A DNA stretch of 64,000 bases from the NCBI GenBank assembly GCA_028690665.1, contig JAQVAV010000017.1, positions 1-64,000 on the forward strand. The letters are read 5' to 3'. Shown here one piece after another: positions 1-64,000 of the stretch (position 1 is the first letter of the stretch; each line of letters starts with the position of its first letter). Both the position numbers and the translations under genes were made by a program. This stretch comes from Paludibacter sp. (GTDB lineage Bacteria > Bacteroidota > Bacteroidia > Bacteroidales > Paludibacteraceae). The notes beneath the pieces are model-generated. The model made no database searches. It saw only the letters and a program-made list of their open reading frames with translations, and had not been told where the DNA came from.

Positions 1-117
1 AGAATGATGAATAAATGGAAATCTTCTTTTTGGCTCGAATTTAAAAAACAAATTGTTGATTTGATAAACCACTGGTTTTACCAAATCAACAATAAATTAA
101 TAATAAGAACTTTTTAA
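1..117 (+). CDS. Possible C-terminal end of an unidentified gene (cut by window start)
   Basis: The first reading frame is open from base 1 to a TAA at 115-117 and encodes about 38 residues rich in Trp, Phe, Lys and Ile (ending IIRTF). No family is recognisable. A bidirectional hairpin terminator at 173-209 follows and would suit a rightward gene ending here. The open stretch is short and could be chance. Confidence 0.25.
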   Translation, partial: RMMNKWKSSFWLEFKKQIVDLINHWFYQINNKLIIRTF

Positions 118-172
118 GGCTCGACTACTTACCTGATGCAATTAAACAATAAATAAAGCCATATGACTAAAT

Positions 173-209
173 AAAGAACGGGAGTATTTTTCAAATACTC
201 CCGTTCTTT
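173..209. terminator. Bidirectional intrinsic terminator
   Basis: Perfect 17-bp inverted repeat (173-189 against 193-209) around a 3-nt loop, with T-rich sequence on both sides. It lies 69 bp past the stop of the leftward POT transporter gene and past the possible rightward gene end at 117, so it can serve both. Confidence 0.8.
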
Positions 210-277
210 ATTTCAGAATAATTTTTTATTTAATCAAAACGATATAAAAAATTCAACATAAAATATCGTCGTCTTTT

Positions 278-1867
278 CTATCTAACTCCATGCATCATCT
301 TGTCCAACTTGCCTGAAAGCAGGAAAAGAATAAGCGATGCAATACCTGCCATGACAACAAAAACCATAAAAAAGTCATATAAATTAGCAATCTCAAATCC
401 CAACAAATATTTCGGTTTTCCAGCTTCCGGATATAAACCACTCAATGTTCCCGCAAGCTTATTTGCAGCAGCATTAGCTAAAAACCAAACACCCATAAGC
501 AATGAAGCAAAACGAGCAGGCGAAAGTTTATTAACAATAGAAAGGCCTATAGGTGACAAACAAAGTTCACCCATTGTATGCAACAAATACAAACTTGTAA
601 GCCAGAGCATACTTACTTTTACTCCCGGCTGTACACCTTTTACACCAAAAGCAATCACAAGATATCCAACGGCAAGTAATAACAATCCGATAGATTGTTT
701 AACCGGAGAAGTAGGCTCTTTCCCTTTTTTGCCAAGCCACGACCATAAAGCAGCAAATACGGGAGCCAGGCTCACTACAAAAATGGCATTGAAAGACTGG
801 AAAGCAGAAGCCGGCATTTCCCAACCTAAGATATGACGATCTGTCTGTTCGTCCGCAAAAAACGTTAATGACGCACCAGCTTGCTCAAATGCGGCCCAGA
901 AGAAAATTACAAAAAAAGATATAATATAAATCACAAGAATCCGGGATTTCTCAATCTTTGTCAGTGAATTTTCTGTCAAAATAAATATCGGCATAACAAT
1001 ACCGACAGAAAAAATAGCAGCCCCTATCCAATCCGCTCCTTCAAATAAAGTTATTGATGGATCTGAAAGTCCAGAATAATTTACCGTAAACAACAAAAAC
1101 AGCACAATGAAACCTAAAATTGAAAAAATTATTTTTTTATAAAAACTGGTTCCACTAACCGGAATGGAATTTGAGCCTCCTGCTTTATCATTTTTAGAAG
1201 GTGTTTCACGAACCGGAACCAGACCAATTTGTTCTCCTTCCGGAGTACAAAGATATTTATTCTTAAAAATTTCAAAAAATATAATCCCCAGTATCATACC
1301 TATTGCCGCCGAAAGAAATCCCCACTTAAAATCACCTATATTACCTGTATCTCCAACAAATCCACACCATAACGGCGCGATACTGGCACCTACATTGATC
1401 CCCATATAAAATATTGTAAATGCAGAATCTTTTCTCCGGTCATGGGGTTCATAAAGCTGACCTACCATTGTAGAAATATTAGGTTTGAATAACCCATTCC
1501 CCAAAATGAGTGCTGCTAACCCCAAAAACATCATTAACTTTGAAAACTCAATATTTTGGTAATAAGATGCACTAAAAAACATTAAAAACTGTCCGATAGC
1601 CATTGTTATCCCACCCCAGAATATTGAACGCCGATTTCCCCAATAACGATCAGCAATATAACCTCCAAGAAGTGGAGTCAAATACACCAGACCAATATAA
1701 CTCCCATAAATCTGAGAAGCAAATCCCTTATCATAAAGTAATGCTTTTGTTATGTATAGTATAAACAATGCCCTCATGCCATAATAACTGAAACGCTCCC
1801 ACATCTCAGTCACAAACAGGAGATACAATCCCTTCGGATGACCTTTTTTACCCTTAATCTCTGTCAT
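278..1867 (-). CDS. POT/PTR2-family proton-dependent oligopeptide transporter
   Basis: This 529-residue inner-membrane protein belongs to the proton-coupled di/tripeptide transporters of the major facilitator superfamily. The family signature ExxERFxYYG is present near residues 21-30 (EMWERFSYYG), followed by a GGYIADRYWG loop after the second membrane segment. About 12-14 hydrophobic segments follow, with a longer hydrophilic loop near residues 210-240 that is common in bacterial members. The length is normal for the family. It is expected to import small peptides with protons. The gene stands alone, with its own promoter and a terminator-like hairpin in its 5' leader, and ends before the terminator at 173-209. 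The exact substrate range cannot be read from sequence. Confidence 0.93.
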   Translation of the reverse strand: MTEIKGKKGHPKGLYLLFVTEMWERFSYYGMRALFILYITKALLYDKGFASQIYGSYIGLVYLTPLLGGYIADRYWGNRRSIFWGGITMAIGQFLMFFSASYYQNIEFSKLMMFLGLAALILGNGLFKPNISTMVGQLYEPHDRRKDSAFTIFYMGINVGASIAPLWCGFVGDTGNIGDFKWGFLSAAIGMILGIIFFEIFKNKYLCTPEGEQIGLVPVRETPSKNDKAGGSNSIPVSGTSFYKKIIFSILGFIVLFLLFTVNYSGLSDPSITLFEGADWIGAAIFSVGIVMPIFILTENSLTKIEKSRILVIYIISFFVIFFWAAFEQAGASLTFFADEQTDRHILGWEMPASAFQSFNAIFVVSLAPVFAALWSWLGKKGKEPTSPVKQSIGLLLLAVGYLVIAFGVKGVQPGVKVSMLWLTSLYLLHTMGELCLSPIGLSIVNKLSPARFASLLMGVWFLANAAANKLAGTLSGLYPEAGKPKYLLGFEIANLYDFFMVFVVMAGIASLILFLLSGKLDKMMHGVR

Positions 1868-1896
1868 ATATATTTAATTTACAATTATTTCGAAAC

Positions 1897-1972
1897 AAAA
1901 AAAATATGAACGCTGGAAACTAATTCCGGCGTCCATCTTTTTTTATTAGTACAGATTTACACAACAAAAGTA
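1897..1972 (-). promoter_or_regulatory. Promoter and terminator-like leader hairpin of the POT transporter gene
   Basis: On the minus strand a perfect -7 box TACTTTTG lies at 1972-1965, putting the start near 1958. Downstream, an 11-bp hairpin (arms 1924-1934 and 1908-1918, two wobble pairs, 5-nt loop) is followed by a run of eight T at 1904-1897. This is an intrinsic terminator placed inside the 5' leader, about 30 nt before the ATG at 1867. It could be an attenuator, or a second terminator for glgB read-through. Confidence 0.55.
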
Positions 1973-2114
1973 TCAAAATGATAACAATAAAACAAAGATA
2001 AATATCAAAAAACAGAATATTTAATCATTTTTACTACAAATAATCGAATAAATTTCATTTTTACAAAATCTGTATAATATGTTTTCTAACATAAAAAATT
2101 TAATATAGTTTACA

Positions 2115-2147
2115 AAAAATCCCAAGATTAATGATCCCGGGATTTTT
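2115..2147 (-). terminator. Intrinsic terminator of glgB
   Basis: Inverted repeat AAAAATCCC (2115-2123) and GGGATTTTT (2139-2147), 20 bp past the glgB stop. Read leftward, the stem ends in a T run. Confidence 0.7.
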
Positions 2148-2166
2148 CTATTTATACTTTTTTATA

Positions 2167-4167
2167 TTACTGTCTTTTCAGCACCATCGCTGAACGGGCT
2201 GGTAAATAAAGCTTCAACCATTCCTTGCCAGTTGCATCTACCGGGGTTGGATTAGTTACATGAATAACGGAATCGTCGTTTAAACCATATCCGCCAAAAT
2301 CGACACTATCCGTATTCAAAACAACTTTATAAGTTCCTTTTCGGGTAAGTATTCCATAATTAGTAAATGACTTTGTTCCATTAAAATTAAATATAAAAAC
2401 AAAATCACCCCGTAAATATGCAATTACCTGATCGTCTTCTTTATCCCAAATATTCTCAACGAAAAGCAAATTGAATCCCGGCACAGAACGTATTAAAGCA
2501 ATCATTGCATTGTCGAATGCCCCAAGCGAACTGTATAAATATTTAGGATTATCCACTAAACTCCATTGACGACGAGCATATTTATAAGACCATCCGTTTC
2601 CTTCTCGGGGAAAATCAATCCATTCCGGATGGCCGAATTCATTCCCCATAAAGTTCAGATACCCCCCATTAATCGTCGTTGCTGTAATCAATCGGATCAT
2701 TTTATGTAAAGCGAGACCTCTGTCAATAAGTAACGTATTATCACCTTTTTGCATGTGCCAGTACATCTCGGCATCTATCAATCGGAAAATAATGGTTTTA
2801 TCCCCAACTAAAGCCTGATCGTGGCTTTCAGCATAACTGATGGTTTTTTCATCTGCACGCCTGTTTGTCACTTCCCAAAAAATATGACCTACTTTCCAAT
2901 CTTCATCTTTAACCTCTTTGATATATTTAATCCAAAAGTCTGGAATTCCCATAGCCATGCGATAATCAAACCCAATACCACCATCATCTACCTTTGCAGC
3001 TAAGCCAGGCATACCGCTTACTTCTTCAGCAATAGTAATAGCATTAGGATTTACCTGATGAATAGTTTTGTTTGCCAAAGTAAGATAACATATAGCATCT
3101 CCATCCTGATTCAGGTTATAATAAGAGTCATATCCATTAAAATCTTCACCCAGACCATGGCTGCGATAAAGCATAGATGTTACGCCATCAAACCTGAATC
3201 CATCGAATTTATACTCTTCAAGCCAAAATTTACAATTGGAAAGCAGAAAATGAATCACATTCGGCTTTGCATAGTCGAAACATAATGAATCCCATGCAGG
3301 ATGTTCGCGTCGCTCACCTCCATGAAAGTATTGATACGGGGTACCATCAAACCGTCCCAATCCTTCAACCTCATTTCGCACAGCATGTGAATGTACAATG
3401 TCCATAATAACAGCAATTCCCATGCTATGGGCATCATCAATCAGATGTTTCAGTTCATCCGGAGTTCCGAAACGCGATGATGCTGCAAAAAAGCTGGAAA
3501 CATGATACCCGAATGAGCCGTAATAAGGATGTTCCTGAATGGCCATAATCTGAATACAATTATATCCATCTTTGGAAATACGTGGTAAAATATTCGTTCG
3601 AAATTCTTCGTAAGTCGAAACTTTTTCTTCTTCCCCGGACATTCCGATATGACATTCATAAATAAGTAAGGGATTTGTTTCCGGTTTAAAATTTTTTATT
3701 CTGAAGTGGTATGGTTGAATCGGATTCCAAACCTGAGCACTAAAAATTTTAGTTTGCTCATCCTGAACAACCCGGTTAGCCCAGGCAGGTATACGTTCTC
3801 CTCCTCCTCCATCCCACTCAATCAGAAGTTTATACAATTGTGTGTGGGCCATAGCATAATCCGGCAAACGAATTTCCCAGATGCCATTTTGCATCTTCTT
3901 TAACTGATAATCGTTATGACGTTGCCAGTTATTAAAATCGCCAATTAAAAAAATGGCAGTTGCATTAGGAGCCCATTCTCTGAAAACCCAACCATCCGTT
4001 AATCGATGTAAACCAAAATACATATATCCGGTTGCAAAATCGGATAATGTTTGCGTTCCACCTGTGAGCTTTTGCTCAACCTGTAAAAAATAATCGTAAC
4101 GTCCGTAAATAGCATCAGCATAAGGAAGCAAATACGGATCTGACTTAACAATAGGCAGGATATTCAT
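2167..4167 (-). CDS. glgB: 1,4-alpha-glucan branching enzyme (GH13)
   Basis: The enzyme cuts alpha-1,4 chains and re-attaches the oligosaccharide in alpha-1,6 linkage during glycogen synthesis in the cytoplasm. An N-terminal CBM48-like domain (about residues 45-150, with GWVFREWAPNA) is followed by a GH13 barrel with region I DIVHSH, region II GFRFDGVTSM carrying the Asp nucleophile, region III IAEEVSG carrying the acid Glu, and region IV ESHDQALVGDKT. The C-terminal all-beta domain follows. The length of about 666 residues matches Bacteroidota branching enzymes. I chose the ATG at 4167 because the frame upstream only offers a TTG at 4185 and the purine-rich GAAGAAAAAAGAG sits just before this ATG. 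A -7 box lies at 4253-4246. Confidence 0.95.
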   Translation of the reverse strand: MNILPIVKSDPYLLPYADAIYGRYDYFLQVEQKLTGGTQTLSDFATGYMYFGLHRLTDGWVFREWAPNATAIFLIGDFNNWQRHNDYQLKKMQNGIWEIRLPDYAMAHTQLYKLLIEWDGGGGERIPAWANRVVQDEQTKIFSAQVWNPIQPYHFRIKNFKPETNPLLIYECHIGMSGEEEKVSTYEEFRTNILPRISKDGYNCIQIMAIQEHPYYGSFGYHVSSFFAASSRFGTPDELKHLIDDAHSMGIAVIMDIVHSHAVRNEVEGLGRFDGTPYQYFHGGERREHPAWDSLCFDYAKPNVIHFLLSNCKFWLEEYKFDGFRFDGVTSMLYRSHGLGEDFNGYDSYYNLNQDGDAICYLTLANKTIHQVNPNAITIAEEVSGMPGLAAKVDDGGIGFDYRMAMGIPDFWIKYIKEVKDEDWKVGHIFWEVTNRRADEKTISYAESHDQALVGDKTIIFRLIDAEMYWHMQKGDNTLLIDRGLALHKMIRLITATTINGGYLNFMGNEFGHPEWIDFPREGNGWSYKYARRQWSLVDNPKYLYSSLGAFDNAMIALIRSVPGFNLLFVENIWDKEDDQVIAYLRGDFVFIFNFNGTKSFTNYGILTRKGTYKVVLNTDSVDFGGYGLNDDSVIHVTNPTPVDATGKEWLKLYLPARSAMVLKRQ

Positions 4168-4245
4168 ACGCTCTTTTTTCTTCAATTATAAGTACCAGAT
4201 AAATATCCGTTTATTTTACATCCCCGGAAAGGATAACACAGTCAA

Positions 4246-4253
4246 CAAAAATA
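4246..4253 (-). promoter_or_regulatory. -7 promoter box for glgB
   Basis: The minus strand reads TATTTTTG, a perfect match to the Bacteroidota TANNTTTG box, 79 bp before the chosen glgB ATG and just past the end of the upstream gene. A TTG lies roughly 22 bp further upstream. Confidence 0.5.
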
Positions 4254-4258
4254 TAATT

Positions 4259-4705
4259 TCAGACTCTTACTTTCACAATGATTTTTCGGTATACTCCCTC
4301 CGAAATCCCGGGTTGGTGACCATCTTCAGGAAAAAATATGGCAAATTGGTAAGGCTGAACATCAACAAAAGATGTTGCCTTATCTGCATAAAAGGTAAGA
4401 TCCTTTTCGGCATTGTACGAATCGGTTATTTCCTTCAAATCAGCAGTAACTTTCCAGCCCATTCTCTCAGCTTTACCGACAGGCACCTGAATATCAATAA
4501 AATTATTATGTGTTTCCATTTTGGCGGTATCCACTGTTTTGCCGGTAATATCCACAACATTCACCACTAAATCAGATCCATCCAATTCGACTTTACCAAC
4601 TGATAATGCAGCCAAATCATTTGATAACAAATAATCGAAAGCTTTTTGAAATTTTGGATGAACAGAAGCATATTTACTCCCATTTTTTAAAGAATCAAGT
4701 ATCAT
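4259..4705 (-). CDS. YhcH/YjgK/YiaL family protein (DUF386)
   Basis: This 148-residue cytoplasmic protein matches the YhcH/YjgK/YiaL cupin-like family, often encoded with sialic acid or sugar-acid catabolism genes and sometimes labelled beta-galactosidase subunit beta. Visible hallmarks are the N-terminal MILDSL, the central METHNNFIDIQ segment, and FFPEDGHQPGI near residue 125, which carry the likely metal-binding Glu and His residues. Length is normal. The precise substrate is not known for the family. The leftward neighbour glgB has its own promoter, so there is no firm functional link. Confidence 0.88.
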   Translation of the reverse strand: MILDSLKNGSKYASVHPKFQKAFDYLLSNDLAALSVGKVELDGSDLVVNVVDITGKTVDTAKMETHNNFIDIQVPVGKAERMGWKVTADLKEITDSYNAEKDLTFYADKATSFVDVQPYQFAIFFPEDGHQPGISEGVYRKIIVKVRV

Positions 4706-4749
4706 TTATATATTCATTTAAAATTAAACTCTAATTTTAGAAATACAAG

Positions 4750-5424
4750 CTATGGCATGACTTCATCAACTGTATAATTCAGAAATCTGTTCAAAGGATA
4801 CGCCTTTTCAAGAATCGATGTAACTTTTTCTACAAAAGAATCTGACTCCAAAATTTCGGCATTCAGTTTATATTCCACCAAAAAATGTTTTAATTTAAGG
4901 AGTTCCGGTTCCTCAAAATTTTTCGGGAATCCAGGAGGCACTTTTTTCAGCTTCTCTTCATCCCAAAAGGTTGGAAAGTATTTTTCAAATCCATCTTCAT
5001 GACGAATTTCATTAAGTTCATCAATGTTATCACAAACGCTTTGGCGGAGAGCTTTCAACAAAGGAGGTGGAGGGCACCAGACTCCTGAACCAACGAAACT
5101 TCCAGCCGGATCCAAATGAATGTAATATCCAGCTCTTTCGCTTTTTCGCCCCCCCTTAGCAGCAATAAAAATACCAAAATGTGTCTTGTAGGGAGTTTTA
5201 TCCTGCGAAAATCGAATATCCCTGTAAATACGGAATACGCAGTCTTTGACATCTACGTTTTTAATCTCATCATCAAAAGTGGCAATCTGTAAAATTAATT
5301 TCCGACTTATTTCCTCAAAATCTTTTCTGGCCTCTTCATATCTGGCTTTATTTTCTGTAAACCATTCTCTATTATTATTTTCTTTCAGATCTTTCAGAAA
5401 ACTAAGAATTTTAGCTGTCCCCAT
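4750..5424 (-). CDS. DUF2461 family protein
   Basis: About 224 residues, matching DUF2461 (TIGR02453). Family features are the N-terminal ILSFLKDLKENNNREWF motif, FRIYRDIRFSQDKTPYKTHFG in the middle, and a GYYIHLDPAGSFVG stretch. Function is unknown. I start at the ATG at 5424, preceded by the purine-rich AAAGAAGAAAT, because the longer frame begins with a non-ATG codon and adds residues not typical of the family. The gene diverges from pheS. Confidence 0.85.
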   Translation of the reverse strand: MGTAKILSFLKDLKENNNREWFTENKARYEEARKDFEEISRKLILQIATFDDEIKNVDVKDCVFRIYRDIRFSQDKTPYKTHFGIFIAAKGGRKSERAGYYIHLDPAGSFVGSGVWCPPPPLLKALRQSVCDNIDELNEIRHEDGFEKYFPTFWDEEKLKKVPPGFPKNFEEPELLKLKHFLVEYKLNAEILESDSFVEKVTSILEKAYPLNRFLNYTVDEVMP

Positions 5425-5529
5425 AACGATTTCTTCTTTTGTGATTGACAAATATAATTTAAAAATCACATAAAATCCTTTACACAGGGATATTTTTTTT
5501 ACTACATCCTATTTTCGGTAGAAAATGAT

Positions 5530-5537
5530 TACTTTTG
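5530..5537 (+). promoter_or_regulatory. -7 promoter box for pheS
   Basis: TACTTTTG is a perfect match to TANNTTTG, about 80 bp before the pheS ATG. A weaker T-rich -33 region lies near 5511-5517. Confidence 0.55.
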
Positions 5538-5618
5538 TACTTTTCTTACAAAATATCAATAAAGCTTTAAATAATTATTTTTCAACACCGAAAGCTTTTA
5601 AAAACATAATTATTTGAA

Positions 5619-6638
5619 ATGAAAAATCGGATCAACGAATTACTTGAAGAAGTAAATCGTATGGCTGCAGCCAATAATGAAGAGCTGGAAGCTTTACGCA
5701 TTAAATACCTTAGTAAAAAAGGACTTATTTCGGAACTTTTTAATGATTTCCGCAATGTACCGAATGAAGAAAAACGTGTTGTTGGCCAATTACTCAACGA
5801 GCTAAAGAACAAGACTCAGGATAAAATATCTGAACTGAAAGAGGCATTTGCCAATGCTGCCGGTAGTGAACAGAAAACAGACCTGACACGTTCAGCCGAG
5901 CCATTCAAACTTGGTACTCGCCATCCCCTTTCGCTCACAAAAAATGAAATCATCGATATCTTCTCCCGTATCGGGTTTACTATTGCTGAAGGTCCTGAAA
6001 TAGAGGATGATTGGCATGTGTTTGGTGCATTAAACTTTCCGCCCGAACATCCGGCAAGAGATATGCAGGATACTTTCTTTATTGAACAAGATCCCGACAT
6101 TCTACTTCGGACACATACGTCTTCGGTTCAAAGTCATGTAATGACTACTCAAAAACCACCAATCCGGATGCTATTTCCGGGACGTGTTTATCGTAACGAA
6201 GCCATTTCGTATCGTGCACATTGCTTCTTCCACCAAATAGAAGGATTATATATTGATAAAAATGTATCGTTTGCCGATTTGAAACAGGCATTGCTTTATT
6301 TTGCCAAGGAGATGTTTGGAGAACACACAAAAATTCGTCTCCGCCCATCATATTTTCCATTTACAGAGCCAAGTGCGGAAATGGATATTTCGTGCAATAT
6401 ATGCGGAGGAGAAGGTTGCCCATTCTGTAAACACACAGGCTGGGTAGAGATCCTCGGTTGTGGCATGGTTGATCCGAATGTTTTGGAAAACTGCGGGATC
6501 GATTCCAGTGTTTATTCGGGATATGCATTCGGGATGGGTGTTGAACGTATTACGAACCTGAAATATCAGGTGAAAGATCTCCGAATGTTCTCTGAAAATG
6601 ACGTTCGCTTCCTGCAACAATTTGAATCAGCCTATTAA
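5619..6638 (+). CDS. pheS: Phenylalanine-tRNA ligase alpha subunit
   Basis: PheS forms the alpha2beta2 phenylalanyl-tRNA synthetase with PheT and carries the catalytic core. The protein has 339 residues. It begins with the coiled-coil tRNA-binding arm (residues 1-90), followed by the class II core: LTKNEIIDIFSRIGF, motif 2 with the FPGRVYRNEAISYRAH segment, and motif 3 with GMGVERITNLKY near the C-terminus. The LRPSYFPFTEPSAEMD segment is typical of PheS. Length matches the bacterial family. pheT is not adjacent, as is common in Bacteroidota. A hairpin terminator follows at 6662-6705. Confidence 0.97.
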   Translation: MKNRINELLEEVNRMAAANNEELEALRIKYLSKKGLISELFNDFRNVPNEEKRVVGQLLNELKNKTQDKISELKEAFANAAGSEQKTDLTRSAEPFKLGTRHPLSLTKNEIIDIFSRIGFTIAEGPEIEDDWHVFGALNFPPEHPARDMQDTFFIEQDPDILLRTHTSSVQSHVMTTQKPPIRMLFPGRVYRNEAISYRAHCFFHQIEGLYIDKNVSFADLKQALLYFAKEMFGEHTKIRLRPSYFPFTEPSAEMDISCNICGGEGCPFCKHTGWVEILGCGMVDPNVLENCGIDSSVYSGYAFGMGVERITNLKYQVKDLRMFSENDVRFLQQFESAY

Positions 6639-6661
6639 ATTTCGAGACTCTTAGTCATAAA

Positions 6662-6710
6662 ACAAATGCAGAGGATACCCATAAAAAGGCATTTTCTGCA
6701 TTTGTCTTTT
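6662..6710 (+). terminator. Intrinsic terminator of pheS
   Basis: Perfect 11-bp stem (6662-6672 against 6695-6705) followed by CTTTTT, 24 bp after the pheS stop. Confidence 0.8.
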
Positions 6711-6888
6711 TAAGTAATTTCATCTATCCTTGTTTCCCTAGCCTCAACTTTGATAAAACTGTATATTTTGTTTAATTTTGTACGACTCTGCTGAACCTAA
6801 ACAGAAGTGCACAATCTTTTTCTGTTTATAGTTTAAGCCATTATAAGCTAATTAATGAATTCTATTTTTGGACAGATCTAATTTATCG

Positions 6889-7830
6889 ATGCATAATTTT
6901 ATCAAAAAATCGGCTCTGGAGATAGGTTTTGATGCCTGTGGAATTGCTGCAGCTGAAGAGCTGAGAGATGACGCTGTTTTTTTGAAATCGTGGCTCGATG
7001 CCGGAAAAAACGGAGAAATGCATTATTTGGAGCGAAATTTTGAGAAACGAATCAATCCGCAGATTATGGTTTCCGGTTGTAAATCGGTAGTGGTTGTACT
7101 GTTGAATTATTTTCCGGAACAACAGCAACCCTCCAATGCTCCCCGGATTGCCCGGTACGCATATTCTGAAACAGATTATCACTCTGTCATCAAACAAAAA
7201 CTTCAGCTGCTTGAAAATACAATTGTCGAAAAATACGGCGAAGGTGCAGTAAACAAAAATTATCAGCATTCATTTGTTGATTCGGCTCCGGTACTCGAAC
7301 GCCGCTGGGCACAACGAGCCGGATTGGGCTGGATCGGACGACATACACAACTGATAGCTCCGGGCATTGGTTCTTATTGTTTTATAGGAGTTTTAATGTT
7401 GAATGTTGAAACGAAGTATGACCGTTCTGTGGAAAATCGTTGTGGAAAATGTACCCGCTGTGTAGATGCCTGTCCTACCAAAGCTTTGAATGGAAGAAGT
7501 TTAGATGCACGGCTTTGTATCTCGTATCAAACTATCGAAAAAAAAACAGAAGTTGATGAAGCCATAAAACCCAAACTTAGCGGCTGCACACTCGGATGTG
7601 ATATTTGTGCCGAAGTTTGTCCATGGAACCGAAAATGGGCGAAGCCACATCAGCATGAAGCATTAAAACCAGTGTCTGAAATTCTGGAATGGGAAGGAGA
7701 AAAATGGAGTGGATTATCGGAAGAAGAATTCAATCGAATGTTTAAGTATTCAGCTGTGAAAAGAGCCGGATATGAAAAAATGAAGCAAAATATCGCCATT
7801 ATAACAAAAACGAAAAATCGGGAAAAATAA
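6889..7830 (+). CDS. queG: Epoxyqueuosine reductase
   Basis: QueG reduces epoxyqueuosine in tRNA to queuosine using cobalamin and two [4Fe-4S] clusters. About 313 residues. The N-terminal cobalamin-binding domain contains PRIARYAYSETDYH and the VDSAPVLERRWAQRAGLGWIGRH-type region. The C-terminal ferredoxin-like domain has two CxxCxxCxxxCP sets, CGKCTRCVDACP and CTLGCDICAEVCP, giving the eight cluster cysteines. The usual C-terminal HEAT-like extension is absent, as in shorter QueG forms. I chose the ATG at 6889; the longer frame starts at a TTG at 6868. Confidence 0.95.
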   Translation: MHNFIKKSALEIGFDACGIAAAEELRDDAVFLKSWLDAGKNGEMHYLERNFEKRINPQIMVSGCKSVVVVLLNYFPEQQQPSNAPRIARYAYSETDYHSVIKQKLQLLENTIVEKYGEGAVNKNYQHSFVDSAPVLERRWAQRAGLGWIGRHTQLIAPGIGSYCFIGVLMLNVETKYDRSVENRCGKCTRCVDACPTKALNGRSLDARLCISYQTIEKKTEVDEAIKPKLSGCTLGCDICAEVCPWNRKWAKPHQHEALKPVSEILEWEGEKWSGLSEEEFNRMFKYSAVKRAGYEKMKQNIAIITKTKNREK

Positions 7831-7931
7831 CTTTTTCGGAGTTTTGTTGTTTATTCTAATGGCTTGTTGAAAACGAAAACTCAAAATAAAATAGTAAATT
7901 GTAACTGAATAAATAGTCAATAAATATTATC

Positions 7932-9716
7932 ATGTGGAAAGTAAATCCTTTTAAATATGGCCGGCGTCCGGCATCGAACGTTCATGTGGGACAGGTGGAA
8001 CTCGGAGGCGAACAGCCGGTCAGAGTGCAATCGATGGCCAATACCGATACAAACGACATTGAAAATTCTGTAGCGCAGTGTATTCGTATTGTGGAAGCCG
8101 GAGCCGATATTGTCCGGTTCACCACGCAGGGCATTCGTGAAGCAGAAAGCGCAAAACTTATTCACGATGCCATTCGCGAAAAAGGTTATAATACACCTTT
8201 GGTGGCCGACATTCATTTTAATGCCAATGCTGCCGATGTTGCTGCACGTAATGTGGAAAAAGTGCGTATTAATCCGGGAAATTACATTCCAAGCACCAAA
8301 GGTTCTGATAAATCGGATTATACTGAGGAAGAATTTAACCGTGAACTGGGGAAAATCAAAGCTCGTTTTGTGCCATTTTTAAATATCTGCAAAGAAAATA
8401 AAACCGCAATTCGCATCGGAGTAAATCACGGTTCGCTGAGTGAACGCATGATGAATAAATATGGCGACACACCTCAGGGCATGGTAGCTTCGTGTATGGA
8501 ATTTCTGCGCATTTGCAGGGATGAAAATTTTCACGACGTGGTTATTTCCATGAAAACCTCGAATACGGTCATGATGGTACAGACTGTGCGCCTGTTGGTT
8601 GATGAGATGGAAAAAGAAGACTTGCATTATCCGTTACATTTGGGAGTGACCGAAGCCGGTGATGGCGAAGATGGTCGTATCAAATCTGCTTTTGGAATCG
8701 GTGCTCTGCTTTACGATGGAATTGGAGATACTATCCGTGTGTCGTTAAGCGAAGAACCGGAGGCCGAGGTACCTGTTGCGCGTTTGTTGGTCGAATATAC
8801 CGGAGATCGTGCTGATAAAAACGGAATTCATGCCACGGAAAGCCCGGCTTTTTCACGCTATGAATATAATCGCCGTAAAACCCATGCCGTGGGCAATATC
8901 GGCGGCGAAAACGTCCCGATAGTTGTAGCAACCCGCGATGGTGGTTTTACCACAATCCCAGATTATCTATTAACAGATGGAAAAATGCAGGCTTCAAATG
9001 GAGAAATATATACAGTATATACTACGAATGAATTACAGGCTTTATTGTCCGAGAATGCAGAAATGAAATTTTTGCAGCTGTCTTATGATGATCTGACTCC
9101 GGAGTTGATGGGCGTTTTATGCGGAACAAAAGATGTGGTAGTTATACTTCGGACAAAACATGCTGACAGAGTTGGAGAGTATCGAGCATTTTTCCATACT
9201 TTACTGAATGCCGGCTGCACTGTACCGGTAATTGTTTCCGGACAATATGCCGAAGATAATTTACAATATTTGCAAATAAAAGCTGCTGCGGACTTTGGGA
9301 CTGTGTTTGTTGACGGATTTGGCGATGGAATTTTACTCGAAAATAATGGTTCCATAAGTATTGAAGCTGTAGTTTCGGTGGCATTCGGAATTTTACAGGC
9401 CGGCCGTGTGCGTATTACCAAAACGGAATATGTTTCGTGTCCAAGTTGCGGACGCACGATGTTCAATCTTCAGACTGTGATCGCCCGCATTAAAGCCCGT
9501 ACATCACATCTCAAGGGATTAAAAATCGGGATTATGGGTTGCATTGTTAACGGCCCGGGCGAAATGGCAGATGCAGATTACGGCTACGTCGGAGCCGGAC
9601 GAGGCAAAGTAAGTTTGTATAAGAAAAAAGAATGCGTCGAACGCAATATCCCGGAAGATGAAGCTGTGGACAAACTAATTGGTTTAATCAAATCTTATGG
9701 CGACTGGCACGAATAG
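7932..9716 (+). CDS. ispG: 4-hydroxy-3-methylbut-2-en-1-yl diphosphate synthase, long three-domain form
   Basis: IspG (GcpE) converts MEcPP to HMBPP in the MEP isoprenoid pathway, using one [4Fe-4S] cluster. At 594 residues it is the long form with an extra domain between the TIM barrel (residues 1-290, starting VGQVELGGEQPVRVQSM) and the C-terminal cluster domain. This form is typical of Bacteroidota, Chlamydiae and plants. Cluster ligands are visible in the VSCPSCGRTMFNLQ and GIMGCIVNGPGE motifs near the C-terminus. The gene has a strong terminator at 9736-9785. Confidence 0.97.
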   Translation: MWKVNPFKYGRRPASNVHVGQVELGGEQPVRVQSMANTDTNDIENSVAQCIRIVEAGADIVRFTTQGIREAESAKLIHDAIREKGYNTPLVADIHFNANAADVAARNVEKVRINPGNYIPSTKGSDKSDYTEEEFNRELGKIKARFVPFLNICKENKTAIRIGVNHGSLSERMMNKYGDTPQGMVASCMEFLRICRDENFHDVVISMKTSNTVMMVQTVRLLVDEMEKEDLHYPLHLGVTEAGDGEDGRIKSAFGIGALLYDGIGDTIRVSLSEEPEAEVPVARLLVEYTGDRADKNGIHATESPAFSRYEYNRRKTHAVGNIGGENVPIVVATRDGGFTTIPDYLLTDGKMQASNGEIYTVYTTNELQALLSENAEMKFLQLSYDDLTPELMGVLCGTKDVVVILRTKHADRVGEYRAFFHTLLNAGCTVPVIVSGQYAEDNLQYLQIKAAADFGTVFVDGFGDGILLENNGSISIEAVVSVAFGILQAGRVRITKTEYVSCPSCGRTMFNLQTVIARIKARTSHLKGLKIGIMGCIVNGPGEMADADYGYVGAGRGKVSLYKKKECVERNIPEDEAVDKLIGLIKSYGDWHE

Positions 9717-9735
9717 GCTATAAAATATTTAGCAG

Positions 9736-9785
9736 AAAAACGTAAAAAGGCTTTTGATTTATTCAAAAAGCCTTTTTACGTTTTT
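9736..9785 (+). terminator. Intrinsic terminator of ispG
   Basis: Near-perfect stem of about 20 bp built around AACGTAAAAAGGC and GCCTTTTTACGTT, ending in TTTTTG, 19 bp past the ispG stop. Confidence 0.85.
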
Positions 9786-9914
9786 GTCTGAATTGATAAT
9801 AAAGAATGCATATAAATAGAAATATTATTTATACATTGCAGCACTTTTTCAGCATTTTGCATTCGCAGATTATTCTATACGTCAAGATAAAGAATCACAA
9901 CAATTATAAAAGTT

Positions 9915-10424
9915 ATGAACAACAATACTAACATAAAAATAGAGCTTGTTGATCGGTATGCAGAACATTTAGGATGTGATGCCAGATCGGAAAGTCAAAG
10001 TGGCCTCTGGTATTCTCCTGCTGATAAAAATAGAAACGAGAGCCACAAAGCTTTAGAAAAGATAAATCATCATGCACAAAAATTAGATCTTAACACTCAA
10101 AGGAATAGTTATGCTCAAGAGCAGAAAGGAGTCCGCTGTTTTGATATGGGAACCATCACTAACATCACTGACACCACTTTAATTACTGGAACAACAACTG
10201 CTGTTGCAGCGATTATTTTATTCCTACGCGAGATAAAACCCTTAATTTTAGAATGGATAAAGAATAGAGGAAGCAGAAGTGTTAAGATCGAAATTGATGG
10301 TGTAAAAATAGAAGTCACAGGACACAATGATATTGATAAAATAATAGAAAAAATCAAAAGGCTAAAATCTTCTGATAGCGAAACTACAGGATTTAATGAT
10401 GAAGCTATAAAATCTAACGAATAA
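9915..10424 (+). CDS. Small membrane protein with an EACC1-like layout
   Basis: This 169-residue protein has no named family I can assign with certainty. The first 80 residues are polar. A hydrophobic segment (about residues 95-112, GTTTAVAAIILFL) is followed by WIKNRGSRSVKIEIDGVKIEV and a helix DIDKIIEKIKRL, then an acidic tail. The order membrane helix, basic xWxKxRG segment, and beta-hairpin with an IDG turn resembles the effector-associated constant component EACC1, first described next to conflict and signalling effectors. Here no such effector is adjacent, so the assignment is inference. It sits between the ispG terminator and the methyltransferase leader, as a single gene. Confidence 0.6.
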   Translation: MNNNTNIKIELVDRYAEHLGCDARSESQSGLWYSPADKNRNESHKALEKINHHAQKLDLNTQRNSYAQEQKGVRCFDMGTITNITDTTLITGTTTAVAAIILFLREIKPLILEWIKNRGSRSVKIEIDGVKIEVTGHNDIDKIIEKIKRLKSSDSETTGFNDEAIKSNE

Positions 10425-10480
10425 TATTTTTCAGTATCAACATATTTGCTGTGTCTTAAAAATCCAATCAAAAAATTCCT

Positions 10481-10488
10481 TATCTTTG
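10481..10488 (+). promoter_or_regulatory. -7 promoter box for the methyltransferase leader transcript
   Basis: TATCTTTG matches TANNTTTG exactly. It places the start near 10495 and gives a 5' leader of about 200 nt before the ATG at 10696. Confidence 0.6.
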
Positions 10489-10533
10489 TGCTACCCTAAA
10501 AACGTTGGATGTTTAAATTAAAAACAGATTTGG

Positions 10534-10671
10534 TGAAGTAAATAATCTTGTTCTTAAAAGAACGGGATTATCCTTTCGTGTTGCTCTGGCAAGTTCATGT
10601 CAGAGTTATTTTCATAACTAATATTTATACTTTACTTCAATTCTACAGACAGTGCCGTTGACGTTGTCTGT
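10534..10671 (+). ncRNA. Structured 5' leader (candidate riboswitch-like element)
   Basis: A 9-bp long-range helix (10534-10542 with 10631-10639) encloses two hairpins: one of 13 bp with wobbles (10542-10554 with 10559-10571) and one of 7 bp (10584-10590 with 10599-10605). A third, 10-bp hairpin follows at 10645-10654 with 10662-10671, 25 nt before the methyltransferase ATG. A closed multi-branch domain plus a hairpin near the start codon is the usual architecture of a cis-acting RNA. I do not recognise a known class. Confidence 0.5.
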
Positions 10672-10695
10672 AAAAATCATTTAATTTTAAACATC

Positions 10696-11469
10696 ATGAA
10701 TAACGAAAATAAATCAGTTCACGAATTCGACTTTCAACTTATCTGCGAATATTTTTCAACTATCGAACGACAAGGACCGGGAAGCCCGAAAATGACTCAA
10801 AAAGCCTTAAGCTTCATACCCAACTTAACCGAAAATTCACGCATTGCCGATATTGGCTGCGGAACAGGAGGACAAACGATAGTAATAGCGCAAAATTTTC
10901 CGGGACAGATAACCGGAGTCGACCTTTTTCCTTTGTTTATCGATGCGTTTAATGCCAATGCGGCGAAGCAGAATTTCCAAAACAGAGTAAAAGGGCTTGT
11001 CGGCGACATGGAAGGTCTGAATTTCCGGGATGAAGAATTCGATGTAATTTGGTGTGAAGGAGCCATTTATAATATCGGATTTGAAAAAGGGCTGCAATCC
11101 TGGCGCCGGTTTTTGAAACCGGGTGGCTTTATTGCTGTAACCGAAGCTTCATGGTTTACGGAGGAAAGGCCTTCGGAAATCAATGATTTTTGGATGGACG
11201 CCTATCCCGAAATCGATACTATTCCGAATAAAGTAAAACAATTACAAAATGCCGGATATATGCCGGTTGCCATTTTTGCTTTACCAGAAAGTTGCTGGAC
11301 TGAAGAATTTTATAAGCCCCAAATGGAGATGCAGGAAAATTTTCTGAAAAAATATGCAGGAAATTCTTCTGCCCAGGAATTAGTTGCCTATCAACGCTAT
11401 GAAGTTCAAATGTATGAAAAATACAAAGAGTTTTATGGCTATGTATTTTATATCGGAAAGAAAATCTGA
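10696..11469 (+). CDS. Class I SAM-dependent methyltransferase
   Basis: A 257-residue cytoplasmic protein with a Rossmann methyltransferase core. SAM motif I is [12 protein letters not shown] (about residues 50-61), then TGVDLFPLF for the acidic strand-2 end, GDMEGLNF for motif III, and [15 protein letters not shown] for motif IV. The N-terminal [19 protein letters not shown] segment marks a methyltransferase-11-like subfamily common in gut anaerobes. The substrate is unknown; a small-molecule target is likely. It is preceded by a long structured leader and followed by its own terminator, so it is a single-gene unit under probable RNA-level control. Confidence 0.85.
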
Positions 11470-11484
11470 TAACGAATAAAACAG

Positions 11485-11519
11485 GTCAGGGTGTGAATCA
11501 AAGTCACGCTCTGACTTCT
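11485..11519 (+). terminator. Intrinsic terminator of the methyltransferase gene
   Basis: A 12-bp stem with two wobbles (11485-11496 against 11504-11515) followed by TTCTTCTT, 16 bp past the stop. Confidence 0.65.
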
Positions 11520-11696
11520 TCTTAGGCATCCTTTCTCCAGATGATATTTACATTTCTTATTTATTGAATAACAATAAAAGTTCTATGATTATTAGACTTT
11601 CATAAATAATTAAAATTCAAATTATTACTCAATATTCAACAGGCTTATCAGCGTATCTGTCAGGGCAGAAATGATGTATTTCTGAAATTTTATTCA

Positions 11697-11704
11697 TAAA
11701 TTTG
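11697..11704 (+). promoter_or_regulatory. -7 promoter box for the M3 peptidase gene
   Basis: TAAATTTG matches TANNTTTG, 42 bp before the chosen ATG at 11746. Confidence 0.55.
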
Positions 11705-11745
11705 TCTCTTTGGTACTAATTTTAGAAATAAAAAGCAAAATTGAT

Positions 11746-13839
11746 ATGAAAAAACTATTTTTAATTCTTATGAGTGGATTACTTTTAGCAGGTTGTGCAA
11801 AAACTGACAATCCGTTTTTACAGCCTAATGGCAATAAATATGGGGCTCCGCCTTTTGATAAAATAAAAGCCGAATATTATATGCCGGCTTTCAAAGAAGG
11901 AATAAAACAACATCAGGCGGAAATTGATTCGATTGCCAACAATCCGGAGGCTCCGACCTTTGAAAATACAATTGCAGCCCTCGACTACAGTGGCACCTTG
12001 CTGGATCGCGTTTCAAGGGTGTTTTTCAATTTGAATTCGGCAGATACAAATGATGAGCTAGACAAAATTGCGGAAGAAATAACACCTGTACTTACGGAGC
12101 ATAGTGATAATGTATATTTAAATGAGAAATTGTTTGCCCGTATAAAAACTTTGTATGATAATCGCGAAAATCTGGGACTTACAGAAGAACAAACCCGTTT
12201 GCTCGAAAAATATCACAGAGATTTTATTCGTAGCGGTGCTGCTCTGAATGATGAACAAAAAGCGGAACTGCGTGAAATAAACAAAGAATTAGGATTGGCC
12301 GAACTTACTTTTGCACAAAATGTACTGACCGAAACCAATAATTACAAAAAAGTCATTTCCGACTCCACAAAACTTGCTGGTTTACCCGAAAGCGTTATAC
12401 AAGCAGCGGCAGAAACGGCGAAGGAGGATAGTCTTCCCGGCAAATGGGTTTTTACAACTCAGAAAGCCAGTTTTATTCCCGTTTTGCAATACAGTCCTGA
12501 TCGCGAACTTCGCAAGGAATTGCTGATGGCATATACCACACGGGCCAATCATAACAACAAATATGATAATAAAGCGGTCATCAATCAAATTATGAAACTG
12601 CGTGTTCGGAAGGCTCATTTGCTCGGATTCAAAACTCCTGCGGCATTTATTTTGGATGACACCATGGCCAAGACTCCGGAAGCAGTAGATTCATTTTTAG
12701 AAACAGTTTGGAAACCATCTGTTGCAAAAGCCAAAGAAGAAGCTGCCGAATTGCAAAAGATGATGGATGCCGAAAGCAAAGGCGAAAAGCTTGAACCCTG
12801 GGATTGGTGGTATTATTCTGAAAAACTCCGTAAAGAAAAATATGATCTGGATGAAGAGCAACTTCGTCCGTATTTCAAACTTGAAAACGTGCGTCAGGGA
12901 GTTTTCGATCTGGCTTCGAAACTTTATGGTTTACAGTTTAAAAAATTAGAAGGTATGCCGGTTTATGATTCGGATGTGGAAGTATTCGAAGTAGACGATG
13001 CAGATGGCAGTCTGATAGGCGTACTTTATACCGATTATTTCCCACGTGCCGGGAAACGCGCCGGAGCATGGATGGATAATCTTACTCCTCAATACAAAAA
13101 AGATGGTGTAAATCATCGTCCGATTATTGTGAATGTAGGCAACTTTACAAAACCCACGGCAGACAAACCATCGTTACTGAATATGGACGAAGTGGAAACC
13201 ATGTTCCATGAATTCGGACACGCTTTGCACGGATTGCTTTCGCAATGCACTTATCCTTCTTTGTCGGGTACCAATGTACCACGCGATTTTGTAGAATTTC
13301 CATCACAAATTATGGAAAACTGGTGCTTTGAACCACAGGTAATGAAAACATACGCACGTCATTTCAAAACAGATGAACCAATGCCGGATGCTTTGATTGA
13401 AAAAATACAAAAGGCAGGTAAGTTTAATCAGGGTTTTGTGATGACCGAATTACTGTCTGCCGCTATTCTTGATATGGATTATCACGAAATTAGCGATACC
13501 GCTTCTTTTGATGTAGAAGCTTTCGAAAAAAATGCGTTGGATAAAATGGGTATGATTCCTCAAATAATTGTAAGATACAGAAGTACATATTATAATCACA
13601 TTTTTACAACCGGATACGAAGCGGGTTACTATAGTTATACATGGTCGAATGTATTGGCAATCGATGCATTCCGGGCATTTAAAGAAACCGGTGATATTTA
13701 CAATCCGGAAGTAGCTAAGGCACTACGCAAAAATGTATTGGAAAAAGGAGATTCTGAAGATCCGATGGAGCTTTACCGCAAATTCAGAGGAAAAGATCCG
13801 AGTCCGGAAGCTTTACTTGAAAAATATGGCTTGAAATAA
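11746..13839 (+). CDS. M3-family metallopeptidase, lipoprotein (peptidyl-dipeptidase Dcp-like)
   Basis: A zinc metallopeptidase of the thimet/Dcp family, expected to cleave short peptides in the periplasm. The start at 11746 gives a lipoprotein signal peptide (MKKLFLILMSGLLLAGC, lipobox LAGC). The mature protein has the long M3 helical N-domain and the zinc site HEFGH near residue 488 (MFHEFGHALHGLLSQ). The GYEAGYYSYTWSNVLAIDAF segment near the C-terminus is typical of Dcp. The total of about 697 residues matches the family. The gene has its own promoter and a strong terminator at 13867-13905. A longer frame from 11710 would hide the signal peptide, so I rejected it. Confidence 0.93.
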   Translation: MKKLFLILMSGLLLAGCAKTDNPFLQPNGNKYGAPPFDKIKAEYYMPAFKEGIKQHQAEIDSIANNPEAPTFENTIAALDYSGTLLDRVSRVFFNLNSADTNDELDKIAEEITPVLTEHSDNVYLNEKLFARIKTLYDNRENLGLTEEQTRLLEKYHRDFIRSGAALNDEQKAELREINKELGLAELTFAQNVLTETNNYKKVISDSTKLAGLPESVIQAAAETAKEDSLPGKWVFTTQKASFIPVLQYSPDRELRKELLMAYTTRANHNNKYDNKAVINQIMKLRVRKAHLLGFKTPAAFILDDTMAKTPEAVDSFLETVWKPSVAKAKEEAAELQKMMDAESKGEKLEPWDWWYYSEKLRKEKYDLDEEQLRPYFKLENVRQGVFDLASKLYGLQFKKLEGMPVYDSDVEVFEVDDADGSLIGVLYTDYFPRAGKRAGAWMDNLTPQYKKDGVNHRPIIVNVGNFTKPTADKPSLLNMDEVETMFHEFGHALHGLLSQCTYPSLSGTNVPRDFVEFPSQIMENWCFEPQVMKTYARHFKTDEPMPDALIEKIQKAGKFNQGFVMTELLSAAILDMDYHEISDTASFDVEAFEKNALDKMGMIPQIIVRYRSTYYNHIFTTGYEAGYYSYTWSNVLAIDAFRAFKETGDIYNPEVAKALRKNVLEKGDSEDPMELYRKFRGKDPSPEALLEKYGLK

Positions 13840-13866
13840 ATTTAAAATTCCGAAAATATGCCAATG

Positions 13867-13910
13867 ACAAGTGCAGATAATCCATGAAAAATTATCTGCA
13901 CTTGTTTTTG
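13867..13910 (+). terminator. Intrinsic terminator of the M3 peptidase gene
   Basis: Perfect 15-bp stem (13867-13881 with 13891-13905), 9-nt loop, followed by TTTTG. Confidence 0.85.
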
Positions 13911-13928
13911 TTTGTAGTAGGGAATGTT

Positions 13929-13936
13929 TACTTTTG
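13929..13936 (+). promoter_or_regulatory. -7 promoter box of the envelope gene run
   Basis: TACTTTTG matches TANNTTTG and lies 50 bp before the ATG at 13986. It lies inside the longer open frame that starts at 13884, which supports the later start. It probably drives the genes through 20131. Confidence 0.6.
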
Positions 13937-13985
13937 TAGCCGACAGAAATTAATCCGGAAAGTATATAAAAAGAATGTCCGTCTG

Positions 13986-14990
13986 ATGAGAATATCTCTG
14001 AAAAAGGTTGTGTCTCCACCCCTTGCAATAACAGTATTGTTGGTTATTTCACCTTTGTTGTTCTGGCTGATCAGCATGGGATTCAGCAATCCGACGGCTG
14101 TTACAAACTTCACAACACCGCCCGGAGATGCTTTACAGCAATTTTTTCTTGAAAACGCTTTTCTTGCAGGTATTGTAAATATCGGATTAAGCCTGATAAA
14201 TGTATTCTTAATTGCTCAGCTGAATAACAGATTCACAATTATCCGGAACAGAACTTTTTTGCCCGTTCTGATTTATCTTATTTTAGTGAGCATGTGGAGC
14301 GAAATTCACATTGTAGTTTGTGCCCATTTAGCCGCCACAATGTTATTAATATCGCTTTTTGTATTTTTTGACATGTACCGGAATGCAAATGCTTCAGAAC
14401 AAGCTTTTCTGGGAAGTTTACTTATTGCTGTAGCTTCTGTTTTTGCTCCAGTTTTATTGCTGCTTATTCCTGTCTGCTGGCTTGGATTTATGCGGTTTTA
14501 CAGTTTTTCGTTACGTACATGGCTGGCATCGCTGTTCGGAGCTTTAGTTCCCTGGGTGTTTTATTTTGCATATATGCTGTATTATAAAACCGATTATTAT
14601 TGGCTGAATGATTTAGGACAATCTTTTTTTATCGGGTTGCCGGTATTCTCCCGTCCGCTTTACGAAATGGTTTACATTGCACTTATGGTTGTGTTTATGA
14701 TCATTGGTTTATTCGGACTGTATACCAATCTTCACAGCGATTCCATTCAGACCAGAGCTAAATTGAATTTTTTAGTTTTTATTCTGGTCGCGGCATTTGT
14801 TTTTTCTTTCTTTTTTGTAAATCAGTTTATTGTTTTTTTGCCGGTTATTGCTTTAGCATATTCATTATTGATTGCCCATGCATTTACTTTGCGTCTGACA
14901 AATTTTTACGGAATTTTATTTATCCTGTTTGTTATTATAAATGTAGCATTCGGAGTGTTTAATCTCATAGATACAAAATTTTTATTATGA
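13986..14990 (+). CDS. DUF6427-like polytopic membrane protein
   Basis: A protein of about 334 residues with roughly 8-10 hydrophobic segments and short loops. It resembles the Bacteroidota-specific DUF6427 family, with a characteristic early F-N-P-G-like loop and MWSEIHIV segment. Function is unknown. I chose the ATG at 13986 because it follows the -7 box at 13929-13936. It overlaps the next gene by 4 bp (ATGA), which indicates translational coupling and an inner-membrane or envelope role shared with its neighbours. Confidence 0.7.
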   Translation: MRISLKKVVSPPLAITVLLVISPLLFWLISMGFSNPTAVTNFTTPPGDALQQFFLENAFLAGIVNIGLSLINVFLIAQLNNRFTIIRNRTFLPVLIYLILVSMWSEIHIVVCAHLAATMLLISLFVFFDMYRNANASEQAFLGSLLIAVASVFAPVLLLLIPVCWLGFMRFYSFSLRTWLASLFGALVPWVFYFAYMLYYKTDYYWLNDLGQSFFIGLPVFSRPLYEMVYIALMVVFMIIGLFGLYTNLHSDSIQTRAKLNFLVFILVAAFVFSFFFVNQFIVFLPVIALAYSLLIAHAFTLRLTNFYGILFILFVIINVAFGVFNLIDTKFLL

Positions 14991-15427
14991 CAAGTCTGAT
15001 TGACTTAGGTTATCTGGGCTTGTTTATAGCCTCTTTTCTGGCTGCTACGGTGGTGCCATTTAGTTCCGAGGTGGTACTCTCGGCCATGCTTTTCGGAGGG
15101 TTCGATCAGTGGAAATGTGTGTTTATTGCCACTGCCGGAAACTGGCTTGGTGGATTGACCTGTTATTATCTTGGGCGATTGGGCAAGATTGAATGGATTG
15201 AAAAATATCTACGGATAAAAAAGGAAAAAATTGATCAGTTCTTGGTCAAATTACATAAATACGGCGACTGGTTTGCTTTCTTTTCGTTTTTACCGGGTGT
15301 GGGCGATATTATAGCGGTTGCTTCCGGGTATTTTCGTTGCAGATGGTGGATTGTCGCAGTATCTATGTTGTTTGGTAAATTTGTCCGGTACGTTATTTGG
15401 ATGTATCTGAATGGATTGTTAATGTGA
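14987..15427 (+). CDS. YqaA/DedA-type (VTT domain) membrane protein
   Basis: A 146-residue integral membrane protein of the YqaA branch (COG1238) of the DedA/VTT superfamily, whose members are linked to lipid flipping and membrane homeostasis. Typical features are SFLAATVVPFSSEVVL near residue 20, the GNWLGGLTCYYLGRLG motif, and FFSFLPGVGDIIAVASGYFR with the conserved Pro-Gly. Length is normal for YqaA. It overlaps the upstream gene by 4 bp and is 9 bp from the amidase gene, so the three are probably cotranscribed. Confidence 0.88.
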   Translation: MTSLIDLGYLGLFIASFLAATVVPFSSEVVLSAMLFGGFDQWKCVFIATAGNWLGGLTCYYLGRLGKIEWIEKYLRIKKEKIDQFLVKLHKYGDWFAFFSFLPGVGDIIAVASGYFRCRWWIVAVSMLFGKFVRYVIWMYLNGLLM

Positions 15428-15436
15428 TAAATTAAA

Positions 15437-15985
15437 ATGGAGAAATTAAAATATATATTGTTGCTGACTTCTTTTTCGGTATTGTTTGTTTTCCCCGTTG
15501 TAGGACAGGATTCGTTACAAATTACAGATAAAAAAGTAAACTTTGGCTTCCGTAAAGCAAACAAGCGACAAATAGATGTTATTATTATCCATTCTGTTTT
15601 TAATAATTCCGGCGGAGAAAAATATGATCCGGATTTAGTAATAAAACAATTCGCACGTTACGGTGTCAGCCCGCATTATATGATCGGACGGGACGGCTCG
15701 GTTTACAGGTTGGTTGATGAAGAAAATGTAGCCTATCACGCCGGCAAAAGTTCGTTGCCCGACGGACGTACAGCTGTAAACACCTGCTCAATAGGCATTG
15801 AGGTAATTACTTCTTTCGATGAAGCTCCCACGGATAAGCAAATGGCAACGCTGACTTTATTGGTGAATGATTTAAAATCGCGCTATCCGGTTAAATATGT
15901 TCTTCGACATTCCGATATTGCCCCGGGACGTAAAACCGATCCATGGAATTTTGATTGGGATAATTTTCTAAAAAATATAAATTGA
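15437..15985 (+). CDS. N-acetylmuramoyl-L-alanine amidase (amidase_2/PGRP fold)
   Basis: A 182-residue exported zinc amidase that cuts the bond between MurNAc and L-Ala in peptidoglycan or its fragments. A signal peptide covers about residues 1-24 (ending VVGQD). The amidase_2 fold shows IIIHSVFN with the first zinc His, YGVSPHYMIGRDGSVYRLV, VAYHAGKS with a conserved His, NTCSIGIEVI, and RHSDIAPGRKTDPW with the C-terminal zinc ligands. Length fits a single catalytic domain. It lies directly upstream of a second, larger amidase-like envelope protein. Confidence 0.92.
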   Translation: MEKLKYILLLTSFSVLFVFPVVGQDSLQITDKKVNFGFRKANKRQIDVIIIHSVFNNSGGEKYDPDLVIKQFARYGVSPHYMIGRDGSVYRLVDEENVAYHAGKSSLPDGRTAVNTCSIGIEVITSFDEAPTDKQMATLTLLVNDLKSRYPVKYVLRHSDIAPGRKTDPWNFDWDNFLKNIN

Positions 15986-16018
15986 TATTTTACATTGATT
16001 GTTTCTAAGCTGTTGAAA

Positions 16019-19000
16019 ATGAATTTTCATCTTCGTAAGTTTTTTCTTTTTGTTTTTCTTTTTCAATTCGTTTTGATTTTCGGACAACGCAGTCTCGAAA
16101 AGCAGATCGCCGACTCTCTCACTCTTATCGCAAATTCGTATGCTTCGGTTGGTAAAGTATCTGTTGATATTGTTGCCAACAATAAACAAAAAAGTCTACA
16201 GGTAAATACGAATGAAATTCTTTCGCAAATACCTTTCAGATACAATAATGTAAAGCAGATATATGATTTGCTTTATCGGATGTGTTCGGAGAAATATTCC
16301 GGTTATTCTATTGTTTGCCAATCGGGGAAAAACCCGATAGAATTTTATGTCCCCGATTTTTATCGCACCGAAGATTTTGATCTGACAAGAATTAATAAAC
16401 GGGAATTGCCCGAATTTCCATTGGTAACCAATCTTTCAAAGCCATATCAGATTACCAATGGATTAGAAAAAAGGCATATAGCTCTCTGGCAAAGTCATGG
16501 CCGGTATTACAACCTGAAAAAAGAAAAGTGGGTCTGGCAACGCGCGAGACTTTTCCAGACAGTGGAAGACCTGTACACGCAATCTTATGTCCTGCCGTTT
16601 TTGGTGCCTATGCTTGAAAATGCCGGAGCGAACGTTTTACTCCCGCGTGAACGTGATACCCAGATACATGAAGTTATTGTGGACAACGATGGAAAACTTT
16701 CAGTCGGGCGTTATCACGACAGAAGCGATCGTAAATCATTTAAAACTGCCGATGGAGGTTTTGCTAACCTTTATAAAACGTATGTACAGGGAGAGAACCC
16801 TTTTACCCTCGGGACTTACCGCTATGTACAGGCTGTAAATGATTCCGACGAAAACAGTGATGCAGAATGGAATCCTGTTATTCCGGAAGAAGGCTATTAC
16901 GGCGTTTATGTATCTTATAAAACATTGCCGAACAGCGCTCCCGATACTCATTATACAGTTTATTATAAAGGCGGGAAAACGGAGTTTTTGGTTAATCAGC
17001 AAATGAACGGTGGCAGCTGGGTATATCTCGGACGTTTTCTCTTTCCAAAAGGAAGAACTCCGCAGGGACGTGTGGTGTTGACGAACTACAGCCGGTTTGA
17101 TGATAAAATAATTACGGCTGATGCCGTGAAATTTGGTGGAGGTATGGGAAATATCGCACGGGGCGATTCTCTTGTGGTGCCTGAAGGTATGAGTCCGGAC
17201 ATTCCGGATTCCCTGAAAATTTTTCCTCCGCGGGATCATGATCAGCAAGTACCAGGATACATTACAAGCGGTTATCCGCGTTTTACCGAAGGAGCGCGTT
17301 ACTGGCTTCAGTGGGCCGGTATGCCAGACAGTATTTATAGTCGGACTCAAAATACAAACGATTATTCCGACGATTTTCAATCCCGAGGTTTCTGGGTAAA
17401 TTATTTGGCCGGAGGTTCCTCTGCCCTTCCCGGCAAAAAAGGCCAACATGTTCCGATTGATCTGGCATTTGCTTTTCACAGCGATGCCGGGAGTGTTCCG
17501 AATGATACGATTATCGGAACGTTGGGTATCTGCACAGTTACAAATACGGATGGTGACCAGATTTATGCAAACGGGGTTTCGCGCTGGATTTCGCGAGATA
17601 TGGTTGATATGGTTCAAACTCAGATTGTCTCAGATATTAGAAAAACTTTTGATTCGACCTGGACACGCCGCGGCACATGGAACAAGTCATACAGCGAAGC
17701 GCGTGTACCCGAAGTTCCGACCATGTTGCTTGAGCTTCTTTCGCATCAGAATTTTGCCGACATGAGGTACGGGCTCGATCCCCGGTTCCGTTTTACAGTA
17801 AGCCGCGCTATTTATAAAGGAATGTTACGGTATCTGAGTTATAATTCTGGAATTTCTTATGTTGTAGAGCCCTTGCCGGTGAAGCAGTTCAGCTCCCGTT
17901 TTGTAAATCAAAATCAGGTTGAGCTTAAATGGACACCGGTGTTTGACAGCATTGAGCCAACAGCCATTCCGGAAAAATATGTGGTTTATACAAGAATTGA
18001 TGACGGTGATTTCGACAATGGTGTAATTGCCAATAGTAATAAAATAACGGTAAATATCCAATCGGGCAGAATATATAGTTTCAAAGTGACGGCTATAAAC
18101 AGTGGTGGTGAAAGTTTTCCGTCGGAAGTGCTTTCGGCATACAGAGCTCCCGGACAAAAACAGGAAGTGCTGATTGTGAATTGTTTCGACCGGATTTCGG
18201 CGCCCGTAAGTTTTACGACCGACAGTACCAAAGCCGGTTTTGATAACGATAAAGATCCCGGTGTACCCTATCTTTCGGATATTTCGTTTACGGGCAAACA
18301 ATATGAATTCACCCGGTCGAAACCGTGGTTGAGCGACGATGACCCAGGTTTTGGAGGAAGTTATGGTGATTACGAGATGCAGGAGATTGCCGGAAATACG
18401 TTTGATTTTCCTTTCATTCACGGAAAAGCAATAAAATCGGCCGGATATTCGTTTACATCATGTAGTCGTGATGCTGTAACCAACGGGGATATTTCATTGC
18501 GAAACTATAAAATTGTCGACTTTATTTTGGGAGAACAGAAGCAAACTTTGTCAGGGAACTTAAATAAGCCTGCCGACTTTAAAACTTTTCCATTAAATTT
18601 GCAACAGTGCATAAAAAATTATTGTTTATCCGGCGGGAATGTTTTTATTTCGGGATCATATATTGCTTCCGATTTTTACAACGGAAATAATATCGAACCG
18701 GATGAAAAGAATTTTATCGAGAATATTCTGAAATATAAATTTGTAAATACCGGTAAATGGGACAACAGCCAGGTGGTAACCGAGAACCCGTCCTGCCAGT
18801 ATTTTCCAAAAATGGAATTCGGGTATACAAATGTTCCGAACCGACATATTTATTATGTACCATCAGTGGATGTGATTGAACCGGAAAAAGGTGCCCGTAC
18901 TGTATTTCGATACGAGGGCACAAAAGAAAGCGCCGGAGTGTTATTTAAAGGAAAATATAAAACCTGTACGTTGGGTTTTCCTTTCGAGGCTATTCAAAAT

Positions 19001-19057
19001 GAAAAAGACCGGAATAAAATTATGGAATCGGTACTGACATTTTTAATGAGTAAATAA
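16019..19057 (+). CDS. Large secreted protein with golvesin-like, amidase-like and fibronectin type III regions (xanthan lyase-type annotation)
   Basis: About 1012 residues, secreted. The start at 16019 gives a clear signal peptide (FFLFVFLFQFVLIFGQ). Around residues 265-375 there is a golvesin/Xly carbohydrate-binding-like region (EEGYYGVYVSYKTLP, GGSWVYLGRFLFPKG). It is followed by an amidase_3-like core with DLAFAFHSDAG and MLLELLSHQNFADMRYG, carrying possible zinc ligands. A fibronectin type III-like module (VELKWTPVFD, SGRIYSFKVTAINSGG) and a C-terminal Rossmann-like region that ends VLTFLM follow. Homologues in Bacteroidota are often called xanthan lyase, but the visible catalytic motifs fit a peptidoglycan amidase better. 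The substrate is unproven. Confidence 0.75.
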   Translation: MNFHLRKFFLFVFLFQFVLIFGQRSLEKQIADSLTLIANSYASVGKVSVDIVANNKQKSLQVNTNEILSQIPFRYNNVKQIYDLLYRMCSEKYSGYSIVCQSGKNPIEFYVPDFYRTEDFDLTRINKRELPEFPLVTNLSKPYQITNGLEKRHIALWQSHGRYYNLKKEKWVWQRARLFQTVEDLYTQSYVLPFLVPMLENAGANVLLPRERDTQIHEVIVDNDGKLSVGRYHDRSDRKSFKTADGGFANLYKTYVQGENPFTLGTYRYVQAVNDSDENSDAEWNPVIPEEGYYGVYVSYKTLPNSAPDTHYTVYYKGGKTEFLVNQQMNGGSWVYLGRFLFPKGRTPQGRVVLTNYSRFDDKIITADAVKFGGGMGNIARGDSLVVPEGMSPDIPDSLKIFPPRDHDQQVPGYITSGYPRFTEGARYWLQWAGMPDSIYSRTQNTNDYSDDFQSRGFWVNYLAGGSSALPGKKGQHVPIDLAFAFHSDAGSVPNDTIIGTLGICTVTNTDGDQIYANGVSRWISRDMVDMVQTQIVSDIRKTFDSTWTRRGTWNKSYSEARVPEVPTMLLELLSHQNFADMRYGLDPRFRFTVSRAIYKGMLRYLSYNSGISYVVEPLPVKQFSSRFVNQNQVELKWTPVFDSIEPTAIPEKYVVYTRIDDGDFDNGVIANSNKITVNIQSGRIYSFKVTAINSGGESFPSEVLSAYRAPGQKQEVLIVNCFDRISAPVSFTTDSTKAGFDNDKDPGVPYLSDISFTGKQYEFTRSKPWLSDDDPGFGGSYGDYEMQEIAGNTFDFPFIHGKAIKSAGYSFTSCSRDAVTNGDISLRNYKIVDFILGEQKQTLSGNLNKPADFKTFPLNLQQCIKNYCLSGGNVFISGSYIASDFYNGNNIEPDEKNFIENILKYKFVNTGKWDNSQVVTENPSCQYFPKMEFGYTNVPNRHIYYVPSVDVIEPEKGARTVFRYEGTKESAGVLFKGKYKTCTLGFPFEAIQNEKDRNKIMESVLTFLMSK

Positions 19058-19087
19058 ATCTATAAAATCATATAAAACAAAAATACA

Positions 19088-20131
19088 ATGAAAACAAAAT
19101 TTTGGCTATTTCTCCTTCCGTTGGCATTAATGTATTCCTGTGGAAATACGGGAGTTACACTGCCGTCCGTAACCGGAACTCAGTTTGAAGTTCTGGTGGT
19201 AATGAATGATACGGCTTGGAAAGACAGTGCCGGAATTGCTCTGGAAAACGTTCTGGGCCAGTATGTCGACGGACTTCCCCAGGCAGAACCCAATATGGAT
19301 GTTCATCACTGTAATCAGGAACAGTTTACTTCTGTGCTTATGCCAACGCGTAATATAGTTTTGACAGATATTGCTGAAAAATATTCGGCTCCGAAGATTA
19401 CTTACGGGAAAGACCGTTGGGCCGCACCTCAGGCCTTTGTAAAAATTACAGCCCCCAGTGATACGGCTTTTACAAGAATTATCAAAGAAAAAGGTCAGGA
19501 AATTCTGAACTTCTTTATCGTGATGGAACGCGAACGTCAAATGTACTTTAATAAAGATTATTTAGATGCAAAAGATCAGACTGCCATCGAAAAAATGTTT
19601 GGAATTCAGATTGACATTCCACAGGGAATCAGTAAGGCTACAGTAAAAAAAGATTTTTACTGGCTTACAAATGATAATCCTACAATCCGGGAAGATATTG
19701 TTATCTATTCTTACCCTTACACCGATAAAAATACTTTTACCAAAGACTTTCTGATTGCTAAACGCGATTCGGTTATGAAAGCAAATATCCCCGGAGAGTT
19801 GAAAGGTTCATACATGGGAACCGAGCTAAAATATGCCGATCCGATGTTCCGTGAAATTACGGTGAATGGAGGATATGCCGCCGAACTTCGCGGTTTGTGG
19901 CGTATGATGAACGGAGCGGCCATGGGTGGTCCGTTTTACAGCCAGACACGCCTTGATGAAATTCATCAACGTGTAATTACGATTGAAGCTTTCGTTTTTG
20001 CTCCCGGAAAAAACAAACGTAATCCGATGCGCCAAATGGAAGCCGTGGTTTACTCTGCAAAATTACCTCAGGAAATCAATGCAATAAAAGAAGTTTCGGT
20101 AGTTGCCAAAAAAGAAAATAAAGAAAAATAA
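19088..20131 (+). CDS. DUF4837 family lipoprotein
   Basis: A 347-residue lipoprotein with signal peptide [18 protein letters not shown]. The mature part matches DUF4837: FEVLVVMNDTAWKDSAG near residue 34, HHCNQEQFTSVLMPTRNIV, and RGLWRMMNGAAMGGPFYSQTR in the C-terminal half. Function is unknown. It is the last gene of the envelope run starting at 13986. A hairpin-rich dispersed repeat lies just past its stop. Confidence 0.88.
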   Translation: MKTKFWLFLLPLALMYSCGNTGVTLPSVTGTQFEVLVVMNDTAWKDSAGIALENVLGQYVDGLPQAEPNMDVHHCNQEQFTSVLMPTRNIVLTDIAEKYSAPKITYGKDRWAAPQAFVKITAPSDTAFTRIIKEKGQEILNFFIVMERERQMYFNKDYLDAKDQTAIEKMFGIQIDIPQGISKATVKKDFYWLTNDNPTIREDIVIYSYPYTDKNTFTKDFLIAKRDSVMKANIPGELKGSYMGTELKYADPMFREITVNGGYAAELRGLWRMMNGAAMGGPFYSQTRLDEIHQRVITIEAFVFAPGKNKRNPMRQMEAVVYSAKLPQEINAIKEVSVVAKKENKEK

Positions 20132-20152
20132 GATTTTTTGTTGTAACGAAAA

Positions 20153-20288
20153 GGGTGTTCAATAAATATTTATTCTGAACACAGATTACTCAAATCACAC
20201 AAATTTACGCAAATTTAATTTGCAATATTGCCACATTATCAACAACTTATGATTTGTGTCAATTTGCGAATATTTGCGTTTTTTTTTT
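20153..20288 (+). repeat. Dispersed hairpin repeat, copy A
   Basis: About 135 bp just past the DUF4837 stop. It is clearly homologous, in opposite orientation, to 48532-48667. Shared blocks include TTATTCTGAACACA, CGCAAATTTAATTTGCA and CCACATTATCAACAACTT. The two ends are imperfect inverted repeats (ACACAAATTTACGCAAAT-like against AATTTGCGAATATTTGCG), so the whole unit can fold into one long hairpin. The run of T after it would fit a terminator role. No ORF lies in it. Confidence 0.75.
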
Positions 20289-20530
20289 AAACATTCTCTT
20301 TTTTATGAGCGATACCTGATAATGAAGGCTGTGTTTTTCGAGAAATTCAGACTCTTTTCAATACGTTTATATTTGATGTATATCATTAACTTTTTTTCTT
20401 ATTGCATATAGAACTCTAATAAAAAATAATTGTATTTTTGCCGGTGTAAAGGATGTAAAAAATATATTTCGGATTTATGTTTTCAGAAGATGTCCGATTT
20501 ATTTCAACGATATAAATACCAAAAAATAAT
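20289..20530 (+). promoter_or_regulatory. pdxA upstream region with -7 box
   Basis: A gene-free AT-rich stretch. The only clear signal is TATTTTTG at 20433-20440, a perfect TANNTTTG box, about 90 bp before the pdxA ATG. No -33 match or stable leader fold is evident. Confidence 0.5.
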
Positions 20531-21604
20531 ATGGAAAACGACAAAATAGTTATTGGGATTACACATGGTGATATTAATGGAATTAGTTACGAAGTAATAC
20601 TCAAAACTCTGGCTGATGCCCGTGTACTTGATAATATAATTCCTGTTATTTACGGTTCGCCTAAAGTTGCTGCATTTTACAGAAAACAGCTCGATATTCA
20701 GGGAGTGAACCTGAATGTAATCAATGCAGTAGAAGAATTGAATCCCAAACGGATCAATATAATTAATTGTGCCGATGACGATATTAAGGTTGAAATAGGC
20801 CGATCGACTCCGGAAGCCGGGAAAGCCGCATTTAATGCATTGGAACGTGCAACCGCCGATTTGCAGACAGGGTCTTTGCAGGCCATCGTTACAGCTCCGA
20901 TTAATAAAAAAAATATACAGTCGGATGCTTTTCATTTTCCGGGACATACCGAATATCTGGAAGAAAAATTCGGAACGGGAACTCCTGCCGTCATGTTACT
21001 CGTGAACGATGTAATGCGGGTAGCGGTTGTTACCGGTCATATTCCGGTTAATGATGTGGCAAAATCTCTCAGTGTAGAAAAAATTGTAGAAAAACTGCAG
21101 GCACTCAACATTTCCCTGAAGCAGGACTTTTCCATCGTCCGTCCGCGTATCGCTGTTCTGGGACTGAATCCACATGCCGGAGACGAAGGGGTTATTGGCA
21201 ATGAAGAACAAAATATCATAATTCCGGCTTTGAAAGAAGCTCAGGAAAAAGGAGTTGTTTGTGTAGGACCGTATCCCGCTGATGGCTTTTTTGGCGCCGG
21301 GCAATTCAGTAAATTCGATGCTGTACTGGCCATGTATCATGATCAGGGTTTAATTCCATTTAAAGCAATCTCTATGGATAGCGGTGTAAATTATACTGCC
21401 GGGTTGTCTGTAGTCCGCACTTCACCTGCACATGGCACGGCTTACGATCTGGCTGGTAAGAATCAGGCTCTCGAAGATTCCTTTCGTCAGGCAGTTTACA
21501 TGGCTTATGATATTTACAAAAGCCGCGAAATCAATCGGGAAATTGCCCGGAATCCATTGAAAGTTGAGCCTAAATTTGAAAAATCGAATAACAAGGTAGA
21601 GTAG
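20531..21604 (+). CDS. pdxA: 4-hydroxythreonine-4-phosphate dehydrogenase
   Basis: PdxA oxidises 4-phosphohydroxy-L-threonine with NAD in the DXP-dependent pyridoxal phosphate pathway. The protein has 357 residues. It starts with IGITHGDINGISYEVILKTL, close to the GDPAGIGPE-type motif of the family. Metal-binding histidines are visible in FPGHTEYLEEKFG, LNPHAGDEGVIG and MYHDQGLIPFKAI. VRTSPAHGTAYDLAGK near the C-terminus is characteristic. It is a single gene with a -7 box upstream and a terminator at 21629-21666. Confidence 0.96.
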   Translation: MENDKIVIGITHGDINGISYEVILKTLADARVLDNIIPVIYGSPKVAAFYRKQLDIQGVNLNVINAVEELNPKRINIINCADDDIKVEIGRSTPEAGKAAFNALERATADLQTGSLQAIVTAPINKKNIQSDAFHFPGHTEYLEEKFGTGTPAVMLLVNDVMRVAVVTGHIPVNDVAKSLSVEKIVEKLQALNISLKQDFSIVRPRIAVLGLNPHAGDEGVIGNEEQNIIIPALKEAQEKGVVCVGPYPADGFFGAGQFSKFDAVLAMYHDQGLIPFKAISMDSGVNYTAGLSVVRTSPAHGTAYDLAGKNQALEDSFRQAVYMAYDIYKSREINREIARNPLKVEPKFEKSNNKVE

Positions 21605-21628
21605 AAATCAGCCGATATAGTTATATAC

Positions 21629-21666
21629 AAAAAATGTCCGTAAGCAGAATGCTTCGGACATTTTTT
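21629..21666 (+). terminator. Intrinsic terminator of pdxA
   Basis: Perfect 12-bp stem AAAAAATGTCCG (21629-21640) with CGGACATTTTTT (21655-21666), 24 bp after the stop. Confidence 0.85.
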
Positions 21667-22025
21667 GCATATAATGGTTTCTAATTCTACAAATTTCCGG
21701 AGAAACAAGTCAGAGGATGTGCACAGATTTTTCACAAGGTAGTTGATAGTAAAAAGTAGTCGATAGTAGGTAGTTTATAGTGATTAATGATTAGTGAATT
21801 TAAAAACATACGGACGAACATTATAAATCTGAACATATTAGCCAAAAAGATATTGGCAAAGATTCGCGGAATTTCGTTTCCAAAAAAACTTTTTATCTTC
21901 CTGTTAGTCAAAGACAGAACTCGACATATTGAATCTATTTTAAGAGAGACATTATTCCTCGGTGATTTTATCGGAAGACAATGGCATTTTTTAAATGACG
22001 GCTATATGAATTTATGAAATTTAAA
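21667..22025. other. Gap before the cas operon, with degenerate TAGTTGATAG-type repeats
   Basis: Between 21738 and 21785 the motif TAGTTGATAGT recurs in degenerate form. A 76-codon frame (21787-22017) is open but has a lysine/isoleucine-rich composition and no recognisable family. I therefore call no gene; it could be a remnant. Confidence 0.4.
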
Positions 22026-22055
22026 TTTGATATTTAAAAATTTTTCCTACTTTTA
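22026..22055 (+). promoter_or_regulatory. Promoter of the cas operon
   Basis: TTTG at 22026-22029, 18 bp spacer, then TACTTTTA at 22048-22055 (seven of eight matches to TANNTTTG). The predicted start is near 22062, 24 nt before the cas6 ATG. Confidence 0.55.
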
Positions 22056-22085
22056 CGTTTTCATTAACCTTAATAATATAAATCC

Positions 22086-22886
22086 ATGAAGTTTCTTATT
22101 CGTTTGGACATCCAACCGCACAAGTTTGGTAATTTGCTCCCTTTAAATTACCAGTATGAACTTTCTTCTTTTATTTACCGAACATTGGCACAGTCGGACG
22201 AGCAGTATTCCGGGTGGTTGCACGAGAATGGTTATAAAGCCGACCGGAAGCAGTTCAGACTTTTTTCATTTTCCAACCTGATTATTCCTGAATTTAAAAT
22301 AACAGACGATCGTATCCGCATTTTATCAGCCAGATCGGGGCTTATTATTTCTTTTCTGCCCGAAAAGTCGACGGTGGAATTTGTGAATGGTATTTTCAGA
22401 AACCAGTCGTTTACTATAGGTGACCGCAAATCAAAAGTCGCTTTTTCTGTCAGTTCGATTGAACAACTCAGAGATCCCGATTTTTCGCAGCATGGAGAAT
22501 TCGTCACCCTGTCGCCGGTATGTATTATGCAAAAAAATGAGAGGCAGAAACATCCCCAATACCTTTCGCCGCAGGATGAGTTTAGCAATGCTTCGCTGTT
22601 TATGAACTTGTCGGATAAATACCGTGCATTTTATAATATCCCTTATGCCGGTGATGCTCATTTTGAACTGACAGTACGTAACCGGCCTCATTCGAAACTC
22701 ATTACCATAAAGCGCGATACGCCCCAGCAAACCTCGATTAAAGGATATAATTTTTCTTTTGGCATCAGTGCTTCTCCTGAACTGAAGTTTTTAATGTACC
22801 ATACCGGTTTGGGACAGAAAAACAGTATGGGCTTTGGCTGTGTACTGACAAAGGATCAGTATGAGGAAGTGAGGAACAAGTTATGA
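22086..22886 (+). CDS. cas6: CRISPR-associated endoribonuclease Cas6
   Basis: Cas6 cuts the pre-crRNA within each repeat and leaves an 8-nt 5' handle. The 266-residue protein shows two RAMP/ferredoxin-like halves. It starts KFLIRLDIQPHKFGNLLPLNYQYELSSFIYRTL, typical of Cas6, and ends with the glycine-rich loop GLGQKNSMGFGCV near residue 245. A His in the early part (e.g. the WLHENGY segment) could be catalytic. It is the first cas gene, behind its own promoter, and is separated from cas8 by two non-cas genes. Confidence 0.93.
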   Translation: MKFLIRLDIQPHKFGNLLPLNYQYELSSFIYRTLAQSDEQYSGWLHENGYKADRKQFRLFSFSNLIIPEFKITDDRIRILSARSGLIISFLPEKSTVEFVNGIFRNQSFTIGDRKSKVAFSVSSIEQLRDPDFSQHGEFVTLSPVCIMQKNERQKHPQYLSPQDEFSNASLFMNLSDKYRAFYNIPYAGDAHFELTVRNRPHSKLITIKRDTPQQTSIKGYNFSFGISASPELKFLMYHTGLGQKNSMGFGCVLTKDQYEEVRNKL

Positions 22887-22954
22887 TACAAACGCTGACA
22901 AACCTTCCAGAGTTCGAAGAATCTGAAAACTTTTAAAAACAAACGACGAAGAAA

Positions 22955-23566
22955 ATGCAAAAGATCGAGAAATTGGAATACGGACAGTTTTACCACATCT
23001 ACAACCATGCGGTCGGAGGACGCGATTTGTTTCGTATACCCGATAATTACGAATATTTTCTGGGATTGTACGATAAATATATTTCATCGGTGGCCGATAC
23101 GTATGCATGGGTGCTAATGAAGAATCATTTTCATATATTGGTGAGGATAAACGATTTTATCGATATTACCCCAGACAGGGTTCAAAACCCTGTCTGGGGT
23201 AATAATAAAATCGGTACGCCTTCGCAACAATTTTCCAAACTGTTCAATTCATACGCACAGGCCTATAATAAATATTACGAAACCCGCGGTGCCCTTTTCG
23301 AACGGCCTTTTAAACGAAAATTAATTGACAATAAATATTATTTGAAACAAGTCATTCTTTACATTCATAATAATCCGGTACACCATGGTTTCTGTGAATA
23401 TCCGGATGAATATCCATGGAGCAGTTACCTGACCTGTGTATCGATAAAGCCAACCAAGTTGCAAAGAGAAAAAGTTGTTGGTTGGTTCGATGGTAATGCA
23501 AGCTTTAAGACGACACATAATGAGAAATTCAATATGAATGAAATGGACGACTGGCTGGGAATGTAA
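22955..23566 (+). mobile_element. REP-associated tyrosine transposase (RAYT, Y1_Tnp/IS200-like) inside the cas operon
   Basis: A 203-residue HUH single-strand transposase of the RAYT family, thought to mobilise REP palindromes. It shows the N-terminal YGQFYHIYNHAVGGRDLF motif, the HUH motif KNHFHILVRI near residue 52, and the catalytic Tyr region NSYAQAYNKYYETRGALFERPFK, then YIHNNPVHHG. Length is normal and the frame is intact. A REP-like palindrome (23166-23202) lies in frame inside the gene, in a loop-like insertion at about residues 71-83, and another lies 14 bp after the stop. It separates cas6 from the rest of the operon on the same strand. Confidence 0.9.
23166..23202. repeat. REP-like palindrome 1, inside the transposase coding region
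   Basis: Perfect 17-bp arms TTACCCCAGACAGGGTT (23166-23182) and their complement (23186-23202), 3-nt loop. It shares the core GACAGGGTTnnnAACCCTGTC with copies 2 and 3, and stays in frame within the transposase. Confidence 0.9.
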
Positions 23567-23580
23567 TCTAATAAACTTAT

Positions 23581-23627
23581 TTAATTTACCTCTGACAGGG
23601 TTTAAAACCCTGTCAGAGGTAAATTAA
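23581..23627. repeat. REP-like palindrome 2, between the transposase and the helical protein gene
   Basis: Perfect 23-bp arms (23581-23603 and 23605-23627) around a single base, core CTCTGACAGGGTTT. It ends 7 bp before the next ATG, so it overlaps the translation start region and could mask it in RNA. Confidence 0.92.
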
Positions 23628-23634
23628 ATAAAAT

Positions 23635-24363
23635 ATGGAGACAAAAAAATTCAGTTGCAAAATGGAAGAGTTGCCTGTAATAGCGGGCTTTGTTGCTGAC
23701 AGTCTGACGGCTGATCTGACTACCTTCGGCGATTTTTCGCCTATGTTTGATGAGGCTTATGTTACAAGTATTCGTAGCAAACGGGCTTACTGCCTGGACT
23801 TGGAGCGTTCGGATGTGACGACTCAACGGCTGAAAAATGTGACGGCCCAATTGGCCGAACGTGAAAGCGGGTTGCGTCCGGTGCTGAACAAAGTGGAGGC
23901 TTATGTGAAATTAGCCAAGAGCAGTTTGGATGTTGCCACAGAGAGTTTCGGACTGAAAGCTTTACGCAAGAACATCAGCCATGGGAATGACGAGGGCATT
24001 ATTGCCGGGTTACAAACGCTCCTGAAAAACATCAACCGCAATCTGGAGGCTTTACAGGCCAAAGGATTGAAGCAGGAAATGGTGGATGAGCTGTCGGCAG
24101 CATTGACGGACATCGACACGATGAACAACGAGCAGAATACGCTGACGAACGAACGCAACCAGACTACGGCTTCGAACATGAAGGATTACAATGAGTTGTG
24201 GGATTTGCTATCGCCGGTGCTGGAAACAGGGCGCTCGCTCTTCCGTGGTACGGACGACGTAAAGCTGAAAGAGTACACCATGTCGGCTCTTGTGAAACGG
24301 GTACATGCTTCGGGTAGCAAGGCGGAGGAAGAAGAGGAAACGACAGCCGAACAGCAGTCTTAA
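23635..24363 (+). CDS. Uncharacterised helical protein between cas6 and cas8
   Basis: A 242-residue protein without signal peptide or membrane segment. Nearly the whole length is predicted alpha-helical by composition, with Leu/Ala heptad-like patterns (residues 60-200) and a Glu-rich tail (KAEEEEETTAEQQS). I do not recognise the family. It reads on the cas strand and starts directly after REP palindrome 2. Its DNA is visibly richer in G and C than cas8-cas7-cas5-cas3, which suggests a separate origin. A GC-rich hairpin (24373-24379 with 24395-24401) without a T run follows its stop. Its role in CRISPR immunity, if any, is unknown. Confidence 0.7.
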   Translation: METKKFSCKMEELPVIAGFVADSLTADLTTFGDFSPMFDEAYVTSIRSKRAYCLDLERSDVTTQRLKNVTAQLAERESGLRPVLNKVEAYVKLAKSSLDVATESFGLKALRKNISHGNDEGIIAGLQTLLKNINRNLEALQAKGLKQEMVDELSAALTDIDTMNNEQNTLTNERNQTTASNMKDYNELWDLLSPVLETGRSLFRGTDDVKLKEYTMSALVKRVHASGSKAEEEEETTAEQQS

Positions 24364-24603
24364 TTAGATGATACCCGGCGGGCTGTAATGGTCTGCCGGG
24401 TTGAAAAAAATTGGAACATGATTGTTGGGGTTTTAGACAGAATTAATGTTTGAGGGTGTTTTTAGACAGAATTACAGAATTAACAGAAAAATTTTACTAA
24501 TATGTTGATGAAAGAGGGGATGGATTGTATGGATTGAAATTGGTTAGGGATAGCAGGTATGGCGCGGAGAAGGATAGAATGATTGGAAAAAGGAGAAATA
24601 TAA

Positions 24604-26022
<1,419 letters not shown>

Positions 26023-26034
26023 AAAATATTTAAA

Positions 26035-27114
26035 ATGAAAAAATTAAAAACCCAAGGATTTGTATTATTGGATGTTGATGCCGTTGCTCTCAACAATGCA
26101 GGGAAAAACACATCAAGTAACTTTGACAATGCCGTTGCGACGAAAAGGATTCGTAAAAACGGCCGCACCTATGTTTATGTTTCTGGTCAGGCATGGCGTT
26201 CGTGGTGGCGAGATTCATTACAAAAAAATTTGAATTGGGAATTATCTCCCATAACCCGTGATGCAAAGATTGCATTTACTGATGCCAATCCGTTAAAATA
26301 TGCTGACGATGATATTTTTGGCTATATGAAGGCTGCCAAAGATGTTGTACTCGATGAAGAAGGAAATCCTGTTTTAGACAAAAAGGGGAAAGAAAAAACG
26401 GAAAATGTAACGGTTACAAGAATTTCTCCTCTAAAAAATTCGGCTATTATTTCTGTGGCATCTGTAACTCCAGAGGAAAACTGGTCAAGTATGGCTCGTC
26501 AGGAAGGTGATTCTGTTCCATATGGTAAACATGAATATAGTGCCATTATGAAAGGAATGTTTAGTCTTGATTTAGCACAGGTTGGAACATTTTCGGATTA
26601 TAACAAAACCGGATATGTAAACTTATCGGATGTGCTTAAAAAGGAAGCGTTAGACAATGGGGCTTCAGAAATTGACGATGAATTTGTTCCTAATCATAAA
26701 CTTATAAGAATAAGTAAAGAAGCTCGCATACAAAGAGCTATTGACACAATAGAGGCTTTGAAAAACATTTCGGGCGGTGCGATGCAAACCAACAATATGG
26801 GCGATGTAACACCTAAATTTATTGTGCTGGCAACCACAACAACGGGAAACCATCCGTTTTCTCATATCGCTACAAAAACAGGAGCTTATGATGAATATGC
26901 CACTTTGGATATTGATGCTTTAAAAGAAGTGATTTCTGATTACAAAAATGATTTTGAAGGCAAAATATTTATCGGAAAACGTGCAGGATTTATGGACGAA
27001 AAAAATGATGCTTTGGCTGGGCTTGTTACTGAATTTTCAGATTTGATTGAGCTGACAACCATAAATAAAGCTATTGATAATTATTGCGAACAGATAAAAA
27101 ATCAAATGGATTAA
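26035..27114 (+). CDS. cas7: Type I-B Cascade backbone Cas7 (Cst2/DevR family)
   Basis: Cas7 forms the helical backbone of Cascade along the crRNA guide. The 359-residue protein begins with the RAMP strand LKTQGFVLLDVDAVALNNAGK and continues with TKRIRKNGRTYVYVSGQAWRSWWRD, typical of Cst2/DevR proteins. Further family signs are TRISPLKNSAIISVA and EYSAIMKGMFSLDLAQVGTFSDY. Length is normal. It starts 12 bp after cas8 and ends 2 bp before cas5, so the three Cascade genes are tightly coupled. Confidence 0.93.
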   Translation: MKKLKTQGFVLLDVDAVALNNAGKNTSSNFDNAVATKRIRKNGRTYVYVSGQAWRSWWRDSLQKNLNWELSPITRDAKIAFTDANPLKYADDDIFGYMKAAKDVVLDEEGNPVLDKKGKEKTENVTVTRISPLKNSAIISVASVTPEENWSSMARQEGDSVPYGKHEYSAIMKGMFSLDLAQVGTFSDYNKTGYVNLSDVLKKEALDNGASEIDDEFVPNHKLIRISKEARIQRAIDTIEALKNISGGAMQTNNMGDVTPKFIVLATTTTGNHPFSHIATKTGAYDEYATLDIDALKEVISDYKNDFEGKIFIGKRAGFMDEKNDALAGLVTEFSDLIELTTINKAIDNYCEQIKNQMD

Positions 27115-27116
27115 AT

Positions 27117-27800
27117 ATGAAAGTATACCGTATAAAATTATCATCGTGGACGGCAAGTTTCCGGTATCCGAATTTAATTTCCGGATTCCAGCCAACACTT
27201 GAGGTGCCGCCAGTAAGTACGGTATTGGGTTTAATAAATGCTGCCGCCGGACATTACGTTGAATATTCAGGATTAAACATTGGATACTATTTTGAATATG
27301 GGGCAAAAGCAACCGATTTGGAAACGATTTATCAGATTGAATTAAAAACGACTCAATCCGGTTCATATCCCTCTAATTCAACAAAATCTAATGTCATTAA
27401 CCGCGAATTTCTTTACGATTGTCAGCTTTATATTTATGTACAGGATGAAAAAACAAAAGAATATTTTCAGAAGCCATATTATCCGTTAGTTCTTGGCAGA
27501 AGCGGTGATTTAGTCACTGTTGATGCTATCGAAGAGATTGAATTAACTGAAAATAATTCTCCTGAAAATATAAAAGGTCAGGTGGTACCGTTTGCTAATC
27601 ATTTCCTTCCGGGAGAAATTCAGGCGTTACCTAAATATTTTACCAATACGATTCCCCGAAAAAATATTGGAACAGAACCTTTTTCCGTTATTTCTTACCT
27701 GTCAAAGAATATTGGCAGCGGCAACATTAAAGCTTATACCGATATAATTAATGAAGAGAAAATAGACATCTATTTTCATCAATTGAATTTTTCGAACTAA
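27117..27800 (+). CDS. cas5: Type I-B Cascade subunit Cas5 (Cas5t-like)
   Basis: Cas5 caps the crRNA 5' handle. The protein has 227 residues from the ATG at 27117, 2 bp after the cas7 stop; a longer frame from 27084 overlaps cas7 and lacks the conserved start. It opens with MKVYRIKLSSWTASFRYPNLISG and EVPPVSTVLGLINAAAG, a typical Cas5t/Cas5b N-terminus. PYYPLVLGRSGDLVTV is the conserved middle motif. A REP-like palindrome lies just past the stop. Confidence 0.92.
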   Translation: MKVYRIKLSSWTASFRYPNLISGFQPTLEVPPVSTVLGLINAAAGHYVEYSGLNIGYYFEYGAKATDLETIYQIELKTTQSGSYPSNSTKSNVINREFLYDCQLYIYVQDEKTKEYFQKPYYPLVLGRSGDLVTVDAIEEIELTENNSPENIKGQVVPFANHFLPGEIQALPKYFTNTIPRKNIGTEPFSVISYLSKNIGSGNIKAYTDIINEEKIDIYFHQLNFSN

Positions 27801-27808
27801 TATTTTAC

Positions 27809-27841
27809 ATCTCTGACAGGGTTTAAAACCCTGTCAGAGAT
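27809..27841. repeat. REP-like palindrome 3, between cas5 and cas3
   Basis: Perfect 16-bp arms (27809-27824 and 27826-27841), core CTCTGACAGGGTTT identical to palindrome 2. It ends 13 bp before the cas3 ATG and could act as a processing or stability hairpin in the operon mRNA. Confidence 0.9.
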
Positions 27842-27854
27842 AAGAAACGTTTCA

Positions 27855-30101
27855 ATGGAACTATTAGCAAAATCAAATCCGCCTCAAACTTTAAAAGAGC
27901 ATATCGACGATGCTTTAAAGATTGAAGGACTTTTGAAAATCTCATTTCCCAATATCGAAAAAATAAGCGGCACTGATGGTTTTTGGGAGCTCTTAAAAGC
28001 CTGTGTTATTTTTCACGATTTAGGAAAATCACACAGAGAATTTCAGAACTTATTGCTTGACACAAAGAATGATTGGAAACATCAACGCCATGAATTGTTT
28101 TCTTTGCCTTTTGTAGAAGGATTAAATTACTCAGGAAAAGTATTTATTTATTATGTTGTTGCAGGTCATCACAAAGACTTTGAAACGCTTATTCGCAATC
28201 TTGATAGTTATGGTTCTAACGACGATAATTTTGGACTTGATTTAGGCGGGACAGAAGAAATATGTACTTTTGAGGAAGAGTTTGAAAATAATATTCCTGT
28301 CGAAAAAGTTTTGGAACTATTAAAATCTTACGATTTTGAATTGAAGGCTCCGACTATAAACAATCCCAAAAGACAGCTACAACAATTTATTAAAAAACAT
28401 TTTGAGGATAAAAGTAAACTAATTCAACAATTATTGCTGGCTGGTGCATTTAAGCAATGCGACCATTTAGCTTCGTCAGGAATTGAAAGCATCTTTAATT
28501 TAAATCCCAATGATTTTCAATATTTATATGAATCCGGCTATGAATTTTATCAGCATCAAAAAGATGCCTGCTCGCTGATTGGAAATACCATTTTAACAGC
28601 GCCGACAGGTTCCGGAAAAACGGAAACATCGTTGTTGTGGCTTCAAAATCAAATGAAGATAGAGGGAAACGGACGGGTATTTTATATTCTTCCGTTCACG
28701 GCTTCAATCAATGCAATGTATGAACGGCTTGAAAAACAAATTCCTAATAAAGTGGGTTTGCTTCACGGAAAGTTATCTGCCTTTATCGAGGCTAAATTTG
28801 AAGATGACGATTTGGTGGATGATAAACGCAAACAGGAAATCAAGGAACAGTATAAAACACTTGTTACGCCATTAAAAATTGTAACCCCATTTCAATTGTT
28901 GAAAAACATTTTTGCCTTAAAAGGTTTTGAAAAAGGACTTTTTGAATGGGCTGGCGGATATTTTATTTTTGATGAAATTCACGCTTACAATCCCAGAGTA
29001 TTTGCCCAAATAATTAGCCTTCTAAAATTCTCGACAAAATATCTATGTGTAAAAGTCTTTATAATGACAGCAACATTGCCTTCTTATTTAAGAAAGGAAT
29101 TAGAAAAAGCTATTGGGCATTATACTTCAATTAGTGCAAGCACTGAGCTTTATAATCAATTTGACAGACACAGAATTATTGTCAGGGAAGGGTTACTAAG
29201 TGATAATCTGGATTTGGTTCAGGAATATTTGGATAAAGGCAAAAAGGTATTGGCCGTTTGCAATACGGTAAAACAAGCTCAGACTGTTTTTACAACATTA
29301 AATGCTAATAATAAAATTTTGTTGCATAGTTCATTCAATGCAAATGATCGAAATCAAAAGGAAAAACGACTTTTTGAAAAAGATGTCAAATTATTAGTCG
29401 GAACTCAGGCGATTGAAGTCAGTTTGGATATTGACTATGATGTTATTTTTACGGAACCTGCACCACTCGATGCTTTAATTCAACGTTTTGGACGGGTAAA
29501 CCGGAAACGGGAAAAAGGAATATGTGACTGTTTTGTTTTTGAAGGAAGAAATGATTCTGACAAATTTATTTATCAAAATGAAGAAATTGTTAATCGTACC
29601 CTCAAAATTTTGCAAGAAAAAGAAGCCATAAATTCAGGTATTATAAAGGAAGCCGAATTACAGAAAATGATTGATGTCGTTTACCCAGATTGGGACAAAG
29701 AAGACAAAGAAGAATTCGACAAAATTACATCATTGCTTGATAATTTTATTGAAAAAGAGATGAAGCCATTCATATACAACGACAAGCAAGAAGAAGATTT
29801 CTATGAACAGTTTGACGGTGTAAAAGTGCTGCCTTCAAAATTCCTTGAAGAATATCAGACACTTTTGGAACAGAACAAATTTATTAAAGCCGAAAATCTG
29901 AAAGTACAAATTTCTTCAAAACGATTTAACGCTTTAATTCACAATGATGGAATTGATGTAACAAGGGCAGCATTCGAAAGCATAAAAACTCATAAAATAC
30001 TTGAGCAAAAAGTTTTTGTAATCAATAAAAAATACGACAGTGAAATAGGATTACAACTTGATGTTGACGAAAGCAGTAGCAATAATGATTGTTTTCTATA
30101 A
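27855..30101 (+). CDS. cas3: CRISPR-associated HD nuclease-helicase Cas3
   Basis: Cas3 unwinds and shreds target DNA after Cascade binding. The 748-residue protein fuses an N-terminal HD domain (HD pair in VIFHDLGKSHREFQ at residues 54-55, later HQRHE and AGHHKDFE) to a superfamily 2 helicase. Helicase motifs are LTAPTGSGKTETSLLW (about residue 247), FDEIHAY (about 373), MTATLP (about 404), GTQAIEVSLDIDYD and QRFGRVNRKRE (about 545). Length is typical of type I-B Cas3, and all key residues are present, so it should be active. Confidence 0.95.
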   Translation: MELLAKSNPPQTLKEHIDDALKIEGLLKISFPNIEKISGTDGFWELLKACVIFHDLGKSHREFQNLLLDTKNDWKHQRHELFSLPFVEGLNYSGKVFIYYVVAGHHKDFETLIRNLDSYGSNDDNFGLDLGGTEEICTFEEEFENNIPVEKVLELLKSYDFELKAPTINNPKRQLQQFIKKHFEDKSKLIQQLLLAGAFKQCDHLASSGIESIFNLNPNDFQYLYESGYEFYQHQKDACSLIGNTILTAPTGSGKTETSLLWLQNQMKIEGNGRVFYILPFTASINAMYERLEKQIPNKVGLLHGKLSAFIEAKFEDDDLVDDKRKQEIKEQYKTLVTPLKIVTPFQLLKNIFALKGFEKGLFEWAGGYFIFDEIHAYNPRVFAQIISLLKFSTKYLCVKVFIMTATLPSYLRKELEKAIGHYTSISASTELYNQFDRHRIIVREGLLSDNLDLVQEYLDKGKKVLAVCNTVKQAQTVFTTLNANNKILLHSSFNANDRNQKEKRLFEKDVKLLVGTQAIEVSLDIDYDVIFTEPAPLDALIQRFGRVNRKREKGICDCFVFEGRNDSDKFIYQNEEIVNRTLKILQEKEAINSGIIKEAELQKMIDVVYPDWDKEDKEEFDKITSLLDNFIEKEMKPFIYNDKQEEDFYEQFDGVKVLPSKFLEEYQTLLEQNKFIKAENLKVQISSKRFNALIHNDGIDVTRAAFESIKTHKILEQKVFVINKKYDSEIGLQLDVDESSSNNDCFL

Positions 30102-30129
30102 CCTCGTGATATATTAAAACCATCTCATT

Positions 30130-30771
30130 ATGATAAACAGCAATGAAATAGCCGAAGCGATACAAGGTTTGTCGCAGGCATTGAGTAAACAGGATGCCGA
30201 TTTATGGCACTCGGTAGGTTTTTGGGGAGTAATCATTTCGTTGGTGCTTGGAGTAGTAACTTTAGCGGTCAAGCAAATAAGCGCACGCCGGAAGTTTAAA
30301 TATGATGTTACGATTCAATGTATAGAAAACTTTCGGAAAGTTTTTGAAGAAGAAAATGCTTTGAACGAAAAAAATGTTTCGGCTTATTTGGGAGTTATTG
30401 ACGAACAATTGTTTTATTTCCGGAAACATTGGATTTATGACGAGTTTGTCGAGGAATGGTTGCGCAATATGGTTTATACGCTTCCGGTATTTTATCATGA
30501 TATGGAAAAAGATGATTATGTTGTAATAAACGGAGAATTACTTTCGAAGTTGGGCAGTTTTTTCGACACAGAGGAACATTATCGTTATATTTTCCGCTAT
30601 AGAAATATACGTAAAACCATTTTAGTGGATAAAAAATATGAGTTGGAACTCATCGTATCTCCTAACTTTACGAAAAGTTTCAAGAATATGGCTCACAACG
30701 ATGCAAGTATCAACCGCATTATAAACGCCATGAAAAATAATCTTATAAAGCAAAATAAAAAAAGTCTGTAA
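30130..30771 (+). CDS. Uncharacterised single-pass membrane protein between cas3 and cas4
   Basis: A 213-residue protein with a short amphipathic N-terminus (residues 1-25), one clear membrane helix (about 27-49, SVGFWGVIISLVLGVVTLAV), then a polar domain of about 160 residues rich in aromatics (FRKHWIYDEFVEEWLRNMVYTLPVFYHDME). No catalytic motif is apparent and I do not recognise the family with certainty; the layout is similar to DUF4760-type proteins. It starts 28 bp after cas3 on the same strand. Its position suggests either a cargo gene or a membrane-linked accessory factor. Confidence 0.7.
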   Translation: MINSNEIAEAIQGLSQALSKQDADLWHSVGFWGVIISLVLGVVTLAVKQISARRKFKYDVTIQCIENFRKVFEEENALNEKNVSAYLGVIDEQLFYFRKHWIYDEFVEEWLRNMVYTLPVFYHDMEKDDYVVINGELLSKLGSFFDTEEHYRYIFRYRNIRKTILVDKKYELELIVSPNFTKSFKNMAHNDASINRIINAMKNNLIKQNKKSL

Positions 30772-30803
30772 CCATTTATTTATCAATTTAATCAATTACG
30801 AAC

Positions 30804-31382
30804 ATGATTTATCAATTTAAAATTCAAATTAAAGGCATTACAAAGCCTCCCGTTTGGCGGAAAATTATTATGCCATCTACTTTCACATTCGGCCAGTTTC
30901 ATTTAGCCATTCAAATAGCTTTTGGCTGGGAAATGGAGCATCTTTATTTTTTCTCGCCAAAGGGCTACCAATCGGAGCCTATTATCGAAAGTCATGAGTA
31001 CGACGACGAATTGTTGAACGAACATTCGATAGATGCCGACAAAATAAAGTTGAACAAGATTTTTATATCGGAAAAACAAACCTATGTGTATCTTTATGAT
31101 TTTGGAGATGATTGGATTCATACCATTACATTGGAAAAAATACTTCCTGATGTAATTTTATTTCCAAAAATACTGGCAGGAAAAGGTCAGTGTCCTCCCG
31201 AAGATTGCGGAGGCCCGTGGGGCTATGAAGATTTGAAAACAATATTAGCCGACCCGCATCACGAAGAATACGAAAGTTATGCCGATTGGTTAGGACTTGA
31301 AAAAGGAGAAAAATGGGATGCCGAAGAATTTGATATCGATGAAAAAAACAACATTATGCTTAGTGTCTTTGCAAATAAGTAA
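30804..31382 (+). CDS. pRiA4b ORF-3-like family protein
   Basis: A 192-residue soluble protein of the plasmid pRiA4b ORF-3 family, whose members occur on plasmids and insertion elements and have no established biochemical role. Hallmarks are the start YQFKIQIKGITKPPVWRKI, FGQFHLAIQIAFGWEMEHLYFF, the YLYDFGDDWIHTITLE motif and CPPEDCGGPWGYEDL. The C-terminal part is acidic. Length is normal. It lies between the membrane protein and cas4, on the same strand, and is probably a passenger in the cas operon. Confidence 0.92.
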   Translation: MIYQFKIQIKGITKPPVWRKIIMPSTFTFGQFHLAIQIAFGWEMEHLYFFSPKGYQSEPIIESHEYDDELLNEHSIDADKIKLNKIFISEKQTYVYLYDFGDDWIHTITLEKILPDVILFPKILAGKGQCPPEDCGGPWGYEDLKTILADPHHEEYESYADWLGLEKGEKWDAEEFDIDEKNNIMLSVFANK

Positions 31383-31394
31383 AATACATTCAAT

Positions 31395-31434
31395 CAATCC
31401 CTCAATCCTTCAATCCTTCAATCCTTCAATCCCT
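31395..31434 (+). repeat. Octamer tandem repeat upstream of cas4
   Basis: Five in-register units of CAATCCYT, ending 7 bp before the cas4 ATG, where a ribosome-binding site would be expected. Similar runs occur at the cas1 and cas2 starts, and an inverted one at the cas4 end. Confidence 0.85.
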
Positions 31435-31441
31435 GAAACCT

Positions 31442-31942
31442 ATGATCACCGGAACACATTTTAATTATTATCAGGTTTGCAAGCGCAAGCTTTGGCTGTT
31501 TGCCAACGGCATTAATATGGAGCACACCTCGGATTTGGTTTACGAGGGTAAAATGATTCACGAGGAATCGTATCCGCAGCGTCCGGAGCGTTACGAAGAG
31601 CTGGAGATCGACGGCATCAAAATAGACTTTTACGACGCACGAAACAAAGTGGTGCACGAAATAAAAAAGTCGAATAAGGTGGAAGAGGCGCATCGCTGGC
31701 AAGTGAAGTATTATATTTATATGCTGGAACGTAACGGCGTGGAGGGTGTGACCGGCCTGTTGGAATACCCCACCCTGCGCCAAACGGAGAAAGTGGAACT
31801 TACAGACGACGACCGGAAACGGATTGTGGAAACGGGAAAAGCGATTGAGGCTTTGATACAGCAGGATGAATGTCCGCCGGTGATAAATTCTAAAATTTGT
31901 AAGCAATGCAGCTATTATGAGTTTTGCTATGTCAAGGATTGA
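31442..31942 (+). CDS. cas4: CRISPR adaptation exonuclease Cas4
   Basis: Cas4 trims prespacers and helps choose PAM-proximal ends during adaptation. At 166 residues it is a compact RecB-family nuclease with a [4Fe-4S] cluster: one Cys at residue 13 (YQVCKRKLWLF) and three at 153, 156 and 162 (CKQCSYYEFC). The nuclease motifs KIDFYD, HEIKKSNK and QVKYYIYML carry the Asp, Glu-x-Lys and Gln-x-x-x-Tyr residues. The gene is GC-richer than the cas8-cas3 block and is flanked by inverted octamer repeats; its last codons lie within the downstream run. Confidence 0.95.
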   Translation: MITGTHFNYYQVCKRKLWLFANGINMEHTSDLVYEGKMIHEESYPQRPERYEELEIDGIKIDFYDARNKVVHEIKKSNKVEEAHRWQVKYYIYMLERNGVEGVTGLLEYPTLRQTEKVELTDDDRKRIVETGKAIEALIQQDECPPVINSKICKQCSYYEFCYVKD

Positions 31943-31973
31943 AGGACTGAGGGACTGAAGGATTGAAGGATTG
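31934..31973 (-). repeat. Inverted octamer tandem repeat at the cas4 end
   Basis: Five units of AARGRYTG type (reverse complement of CAATCCTT). The first unit covers the end of the cas4 reading frame and its TGA. With 31395-31434 it frames cas4 with inverted repeats. The following 32000-32140 is AT-rich with no gene. Confidence 0.8.
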
Positions 31974-32143
31974 AAGGGCTTCTTCAAAACACATTCCTCT
32001 TGAATTCTTTATTTTTATTTACTGTTATTAATTACAATTCTAATTTTATTTTGACAGATTTAATCCACAATTATTATAACGAAAAAGATAGAAAATGAAA
32101 AAAACATTCACTGAATCACTGAATTTGAAGACACAACCCACAT

Positions 32144-32191
32144 CAGTCCTTCACCCCCTCAGTCCCTCAGTCCTTCAATCCCTCAATCCTT
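32144..32191 (+). repeat. Octamer tandem repeat abutting the cas1 start
   Basis: Six in-register units of CARTCCYT type (one reads CACCCCCT), ending flush with the cas1 ATG at 32192. No Shine-Dalgarno sequence is present between them. Confidence 0.85.
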
Positions 32192-33208
32192 ATGAAAAAG
32201 ACTTATTATTTATTTAATCCGGGAACTTTGCAGCGCAAGGATAACACGCTGAAGTTTACACCTGTGGAAGAGGACGGCAATGGCGTTGAGCGTCCGGGTC
32301 AGCCGCGGTATTTGCCGGTGGAGGACATTGCGGAGTTTTATACTTTCGGGTCGCTTACGGCCAACAGCGCGTTGTATAATTTTCTGGGACAAAATGATAT
32401 TGCAGTTCATTTTTTCGATTACTACGAAAATTACACGGGCTCGTTCATGCCCAAAGATGGGCTGCTGTCGGGACGGATGTTGCTGGCTCAGACACTCCAT
32501 TATCAGCAGAAACAAAAGCGTATGGCGATTGCCCGGAAGTTTATCGAAGGGGCTGCTTTTAATATGCAGAAAAATCTGCGGTATTATGATAAACGGGGTA
32601 AGGAACTGGCGGACGTTATCGGAAAAATAGACCAGTATGCGGTGCTGATTCCGGAAACGAAGGCTGTGGATGAGTTGATGGGGATCGAGGGAAATATCCG
32701 GCAGACATATTACGAGGGTTTTGATATTATTCTGAATGATTTCGATATGGGAATCCGTACCAAACAGCCTCCACAAAACGAAGTAAATGCGCTGATTTCG
32801 TTCGGGAATATGATGTGTTACACGCAATGCTTGCGGGCTATTCATCAAACTCAGCTGAATCCGACGATCAGTTATTTACATACGCCGGGAGAAAGAAGGT
32901 ATTCGCTGTCGTTGGACGTGTCGGAGATATTTAAACCGCTACTGGTTGACCGTGTTATTTTTAAGGTTTTGAATAAGCGGGAGATTCAGGAGAAACATTT
33001 TGACAAAAAGTTGAATAAATGTGTGCTGAATCAAAATGGTAAAAAGATATTTGTAAAGGCCTTTGAAGACAGACTGAATGAAACGATTCAACACCGGTCG
33101 CTGAAACGGAATGTGAGTTACCGGCATTTGATAAAACTGGAATGCTACAAACTGAGTAAACACTTGCTGGGCATGGAAGAATATAAGCCGTTTAAAATGT
33201 GGTGGTGA
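32192..33208 (+). CDS. cas1: CRISPR integrase Cas1 (type I-B)
   Basis: Cas1 is the metal-dependent integrase that, with Cas2, inserts new spacers at the leader end. The 338-residue protein has the N-terminal beta domain ([39 protein letters not shown]) and the helical catalytic domain with the Glu in [15 protein letters not shown], the His in [20 protein letters not shown] and the acidic residues that follow. [10 protein letters not shown] at the C-terminus is typical of type I-B Cas1. It overlaps the next gene by about 10 bp if that gene uses its GTG start. Confidence 0.96.
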
Positions 33209-33570
33209 AAACAAGGATTGAATATCGTGAACAAATGAACGTTCGATTAAAAAAATTTGCTTTGAGAGTTATTAAACTTTTTCAGTCGTTACCGAAAACT
33301 GACGAAGCCAGAATAATTGGAAAACAATTGCTACGCTCCGGCACTTCTGTTGCAGCAAATTACAGGGCAGCTTGTCGTGCCGGTTCAGGCAATGAATTTT
33401 ACAGTAAAATATCAATAGTTGTTGAGGAAGCAGATGAAAGCCTATTTTGGTTCGAACTTTTGACTGAAGCTGAAATAATCTCAGTGGAACGCATGAAAGA
33501 TTTAATGCAAGAGGCAGAAGAAATAGTCAAAATTATGTCAACAGCCAGAAAAAATGCTCAGCCCAAATAA
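33199..33570 (+). CDS. Four-helix-bundle protein (TIGR02436/S23 family) between cas1 and cas2
   Basis: A 123-residue all-helical protein of the S23/IVS-like four-helix-bundle family, related in fold to the Avd accessory protein of diversity-generating retroelements. The family core is intact: [41 protein letters not shown], then [21 protein letters not shown] keep the GTG start at 33199, which overlaps cas1, because the [11 protein letters not shown] residues resemble the usual family N-terminus; the ATG at 33235 is the alternative. Function is unknown. Its position splits the usual cas1-cas2 pair. Confidence 0.88.
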
Positions 33571-33572
33571 TT

Positions 33573-33612
33573 CAGTTCTTCAATCCTTCAATCCCTCAAC
33601 CCTTCAATCCTT
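33573..33612 (+). repeat. Octamer tandem repeat upstream of cas2
   Basis: Five in-register units of CAATCCTT type (with CAGTTCTT, CAATCCCT and CAACCCTT variants), ending 5 bp before the cas2 ATG. It has the same orientation as the runs before cas4 and cas1. Confidence 0.85.
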
Positions 33613-33617
33613 GTGAT

Positions 33618-33881
33618 ATGTATGTAATTCTTGTATATGATTGTGGCGAAAAGCGAGTCGGAAAGATGTTGAAACTCTGCCGGCAATATTTGAACTGGAT
33701 TCAGAACTCGGTTTTCGAAGGAGAAATTTCGGAAGTTAAGTTGAAAGAACTAACTTTGAAAGCCGAGAAAATTATGGATTTAGAGGAAGACAGCCTGATC
33801 ATTTTTTCCGGGCGGTCGGAAAAGTGGCTCGAAAAGCAAATTATTGGAAAAGAGCGCAGTAGTATTGATAATTTTATATAG
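33618..33881 (+). CDS. cas2: CRISPR-associated protein Cas2
   Basis: Cas2 is the structural partner of Cas1 in the integration complex. The 87-residue protein has the ferredoxin-like fold start MYVILVYDCGEKR with Asp8, followed by GKMLKLCRQYLNWIQNSVFEGEISE and the DSLIIFSGRS strand. Length is normal. It is the last cas gene before the leader and array. The start at 33618 follows a run of CAATCCTT octamers rather than a Shine-Dalgarno sequence. Confidence 0.95.
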   Translation: MYVILVYDCGEKRVGKMLKLCRQYLNWIQNSVFEGEISEVKLKELTLKAEKIMDLEEDSLIIFSGRSEKWLEKQIIGKERSSIDNFI

Positions 33882-34092
33882 CAGCTTGTCGGTATAGCTG
33901 AAAACAATATGATGCAATTGAATAATAGCATCAAAAGATCTTTGACATACTGAAATACAACAAGATAAACTGGTTGTCGATGTGCAGGGATTTTCATACT
34001 TTTGCACATCGACAACTTTTACAACAAGAAACAGGCATCTTCTAAAAATTATTGAGCTGAAAATCAGCTTTTTTTGTCGTCGATCGCGACGG
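33882..34092 (+). promoter_or_regulatory. CRISPR leader with promoter, inverted repeat and terminator-like hairpin
   Basis: The AT-rich leader between cas2 and the first repeat. A promoter is visible: GTTG at 33973-33976, 20 bp spacer, TACTTTTG at 33997-34004. Both boxes lie in or at the edge of a perfect 14-bp inverted repeat (33973-33986 with 34003-34016). Downstream, AGCTGA (34055-34060) pairs with TCAGCT (34064-34069) and is followed by six T, a terminator-like hairpin. A third hairpin (34076-34082 with 34087-34093) reaches the first base of repeat 1. Confidence 0.75.
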
Positions 34093-37000
34093 CTCTTAAT
34101 CGCACCAACGTGGAATTGAAAGATTTTAACGTACAAGAAGCTTATTTATCTAACTCTACTCTTAATCGCACCAACGTGGAATTGAAAGAAACATATAAAA
34201 GGCTGATTGAAATTGAAACAAATACTCTTAATCGCACCAACGTGGAATTGAAAGTCGAGTAACCGCAAATAAAATTCTTTTGCAATCGGTCTCTTAATCG
34301 CACCAACGTGGAATTGAAAGAATTGAAAAGTGCGTCAGGAAAAGAGCTTGCAAACTCTTAATCGCACCAACGTGGAATTGAAAGTGATTTCAATGCTTTG
34401 CACAAATGTGCATATTTACTCTTAATCGCACCAACGTGGAATTGAAAGATTGAAATAGTCGATTACAAAAGCCAAATTGATTCTCTCTTAATCGCACCAA
34501 CGTGGAATTGAAAGAACGTCGTGATGATGGATGTTGCTATCGACAACATGCTCTTAATCGCACCAACGTGGAATTGAAAGTTGGTTTCAATGAATGTTCG
34601 GACAACCGGATAGTCACTCTTAATCGCACCAACGTGGAATTGAAAGACTTATACCAGAGTTTAAAAAAATGAATGCCGACCACTCTTAATCGCACCAACG
34701 TGGAATTGAAAGAACATGAAAGCCGTCACTATTCACAAGTCTGAAACTCTTAATCGCACCAACGTGGAATTGAAAGTGTTCAATTGGAGATTGGCATGCT
34801 GATTTTGATACTCTTAATCGCACCAACGTGGAATTGAAAGAAGGTAATCAATCTACACAAGAATCAACCTTCAAAAACTCTTAATCGCACCAACGTGGAA
34901 TTGAAAGGAAGATAAAAGGAGAATATGTAAAATAGCTATCGAAACTCTTAATCGCACCAACGTGGAATTGAAAGTTCATTTCCTTGACTATAGTCTATTC
35001 GCGGCGTAACTCTTAATCGCACCAACGTGGAATTGAAAGGCGTGGATAAACTATATGACAAATTACAACAAACTCTCTTAATCGCACCAACGTGGAATTG
35101 AAAGTTATCACATATAAATTCTGCTGTTTCTGTATCGTACTCTTAATCGCACCAACGTGGAATTGAAAGTTGTATTACGGATTCGCTTCCATTTCTTAGG
35201 AGTTGTCTCTTAATCGCACCAACGTGGAATTGAAAGATATTTGGCATCTTTATTTGCTTGTTCTGTTTTAATACTCTTAATCGCACCAACGTGGAATTGA
35301 AAGTAATGATAATGCTAATCTTTAGTGCTGTTACTAATCTCTTAATCGCACCAACGTGGAATTGAAAGCTGCATTGGCAAATGGGATTCCGTAATAAAGT
35401 TCCTCTTAATCGCACCAACGTGGAATTGAAAGATAGTTTTCGTCAATTTTACAATCTGTTCCGGATTCTCTTAATCGCACCAACGTGGAATTGAAAGAAA
35501 GTACATCTCCTTATATCATAGATGCGGGAACATCTCTTAATCGCACCAACGTGGAATTGAAAGATCAATGACGGTGCTCCTCTAATATATACAGAGAGCT
35601 CTTAATCGCACCAACGTGGAATTGAAAGACCAAACTACCAAATCACATGGACTTTCGTTAGCTCTCTTAATCGCACCAACGTGGAATTGAAAGTACTTAT
35701 CAACAGCAGTAACAGCTCCAGGAACTTCTTCCTCTTAATCGCACCAACGTGGAATTGAAAGGCTATTTCTTCTACTTTTCTAACACTAACACAGTCTCTC
35801 TTAATCGCACCAACGTGGAATTGAAAGTCTGTAATATCTTGTCCTGAGTCTGATTCATCCGGCTCTTAATCGCACCAACGTGGAATTGAAAGATGACAAT
35901 TTACCATCCGGATCGCGAACTATTCCTTCTCTTAATCGCACCAACGTGGAATTGAAAGCGAGTTGCATTTTGACTTCCAGTGATGATTACACCACTCTTA
36001 ATCGCACCAACGTGGAATTGAAAGCTCACGACCGAGTGTATGGTGATTTGGCAATAGCGTGCTCTTAATCGCACCAACGTGGAATTGAAAGAAGAAAAAC
36101 TCAATTTCAAAACTGCCGGTGAAAAATCTCTTAATCGCACCAACGTGGAATTGAAAGATAGCCATTTCAGCGTTGACATTTTTTATTTCTTTCCTCTTAA
36201 TCGCACCAACGTGGAATTGAAAGGATTATACGGTTGGGGACAAAGAAGAAATGAGTCGTTCTCTTAATCGCACCAACGTGGAATTGAAAGGAGGTAGCTA
36301 CGACGATTGGATGGAAGCTGTATATACTCTTAATCGCACCAACGTGGAATTGAAAGATTTTAAAAATGATGTGCGTAAAACGAAGTTGCGCCTCTTAATC
36401 GCACCAACGTGGAATTGAAAGGAGGAACAATCACACTTGACCCGAAAGCATTTATACTCTTAATCGCACCAACGTGGAATTGAAAGTCGCAACGCACGAA
36501 GCTTTGTATGGTTGCTGCTAACTCTTAATCGCACCAACGTGGAATTGAAAGTAACTTTATGTACACCGACATAGTGGGGGATTTTGAGCTCTTAATCGCA
36601 CCAACGTGGAATTGAAAGAGATTAAAATCGTATCCAAAACAACCCAAAGCAAGCTCTTAATCGCACCAACGTGGAATTGAAAGGTGAGAAAAAGAAAGAG
36701 AGTATTAAAAAGAGTGTTCTCTTAATCGCACCAACGTGGAATTGAAAGCGCCCAAGAGCTGCAAAGAAAGAAAACGGAACATCACTCTTAATCGCACCAA
36801 CGTGGAATTGAAAGGAAAATATTTCAGTGCATCATTAATGTGTATCAACCCTCTTAATCGCACCAACGTGGAATTGAAAGTCAAAAATAAAGTTCTCCAG
36901 TTCGTTGTATTTTTTCTCTTAATCGCACCAACGTGGAATTGAAAGATAACTATCAATTGAAATTACAAAATATTATGATCTCTTAATCGCACCAACGTGG

Positions 37001-40000
37001 AATTGAAAGACGGTAGGCCCATTATTCGGGAGCATGAAGGTACAACTCTTAATCGCACCAACGTGGAATTGAAAGGACAATAATGCCGCAATGGCCGCCT
37101 CTGCAATGAACTCTTAATCGCACCAACGTGGAATTGAAAGAATACAGCAGTTTGAGAGCCTGTTAGTTGTTTGTTCTCTTAATCGCACCAACGTGGAATT
37201 GAAAGAAAACAACAGCCAGTCTTGCTGTTTGGGAAAATTACTCTTAATCGCACCAACGTGGAATTGAAAGCAATTTCAGAGTTCGAGAGCGGAAAACATG
37301 CTCTCCTCTTAATCGCACCAACGTGGAATTGAAAGGGTGATACCACATCCGCCATTGGCGAATTCAGCACACTCTTAATCGCACCAACGTGGAATTGAAA
37401 GCAGTTAACACCAACTACCCGTCAATTGCCGCAGGTCTCTTAATCGCACCAACGTGGAATTGAAATGGACGTAGGGTCATGTGTTGCAATGAATTCTGAA
37501 GCTCTTAATCGCACCAACGTGGAATTGAAATGCCAGTGCTGCAACTCCGGCTGTTATGGTTGCAACTCTTAATCGCACCAACGTGGAATTGAAATGAACA
37601 ATTAGAAAAAGCATAACTTCCAATACTTGTCTCTTAATCGCACCAACGTGGAATTGAAATAAAGGACCGCGAGGAGAAACTCGCCGAAACAAGACTCTCT
37701 TAATCGCACCAACGTGGAATTGAAATAACAAATGGACATAAACGAAAGGATTTTAAGGTTTACTCTTAATCGCACCAACGTGGAATTGAAATGGCATAGC
37801 ATTTATTGATTACATCGAATCTGATGAACTCTTAATCGCACCAACGTGGAATTGAAATACTGGTGTTGCTATTGATTCTTTGGCTATTTCTCTCTCTTAA
37901 TCGCACCAACGTGGAATTGAAATTACGTTACTATTCAAGATTTGGTCGACGTAGACACTCTTAATCGCACCAACGTGGAATTGAAATCGATTATTGGCAC
38001 TTCGGCCGAAAATTCACAAATGCTCTTAATCGCACCAACGTGGAATTGAAATTGATACAATTAATCTTGCGACGATTAAAAAATCATTCTCTTAATCGCA
38101 CCAACGTGGAATTGAAATATAATGTTTTATTGTCTGAGATAAACACTTTGAATCTCTTAATCGCACCAACGTGGAATTGAAATTACTTATTTAGTGCGTT
38201 ATTTAAAGCAACATATCCCTCTTAATCGCACCAACGTGGAATTGAAATTGCTCACAAGCTGGCTGAATCGGTATGCGTTGGTCTCTTAATCGCACCAACG
38301 TGGAATTGAAATTGTCATATTTCTGTAACGTTATAAATGATTTGATGCTCTTAATCGCACCAACGTGGAATTGAAATACTTTTTGAAGCAATCTGTTTTG
38401 CATAATCTTCAACTCTTAATCGCACCAACGTGGAATTGAAATGAGGATTATATAGCGGCTCAGGTAGCTGCAAATTCTCTTAATCGCACCAACGTGGAAT
38501 TGAAATAATGGGTAAAATGTTACTCCGAAAAAAGAACCTCTGCTCTTAATCGCACCAACGTGGAATTGAAATGATTATAAACTGGTTTCTCCGGGAACGT
38601 ACATTTGTCTCTTAATCGCACCAACGTGGAATTGAAATAACAATTAAATCGCACGGACTTTCATTGGCTATTTCCCTCTTAATCGCACCAACGTGGAATT
38701 GAAATGAAATCTGAACCGGTGAAAATAATTTATCGGTACGACTCTTAATCGCACCAACGTGGAATTGAAATCCCCAACAATCCAGTTCAATAGCAATGCT
38801 GTGTTTATCTCTTAATCGCACCAACGTGGAATTGAAATAACCTCATATACGGACACACTGCTGGTGGTTCAGCCTCTTAATCGCACCAACGTGGAATTGA
38901 AATCGCTGTATCGGCAGCCTGAACGGCCCAGTTATGCGCTCTCTTAATCGCACCAACGTGGAATTGAAATTGCGGCAAATGTGCAGCTTGTATGAGTAAT
39001 AAAAGCTCTTAATCGCACCAACGTGGAATTGAAATAGTATCTCGGCGGTGGTAAAAGTACATTAGTAATATCCTCTTAATCGCACCAACGTGGAATTGAA
39101 ATTAAATATCGGCGTTATTCACGTCAAGAAGGTCCTGAACTCTTAATCGCACCAACGTGGAATTGAAATACTTTAAAGCATCTGTTTCATAAATTTTTGT
39201 GTTACTCTTAATCGCACCAACGTGGAATTGAAATTGTATAAAAGTGACTTGAAAAAATCTTCAAAGCACTCTTAATCGCACCAACGTGGAATTGAAATGG
39301 TGATATTATCATTAAACCGATGACCGTAAATACGCTCTTAATCGCACCAACGTGGAATTGAAATTACCAATAACTTAAGGAGTTCAATTGGGTATGTAAT
39401 TCTCTTAATCGCACCAACGTGGAATTGAAATTTTATGTATGAAACCACTGTTTTCAGATGCTGATCTCTTAATCGCACCAACGTGGAATTGAAATAACTA
39501 TCCTGTTTGGAACAAAGAAGAAGTGGGTAGTTCTCTTAATCGCACCAACGTGGAATTGAAATTACTCACCTACACCGAAAAAGCGTATATTTTTAACACT
39601 CTTAATCGCACCAACGTGGAATTGAAATATACTGCTATATCTCCTATGAATAACGGTTCTACTTCCTCTTAATCGCACCAACGTGGAATTGAAATTGGTT
39701 CAGGGTTATTCTATTGTAAAGGCCTGGAATGCTCTTAATCGCACCAACGTGGAATTGAAATATCGAACATAAAATCGAAAGGATAGTTACAAACAAACTC
39801 TTAATCGCACCAACGTGGAATTGAAATGAAGTTTTTCTGTCAGGATCATAAGGGCCAAATTCAGCTCTTAATCGCACCAACGTGGAATTGAAATTCTTGG
39901 CGAACAGGAAGTATATCTCAAAGAGCTATCTCTTAATCGCACCAACGTGGAATTGAAATGTCAAATGCAGCTCGGAAGTAGAACCACTATCCACTCTTAA

Positions 40001-42983
40001 TCGCACCAACGTGGAATTGAAATTGCGACGCGACAGAGGGTGCGAGCAGATTTTTAACACTCTTAATCGCACCAACGTGGAATTGAAATTTGAATCATCT
40101 TTCTATAACGTTTGTGCAGAACCTCCTCTTAATCGCACCAACGTGGAATTGAAATTTGATTACGGTGAAAATGGAGGTGGACATCTCACCTCTTAATCGC
40201 ACCAACGTGGAATTGAAATGAGATAATAGCCGCTCAGCAAAATCTCGAAAGCTGGCTCTTAATCGCACCAACGTGGAATTGAAATTTGGGCGAAGATCCA
40301 TTACAATTTCCTGACTTGTTTCTCTTAATCGCACCAACGTGGAATTGAAATTGGAGATATGAGTGTACCGGCATCTATTACGTACGCTCTTAATCGCACC
40401 AACGTGGAATTGAAATGGATTTAACAATGTTATCCTGAGCCGTATTCGGATCTCTTAATCGCACCAACGTGGAATTGAAATATGGCACTTTGTTTGCCGA
40501 TTTAAGCGGTGTTTCAGCTCTTAATCGCACCAACGTGGAATTGAAATTTTGTTGAGGTGATCGCGGAGCAAGAGACTAAGATCTCTTAATCGCACCAACG
40601 TGGAATTGAAATAAGTCATTCCATGATATTTTCTTGTCACTAACTCCAACTCTTAATCGCACCAACGTGGAATTGAAATATACTTATAATTCATACTTAT
40701 CTGATGATTTTTTTTCTCTTAATCGCACCAACGTGGAATTGAAATAATGAAGCTCAAATAAAGTCTTTAGAAAAGTTAGTCTCTTAATCGCACCAACGTG
40801 GAATTGAAATAAATGAAACTTATCAGGCCCGAAATTTTAGCAGACACTCTTAATCGCACCAACGTGGAATTGAAATGATCAGGCTGCAACAAATGCTTTA
40901 ATGCAACGCATTGCTCTTAATCGCACCAACGTGGAATTGAAATAAGCAACAGAACTTTGGTTTAATGTCTGACTTTCAACTCTTAATCGCACCAACGTGG
41001 AATTGAAATGGGTGAAACAATACTATTTGACATCGAAGGAGATTCACTCTTAATCGCACCAACGTGGAATTGAAATATGCGATTGAAAGAAAATATAAAA
41101 TAACTATGTCTGACTCTTAATCGCACCAACGTGGAATTGAAATGAAACACTATTGTGTTTTGGTCATCTGATATTAACTCTTAATCGCACCAACGTGGAA
41201 TTGAAATCGACTTTTTGAAACTTTCCAGTGCTGAATACCATTCTCTTAATCGCACCAACGTGGAATTGAAATAAGCACAATCTGAAAGTTACGGAGATGG
41301 TACGGTTGCTCTTAATCGCACCAACGTGGAATTGAAATGACAAAAAGATTGCCGTTTTCGATGATGAAAGTTACCTCTTAATCGCACCAACGTGGAATTG
41401 AAATTGAGAAGAAAGAAAAGGCAGCTTATAACACTGCACTACTCTTAATCGCACCAACGTGGAATTGAAATTGAATTCCGGATCGCCTGAGTTAAGCGTT
41501 ACGGAAAGCTCTTAATCGCACCAACGTGGAATTGAAATACGCAAACCTAGACTTTGATGTGAACGCTCAACTTATCTCTTAATCGCACCAACGTGGAATT
41601 GAAATTGTGTAATGACAAATCCTCGAAGGTTACTGCTCGGGAACTCTTAATCGCACCAACGTGGAATTGAAATAGCTCAGCTTGTTCTATTTCCTGTGAT
41701 CTGAACTCTCTTAATCGCACCAACGTGGAATTGAAATTTCGGAGGATAATTTATCTGCGGCAGCTCTCGTTTTGTCTCTTAATCGCACCAACGTGGAATT
41801 GAAATCGGGATAATAGGTTGTTGGTTGCTCCGATAAAATTCTCTTAATCGCACCAACGTGGAATTGAAATTTCCTTCCGCTTTGTTGGCATAGTAATTCT
41901 TATACTCTTAATCGCACCAACGTGGAATTGAAATTGGATAGGTATTTATTGTTTGGGTAATCATACATTTCTCTTAATCGCACCAACGTGGAATTGAATT
42001 TTTTTTACTATGTTACTAACTAAAATCATAATTACTCTTAATCGCACCAACGTGGAATTGAAATATTGTAATTGCGCCCACGACGCCCCGCTATTCTCAC
42101 TCTTAATCGCACCAACGTGGAATTGAAATCCGGGACGAACCCCGGACGTATTGCCGTCCAATTCCTCTTAATCGCACCAACGTGGAATTGAAATTTCATT
42201 CAGTGTACGCCTCGATATGACCCCTTTGCTCTTAATCGCACCAACGTGGAATTGAAATCAATTAGATGAAATAGGGTTTCAAGAGTTAATCACCTCTTAA
42301 TCGCACCAACGTGGAATTGAAATTAAATTATTTCTGATGTATCTTTAAAGCTAATATGCTCTTAATCGCACCAACGTGGAATTGAAATTGTTTTATCAAT
42401 GTTAGCACTTTGCTGTATTAACACTCTTAATCGCACCAACGTGGAATTGAAATTCCTTATCGGAGAACTTAATAACATCTTCAGAGTTGAACTCTTAATC
42501 GCACCAACGTGGAATTGAAATAAAGAACAACGCATCTTCTTCAGCTTGACGAAAATCTCTTAATCGCACCAACGTGGAATTGAAATTGGATAGGTATTTA
42601 TTGTTTGGGTAATCATACATTTCTCTTAATCGCACCAACGTGGAATTGAAATGAGCTGAAAAAAGAAGAAGCGAAAGCAGATTTAATTCTCTTAATCGCA
42701 CCAACGTGGAATTGAAATCTCGACACATGAGGGTACGAAGTGATTTTGTTAACTCTTAATCGCACCAACGTGGAATTGAAATATATATTGTCAGGAGGTT
42801 CTGCCTGGTGACGTGTTTACTCTTAATCGCACCAACGTGGAATTGAAATACAAAAGTTTCAAATCTTCCAACTAAAAAACCTTAATTCTCTTAATCGCAC
42901 CAACGTGGAATTGAAATGATTACGGGACATGAGAGCGAAGGTAGGCTCACACTCTCTTAATCGCACCAACGTGGAATTGAAAT
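34093..42983 (+). CRISPR. Type I-B CRISPR array, 136 repeats by manual count
   Basis: The repeat is 30 bp; it begins CTCTTAATCG and ends GAATTGAAAG or GAATTGAAAT. Spacers are mostly 34-38 bp (135 in total). The leader side is at 34093, next to cas2, so newest spacers should be there. Repeats 1-51 (to 37401) end in G and repeats 52-136 (from 37437) end in T. Repeat 121 (41971-42000) has one extra change near its end. Spacers 120 and 130 are identical. After the last repeat, CTCCTTAAT near 43013 may be the start of a decayed terminal repeat. The expected 8-nt crRNA handle is AUUGAAAG or AUUGAAAU. Confidence 0.98.
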
Positions 42984-43037
42984 TCTCATGAGGATGTTCC
43001 AAAAGACATTCTCTCCTTAATTATAAAAATTCAAGAA

Positions 43038-44087
43038 CTATTTCTCAATATACAAAAGCCTTCCGGTTTGAGAATCAATATGAATCTTAAGTTTCGGGGT
43101 TGAAAACAAATCTTCTGATAAAGGCATTAACACTCCAAACTGTGGCATTAAAAAAGTTTCGTTACTAAACACCATTTTACTATCCGAAATACTAATGCTG
43201 GTCTTTGCCGGCAGAATTGTAAACAATGTCGGTTTAGCTTTCTTTCCTTTAACATCACCAGTTGAAATATTTATTTTTTCGGGATTGACATTCAGGTAAT
43301 AGGGCTCTCCGGATAAATCATCAACAGCAACAACACCCTTAAATACAGAAAAACGGAACAACACCATATTATTCATTGCTACATCCGGCGTAACACTGAT
43401 GTGCTGCCGGATAATCTCTTTTCTCGTTTTTCCAATGAACAATTCAGTCAACTGTTTCTCCATTTTATTCATTCCATCTAACATTGCTTTAAATGAAGCT
43501 CCGTCTGCTGGTAAATGTTCCAAATCCCCGGTCAGTAAACTAATACGGCTTTCACGGATACGATAAATCTGCTTGGCAGCTCCTTCAGCCAATTTAGCGG
43601 TCGAACCGGCCATCATATATTCCTCTCCGAGGGGTAAAATAACCGTATTCTCCTCCTTGTTATTCATCGTCACTTTAACCTTGGGCTGTTTGTATGAAGA
43701 ATTTGCAACAGGAACATTAACTCCGCACAACAGACCATCTGCATTTACAGAGATCTGCCCCAAAACGCTTTTTCCTTCCAATGGAATATTATAAGTCCGT
43801 GCCGGATCCGGAATCGCCTTGGATGAAATTTTAATCGTTTTTATTTTATAAGTTGTTTTTTCTTCTGTAATTACTTTATCTGTAGCTAAATATCTCTCGG
43901 AATACTGGAAATACACACCCGGAATTGTTGTAGTTTTCTCCACTTCAATATCTATATTCAATGTTGTTTTGGGCAGCGAATATACCACAGCCGGAACTTC
44001 TTCCTGCAAAGAGGATACACTTGCTTGCTGCCCGTTAATCAACGCTAACGGCAGTATAATAAGGACAAGGCTAATAATCTTTTTCAT
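43038..44087 (-). CDS. DUF4831 family protein
   Basis: A 349-residue exported protein with a signal peptide (MKKIISLVLIILPLALINGQ). It matches the Bacteroidota family DUF4831: VVYSLPKTTLNIDIEVEKTT near residue 35, YFQYSERYLATDKVI, and TILPAKTSISISDSKMVFSNE near the C-terminus. Function is unknown. It converges on the CRISPR array, and only about 54 bp separate the last repeat from its stop codon. Confidence 0.88.
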   Translation of the reverse strand: MKKIISLVLIILPLALINGQQASVSSLQEEVPAVVYSLPKTTLNIDIEVEKTTTIPGVYFQYSERYLATDKVITEEKTTYKIKTIKISSKAIPDPARTYNIPLEGKSVLGQISVNADGLLCGVNVPVANSSYKQPKVKVTMNNKEENTVILPLGEEYMMAGSTAKLAEGAAKQIYRIRESRISLLTGDLEHLPADGASFKAMLDGMNKMEKQLTELFIGKTRKEIIRQHISVTPDVAMNNMVLFRFSVFKGVVAVDDLSGEPYYLNVNPEKINISTGDVKGKKAKPTLFTILPAKTSISISDSKMVFSNETFLMPQFGVLMPLSEDLFSTPKLKIHIDSQTGRLLYIEK

Positions 44088-44179
44088 TTGTTTTAAATTT
44101 TAGAATCAAGAAATCAATTGTCAGAACACCATAAAACTGATAAAATTCAAATGCACCTATAAAAATAACAGAAGTTGTC

Positions 44180-46519
44180 TTATTTCTTCTTTGTTTTCCG
44201 TCCAAAACCTTTTTTCTTAGTTCCGGCATCGGGCTGAGCTGCAATTAATTCCTGGCATCTTTCAAACGTTAAAGTTTGAGGATCTGTTCCTTTTGGAATT
44301 TTATAATTTATTTTATTACAGGTAAAATAGGGACCAAAACGGCCATTAAGCACCTGAATTTCATTATCCGGTCCCAAAACGGCTATTAGTTTATTTTTCT
44401 CTTCTTCGCGTTTCGCTTCAATAATTTCGATGGCTCGCCCTGCCAGCACTTCCATAGGATCATCAGTTTTCGGAAGCGAGTAAAAAGAACCGTCGTGGCG
44501 TATATAAGGGCCAAAACGACCAATAGCGACAGTCATTACTTTTCCCTCATATTCCCCAAGTTGCCTGGGTAACTTAAACAATTCCAAAGCTTCTTCAAGC
44601 GAAATACTTTCAATTGACTGATCATGGCGCAGGGATGCAAACACAGGCTTTTCTTCCTCCTCCGCAGTTCCTATTTGCGCTATCGGGCCAAATTTTCCTA
44701 TTTTCACAGATAACTGACGACCTGTTTTCGGATCCACTCCCAGAACGCGTTCACCAACCTGACGTTCAGAATTTTTCATGGTATCTTCGACCACAGGATG
44801 AAACTGCTTATAGAACCTGTCAATTGAATTTGTCCATTTAGTTTTACCTTCAGCAATACTATCAAATTCTTTCTCAACATCCGCCGTAAAATTATAACTC
44901 ATAATGTCGGGAAAGTATTCTGTCAGGAAGTCATTAACTACAAGGCCTATATCTGTTGGAAAAAGTTTTGCTTTTTCTGCACCTGTATTTTCTGTTTTTA
45001 TTGCATCCGATATTTTTTCCCCTTTCAATCTCAATACATTATACTCTCGTTTATCAGCTGGCCTGTCTCCCTTTTCCACGTATGAGCGATTCTGTATCGT
45101 AGAGATGGTAGGCGCATAAGTTGACGGACGGCCAATACCCAGTTCCTCAAGCTTACGAACTAAACTGGCCTCGCTATAGCGGGCCGGACGCTGTGAAAAA
45201 CGCTGTTGGGCAAGTATTTCGGAAGGAATCAGAATTTCGCCCTTTTTCATAACCGGCAACAGAGAGTCGTTTTCTGCATCCAGCTCATCATCCGTCGATT
45301 CGAGGTATACTTTCAGGAATCCATCAAAAACAATCACCTCTCCTGTAGCGGCGAACTGACATTTACTGCCGGAAATATTAATAAATATTGATGTTTTTTC
45401 TAGTTCTGCATCTGCCATTTGAGATGCGATCGTACGTTTCCATATCAGGTCGTACAATTTTTTCTCCTGAGCAGTTCCATCTACCGCATGAACATTCATA
45501 TAAGTAGGACGGATTGCTTCGTGAGCTTCCTGTGCTCCTTTTGTTTTGGTTGTAAAATTGCGTGTATGTACATATTTCTGACCAGCCATACTGATAATCT
45601 CAGCTTTGGATGTATTTAAGGCCAAATCCGAAAGATTTACCGAGTCAGTACGCATGTAGGTTATCTTTCCTGATTCATACAACCGCTGGGCAACAGCCAT
45701 GGTTTGGGAAACAGAAAAACCAAGTTTTCGAGAAGCTTCCTGTTGCAAGGTCGAAGTAGTAAACGGCGGAGCTGGTGACTTTTTAGCAGGTTTAGTGACA
45801 ATACTGTCGACACTAAACGAACCTGATTTACAAGATTCCAGAAAAGCATAAGCTTCTTCCTTTGTCGGGAAACGTTGCTGCAGTTCAGCTTTCAACTCAA
45901 CAGGTAGGCCATTTATATCCTGAGATTTTAAAACGGCAGTAACCCTGTACGAACTTTCCGGCACAAATTGGTTTATTTCCCGCTCCCGCTCTACAATAAG
46001 CCTTACTGCAACCGACTGCACACGTCCGGCAGAAAGAGATGGACGAACTTTTCGCCATAAAACAGGCGACAATTCAAAACCAACGATCCGATCAAGAACA
46101 CGGCGTGCCTGTTGTGCATCTACCAGATTAACATCAATTGTCCGGGGATGCTTTATGGCATTTAAAATTGCATCTTTGGTTATTTCGTGAAAAACAATAC
46201 GTTTTGTATTATCTTCTTTCAATTTCAACTCTTCAAACAAATGCCATGCGATAGCTTCTCCTTCACGGTCTTCATCGGAAGCAAGCCATACCGTTTCTGC
46301 CGTCTTGGTTGCTTTTTTAAGTTCACTGACAACTTTCTTTTTATCTGAAGAAACAATATAGTCGGGTTTGTAATTATGTTCGAAATCAATGCCAATACCT
46401 TTCTCGGCCAAATCGCGTATATGCCCGAAACTGGACATAACCTGATAATCCGAACCCAGAAATTTTTCTATGGTTTTGGCTTTAGCCGGAGACTCTACAA
46501 TTACAAGATTTTTTGTCAT
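44180..46519 (-). CDS. topA: DNA topoisomerase I
   Basis: A type IA topoisomerase that relaxes negative supercoils. The 779-residue protein has the TOPRIM domain (ESPAKAKTIEKFLG, then SDEDREGEAIAWH with the acidic metal ligands), the active-site Tyr in GKITYMRTDSVNLS, and the LEELGIGRPSTYAPTI motif. The C-terminal part lacks four-Cys zinc ribbons; instead it carries repeats of the GRFGPY type (GKFGPIAQIG, GRFGPYIRHDG, GRFGPYFTC) and a basic tail (KKGFGRKTKKK), as is usual in Bacteroidota. Confidence 0.97.
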   Translation of the reverse strand: MTKNLVIVESPAKAKTIEKFLGSDYQVMSSFGHIRDLAEKGIGIDFEHNYKPDYIVSSDKKKVVSELKKATKTAETVWLASDEDREGEAIAWHLFEELKLKEDNTKRIVFHEITKDAILNAIKHPRTIDVNLVDAQQARRVLDRIVGFELSPVLWRKVRPSLSAGRVQSVAVRLIVEREREINQFVPESSYRVTAVLKSQDINGLPVELKAELQQRFPTKEEAYAFLESCKSGSFSVDSIVTKPAKKSPAPPFTTSTLQQEASRKLGFSVSQTMAVAQRLYESGKITYMRTDSVNLSDLALNTSKAEIISMAGQKYVHTRNFTTKTKGAQEAHEAIRPTYMNVHAVDGTAQEKKLYDLIWKRTIASQMADAELEKTSIFINISGSKCQFAATGEVIVFDGFLKVYLESTDDELDAENDSLLPVMKKGEILIPSEILAQQRFSQRPARYSEASLVRKLEELGIGRPSTYAPTISTIQNRSYVEKGDRPADKREYNVLRLKGEKISDAIKTENTGAEKAKLFPTDIGLVVNDFLTEYFPDIMSYNFTADVEKEFDSIAEGKTKWTNSIDRFYKQFHPVVEDTMKNSERQVGERVLGVDPKTGRQLSVKIGKFGPIAQIGTAEEEEKPVFASLRHDQSIESISLEEALELFKLPRQLGEYEGKVMTVAIGRFGPYIRHDGSFYSLPKTDDPMEVLAGRAIEIIEAKREEEKNKLIAVLGPDNEIQVLNGRFGPYFTCNKINYKIPKGTDPQTLTFERCQELIAAQPDAGTKKKGFGRKTKKK

Positions 46520-46861
46520 GTTTTGTGTTTTAAGTAAATTTCACACTTGTGAGGCTGCAAAATAACAAAATATAAAAGGATCCTTCCAAATTTTCAGGAT
46601 ATTATTTTTATTTTTTATTATTTGAGTTGGAAAAACTTGAATATTCAACAAAAAGCATGCCTTGATTGCATTGTTTTTCCAATTAGAACTCAAATACAAA
46701 CTTAAAAAACCTTGACATATAATTAGTTTATTTTCCTGATAGAACAATTTATCGAGACTAATTATTAAACCTATATTACAATATTAAATCAGGCATCAAT
46801 TTGCCGTTCCATTCTATCTGAAAACATGTATCTTCGTACATCAAAAATAAAAACATACAAA
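46520..46861. other. Divergent intergenic region between topA and the PafA-like gene
   Basis: AT-rich, 342 bp, with promoters expected for both directions. TATCTTCG at about 46829-46836 is a weak -7 box (seven of eight) close to the ATG at 46862. No RNA gene or repeat was seen. Confidence 0.35.
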
Positions 46862-48391
46862 ATGAAAAAAACAATATTCAGTATATTTATAATTACTGTA
46901 ACAATTTTTGGTATATCAGCAGCTCCAAAAAAAACAATTGAACGCCCCAAATTAGTAGTGGGAATAGTGGTGGATCAAATGCGTTGGGATTACCTGTATC
47001 GCTATTATGACAAATATGAAAAAGGTGGATTCAAACGTCTTTTAAAGACGGGCTTCTCATGCGAAAACACTATGCTTAATTATATTCCATCAGTAACGGC
47101 TATCGGACATAGCACTATTTTCACGGGAACTGTTCCCGCGATTCATGGCATAGCAGGGAACAACTGGATAGATACTGACACGGGCAAAAGCATTTATTGC
47201 ACAGACGATTCAACGGTAAATACAGTAGGTTCAACCAGTACTGCCGGAAAAATGTCGCCCAGAAGATTGCTGGCAACTACAATTACGGATGAACTCCGGC
47301 TAGCAACAAACTTTCAGTCGAAAGTTATAGGTATTTCTCTCAAGGACAGAGCTTCGATACTCCCTGCCGGACATAATCCGACAGGTGCCTTCTGGCTCGA
47401 TGATGCCACAGGAAAATTTATCACCAGCACGTATTACATGGAAAATCTTCCTGAATGGGTTACTCGTTTCAATGACTCAAAACCTGTTGACAAACTTTTG
47501 GCTAATGGCTGGAATCCCATATTACCCATAACTGAATACGATAATTCAACAGCAGATGACAGTCCGTGGGAAGGGTTGCTATCAGGTTCGACAAAACCGG
47601 TATCCCCCTACGATGTAAAAAAAGCGTATGAACTCAATCACGGCTCACTGCGCCAAATGCCATTTGGCAATTCTCTTACTTTACAGTTTGCTCAGGCAGC
47701 TGTGGACGGCTACAAACTTGGTCAGAAATCTTCAACTGATTTTCTGACTATCAACTGTGCTTCAACTGATTATGCAGGACATCTTTTCGGTCCAAATGCC
47801 ATTGAGGTAGAAGATGTTTATCTCAGACTTGATCGTGATCTCGCGACTTTTTTTGCTTATCTCGACAAAGTTGTGGGGAAAGGAAAATATCTTGTTTTCC
47901 TGACGGCTGACCATGGAGCGGCTCATGCAGAAGGATTTATGGAAGCTCATAAAATGCCAACAGGATTTTTCGGAATGAATCTGCAACAAAATATTGAAAA
48001 TGTACTTAACAAACAATTCAACACAACAAATCTGATTTTAGGCATTGATAACTATCAGGTATTTTTCAATAAGCATCGCATCGACAGTTTACGTTTAGAC
48101 TTTTCTGCTATTAAAGCGGAAACCGTTAAAACTCTGCTTACCCAACCGGGAATTCAGTACGCAGCAGATCAGGATAACTTGCCGGATACCGCAGTTCCAA
48201 TGGTAATCCGAGAAATGATGGTTAACGGTTATAACCGCCTACGAAGCGGAAGTGTTGTATTTCTGCCTCTTCCCGGCTGGCTGCCCGATTATTCAAAAAA
48301 AGGAACTACACATAGCGTATGGAATCCTTACGACACACATATCCCTTTGCTGTTTATGGGATGGAATATCCCGCACGGCTCAACCGGGTAG
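46862..48391 (+). CDS. PafA-like alkaline phosphatase superfamily protein with C-terminal frameshift
   Basis: A periplasmic metal-dependent phosphomonoesterase or phosphodiesterase of the PafA type. A signal peptide is followed by RPKLVVGIVVDQMRWDYLYRY with the first metal Asp, the Thr nucleophile in PSVTAIGHSTIFTGT, NCASTDYAGHLFGP with Asp and His ligands, and TADHGAAHAEGF. The frame stops at 48391 after NIPHGSTG. In another frame, 48388-48489 continues with VEMTDISATLAALLHIQMPN, exactly the C-terminus expected for this family. So a one-base deletion (or two-base insertion) near 48380-48390, real or a sequencing error, removes about 33 residues. The start at 46862 reveals the signal peptide. 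Confidence 0.88.
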   Translation: MKKTIFSIFIITVTIFGISAAPKKTIERPKLVVGIVVDQMRWDYLYRYYDKYEKGGFKRLLKTGFSCENTMLNYIPSVTAIGHSTIFTGTVPAIHGIAGNNWIDTDTGKSIYCTDDSTVNTVGSTSTAGKMSPRRLLATTITDELRLATNFQSKVIGISLKDRASILPAGHNPTGAFWLDDATGKFITSTYYMENLPEWVTRFNDSKPVDKLLANGWNPILPITEYDNSTADDSPWEGLLSGSTKPVSPYDVKKAYELNHGSLRQMPFGNSLTLQFAQAAVDGYKLGQKSSTDFLTINCASTDYAGHLFGPNAIEVEDVYLRLDRDLATFFAYLDKVVGKGKYLVFLTADHGAAHAEGFMEAHKMPTGFFGMNLQQNIENVLNKQFNTTNLILGIDNYQVFFNKHRIDSLRLDFSAIKAETVKTLLTQPGIQYAADQDNLPDTAVPMVIREMMVNGYNRLRSGSVVFLPLPGWLPDYSKKGTTHSVWNPYDTHIPLLFMGWNIPHGSTG

Positions 48392-48531
48392 TAGAAATGA
48401 CCGACATCTCGGCTACACTAGCTGCCTTATTACATATTCAAATGCCCAATGGTTGTATAGGGAAACCTATTACGGAAGTAATAAAGTAAGAATTTGACTC
48501 AAAAATTTCAGAGGGTGAGGGTATCTATAAA

Positions 48532-48667
48532 GAAAAAAGAACGCAAATTCCACAAATTAGCACAGACCTCAAGTTGTTGATAATGTGGTAATAATGCAAA
48601 TTAAATTTGCGGGAATTTGTGTAATTTGCGGAATTTGTGTTCAGAATAAGCACTTATTGGACATCCT
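48532..48667 (-). repeat. Dispersed hairpin repeat, copy B
   Basis: The inverted counterpart of 20153-20288, about 28 kb away, lying just past the PafA-like gene. Its ends are imperfect inverted repeats (GAACGCAAATTCCACAAATT at the left, GGAATTTGTGTTC at the right), so it folds into one long hairpin. No ORF. Confidence 0.75.
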
Positions 48668-48700
48668 CTTGTTTTTAGAGAGACACCTTCATCAAAATAT

Positions 48701-49414
48701 TTATTTTAGTTCAAACCGGCATAAAACGCTATACTCAAGTTTAATTTTTTCAAATTCGGGCTGTTCGTCCGACATCCCGGCTGCTTCTCCGGTTTTGAAC
48801 AGCATTGCATTTGCAACCATATTCCGCGAATTATAAAAAACCGGCTGACTTTCAAGAATATAAATAGCTCTTCCTAACTGTTGTCCAATAGCTTCAGCCA
48901 ATGCCTGAGCTTTTTCTTTAGCCGCCTTTACTGCTTCGATTTTCACCTCACGACGATATTTTTCCATATCCGAATTATCCACTTTATCAACAGAGACATT
49001 AGCAATCCCCAATTTTTCCAAACCCAACATTACATTCATGAGCGTTTTAGTATCCTTTACCACAAGTTGATATTCCTTAGACAATAACACATCGCTTTTA
49101 CCCAGCAGGTATGTTTTAAAATTGCTCGACAAGTCAACGACATTTAAATCAGTTTTAGTATCCACTCCTTTTGTTTTCAACATTTTTATCATTTCGTTTT
49201 CCCGTTGAGAGAGTGTTTTTTTACTTTTATCGTCTTTTTCACTTAATTGTATTTTCAGATATATTAAATCCGGTACGATTTCCATTTCTGCTTTTCCGGT
49301 AACTTCAATATAATTCTGATCAATAAAATTTTTCTCCCCTGACTGAGCAAAAGAAAATAAAGGTATCAACATAAACAAAGACATCAATACCGACAATGGC
49401 AATACACGTTTCAT
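48701..49414 (-). CDS. SIMPL domain protein (DUF541)
   Basis: A 237-residue exported protein. After the signal peptide (ending LFSFAQSG) the SIMPL/DUF541 domain runs to the end: YIEVTGKAEMEIVPDLIYLKIQLSE, then DKVDNSDMEKYRREVKIEAVKAAKEKAQALAEAIGQQLG, typical of the family. Such proteins form periplasmic oligomers and are linked to envelope stress, without a defined activity. Length is normal. It converges on the PafA-like gene. Confidence 0.9.
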   Translation of the reverse strand: MKRVLPLSVLMSLFMLIPLFSFAQSGEKNFIDQNYIEVTGKAEMEIVPDLIYLKIQLSEKDDKSKKTLSQRENEMIKMLKTKGVDTKTDLNVVDLSSNFKTYLLGKSDVLLSKEYQLVVKDTKTLMNVMLGLEKLGIANVSVDKVDNSDMEKYRREVKIEAVKAAKEKAQALAEAIGQQLGRAIYILESQPVFYNSRNMVANAMLFKTGEAAGMSDEQPEFEKIKLEYSVLCRFELK

Positions 49415-49933
49415 AAATTTTAATTTTGATTGTTTCTAAATTATTTCCATTTCAATAAAACCACATTGAAAAACATTATTTTGAATGCAAGTCACACAAC
49501 AAACAAAAACCAGACCTTTTTTATAACAAAATTTAATTGGGCATTGCTCAGCAACATATAAAATATTCTATAGGATAGCGAGTTTAATTGTTATCTCAGT
49601 CTATACCACAAACATCAGACATTAATTCCGAAAAAAAACTTATTGTACAAAAACAAAGCACCCCCATCTGAAAAATCAGATCGGGGTGCTGTATTTTAAG
49701 TTTTCCCTTTCGGAAAAATCTAGAAAAGTTTACTTTACTTCTTCAAATGTGATAAGTGCATTATATCAGTCAATTACAAGTGTATGTTGCAAATATGAAA
49801 CAAATAAAAAATCAATATCAATAATTATTAAATAATTAAATATCAAACATATAACTTTTTATTAATAGATAAAACTATACTAAATAGAAAAATAGCAAAA
49901 AACAGTTTTGGAGCATATATATGACCAATTATA
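49415..49933. other. Intergenic region with one bidirectional terminator
   Basis: AT-rich, 519 bp, no gene seen. The only structure is a hairpin at 49658-49689 (GCACCCC and ATCTGA arms with one C-C mismatch) with T-rich sequence on both sides. It lies about 245 bp past the stop of the leftward gene at 49934-51214 and is its likely terminator. Confidence 0.5.
49658..49689 (-). terminator. Hairpin terminator
   Basis: Arms 49658-49671 and 49676-49689 with one internal mismatch. Read leftward it is followed by TTTGTTTTTG. Confidence 0.65.
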
Positions 49934-51214
49934 TTACATAATTTTAGGTTTAAAATCTGAAAGCCTCCACAGTTTCCACAGCATTGCATATGGGCATAGA
50001 AATTCATCCCTACATCTGTCCCAAGGATTTGTATTACAACGATTATCAATTTTATTTCCGTATCTTGTACATATGTTTAATAATTCGCATTTTGGATTAC
50101 CACTCTCAAAAAATGAAGTTATCTGACCAATTGCATAAAAATATCCAATTTCTACGCCATCAGGATTTTCTGGATATAATAATGTGCATTCACCTTTACT
50201 GTTAGAAATTAAAGGAGTGCCAAAGTTCTTGACGAAGTCCATAAAAGCTTCAGAGCCACCTCTTGCAATATCAAGAATGAAGTACTTATTTTTAAACCTC
50301 ACTTCTTGCCCTTTATAAACTAATTGATCAATCCAAGTTCTAATGTCCTTGAATAATACTGGGTCGTTAAAATATCCTTTGACTTGATTTCTTACTATTT
50401 TTGAAAGTTGCTTATAATTATCTTCAATCGTAATTTCAACACTACCTCCATTAAGTGTATTTTTCCTCGGGAGTATTTCGTCATAGATATCTTCGGGTTT
50501 TGTTGGAAGCCACCCATTAGATTTCATTTCTTGTAGATATTGAACAAAAATCTTACCTGGGTTATTATACAGTAAAGACGAATCACAAAGTGCTAATACA
50601 TTTAATTTATCTGCACCAAATTCTGGATATAAAAACTCTACAATTTTTTCAGCAAATGAATACGGATAATCTGGTGAAGTTTCATATTCATTACATATCA
50701 TTTGTTCCATCAGATAGGCCATATTCTCCATAATACTTTCGGCTCCAAATGAAACATAATTTTCTTCTCCTAAATTATCAATACACGTAACTATAATACA
50801 GTCAACACTGTCGACATCAGAGCCTGACACACCAGTTGATTCTTCAATTGAAGTTATATCGACTATTCTTTCTACTTTTTTTATTGTTGCAGTATCACCG
50901 TTAGTTAACTTACATATTCGTTTATTTAAAAAAATATTATCCTGATTGTCTTCATTCGGTAGGATTGGTGAGGTAAATTCTTTATTCTCTGATTTATATA
51001 TTTTGTTTGTTGCAAAACGGATATATTCAGAATAAACGTACATATTATTTAATCCATAAATTGTACATACATCTTGCAGAAAATGAATGTATTCGTGAAC
51101 GAAAATTGAAAAGTCCTTATCGAAGAATTTTTCAAATGCAGAATTTGTACCGATATTAATATGAAAAAACGAAGGGTTGTAGAACCCCAAGGTAGTAGAT
51201 AATTTTCTATTCAT
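49934..51214 (-). CDS. Uncharacterised HExxH protein (putative zincin metalloprotease)
   Basis: A 426-residue protein without signal peptide or membrane helix. Near the N-terminus, FVHEYIHFLQD (residues 39-49) has the HExxH zinc motif, and GAESIMENMAYLMEQ (157-171) could supply the third, Glu ligand as in gluzincins. The C-terminal 50 residues hold several cysteines (NPKCELLNIC, DNRCNTNPWDRCRDEFLC), possibly a second metal site. I recognise no family. It stands alone, AT-rich, between housekeeping-type genes and the DUF6266 gene, which suggests accessory origin. An intracellular regulatory or effector protease is possible but unproven. Confidence 0.65.
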   Translation of the reverse strand: MNRKLSTTLGFYNPSFFHINIGTNSAFEKFFDKDFSIFVHEYIHFLQDVCTIYGLNNMYVYSEYIRFATNKIYKSENKEFTSPILPNEDNQDNIFLNKRICKLTNGDTATIKKVERIVDITSIEESTGVSGSDVDSVDCIIVTCIDNLGEENYVSFGAESIMENMAYLMEQMICNEYETSPDYPYSFAEKIVEFLYPEFGADKLNVLALCDSSLLYNNPGKIFVQYLQEMKSNGWLPTKPEDIYDEILPRKNTLNGGSVEITIEDNYKQLSKIVRNQVKGYFNDPVLFKDIRTWIDQLVYKGQEVRFKNKYFILDIARGGSEAFMDFVKNFGTPLISNSKGECTLLYPENPDGVEIGYFYAIGQITSFFESGNPKCELLNICTRYGNKIDNRCNTNPWDRCRDEFLCPYAMLWKLWRLSDFKPKIM

Positions 51215-51260
51215 TGTTTCTGCAACATTAATTTATTTACAAAGGTATCAATTTATATAT

Positions 51261-51291
51261 GAAAAAAAAAACCGCCCTCGATTGAGGGCGG
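51261..51291 (-). terminator. Intrinsic terminator of the DUF6266 gene
   Basis: Perfect 8-bp GC-rich stem CCGCCCTC (51272-51279) with GAGGGCGG (51284-51291), 4-nt loop. Read leftward it is followed by ten T. Confidence 0.88.
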
Positions 51292-51319
51292 CTCTCGCAA
51301 GAAAACAAATTGCCTACGC

Positions 51320-51958
51320 CTAAGCAACTTCTACAGAACCCAAATAAACGCTGTTAGCAAGATCTTTGCCGTCTTCGGTGATAAACCCAAGGAACACTTC
51401 AACACTTTCGCCTAACCATTCCGCAGGAACTGCAATTTCTTGAGCTCCGGTGGTACGAGCGTTTCCAGCAGTTTCATAAACTGCTTCTGCCCGAAGTGGA
51501 TTCAGCACTAATACCAACGCTTTGTCGGTGGCGTTAGCCATGTTTGCACCGGAATTGTCGTCCCAAGTCAAACCAATTGAACCACCTGTGGCAAGTACTG
51601 CGGCATTTGAAGCCGTAGTAAGGTTACCACGAGAAACCAACACTTTGGACAAGTCAACACTGAAATCAGGGAAAGCTCCCGTGATTGCGTTGTTGAGAAT
51701 GTACGACATTGCAGCATTGAACGCTGTTTGTTTGGTTGTGTAGCGTTTGTAGCCTACACGGATAAAGCCAGTGATTGGCTTCAAAATACCCAATACTAAT
51801 GCGAATTTGCTGCGTTGGCCCATTTGACCATCAGTGCGGGGATTGGCTACAGAAGAAGCCTTAGCGCGCATGTAGCTGATTCCTTTCCAGCTACCACCTA
51901 CGACGTTTCCCACTTTACCTGAGAAACTTCCTAAAATACCTAAATTAATCTTTCCCAT
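51320..51958 (-). CDS. DUF6266 family protein
   Basis: A 212-residue protein matching DUF6266, found only in Bacteroidota and often in several copies per genome. The N-terminus MGKINLGILGSFSGKVGNVVGGSWKGISYMRAK is highly characteristic. The N-terminal half is Gly- and Lys-rich; the C-terminal half is beta-rich, ending FLGFITEDGKDLANSVYLGSVEV. There is no signal peptide. Function is unknown; the style recalls phage or mobile-element structural proteins, but that is only an impression. Confidence 0.85.
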   Translation of the reverse strand: MGKINLGILGSFSGKVGNVVGGSWKGISYMRAKASSVANPRTDGQMGQRSKFALVLGILKPITGFIRVGYKRYTTKQTAFNAAMSYILNNAITGAFPDFSVDLSKVLVSRGNLTTASNAAVLATGGSIGLTWDDNSGANMANATDKALVLVLNPLRAEAVYETAGNARTTGAQEIAVPAEWLGESVEVFLGFITEDGKDLANSVYLGSVEVA

Positions 51959-52123
51959 TACCTTAAAAATTTATGGAGTTAATAAATATGATTACTTGGA
52001 TTTGGTACGGCTCAAATATGGACTTTCCCTTATCCGAATGTAAAGATATATTGTAATTATGTAGCTGACACAGAAAGAGTTTAGCTTGCTGCCGATTGCG
52101 TTTAGTTGCTTTTGCAAGGGCTT

Positions 52124-52555
52124 TTACACCCCTGCATTTTTGAAGAATTGGCGAACAAACGCTTGCTTGTACTCGCTGACGGCTCGAAGTGTTTTAGTTA
52201 ACTGCTGCTCCCTTTCCTCCAATAATTTGAGTGCCTGGACAGTTTGAGCAAAATCGGCGGCATATTGCTCAATGATTGGAATGTGGAACGCCATAACGCT
52301 GCGGAATGACCGAATAGTGATAAACGGAATGACTGAGCCATGCAAATGCTGTTCAAAGGCACGACGCCGCCACAAAGCATAACAGAGGGTGCGAAGTTGG
52401 TCGGCTTGCTCCTGATTTTCTGTGATAATTACAAAGCAATTCGGACAGGGTGCTAAAAGTGGTTTTCCACTATTATTTCCTTTGTTTAGGATAAAGAAAT
52501 GAGGATTTCGGATTTCTTCTTTCTGATTGTAAGACTTCAAAATAAAAGCACACAT
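52124..52555 (-). CDS. DUF6943-like protein
   Basis: A 143-residue protein similar to DUF6943, which is common in accessory regions of Bacteroides. Family-like segments are KSYNQKEEIRNPHFFILNKGNNSGKPLLAPCPNCFVI near the start and HGSVIPFITIRSFR in the middle, followed by a C-terminal coiled coil (about residues 85-140, LLEEREQQLTKTLRAV). The early CPNC pair may bind metal. Function is unknown. It marks the left border of a long gene-free region and is probably part of an old integrated element. Confidence 0.7.
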   Translation of the reverse strand: MCAFILKSYNQKEEIRNPHFFILNKGNNSGKPLLAPCPNCFVIITENQEQADQLRTLCYALWRRRAFEQHLHGSVIPFITIRSFRSVMAFHIPIIEQYAADFAQTVQALKLLEEREQQLTKTLRAVSEYKQAFVRQFFKNAGV

Positions 52556-52687
52556 GAGGATAACGATTAAAGGGTGAATAAACGAGGGACTACCCCTGCA
52601 AATAATTTTTACCCCCAGAAAAGAGAAAGAAAAAAGAAAAGAAGAAAAAAAAGGATATACTCTTCAAACAGCCAGAGAGCGGCGGCT

Positions 52688-52764
52688 GTCAAGGTTTTTG
52701 GGCAGAATACTACCCGAAGCGTAGCGAGGTGTGGAGATTGTGCCCAAAACCCGTAGGGCTTGAC
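52688..52764. repeat. Imperfect long inverted repeat
   Basis: GTCAAGG and TTTTTGGGCA on the left (52688-52704) pair with TGCCCAAAAC (52741-52750) and CTTGAC (52759-52764) on the right, enclosing a CGAAGCGTAGCG segment. The shape would suit an attachment, transfer or terminator-like site. Confidence 0.6.
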
Positions 52765-52789
52765 CTTTACTGCCGGTAAGCGGAACGGC

Positions 52790-52797
52790 TATCTTTG
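52790..52797 (+). promoter_or_regulatory. -7 promoter box reading into the structured tandem units
   Basis: TATCTTTG is a perfect TANNTTTG box with a CTTTAC about 20 bp upstream. It would start a rightward transcript near 52804, through the tandem units, where no protein gene is seen. Confidence 0.45.
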
Positions 52798-52882
52798 TAT
52801 ATTCATTTTTTTTTGGCGGAAAACGTATTATGCTTTCTTTATTTTTTTATTGCAATTGATTTGTAATTTTTTATCGGGGCAA

Positions 52883-53890
52883 ACTCGCCGCAGGAAATAA
52901 AATATACCATTGGGTTAGCGTTGGAAAAGAGCTTTGGGGAAAACGGAATGAATGTAGCTTGCGGAATGGAAATGAGTATTTCCCCTAAGCTGTGCGGTGC
53001 TGAGGTGTATGCTTGCAATGAAGGCAAAATGTAGTGTTGGTTCGGTTGAGGAACGAAACCGACCGGAACGAAATGGCGACGAAATGGAACGCATTTACCG
53101 CAAGCACAAGAATAATCAACACGACATATTTTATTTACTGCACAATTAATGGGTGGTGGGGAAATTGCGGAAATTGCACAAAGTGCTGAAAAAACTATCA
53201 AGCTGCTTGAAAAGGAGCTTGACAACTGTCCCCATATTTTGAAAACCTTTTATAATTTTCATTGCTACCGGAAAATAGACCTTCAATGAAAATTATATAT
53301 GGTTTTCGGGGCATTATTTTCGAGTTGGCGGTACGCCTGAACAACTCACCGATTAGGTGTAATCAACTTACCGCTCTGCCTTTAGGCGATTTAATGGGGT
53401 GGACTCGTCGCAGTGGGAAAAAAGATACCATTGGAAATGCGTAGGAAAAGGGCATGGGTGGCGACTGAATGGAACGAAACAATGGGTTGGGGAATGAAAT
53501 GGAGCTTTACTGGCTGATTGTGTGTGGAAATATTTGTGCGAGGAATACAGCCGATAAGCGAAATGGAATGACTGCGTGGATTTGTGGAGTGGAATGAAGA
53601 AGCCACTTATGCCGTGCGGTGCTGAGGTGGGTGAAATGAACTGAGCGCAATGTAGTGAAGGGTGGACGTGTGTGAGGTACGAACTGCGTCCCCCGAAACG
53701 AAATGAGAGAAGAGAATGAACCGACCGCAAGCATACGAAAATAAAACACGACATTTTTTTACCGACTGCAACCGCTGAAAGGGAGGAGGGGAATTTTGTT
53801 GGTCTCTGGTTGGCGGTACGCCTAAACAACGCACCGATTAGGTGTTTTATTCTTACCGCTCTCCCTTTAGGGGCTTATTCTTCGGGCAGC
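52883..53890 (+). repeat. Two diverged tandem units of about 500 bp with a conserved fold
   Basis: Unit 1 spans about 52883-53400 and unit 2 about 53401-53890. Shared blocks include TACCATTGG, GTGCGGTGCTGAGGTG, ACCGCAAGCA and AACACGACAT. Each unit ends with GCGGTA and TACCGC that can pair (53328-53333 with 53369-53374; 53813-53818 with 53854-53859), enclosing CACC-GATTA-GGTG, then a TTTA-loop hairpin (GCC/GGC in unit 1, CCC/GGG in unit 2). Confidence 0.7.
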
Positions 53891-53936
53891 GCAGCGGGGC
53901 AAAGCGTTGATTTTGTGCGGCTATTATACATAATTT

Positions 53937-54011
53937 GGTTATAGGACTTTTTTTCAGGGGTTTATCCCCCGAACGAAGTGAGCCTATTGGTGAAAAAAGT
54001 ACTATAACTAC
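53937..54011. repeat. Inverted repeat with inner hairpin
   Basis: GTTATAGGACTTTTTTTCA at the left pairs with TGAAAAAAGTACTATAAC at the right with one bulge and one mismatch, enclosing a GGGG-TTTAT-CCCC hairpin. Confidence 0.65.
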
Positions 54012-54481
54012 ATGTTATGTATACATAGCTTTGAGTTGTTTTTTTTCTGGCGCAAGTGTAGCACGGTGGTGGCGGTTGGAGTGCAAACGTCTTTTTTGCT
54101 TTTCGCAAAAATTACTTCGTGATATTTTGCAACGCTCGGCATAGCTTGAACGAGTTCAGCTCTGCACTCGCTTATGCAAAAAGTGTGACAGAAAAAAACA
54201 ACAGCAGGGTTGATTGTGCGGAAGCCGACAAAAAGACCGTGCAAGCCCAGAGGTACGAGGGGCGGGGATTTTTGGCGGCTGAGGATTTTGCCCTGCGGAG
54301 CTGTCAGTAATTAACTTTCAGGCTTTGCCTGACCATTGTTCTGGAATGCTGAGTTGCAAAAGCATATGGGACGAAGAATAACTTTCATTTGGTACACTTA
54401 ATAAAAGTGCGCCAGTTTGATAATTATGAAAATCTATCATAATGTTGTAATTTTAATGAAAGAATCCAGATTAATAAAGTT

Positions 54482-55099
54482 TTAAAAATTACTCAAACTT
54501 AATCTGAGTTTCTTCTTTTTGTTTAGATGTATCCATTCGTTCGCTTTATAACACAAATAAGCTGAAGCAGTACCTAACAATGCTCCTGCAAGTACATCGC
54601 TCGGATAATGAACCCCTAAATCCATACGAGAATAGCCAACAGCTCCTGCCCATAAAAATGAAGGAGCAATGACATACCATTTGGGATAAGCCATGCTAAC
54701 TGAAGTAGCTAGCGCAAAAGCATCGGAAGTATGACCGGAGGGAAATGAGGGACTTCCACCATCGCTTAATTTTTCAAGATATGGGTAAGTTATAAAGGGT
54801 CTGGGGCGATTAACCGCATATTTTAAAATTGTAGCAATGGCTGTTGCTGAAATCACAGAAACGCCAATAAATATGGCTTTTTGCCTATTTACTGAATCTT
54901 TTTCGAGCAGACTAATGCCATATAAGATGATGGGTGTACCTATTGCCACAGGTGCAGCGGAGTTGGTAATACCTTTGAAAACGCCATCGAGTTGCCTGTT
55001 TCTATTTAAGTTTATATCTCTGAGAACATTGATATCAATGTTTTGGGAAAAACCAGTAATAGCAGGGAAAAGCAAAAGTAGTAAGAGATATTTTTTCAT
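54482..55099 (-). CDS. PAP2-family lipid phosphatase
   Basis: A 205-residue membrane-bound acid phosphatase of the PAP2 superfamily, acting on lipid phosphates or diphosphates. After a signal peptide (ending ITGFSQN) the three motifs are present: KYAVNRPRPF (KxxxxxxRP), PSFPSGHTSDAFA (PSGH), and SRMDLGVHYPSDVLAGALLG (SRxxxxxHxxxD). Length is normal. It is the last gene of the leftward run that starts with serine palmitoyltransferase, 93 bp after the first PagL-like gene, so a role in sphingolipid or lipid A phosphate removal is plausible. Confidence 0.92.
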   Translation of the reverse strand: MKKYLLLLLLFPAITGFSQNIDINVLRDINLNRNRQLDGVFKGITNSAAPVAIGTPIILYGISLLEKDSVNRQKAIFIGVSVISATAIATILKYAVNRPRPFITYPYLEKLSDGGSPSFPSGHTSDAFALATSVSMAYPKWYVIAPSFLWAGAVGYSRMDLGVHYPSDVLAGALLGTASAYLCYKANEWIHLNKKKKLRLSLSNF

Positions 55100-55192
55100 C
55101 TTAATATTAGTTATTTGAGTTATTTTTATACTGTGTACAGAATTAAAAAACTGATTTATACGATTGCAGAATATAAATTTGGTAAATAGTGT

Positions 55193-56374
55193 TTATTTTC
55201 CATTTATCCGATACCCCACCGTCCATTCCACAAAGTCGGCGTGCATAGAGTAATCACGTAGGGTTATTCCGGCAAAAATTTTATCGGATATGTGATAATT
55301 TATACTAACTCGTTGATGAAAAACGGGAGATTGATTTTTGAAATTTTTTCGATATACATAAAATGCCGGTTGCAGAACAATTGAAACTTTATCGATACAA
55401 AGCTCATAAGATGGATAAATGCTTAGTTGAAGTTTATCTGCAAAAGGACCATCTACTTCATCTAATTCATTGTTTTCAACAGCCACTTGTGCATTAATTG
55501 ACCCATTGTAATTAAATGTAGCTCCAATGCCAAATTTCGACAAATGGCTAATCTGCCAATTATACAGTGCCGAAAATCCGTACACAGGGAAGAAAACGCC
55601 TTCATATTTTTCTTTAATTTCGATATCTACTGAGTCGAAAATAATGTTTTTCATTGCGGCAAAAGCTGACAAGATCCACTCGCCATGTGGTTTGTATTTC
55701 GGGACTTTATATTTTACGAACTCGGGGCGTTCGTAAAAATTATATTTAATTCCAATTTTAGGCGCATAAGTGTTTATTCCAAAATTTGGCATCTTGATAG
55801 CACCATTGGAGTAATGTGAGAAATTAAAGCCTGCAAGCAAATCGAAATGATTTGATAGTTGATAGTTTAGACTTACACCGGCATCGCTCATAAATGCCTG
55901 ACCCAATCCTAAAGCTACATTATACTGATTGGTAATTGGGTTAAATGAACGCCAGTTAAATGAAACACCAAAACCCAGTTCGGCATTAACTGAAAATCGT
56001 TGTTTACGAAGCAATGGAATATCAATAAACCCATAAAGAGCAAGGGGAATTCCTATTTCATTAATATTATCAAAGTCAAGGATTTTAAAACCTAGACCCC
56101 ACAACGGACAATTAAAAACTTGTTCCTGTAGTGTTTCGCCAGTAGTTTGTGTGCTAAGTTTAATGTTTAATGCCTGAAAATCGTCAATTAAAACAGAATT
56201 TTGGTTAGAGCCTTTTACAAACACATTGGTAGGCGCCACAGAACCATTGATATAAGAAGTTGTAATTGATAATTTGTTTTTATTCCATTTGAAATGCACA
56301 TTGGTTGTGTCGGTTTGAGCCATGAGATATGTAGGCAGAAAAAATAAAAGAAAAAAATTTATTGATCTTTTCAT
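55193..56374 (-). CDS. PagL-like outer-membrane acyloxyacyl hydrolase family protein, copy 1
   Basis: A 393-residue beta-barrel protein with signal peptide (ending LMAQ). It matches the lipid A 3-O-deacylase (PagL, Pfam PF09411) family: LGLGQAFMSDAGVSLNYQLS, then the active-site region SHYSNGAIKMPNFGIN. PagL of Pseudomonas uses His, Ser and Glu spaced H-x-S-x11-E; here His187 and Ser189 are kept but position 201 is Asn. The C-terminal half extends beyond PagL with further amphipathic strands ending VEWTVGYRING. A close paralogue lies next to it. Catalysis as a deacylase is therefore uncertain. Confidence 0.82.
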   Translation of the reverse strand: MKRSINFFLLFFLPTYLMAQTDTTNVHFKWNKNKLSITTSYINGSVAPTNVFVKGSNQNSVLIDDFQALNIKLSTQTTGETLQEQVFNCPLWGLGFKILDFDNINEIGIPLALYGFIDIPLLRKQRFSVNAELGFGVSFNWRSFNPITNQYNVALGLGQAFMSDAGVSLNYQLSNHFDLLAGFNFSHYSNGAIKMPNFGINTYAPKIGIKYNFYERPEFVKYKVPKYKPHGEWILSAFAAMKNIIFDSVDIEIKEKYEGVFFPVYGFSALYNWQISHLSKFGIGATFNYNGSINAQVAVENNELDEVDGPFADKLQLSIYPSYELCIDKVSIVLQPAFYVYRKNFKNQSPVFHQRVSINYHISDKIFAGITLRDYSMHADFVEWTVGYRINGK

Positions 56375-56513
56375 TATTTTAAATTTAACAATCAGAATTG
56401 TTTTCTAATTGGATTTTTAATTAACTTTGATATTCTAAAGTGTTTTTATAATTTTAAAGTGTTTTGTGTAATAAGATTGTATGAACTCAGTATAAAAATC
56501 ATGTCAAAGTTCT

Positions 56514-57716
56514 TTATTTCCCATTTATCCGATACCCCACAGTCCATTCGACAAAATCCGAGACATGAAATGAATAATCACGTAGAACAATTCCTCCAAA
56601 AAAATTGTCGGAAAAATAGTACTTCAACCCAATGCGTTGGTGGAAATTAGGTGATTGGTTCTTCGTTTTTTTGCGATAAATGTAGAATGCAGGTTGAAGA
56701 ACCAGAGATATTTTATTTACAACAAGCTCATAGGACGGAAAAATACTGATTTGAATTTTATCTGTTATCGGACCAGAAACCGGATCAAAATCAGTTGAAC
56801 TATTCGCTATAATTGCTGCACTTTCGGCATTTACGGTACTATTGTATGCAAAATTTATTCCCAAACCGATTTTAGATTTACGACTAATCTGGTGATTGAA
56901 TAATGCTGTTACTCCAAAAACAGGGTAACTCAAACCTTCGTATTGTTCGATAATATCTTTTCTTACCGAATCAATGAAAATCAGATTCTTTAACCCTGCA
57001 AATGTCGAAATTTCCCATTCATTACTGGAATTAAATTTTGGTAATTCTTGTTTTATGAATTTTGGTCGTTCATACAAGTTATATCTCAAACTTATTTTAG
57101 GTGCGACACAGTTAATCCCTTTATTTGGATATTTCAGTGCACCGTTTGAGAAATGAGTTAAACTGAAACCCGTAACCAAATTTAGGTGTTTACTAATTTC
57201 AAATTCAAGGTTAAGTCCGGCATCAATGAAAAAAGATTGCCCGGCTCCAATAGCGATATTGTATTGATTGGTAAGCGGATTAAATGATTTCCAATTAGCA
57301 GTTGCTCCAAAGCTGATTTCATAATTAAACGTTGAGTGTTCCCACCTCACAAAAGGCGCATTCAGAAAACCATAAAGTGCAATGGGTGTTCCTATTTCAG
57401 CAGGATTGTGAAAGTCGGCAACATACGCTCCCAAACCCCAACTGGGGTATTTATACAATTGTTCCCACAGTTTTTCGCCATTTGTCTGTTTTGAAAGTTT
57501 GAGTGAAAATGCTTGAAACTCATCCAACTTAGCTGCCTGAACATTATTTCCCTTTATAAAATCGTTTGTCTGAAAGATATAACCATTCTGGTAACCAATA
57601 GATATTGATTTATTGTTCCAAAAGCTATTTTCTTTTAAAGCTATTGAATCCATTTGAGCATGTGATAAAAGAGTAATACTTAATAAAATTTGGATAGTGA
57701 GTAGTTTTAGATTCAT
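56514..57716 (-). CDS. PagL-like outer-membrane acyloxyacyl hydrolase family protein, copy 2
   Basis: A 400-residue paralogue of the neighbouring gene, sharing the same layout and the identical C-terminal ending VEWTVGYRINGK. It has a signal peptide (ending LSHAQ). The active-site region is THFSNGALKYPNKGIN, with His188, Ser190 and Asn202 in the position of the PagL catalytic Glu. Its start overlaps the RND permease stop by 4 bp, which ties it to the efflux genes. The pair arose by tandem duplication; the two copies are clearly diverged in the N-terminal half. Confidence 0.82.
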   Translation of the reverse strand: MNLKLLTIQILLSITLLSHAQMDSIALKENSFWNNKSISIGYQNGYIFQTNDFIKGNNVQAAKLDEFQAFSLKLSKQTNGEKLWEQLYKYPSWGLGAYVADFHNPAEIGTPIALYGFLNAPFVRWEHSTFNYEISFGATANWKSFNPLTNQYNIAIGAGQSFFIDAGLNLEFEISKHLNLVTGFSLTHFSNGALKYPNKGINCVAPKISLRYNLYERPKFIKQELPKFNSSNEWEISTFAGLKNLIFIDSVRKDIIEQYEGLSYPVFGVTALFNHQISRKSKIGLGINFAYNSTVNAESAAIIANSSTDFDPVSGPITDKIQISIFPSYELVVNKISLVLQPAFYIYRKKTKNQSPNFHQRIGLKYYFSDNFFGGIVLRDYSFHVSDFVEWTVGYRINGK

Positions 57717-60700
57717 AATACTATCTTTCTTTTACTTGGTTCTTTCATTATTAACAGGAGTAAACTGGGCAAGACGATTAGCAATAAAGGTAGTGCCACC
57801 ATTAATCCTCCAATTACAGCAATTGCCAGTGATTGGTGCATTTGTGCTCCGCTACCAATACCTAATGCCAAGGGAATTAACGCAATTATTGCAGCTGAAG
57901 CTGTCATTAGTTTGGGGCGAAGACGTGCCGAGATAGCATAAATAAGTGCTTGTTTAATAGTTGTTGTTTTTAATTCTGATAAGAACTGTTGAATTGTGAA
58001 AATACTATTCTCTCCAATAATTCCCACTATCATTATCAAACCAGTATAACTACCAACATTCAGAGGCATATTTGTTAGAAATAATGCAATCACCCCACCC
58101 GCTAAACCTAGTGAACTAACAAAAATTACTGTTAGTGAAAGTTTCAGACTTTTAAACATAAACAGAACAACTAAAAACACGAGCAGAGCTGCAATAAGAA
58201 GGATTTTCAATAATTCAGCAAATGATTTTTGCTGCTCGGCATAGGAACCTCCATAGATAATTTGGTAGGAAGGAGGCAAATTGATTTGCTTCATTTTTTT
58301 CTGAATATTTTTCATTACGCTTCCTAAATCACTTTCGTTCAACCGGGCTGAAACAACTCCCATAGTTTGAAGATTTTCACGCTCAATTTCCGAAACGCCA
58401 CTTTGTATAGTTAAATCAGCAAGTTGATTGACAGCTACATAATCGCCCGATTTGCTGCAAATTTTAATTTGCTTCATCTTCTCAATCGGCGTTTTATTGT
58501 TTAATGGAAAGATCATTCGTACATCCGTCAATTGTTCTTTTTCAGGAATAGAACCAACCACCTGACCTGCTAAATTGAATTCAACCTGACTTTGAAAATC
58601 GGCAGGTGTTAATCCGATTTGTTTCAACTTATTTTCTTTAGGGGTGAAACTTGCCATAGGACCGGCAATCACAATCCCATCAAATACATCTGCTGTACCC
58701 TTAATGGTTGACACACTATCAGCTATCTGTTTCGATAATGCTTTCAATCTTAAACTATTATCTCCAAATATTTTAATTTCAATAGGTTGCACGCTACTCA
58801 TTAAATCGCCCAGCATGTCTGTAATCACTTGCCCAAAATCAACCGTAAGAGATGGCAATGTTTTCTCAACTCGCCGACGAATTTCATCTGAAACTTGGTC
58901 TGTAGTTTTATTTCGTTTGCTATTCAATTCAATCAGATAATCACCACGGTTAGGTTCAGTAATAAAGAATCCCATTTGTGTGCCTGTTCGGCGTGAATAG
59001 GCTTTTACTTCGGGCGTTTTATCCAATATTTTATCTACTTCGTTTAACATACGGTTTGTTTCTTCCAACGATGTTCCCGGAGGTGAATTATAGTCCAATA
59101 CAATAGATCCTTCGTCCATTTCGGGTAAGAACCCAGTTTTTAAATTAGGTAGAACAAGTATGAGACTAACTATCAAAATAAAAATAAAGCCAACGCTTAA
59201 AAAAGGGCGGGTTATAAAAACATTAATCCAGTTATGACTTTTTACAGCATGTACCTTCGATTCTGTTAATCCTTTATTTCTAGAGAAAAGTAAATAAATA
59301 ACAGGCAATCCGAGCCAGGTAATGATAAACGAACAAATGAGGGTAATTATCATTGTCTCAGTCAGGATTTTGAAATATGCTCCTGCTACACCTGACATTA
59401 ATTCGAATGGAATAAGAATTACAATGGTGCTAAGTGACGAACTCACCATGGACGGAAAAAGAAAGTGAATGGCTTTACCAACCAATTCTTTGGGCTTGCG
59501 GTCGGGATATTCTTCGTGAGTTCGGTGTATTTGTTCTACCACAATTATGGCATCGTCAATAATTAATCCAATAGAAGCAGCAATGGCTCCAATGGTCATA
59601 ATATTGAAATCGAAACCGATAAAAGCCAAACAAATAAATGTAAGTGCTAACGTGAGTGGAATAGTTATTAATAAAACTGAGCCAGCTTTGAATGAACGTA
59701 AAAACAACAAAACAACGATAATTGCCAATGCTAATCCAATCCAAAGCACATCGATAATGCTTTTGATACTGTTATTTACAAACTCTGCCTGATTATAATA
59801 GGGTTTTAAAACAACTCCTTTTGGCAAAACTTTATTTAATTCTGTCACCTTTTCCGAAACCTGATTGGCTACATCTATCAAGTTGCTATTGGGCTGTTTA
59901 ACCACCGCAATCAGAGGTACGTTTTTACCATCAGCTTTTATTTTGATATATTCGTTTCGTTCCGCTATTTCAACCTTTGCGATATCAGAAATTTTGATTT
60001 TCCGTACAGCATTATCGAATACTATTAAGTTTTCGAGTTGTTCTTTGTTTTTGATAGTTGCATCGGTAACGGTTAGATAAAGTCGATTATAATCGACACT
60101 ATAACCAGTTGACTTAATAAAATCGGTTTGCTGTAATGTGTTTTGAATTTCTTGTGGACTTATTCTGAGAGTGCTTAACTTCTGTTGATCCAGTACTATT
60201 CTGTATTCTTTTTCTTTACCTCCAATAACTTCTACCGACGAAACACCTTCTACCCTTGACAAATAGGGTTTTACTGTATATTCAGCTATCATTTTCAACT
60301 CTACCTGACTTTTGTCATTTGATTGTAACGAATAACCCATTACCGGCAGAATAGAAGGATTCATCTTCTCTACTGTTATTTGCACATCGGGTGGTAAATT
60401 ATTTTTTATTTGTGCAATTTGTGATTCAACCTGTTGTTTGTCCAAATCAATGTCTGAGCCCCATTGCATAAAAGCCGAGATTTCGCAACTTCCCATACTG
60501 GTTGTGCTACGAATAAGATGAAGATTTTCTACTCTCTTGATAGCATTTTCCAACGGCTTGGTAACAGTAACCATCATTTTTTCGACAGGCTGTTCTCCAT
60601 TTTGAGCAATTATTTTGATTTTTGGGAAAGTCACATTAGGGAAAAGTGATGTCTTCATATTGGAGTATGAAAAAACGCCACCAATCAAAATTAGCAATAA

Positions 60701-60745
60701 AATTACCGCTATCGGACTTTTAAACCGGACAAATATCTTTTCCAT
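57713..60745 (-). CDS. RND-superfamily efflux permease (CusA/CzcA-like)
   Basis: The inner-membrane pump of a tripartite efflux system, 1010 residues with 12 membrane segments and two large periplasmic domains. Visible features are the N-terminal FVRFKSPIAVILLLILIGG, the NMKTSLFPNVTFPKI porter start, GAIAASIGLIIDDAIIVVEQIHR in the fourth segment region with the Asp pair of the proton relay, and the repeat half beginning with VVLFMFKSLKLSLTVIFVSSLG. I chose the ATG at 60745, 1 bp after the adaptor stop. The operon context hints at a lipid or amphiphile substrate rather than a metal, but this is inference. Confidence 0.92.
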   Translation of the reverse strand: MEKIFVRFKSPIAVILLLILIGGVFSYSNMKTSLFPNVTFPKIKIIAQNGEQPVEKMMVTVTKPLENAIKRVENLHLIRSTTSMGSCEISAFMQWGSDIDLDKQQVESQIAQIKNNLPPDVQITVEKMNPSILPVMGYSLQSNDKSQVELKMIAEYTVKPYLSRVEGVSSVEVIGGKEKEYRIVLDQQKLSTLRISPQEIQNTLQQTDFIKSTGYSVDYNRLYLTVTDATIKNKEQLENLIVFDNAVRKIKISDIAKVEIAERNEYIKIKADGKNVPLIAVVKQPNSNLIDVANQVSEKVTELNKVLPKGVVLKPYYNQAEFVNNSIKSIIDVLWIGLALAIIVVLLFLRSFKAGSVLLITIPLTLALTFICLAFIGFDFNIMTIGAIAASIGLIIDDAIIVVEQIHRTHEEYPDRKPKELVGKAIHFLFPSMVSSSLSTIVILIPFELMSGVAGAYFKILTETMIITLICSFIITWLGLPVIYLLFSRNKGLTESKVHAVKSHNWINVFITRPFLSVGFIFILIVSLILVLPNLKTGFLPEMDEGSIVLDYNSPPGTSLEETNRMLNEVDKILDKTPEVKAYSRRTGTQMGFFITEPNRGDYLIELNSKRNKTTDQVSDEIRRRVEKTLPSLTVDFGQVITDMLGDLMSSVQPIEIKIFGDNSLRLKALSKQIADSVSTIKGTADVFDGIVIAGPMASFTPKENKLKQIGLTPADFQSQVEFNLAGQVVGSIPEKEQLTDVRMIFPLNNKTPIEKMKQIKICSKSGDYVAVNQLADLTIQSGVSEIERENLQTMGVVSARLNESDLGSVMKNIQKKMKQINLPPSYQIIYGGSYAEQQKSFAELLKILLIAALLVFLVVLFMFKSLKLSLTVIFVSSLGLAGGVIALFLTNMPLNVGSYTGLIMIVGIIGENSIFTIQQFLSELKTTTIKQALIYAISARLRPKLMTASAAIIALIPLALGIGSGAQMHQSLAIAVIGGLMVALPLLLIVLPSLLLLIMKEPSKRKIVL

Positions 60746-60746
60746 A

Positions 60747-61649
60747 TTATTTTTCCATTTTGACAATTGTGCTATCATTCAAACCATAAGCACCTTCAGT
60801 GATAACCAAATCGTTATTCTTTAAATCTGCTGATAAAACTTCTACTGAATTGTTGTTTTCAATTCCTTTCTTAACGTCAATTTTTAAAGCTAGCTTATCA
60901 TTTACAATCTTCATAACCCAAAATTCGGTTTGGGTCTCGTTAGTCATTACTGCATCTTTGGGAACGAGGCAGGTACGACTGTGTTTAGCCTGTAAAATCT
61001 GTACCGTTAGATTTAAGTTTTCTGGCAGTTGTCTATTAGTAACTGGTTTTATCAATACGTTCTGGGTTTGGTTTACCTCATCAATAACCGGGAGTATTTG
61101 ATAAATGATACCACTAATAGAGGTTTTATCAGCCAAAAATAATTCACATTTTATCCCTGGTTTGAGCAACGAATTGTATTCAAAAGGCACATTAACCTGA
61201 ACCATTACATTCCTATTTTCGGCTATACTGCAAAGCGTAGCACCTTCTACCATATAACCACCGGACTCATTTACAGTCAACTCATTTACAATTCCACTTG
61301 AAGGAGCAAATACTTTTATAATGCCACCCGTAAGGGCATTCGTATTTGCTAACGCCCTATTTTCTTTAGTTTGTATCTCGTACAATACATCGTTTTTTTG
61401 TACCTTTTCGCCAAATTTGATATGCACCTTAAGAATATAACCCGAAATAGGCGAAACAACGACGTTTTTCTTCAGGTAAATGGTTTTACCATTTAAACTT
61501 ATGTTACTTTCAATGTCGCCATATTTAACGGGAATAGTTTTTACCGAAACTATCGGTGTTTGATCTTCTTGTTTGCTATCTTGTTTGGTGCAAGAAGTTA
61601 TCATAAATGAGATGATGAATCCCAAAAATACACTTAATATATTTTTCAT
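60747..61649 (-). CDS. RND efflux periplasmic adaptor, lipoprotein
   Basis: A 300-residue membrane-fusion protein that links the RND permease to TolC. It has a lipoprotein signal (SFMITSC). Half-lipoyl/barrel-sandwich elements are seen in VVVSPISGYILKVHIKFGEKVQKNDVLYEIQT and IIKVFAPSSGIVNELTVNESGGYM, separated by a very short hairpin region, so the alpha-hairpin is reduced. The C-terminal beta domains follow. It is 1 bp from the permease start and 19 bp from the TolC gene. Confidence 0.9.
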   Translation of the reverse strand: MKNILSVFLGFIISFMITSCTKQDSKQEDQTPIVSVKTIPVKYGDIESNISLNGKTIYLKKNVVVSPISGYILKVHIKFGEKVQKNDVLYEIQTKENRALANTNALTGGIIKVFAPSSGIVNELTVNESGGYMVEGATLCSIAENRNVMVQVNVPFEYNSLLKPGIKCELFLADKTSISGIIYQILPVIDEVNQTQNVLIKPVTNRQLPENLNLTVQILQAKHSRTCLVPKDAVMTNETQTEFWVMKIVNDKLALKIDVKKGIENNNSVEVLSADLKNNDLVITEGAYGLNDSTIVKMEK

Positions 61650-61668
61650 ATTTTGATTGTGAATTAAT

Positions 61669-62952
61669 TTAGTAATTCCAGTAATTATACGAGTTTATCA
61701 ATAATTGTTTCTCCATTTTCAGTAGTAGGTAATCCTGTTTTTTAGACGTAAAGTCTTTCAATAGATTCTTAAAATCCATAACCGAGACCAACCCTTGCGA
61801 AAGTTCATTTTCATACACTTTATAGAGTTTATCGTATTGGATCAATTGGTTCTCCAGTATTACGCCCCGTTCGTCAAGTGATTTTATCTGATTTCTTATT
61901 TTATTCTTATTGATTTCTTGCTGAGACATGAAATGATTTTTCTCAAATAGAAGGGTATTAATACTAACGTTTGATTTTTGCCTTTCCAGTTTGCGTTGTC
62001 CACCATCATAGATATTCCAACTAAATGTAAGTCCGGCACTCAATCCAAATCTATCAAAAGTAGGTATTCCAGTTGCATTATAACCTGCATTAGCAAAAGC
62101 ATTCAGCTGTGGTTTGTATTTCAGTTCGTTGATAGATTGATTGGCAATAATACTTAAACTGTCGAGTTTGTAAGAAGTCAGAAATTGTGAATTTGACGGA
62201 TTTTCAGGTTTAATCTGTAAATTAATCTCAGCAATTTCAGCTTGTGTAGAATCTTTAACGCCACAAATCAGATTCAAATCGTACAAATTGCTGTTATAAT
62301 CGTTTTTAAAAGATTGATTGGTTACTTCCAAGTTTTGTTTCTCAATTTCCAACAGCATTAAATCCGATTGCTTATAGACTGCATTTTGGACTAGCTTGTG
62401 CATGACATTCAACTGTTCATCGAGTTGTTGAATGATAATATCACTATTCTTAATCTGTGTCTTAGACTTCAGGCAAAGAATGTACTGATAGCCGACTAGT
62501 TGCTCTATTTCGTGAACAGTTAAGATTGTTGAATTGTCATTTTGTTTTCGGGCTATATCTGCTCTACTTGAATAAACCTTGTAATTCATTCTCCCGAGAA
62601 GCGGTTGGCTAGCTGAGATATACGCCTGATATTGCCCCCCACTGGTAGCTCCCAAATCGTAGCCGGTGTACTTTACTGAATTCGCTGTAGCTAATTGAAA
62701 TGTGCTTGGATACGTGTCGTGCGAAATAACAGGAGCAAAAAGGATACTTGATTCTAAGCTGATTACCGGGCATTTCAAAATACGCTCTGTTTGCTGTAGA
62801 TCAAGTTGAATGATTTTAGTATCGTTTTTGTTTTTCTGAATAAGCGGACTGTTTGTTTTTGCTTGCTCAATGTAAAAATTCAGATCGCGTTGCTGTGCAG
62901 CAACATTTCCTATAATTATAAATAACAAGAAATGTAAAAAATATTTTTTCAT
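61669..62952 (-). CDS. TolC-family outer-membrane efflux protein
   Basis: A 427-residue outer-membrane channel with signal peptide (ending IIGNVAAQ). The TolC fold is suggested by long helices with heptad patterns (residues 150-230 and 335-420) and strand segments such as GLSAGLTFSWNIYDGGQRKLERQKS, the usual OEP repeat motif. Length is normal. It is the first efflux gene after serine palmitoyltransferase, with a 94-bp gap that may hold a promoter. Confidence 0.9.
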   Translation of the reverse strand: MKKYFLHFLLFIIIGNVAAQQRDLNFYIEQAKTNSPLIQKNKNDTKIIQLDLQQTERILKCPVISLESSILFAPVISHDTYPSTFQLATANSVKYTGYDLGATSGGQYQAYISASQPLLGRMNYKVYSSRADIARKQNDNSTILTVHEIEQLVGYQYILCLKSKTQIKNSDIIIQQLDEQLNVMHKLVQNAVYKQSDLMLLEIEKQNLEVTNQSFKNDYNSNLYDLNLICGVKDSTQAEIAEINLQIKPENPSNSQFLTSYKLDSLSIIANQSINELKYKPQLNAFANAGYNATGIPTFDRFGLSAGLTFSWNIYDGGQRKLERQKSNVSINTLLFEKNHFMSQQEINKNKIRNQIKSLDERGVILENQLIQYDKLYKVYENELSQGLVSVMDFKNLLKDFTSKKQDYLLLKMEKQLLINSYNYWNY

Positions 62953-63046
62953 TTATCTACTTTTTTAGTATAATAAAAAATTATTAAATGAGTATTCCAT
63001 TAATGTTAGTACATTATAAAACGCTAATCACAAAACTTAAAATAAG

Positions 63047-64000
63047 CTAGCTAATTATTCCTAAAGTCCTTGCTGCCTTTGTTATTTTCAGAATTGATTC
63101 ATCTATTTGATCAAAAGTATGTGTTGCCATAAGCGAATATCTAATAAGTGAATCGTTTGATGGGACTGCTGGAGAAACAACCGGATTTACGAAAATGCCA
63201 TCCTCCATAAGTAACTTCGTAAGTTTAAATGTGTTTAAATTGTCACGAACATACAACGGAATTATAGGACTTTGAGTATTTCCAATTTCAAATCCAGCTT
63301 CCATAAATCCCTCTTTAGCTCGTGTGGTATTTGCCCATAAGGCCTCTTTCCGCCAGGTTTCATCTTCCATAACATCTAATGCCGCTAAAACACATCCAGA
63401 TGATGCTGGAGTAATAGATGCACTGAATATTAAGGTTCTGGAATTATGTTTTAAATAGTTAATAATGCTTTCATCAGCAGCAATGAATCCACCAATAGTG
63501 CCCAAAGATTTACTGAAAGTACCCATAATTAAATCAACATCTTTGGATACATTAAAATGTTCACAAATACCCGCACCTGTATTACCAAAAACGCCCAATG
63601 AATGAGCTTCATCAACATAAACTGAAGCATTGTATTTTTTTGAAAGTGCAACTATTTCAGGAAGTTTTGCAACATCACCTTCCATACTAAAAACGCCATC
63701 AACGACTATTAACTTAACCTTGTCAGGATCGCATTTTTGAAGTATTTTTTCTAAGTCAGTCATGTCGTTATGCTTGTATTTAAGTATTTTTGAAAAAGAA
63801 AGACGTTTACCCTCTACAATAGACGCATGATCAAATTCATCAAAAATAAGATAATCTTCACGACCAGTTACACACGAAATTACACCTGAATTTACTGTAA
63901 ATCCAGTTGCATAAACTAAAGCTGTTTCTTTATTCACGAGTTTAGCCAATCTGGATTCTAATTCTAAATGGATATCAAGAGTTCCATTTAGAAATCTAGA
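63047..64000 (-). CDS. Serine palmitoyltransferase-like alpha-oxoamine synthase (5' end beyond the window)
   Basis: A PLP-dependent enzyme of the alpha-oxoamine synthase family, which includes serine palmitoyltransferase, KBL and BioF. The frame runs through the window end (SRFLNGTLDIHLELE at the edge), so the N-terminus is missing. The PLP-binding features are visible: YVDEAHSLGVFGNTGAG and the Lys in MGTFSKSLGTIGGF, followed by RTLIFSASITPASSGCVLAALDVM. These closely resemble Bacteroidota serine palmitoyltransferase, the first enzyme of sphingolipid synthesis. KBL is the main alternative, but the genus-typical segment after the Lys favours SPT. It leads the efflux and lipid-modifying gene run. 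Confidence 0.85.
   Translation of the reverse strand, partial: SRFLNGTLDIHLELESRLAKLVNKETALVYATGFTVNSGVISCVTGREDYLIFDEFDHASIVEGKRLSFSKILKYKHNDMTDLEKILQKCDPDKVKLIVVDGVFSMEGDVAKLPEIVALSKKYNASVYVDEAHSLGVFGNTGAGICEHFNVSKDVDLIMGTFSKSLGTIGGFIAADESIINYLKHNSRTLIFSASITPASSGCVLAALDVMEDETWRKEALWANTTRAKEGFMEAGFEIGNTQSPIIPLYVRDNLNTFKLTKLLMEDGIFVNPVVSPAVPSNDSLIRYSLMATHTFDQIDESILKITKAARTLGIIS

Follow-up and report, generated by a model that had tools for sequence, protein, structure and literature searches.

How does the last base of a CRISPR repeat come to change once, and only once, along an array of well over a hundred repeats? The question is raised by an array in a 4.05-Mb Paludibacter genome (29 contigs), lying in the 64,000-nucleotide stretch of DNA that was analysed here, which we refer to as the window. 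A 29-nt core, CTCTTAATCGCACCAACGTGGAATTGAAA, occurs in 136 copies on the + strand of the window and in none on the minus strand, with up to six mismatches allowed, and it is identical in 135 of the 136 repeats. The base directly 3' of this core is G in the first 51 copies (34093 to 37401), which end GAAAG, and T in the following 85 (37437 to 42983), so perfect a 51/85 sorting having a chance probability of about 10^-37.6. A first-pass annotation of this DNA had described a single boundary at 37372-37466 (+ strand), comprising repeat 51 (G), spacer 51 and repeat 52 (T), and tabulation of all 136 last bases bears this out exactly. It had also named repeat 121 as the exception to the rule; this repeat (at 41971) is indeed a variant, but it still ends in T and its altered base (A to T) is the one before the last. 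Repeat 121 comes right after spacer 120 (41935-41970), the first of two identical 36-nt spacers; the second, spacer 130 (42587-42622), lies ten units away among different neighbours, and either two acquisitions or relocation by recombination could account for the pair.

The array is attached to a type I-B (I-B1) cas locus, all genes of which are on the + strand. Its effector set consists of cas8b1/cst1 (24616..26022; TIGR01908), cas7 (26035..27114; TIGR02585), cas5 (27084..27800; TIGR01895) and cas3 (27855..30101; HD domain and helicase), and is accompanied by cas6 (22086..22886; TIGR01877) and the adaptation genes cas4 (31442..31942; PF01930), cas1 of the I-B type (32192..33208; TIGR03641, 470.7 bits) and cas2 (33618..33881; PF09827), all of which score above curated cut-offs. 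Other genes are interspersed with these. Between cas6 and cas8b1, a gene at 22955-23566 encodes a protein that matches REP-associated tyrosine transposases below threshold (53 bits against a cut-off of 80), and between cas3 and cas4 there are a gene without a family match (30130-30771) and a gene for a PRiA4_ORF3 protein (PF07929, 30804-31382). A gene for a four-helix bundle/23S rRNA intervening-sequence protein (33199..33570, + strand; PF05635) overlaps the end of cas1 and parts it from cas2. Since the array begins 888 bases after cas1 in the window, compared with about 480 bases in many relatives, this PF05635 gene may be an insertion. The same genome also holds another CRISPR-like array (contig 4, near 195783-196562) with an unrelated repeat, beginning GTTGTGATTTGCTTTCAATAATTGG, which adjoins a distant Cas1 relative (24% identity) and is perhaps part of a type II system.

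The direction in which the array has grown can be read from its surroundings. We took the stretch from cas2 to the first repeat (33882..34092, + strand) as the leader; it ends in cgg, as do 12 of the 14 relatives' leaders printed in our comparison, and it contains an inverted repeat (agctga/tcagct) that is also found in several relatives. Because cas1 and cas2 precede the array and this leader end is common to 12 of 14 relatives, the 51 repeats ending GAAAG (34093..37401, + strand) form the leader-proximal, newer block, and the 85 repeats ending in T (37437..42983, + strand) the leader-distal, older one. A number of relatives carry degenerate repeats at the far end of their arrays, as expected of old ends.

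The ancestral state of the last base was sought in the arrays of relatives; in the species collection the nearest Cas1 relatives are labelled Paludibacter. We kept 80 of 367 loci encoding a Cas1 relative and added 35 further stretches from genomes of the order, an array being entered when it had at least four regular copies of one exact 16-base anchor ending TTGAA, TTGAAA or ATAGAAA. After removal of seven duplicate arrays and one antisense reading, and with terminal repeats of two or more mismatches trimmed before counting, the compared set held 102 arrays, including that of the window, and 5,566 repeats. The majority last base is T in 64 of these arrays and C in 38, and never G or A; over all repeats T occurs 3320 times, C 2179, G 58 and A 9. 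As many as 51 of the 58 G-ending repeats are those of the window, leaving 7 among the 5,430 other repeats. The closest repeat in the set (array L313), which has one mismatch at another base, ends in T in 97 of 97 copies. Given these majorities and the repeat of L313, T is, on sequence comparison, the ancestral last base and G a derived and rare one; the derived base thus runs contiguously from the leader, with the ancestral base distal to it. Most arrays (72 of 102) are wholly uniform at this base, and in the other 30 the deviation is mostly limited to a single repeat or a handful, frequently at the terminal position. A symmetry between the first and last repeat bases is not general among the compared arrays. 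A search for sister strains with the repeat found none: of 48 genomes in the genus, the window's own is the sole one to have it within three mismatches, and an exact 26-nt core found no match in the species collection, which may omit that genome.

These observations are best explained, with high probability in our judgement, by one change from T to G in the leader-proximal repeat that was copied into all later repeats. New spacers would enter beside the leader, at 34092, and the leader-side repeat would be duplicated each time. After or during the entry of spacer 51 the last base of that repeat would have changed from T to G, and later acquisitions would have copied the G, leaving 51 G repeats ahead of 85 T repeats; the last base would thus be read from the host repeat and not from the target. 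The one clean boundary, with no mixing on either side, and comparable block switches in relatives support a single inherited change. Both the origin that the first-pass annotation had suggested for the switch, in which one leader-proximal mutation passes to later repeats, and its reading of the boundary as a time mark in the array are in keeping with the leader orientation, the ancestral T and the block switches of relatives. This is the ordinary mode of array growth, and the array illustrates a known process clearly, accompanied by one small new pattern.

That small pattern concerns the site of the change. Counting as a block any run in which at least two repeats carry a variant base, we found 12 inherited blocks in the 102 arrays, of which six are at the last base and six are spread across all other positions; under equal rates over 29 positions, and with independence assumed, this has a probability of about 1.3e-6. 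The six last-base blocks are those of the window, L303 (T24/C16), L045 (T47/C29), L072 (T47/C5/T1), L042 (T101/G3) and L099 (C59/T2/C1), and the two rows from L290 represent one locus. Three rows from L043 were left out of the 12, being out of register (their repeat ends differ in length); in this array (MKRK01000188.1, 2804-3336) the eight leader-side repeats end GAAG and the older ones GAAAC, so that two bases have been exchanged for one where repeat meets spacer, and the exchange has been inherited. Single variant repeats, too, are most frequent at the last base (15, two of them out-of-register readings of L043, against 6 at the next position), and among 27 pairs of repeats separated by a single difference it is the differing base in 8, places -2 to -10 being nearly invariant. 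Taken together, the blocks and the one-base pairs indicate that the last base is labile over the shorter and the longer time scale alike; relaxed constraint may be the reason. The 8-nt crRNA 5' handle, derived from the repeat, is predicted to be AUUGAAAN, and the comparison suggests that, within this handle, no base but the last is clearly labile in this I-B family.

We compared 5,487 spacers, from the window and its relatives, with viral and prophage loci that had been fetched, leaving out eight loci that were arrays or duplicates (one phage record remained in the set twice, as L152 and L164). With up to seven mismatches, 37 spacers found matches compared with 1 reversed spacer, and with up to eight, 55 compared with 13; twelve of the phage hits were inspected. 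When the whole array was searched against 300 genomes of the family, repeats of other arrays dominated the result and two candidates per genome were scored, so that targets are undercounted; a second draw of genomes from the order gave nearly the same matches again. Over the 55 spacers, the target flank has C at -3 with 63% and at -2 with 61% of the weight, and at -1 has A (43%), G (31%), T (18%) and C (8%). The PAM is CCN, or better CCD, a 5' PAM of the known I-B kind (CCN/YYD).

This PAM is seen in both blocks of the window's array. Matches with up to eight mismatches were obtained for 7 of the 51 spacers in the G block and for 10 of the 84 in the T block (those at eight mismatches, s40, s83, s89 and s110, being weak on their own), and s49 and s51 were added by further searches. 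CCN is directly adjacent in most targets of six of the nine G-block spacers (s14, s15, s23, s33, s45 and s49) and of five of the ten T-block spacers (s83, s110, s123, s125 and s133). It is absent from this place in most targets of s34, s40 and s51 in the G block and of s54, s87, s89, s94 and s119 in the T block, and the PAM is thus not seen in every case; for s119, CC is shifted outward by one base in 35 of 36 targets, and CC is present in 3 of 10 targets of s87 and 1 of 9 of s54. The last PAM base is most often A in each of the six CCN-bearing G-block spacers, and is A, G, T or, in a few cases, C in those of the T block. Spacer 49 (37271..37305, + strand), whose repeat ends in G, matches two IMG/VR contigs, which may be one phage, at 35 of 35 positions, with CCA directly upstream. 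Both contigs carry the site a second time, at 97% identity, and the one of these second copies that was inspected is also preceded by CCA. The exact match lies at 3092 in both contigs (L318/L319), and a third, related contig (L316, at 1610 in minus strand count) has CTA and three mismatches, a possible escape variant from spacer 49. The last repeat base is therefore independent of the target, as judged from protospacers that are mostly inexact and one, that of s49, that is exact. One spacer from each block, s33 (36224-36260) and s83 (39496-39532), matches the same place in the major capsid gene of microviruses, with six to nine mismatches, in different viruses and with CCA upstream; a sequence-pattern search for the s33 target gave no match. 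For s51 one target was found, with two mismatches; it lies between two minus-strand reading frames, and a search with the 5' core of s51 found none. The flank of this target, CCTGA, is an exact fit to neither a point mutation nor a cut one base short. No target was found for the boundary spacers of L072 (47 and 52), and searches with the whole arrays of L072 and L045 each yielded a single weak match to a phage.

Several other origins for the switch have to be weighed against a single inherited change. The first-pass annotation had offered one of them, in which the PAM of the prespacer supplies the final base of the repeat and the choice of PAM changed; for this array the change would be from NNT to NNG. 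There is a precedent in the type I-E system of E. coli, where repeat and PAM agree in their last base (Swarts et al., 2012; PMC3338789), but the targets of the window do not behave in this way: the G-block spacers with adjacent CCN are preceded most commonly by A, the exact match of s49 has CCA where CCG would be expected, T-block targets vary among all four bases, and the last base is uniform in 72 of 102 arrays although targets vary there. The same argument has been made for Sulfolobus systems with a CCN PAM (PMC3468723), and we consider a PAM-derived base scarcely credible here. It is also very improbable that G was selected, whether for acquisition or for self/non-self discrimination, and the earlier suggestion that the change may affect the latter is not supported. 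G persisted while about 50 more spacers were acquired, and elsewhere it is very seldom found at this position (7 of 5,430 other repeats), which could be taken to favour selection. However, the flank in the array is AAG or AAT and that of a target CCN; the invariant PAM positions are the outer two, at which both blocks of the array have AA, and AA against CC would separate self from target in either block, while both T and G occur at the third, free PAM position of targets. In keeping with this, the I-B1 system of Thermotoga maritima uses YYD, within which both T and G fall at the third place, and rejects AAC (PMC13199841), and the I-A Cascade of T. tenax cut substrates with CCT or CCA but not a substrate bearing the tag flank (PMC4005679). 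Because a CCN PAM would put the last repeat base opposite this free place, the change from T to G was most likely neutral.

Two further explanations place the cause at the junction itself. Two arrays, or the arrays of two strains, could have been joined at a repeat near 37.4 kb by recombination or misassembly, which 136 near-identical repeats would permit and which would leave the same pattern. Against this, as far as misassembly can be assessed from array structure only, the genome contains, within three mismatches, no copies of the core beyond the array's own 136 and no second array with this repeat; the units at the junction are regular, spacers 51 and 52 both being 35 nt, with no leader-like stretch between the repeat blocks; and spacer length, first base and G+C are alike in the two blocks (p = 0.59, 0.47 and 0.65). 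That s33 and s83 target the same place in the microvirus capsid gene, albeit inexactly, speaks in the same direction, and an array ending in G would still need its own mutation; we find a join improbable. The other explanation follows from the fact that the last base switches more than other positions, so that something beyond ordinary point mutation may act there. In this account the spacer-side cut made by Cas1-Cas2 would at times fall short by one base, which would make the last base a hot spot of inherited switches in Bacteroidales I-B arrays, and the prespacer would have supplied the last base of repeat 51, a captured viral G that was then copied. The last base holds half of the inherited blocks while being one of about 29 positions, the change from GAAAC to GAAG in L043 is at this very junction, and the nearest s51 target has CCT displaced upstream with a G next to it. 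Yet the last base is also the commonest difference between repeats one base apart, so that relaxed constraint may suffice; the s51 target has two mismatches, with two bases, not one, between CCT and the spacer; s34, s54, s87 and s94 also lack adjacent CC in most targets; and A, which often begins a spacer, is the new base in none of the six blocks at the last position. We consider such imprecise integration unlikely, both for the window and as a general cause of the hot spot, although if it were true a single viral base would have become a permanent part of all later repeats. The inherited change in the leader-proximal repeat thus stays our preferred explanation.

That a variant of the leader-side repeat passes to all later repeats is known (PMC4869251, citing Yosef et al., 2012), and the array of the window would have arisen by the same copying; it differs from the inherited variants described there in that one base, the very last of the repeat, divides the 136 repeats cleanly in two, with a rare G allele. 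The type I-B system of Bacteroides fragilis has the same type of repeat, the printed repeat, turned round, ending GGAATTGAAAT, and its reported flank has G at places 2 and 3, which, in the other orientation, agrees with CCN; no last-base switch is noted in the portions of that account available (PMC9367070). The last repeat base of E. coli I-E also varies, but there it follows the PAM of the target and is not propagated, the reverse of the window on both counts (PMC3338789). Among eleven I-B PAMs that have been reported, CCN and CCA are included, as is TTTA for a Petrimonas cluster (PMC8482600), so that the PAM is not uniform across Bacteroidales I-B systems. The crRNA tags of T. tenax I-A (AUUGAAAG; PMC4005679) have exactly the sequence predicted for the G-block handle, and loci C, D and E of S. 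solfataricus use CCN (PMC3468723); both of these are archaeal I-A systems, for which no within-array switch is described in the parts of these accounts available. In the literature searched, with most subscription journals outside it, we found no description of a last-base hot spot in I-B arrays and nothing direct on such last-base switches.

The array of the window is therefore a long one with a single dated event, in which spacers acquired before and after the switch can be separated without recourse to spacer order, and the same mark should make recombination or misassembly easier to recognise in metagenomes and sister strains. Beyond this array, inherited switches in this I-B family seem, from our survey, to fall frequently on the last repeat base, and a G at this base seems to have been compatible with about 50 further acquisitions. 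Such a hot spot bears on the precision with which the spacer side of the repeat is cut.
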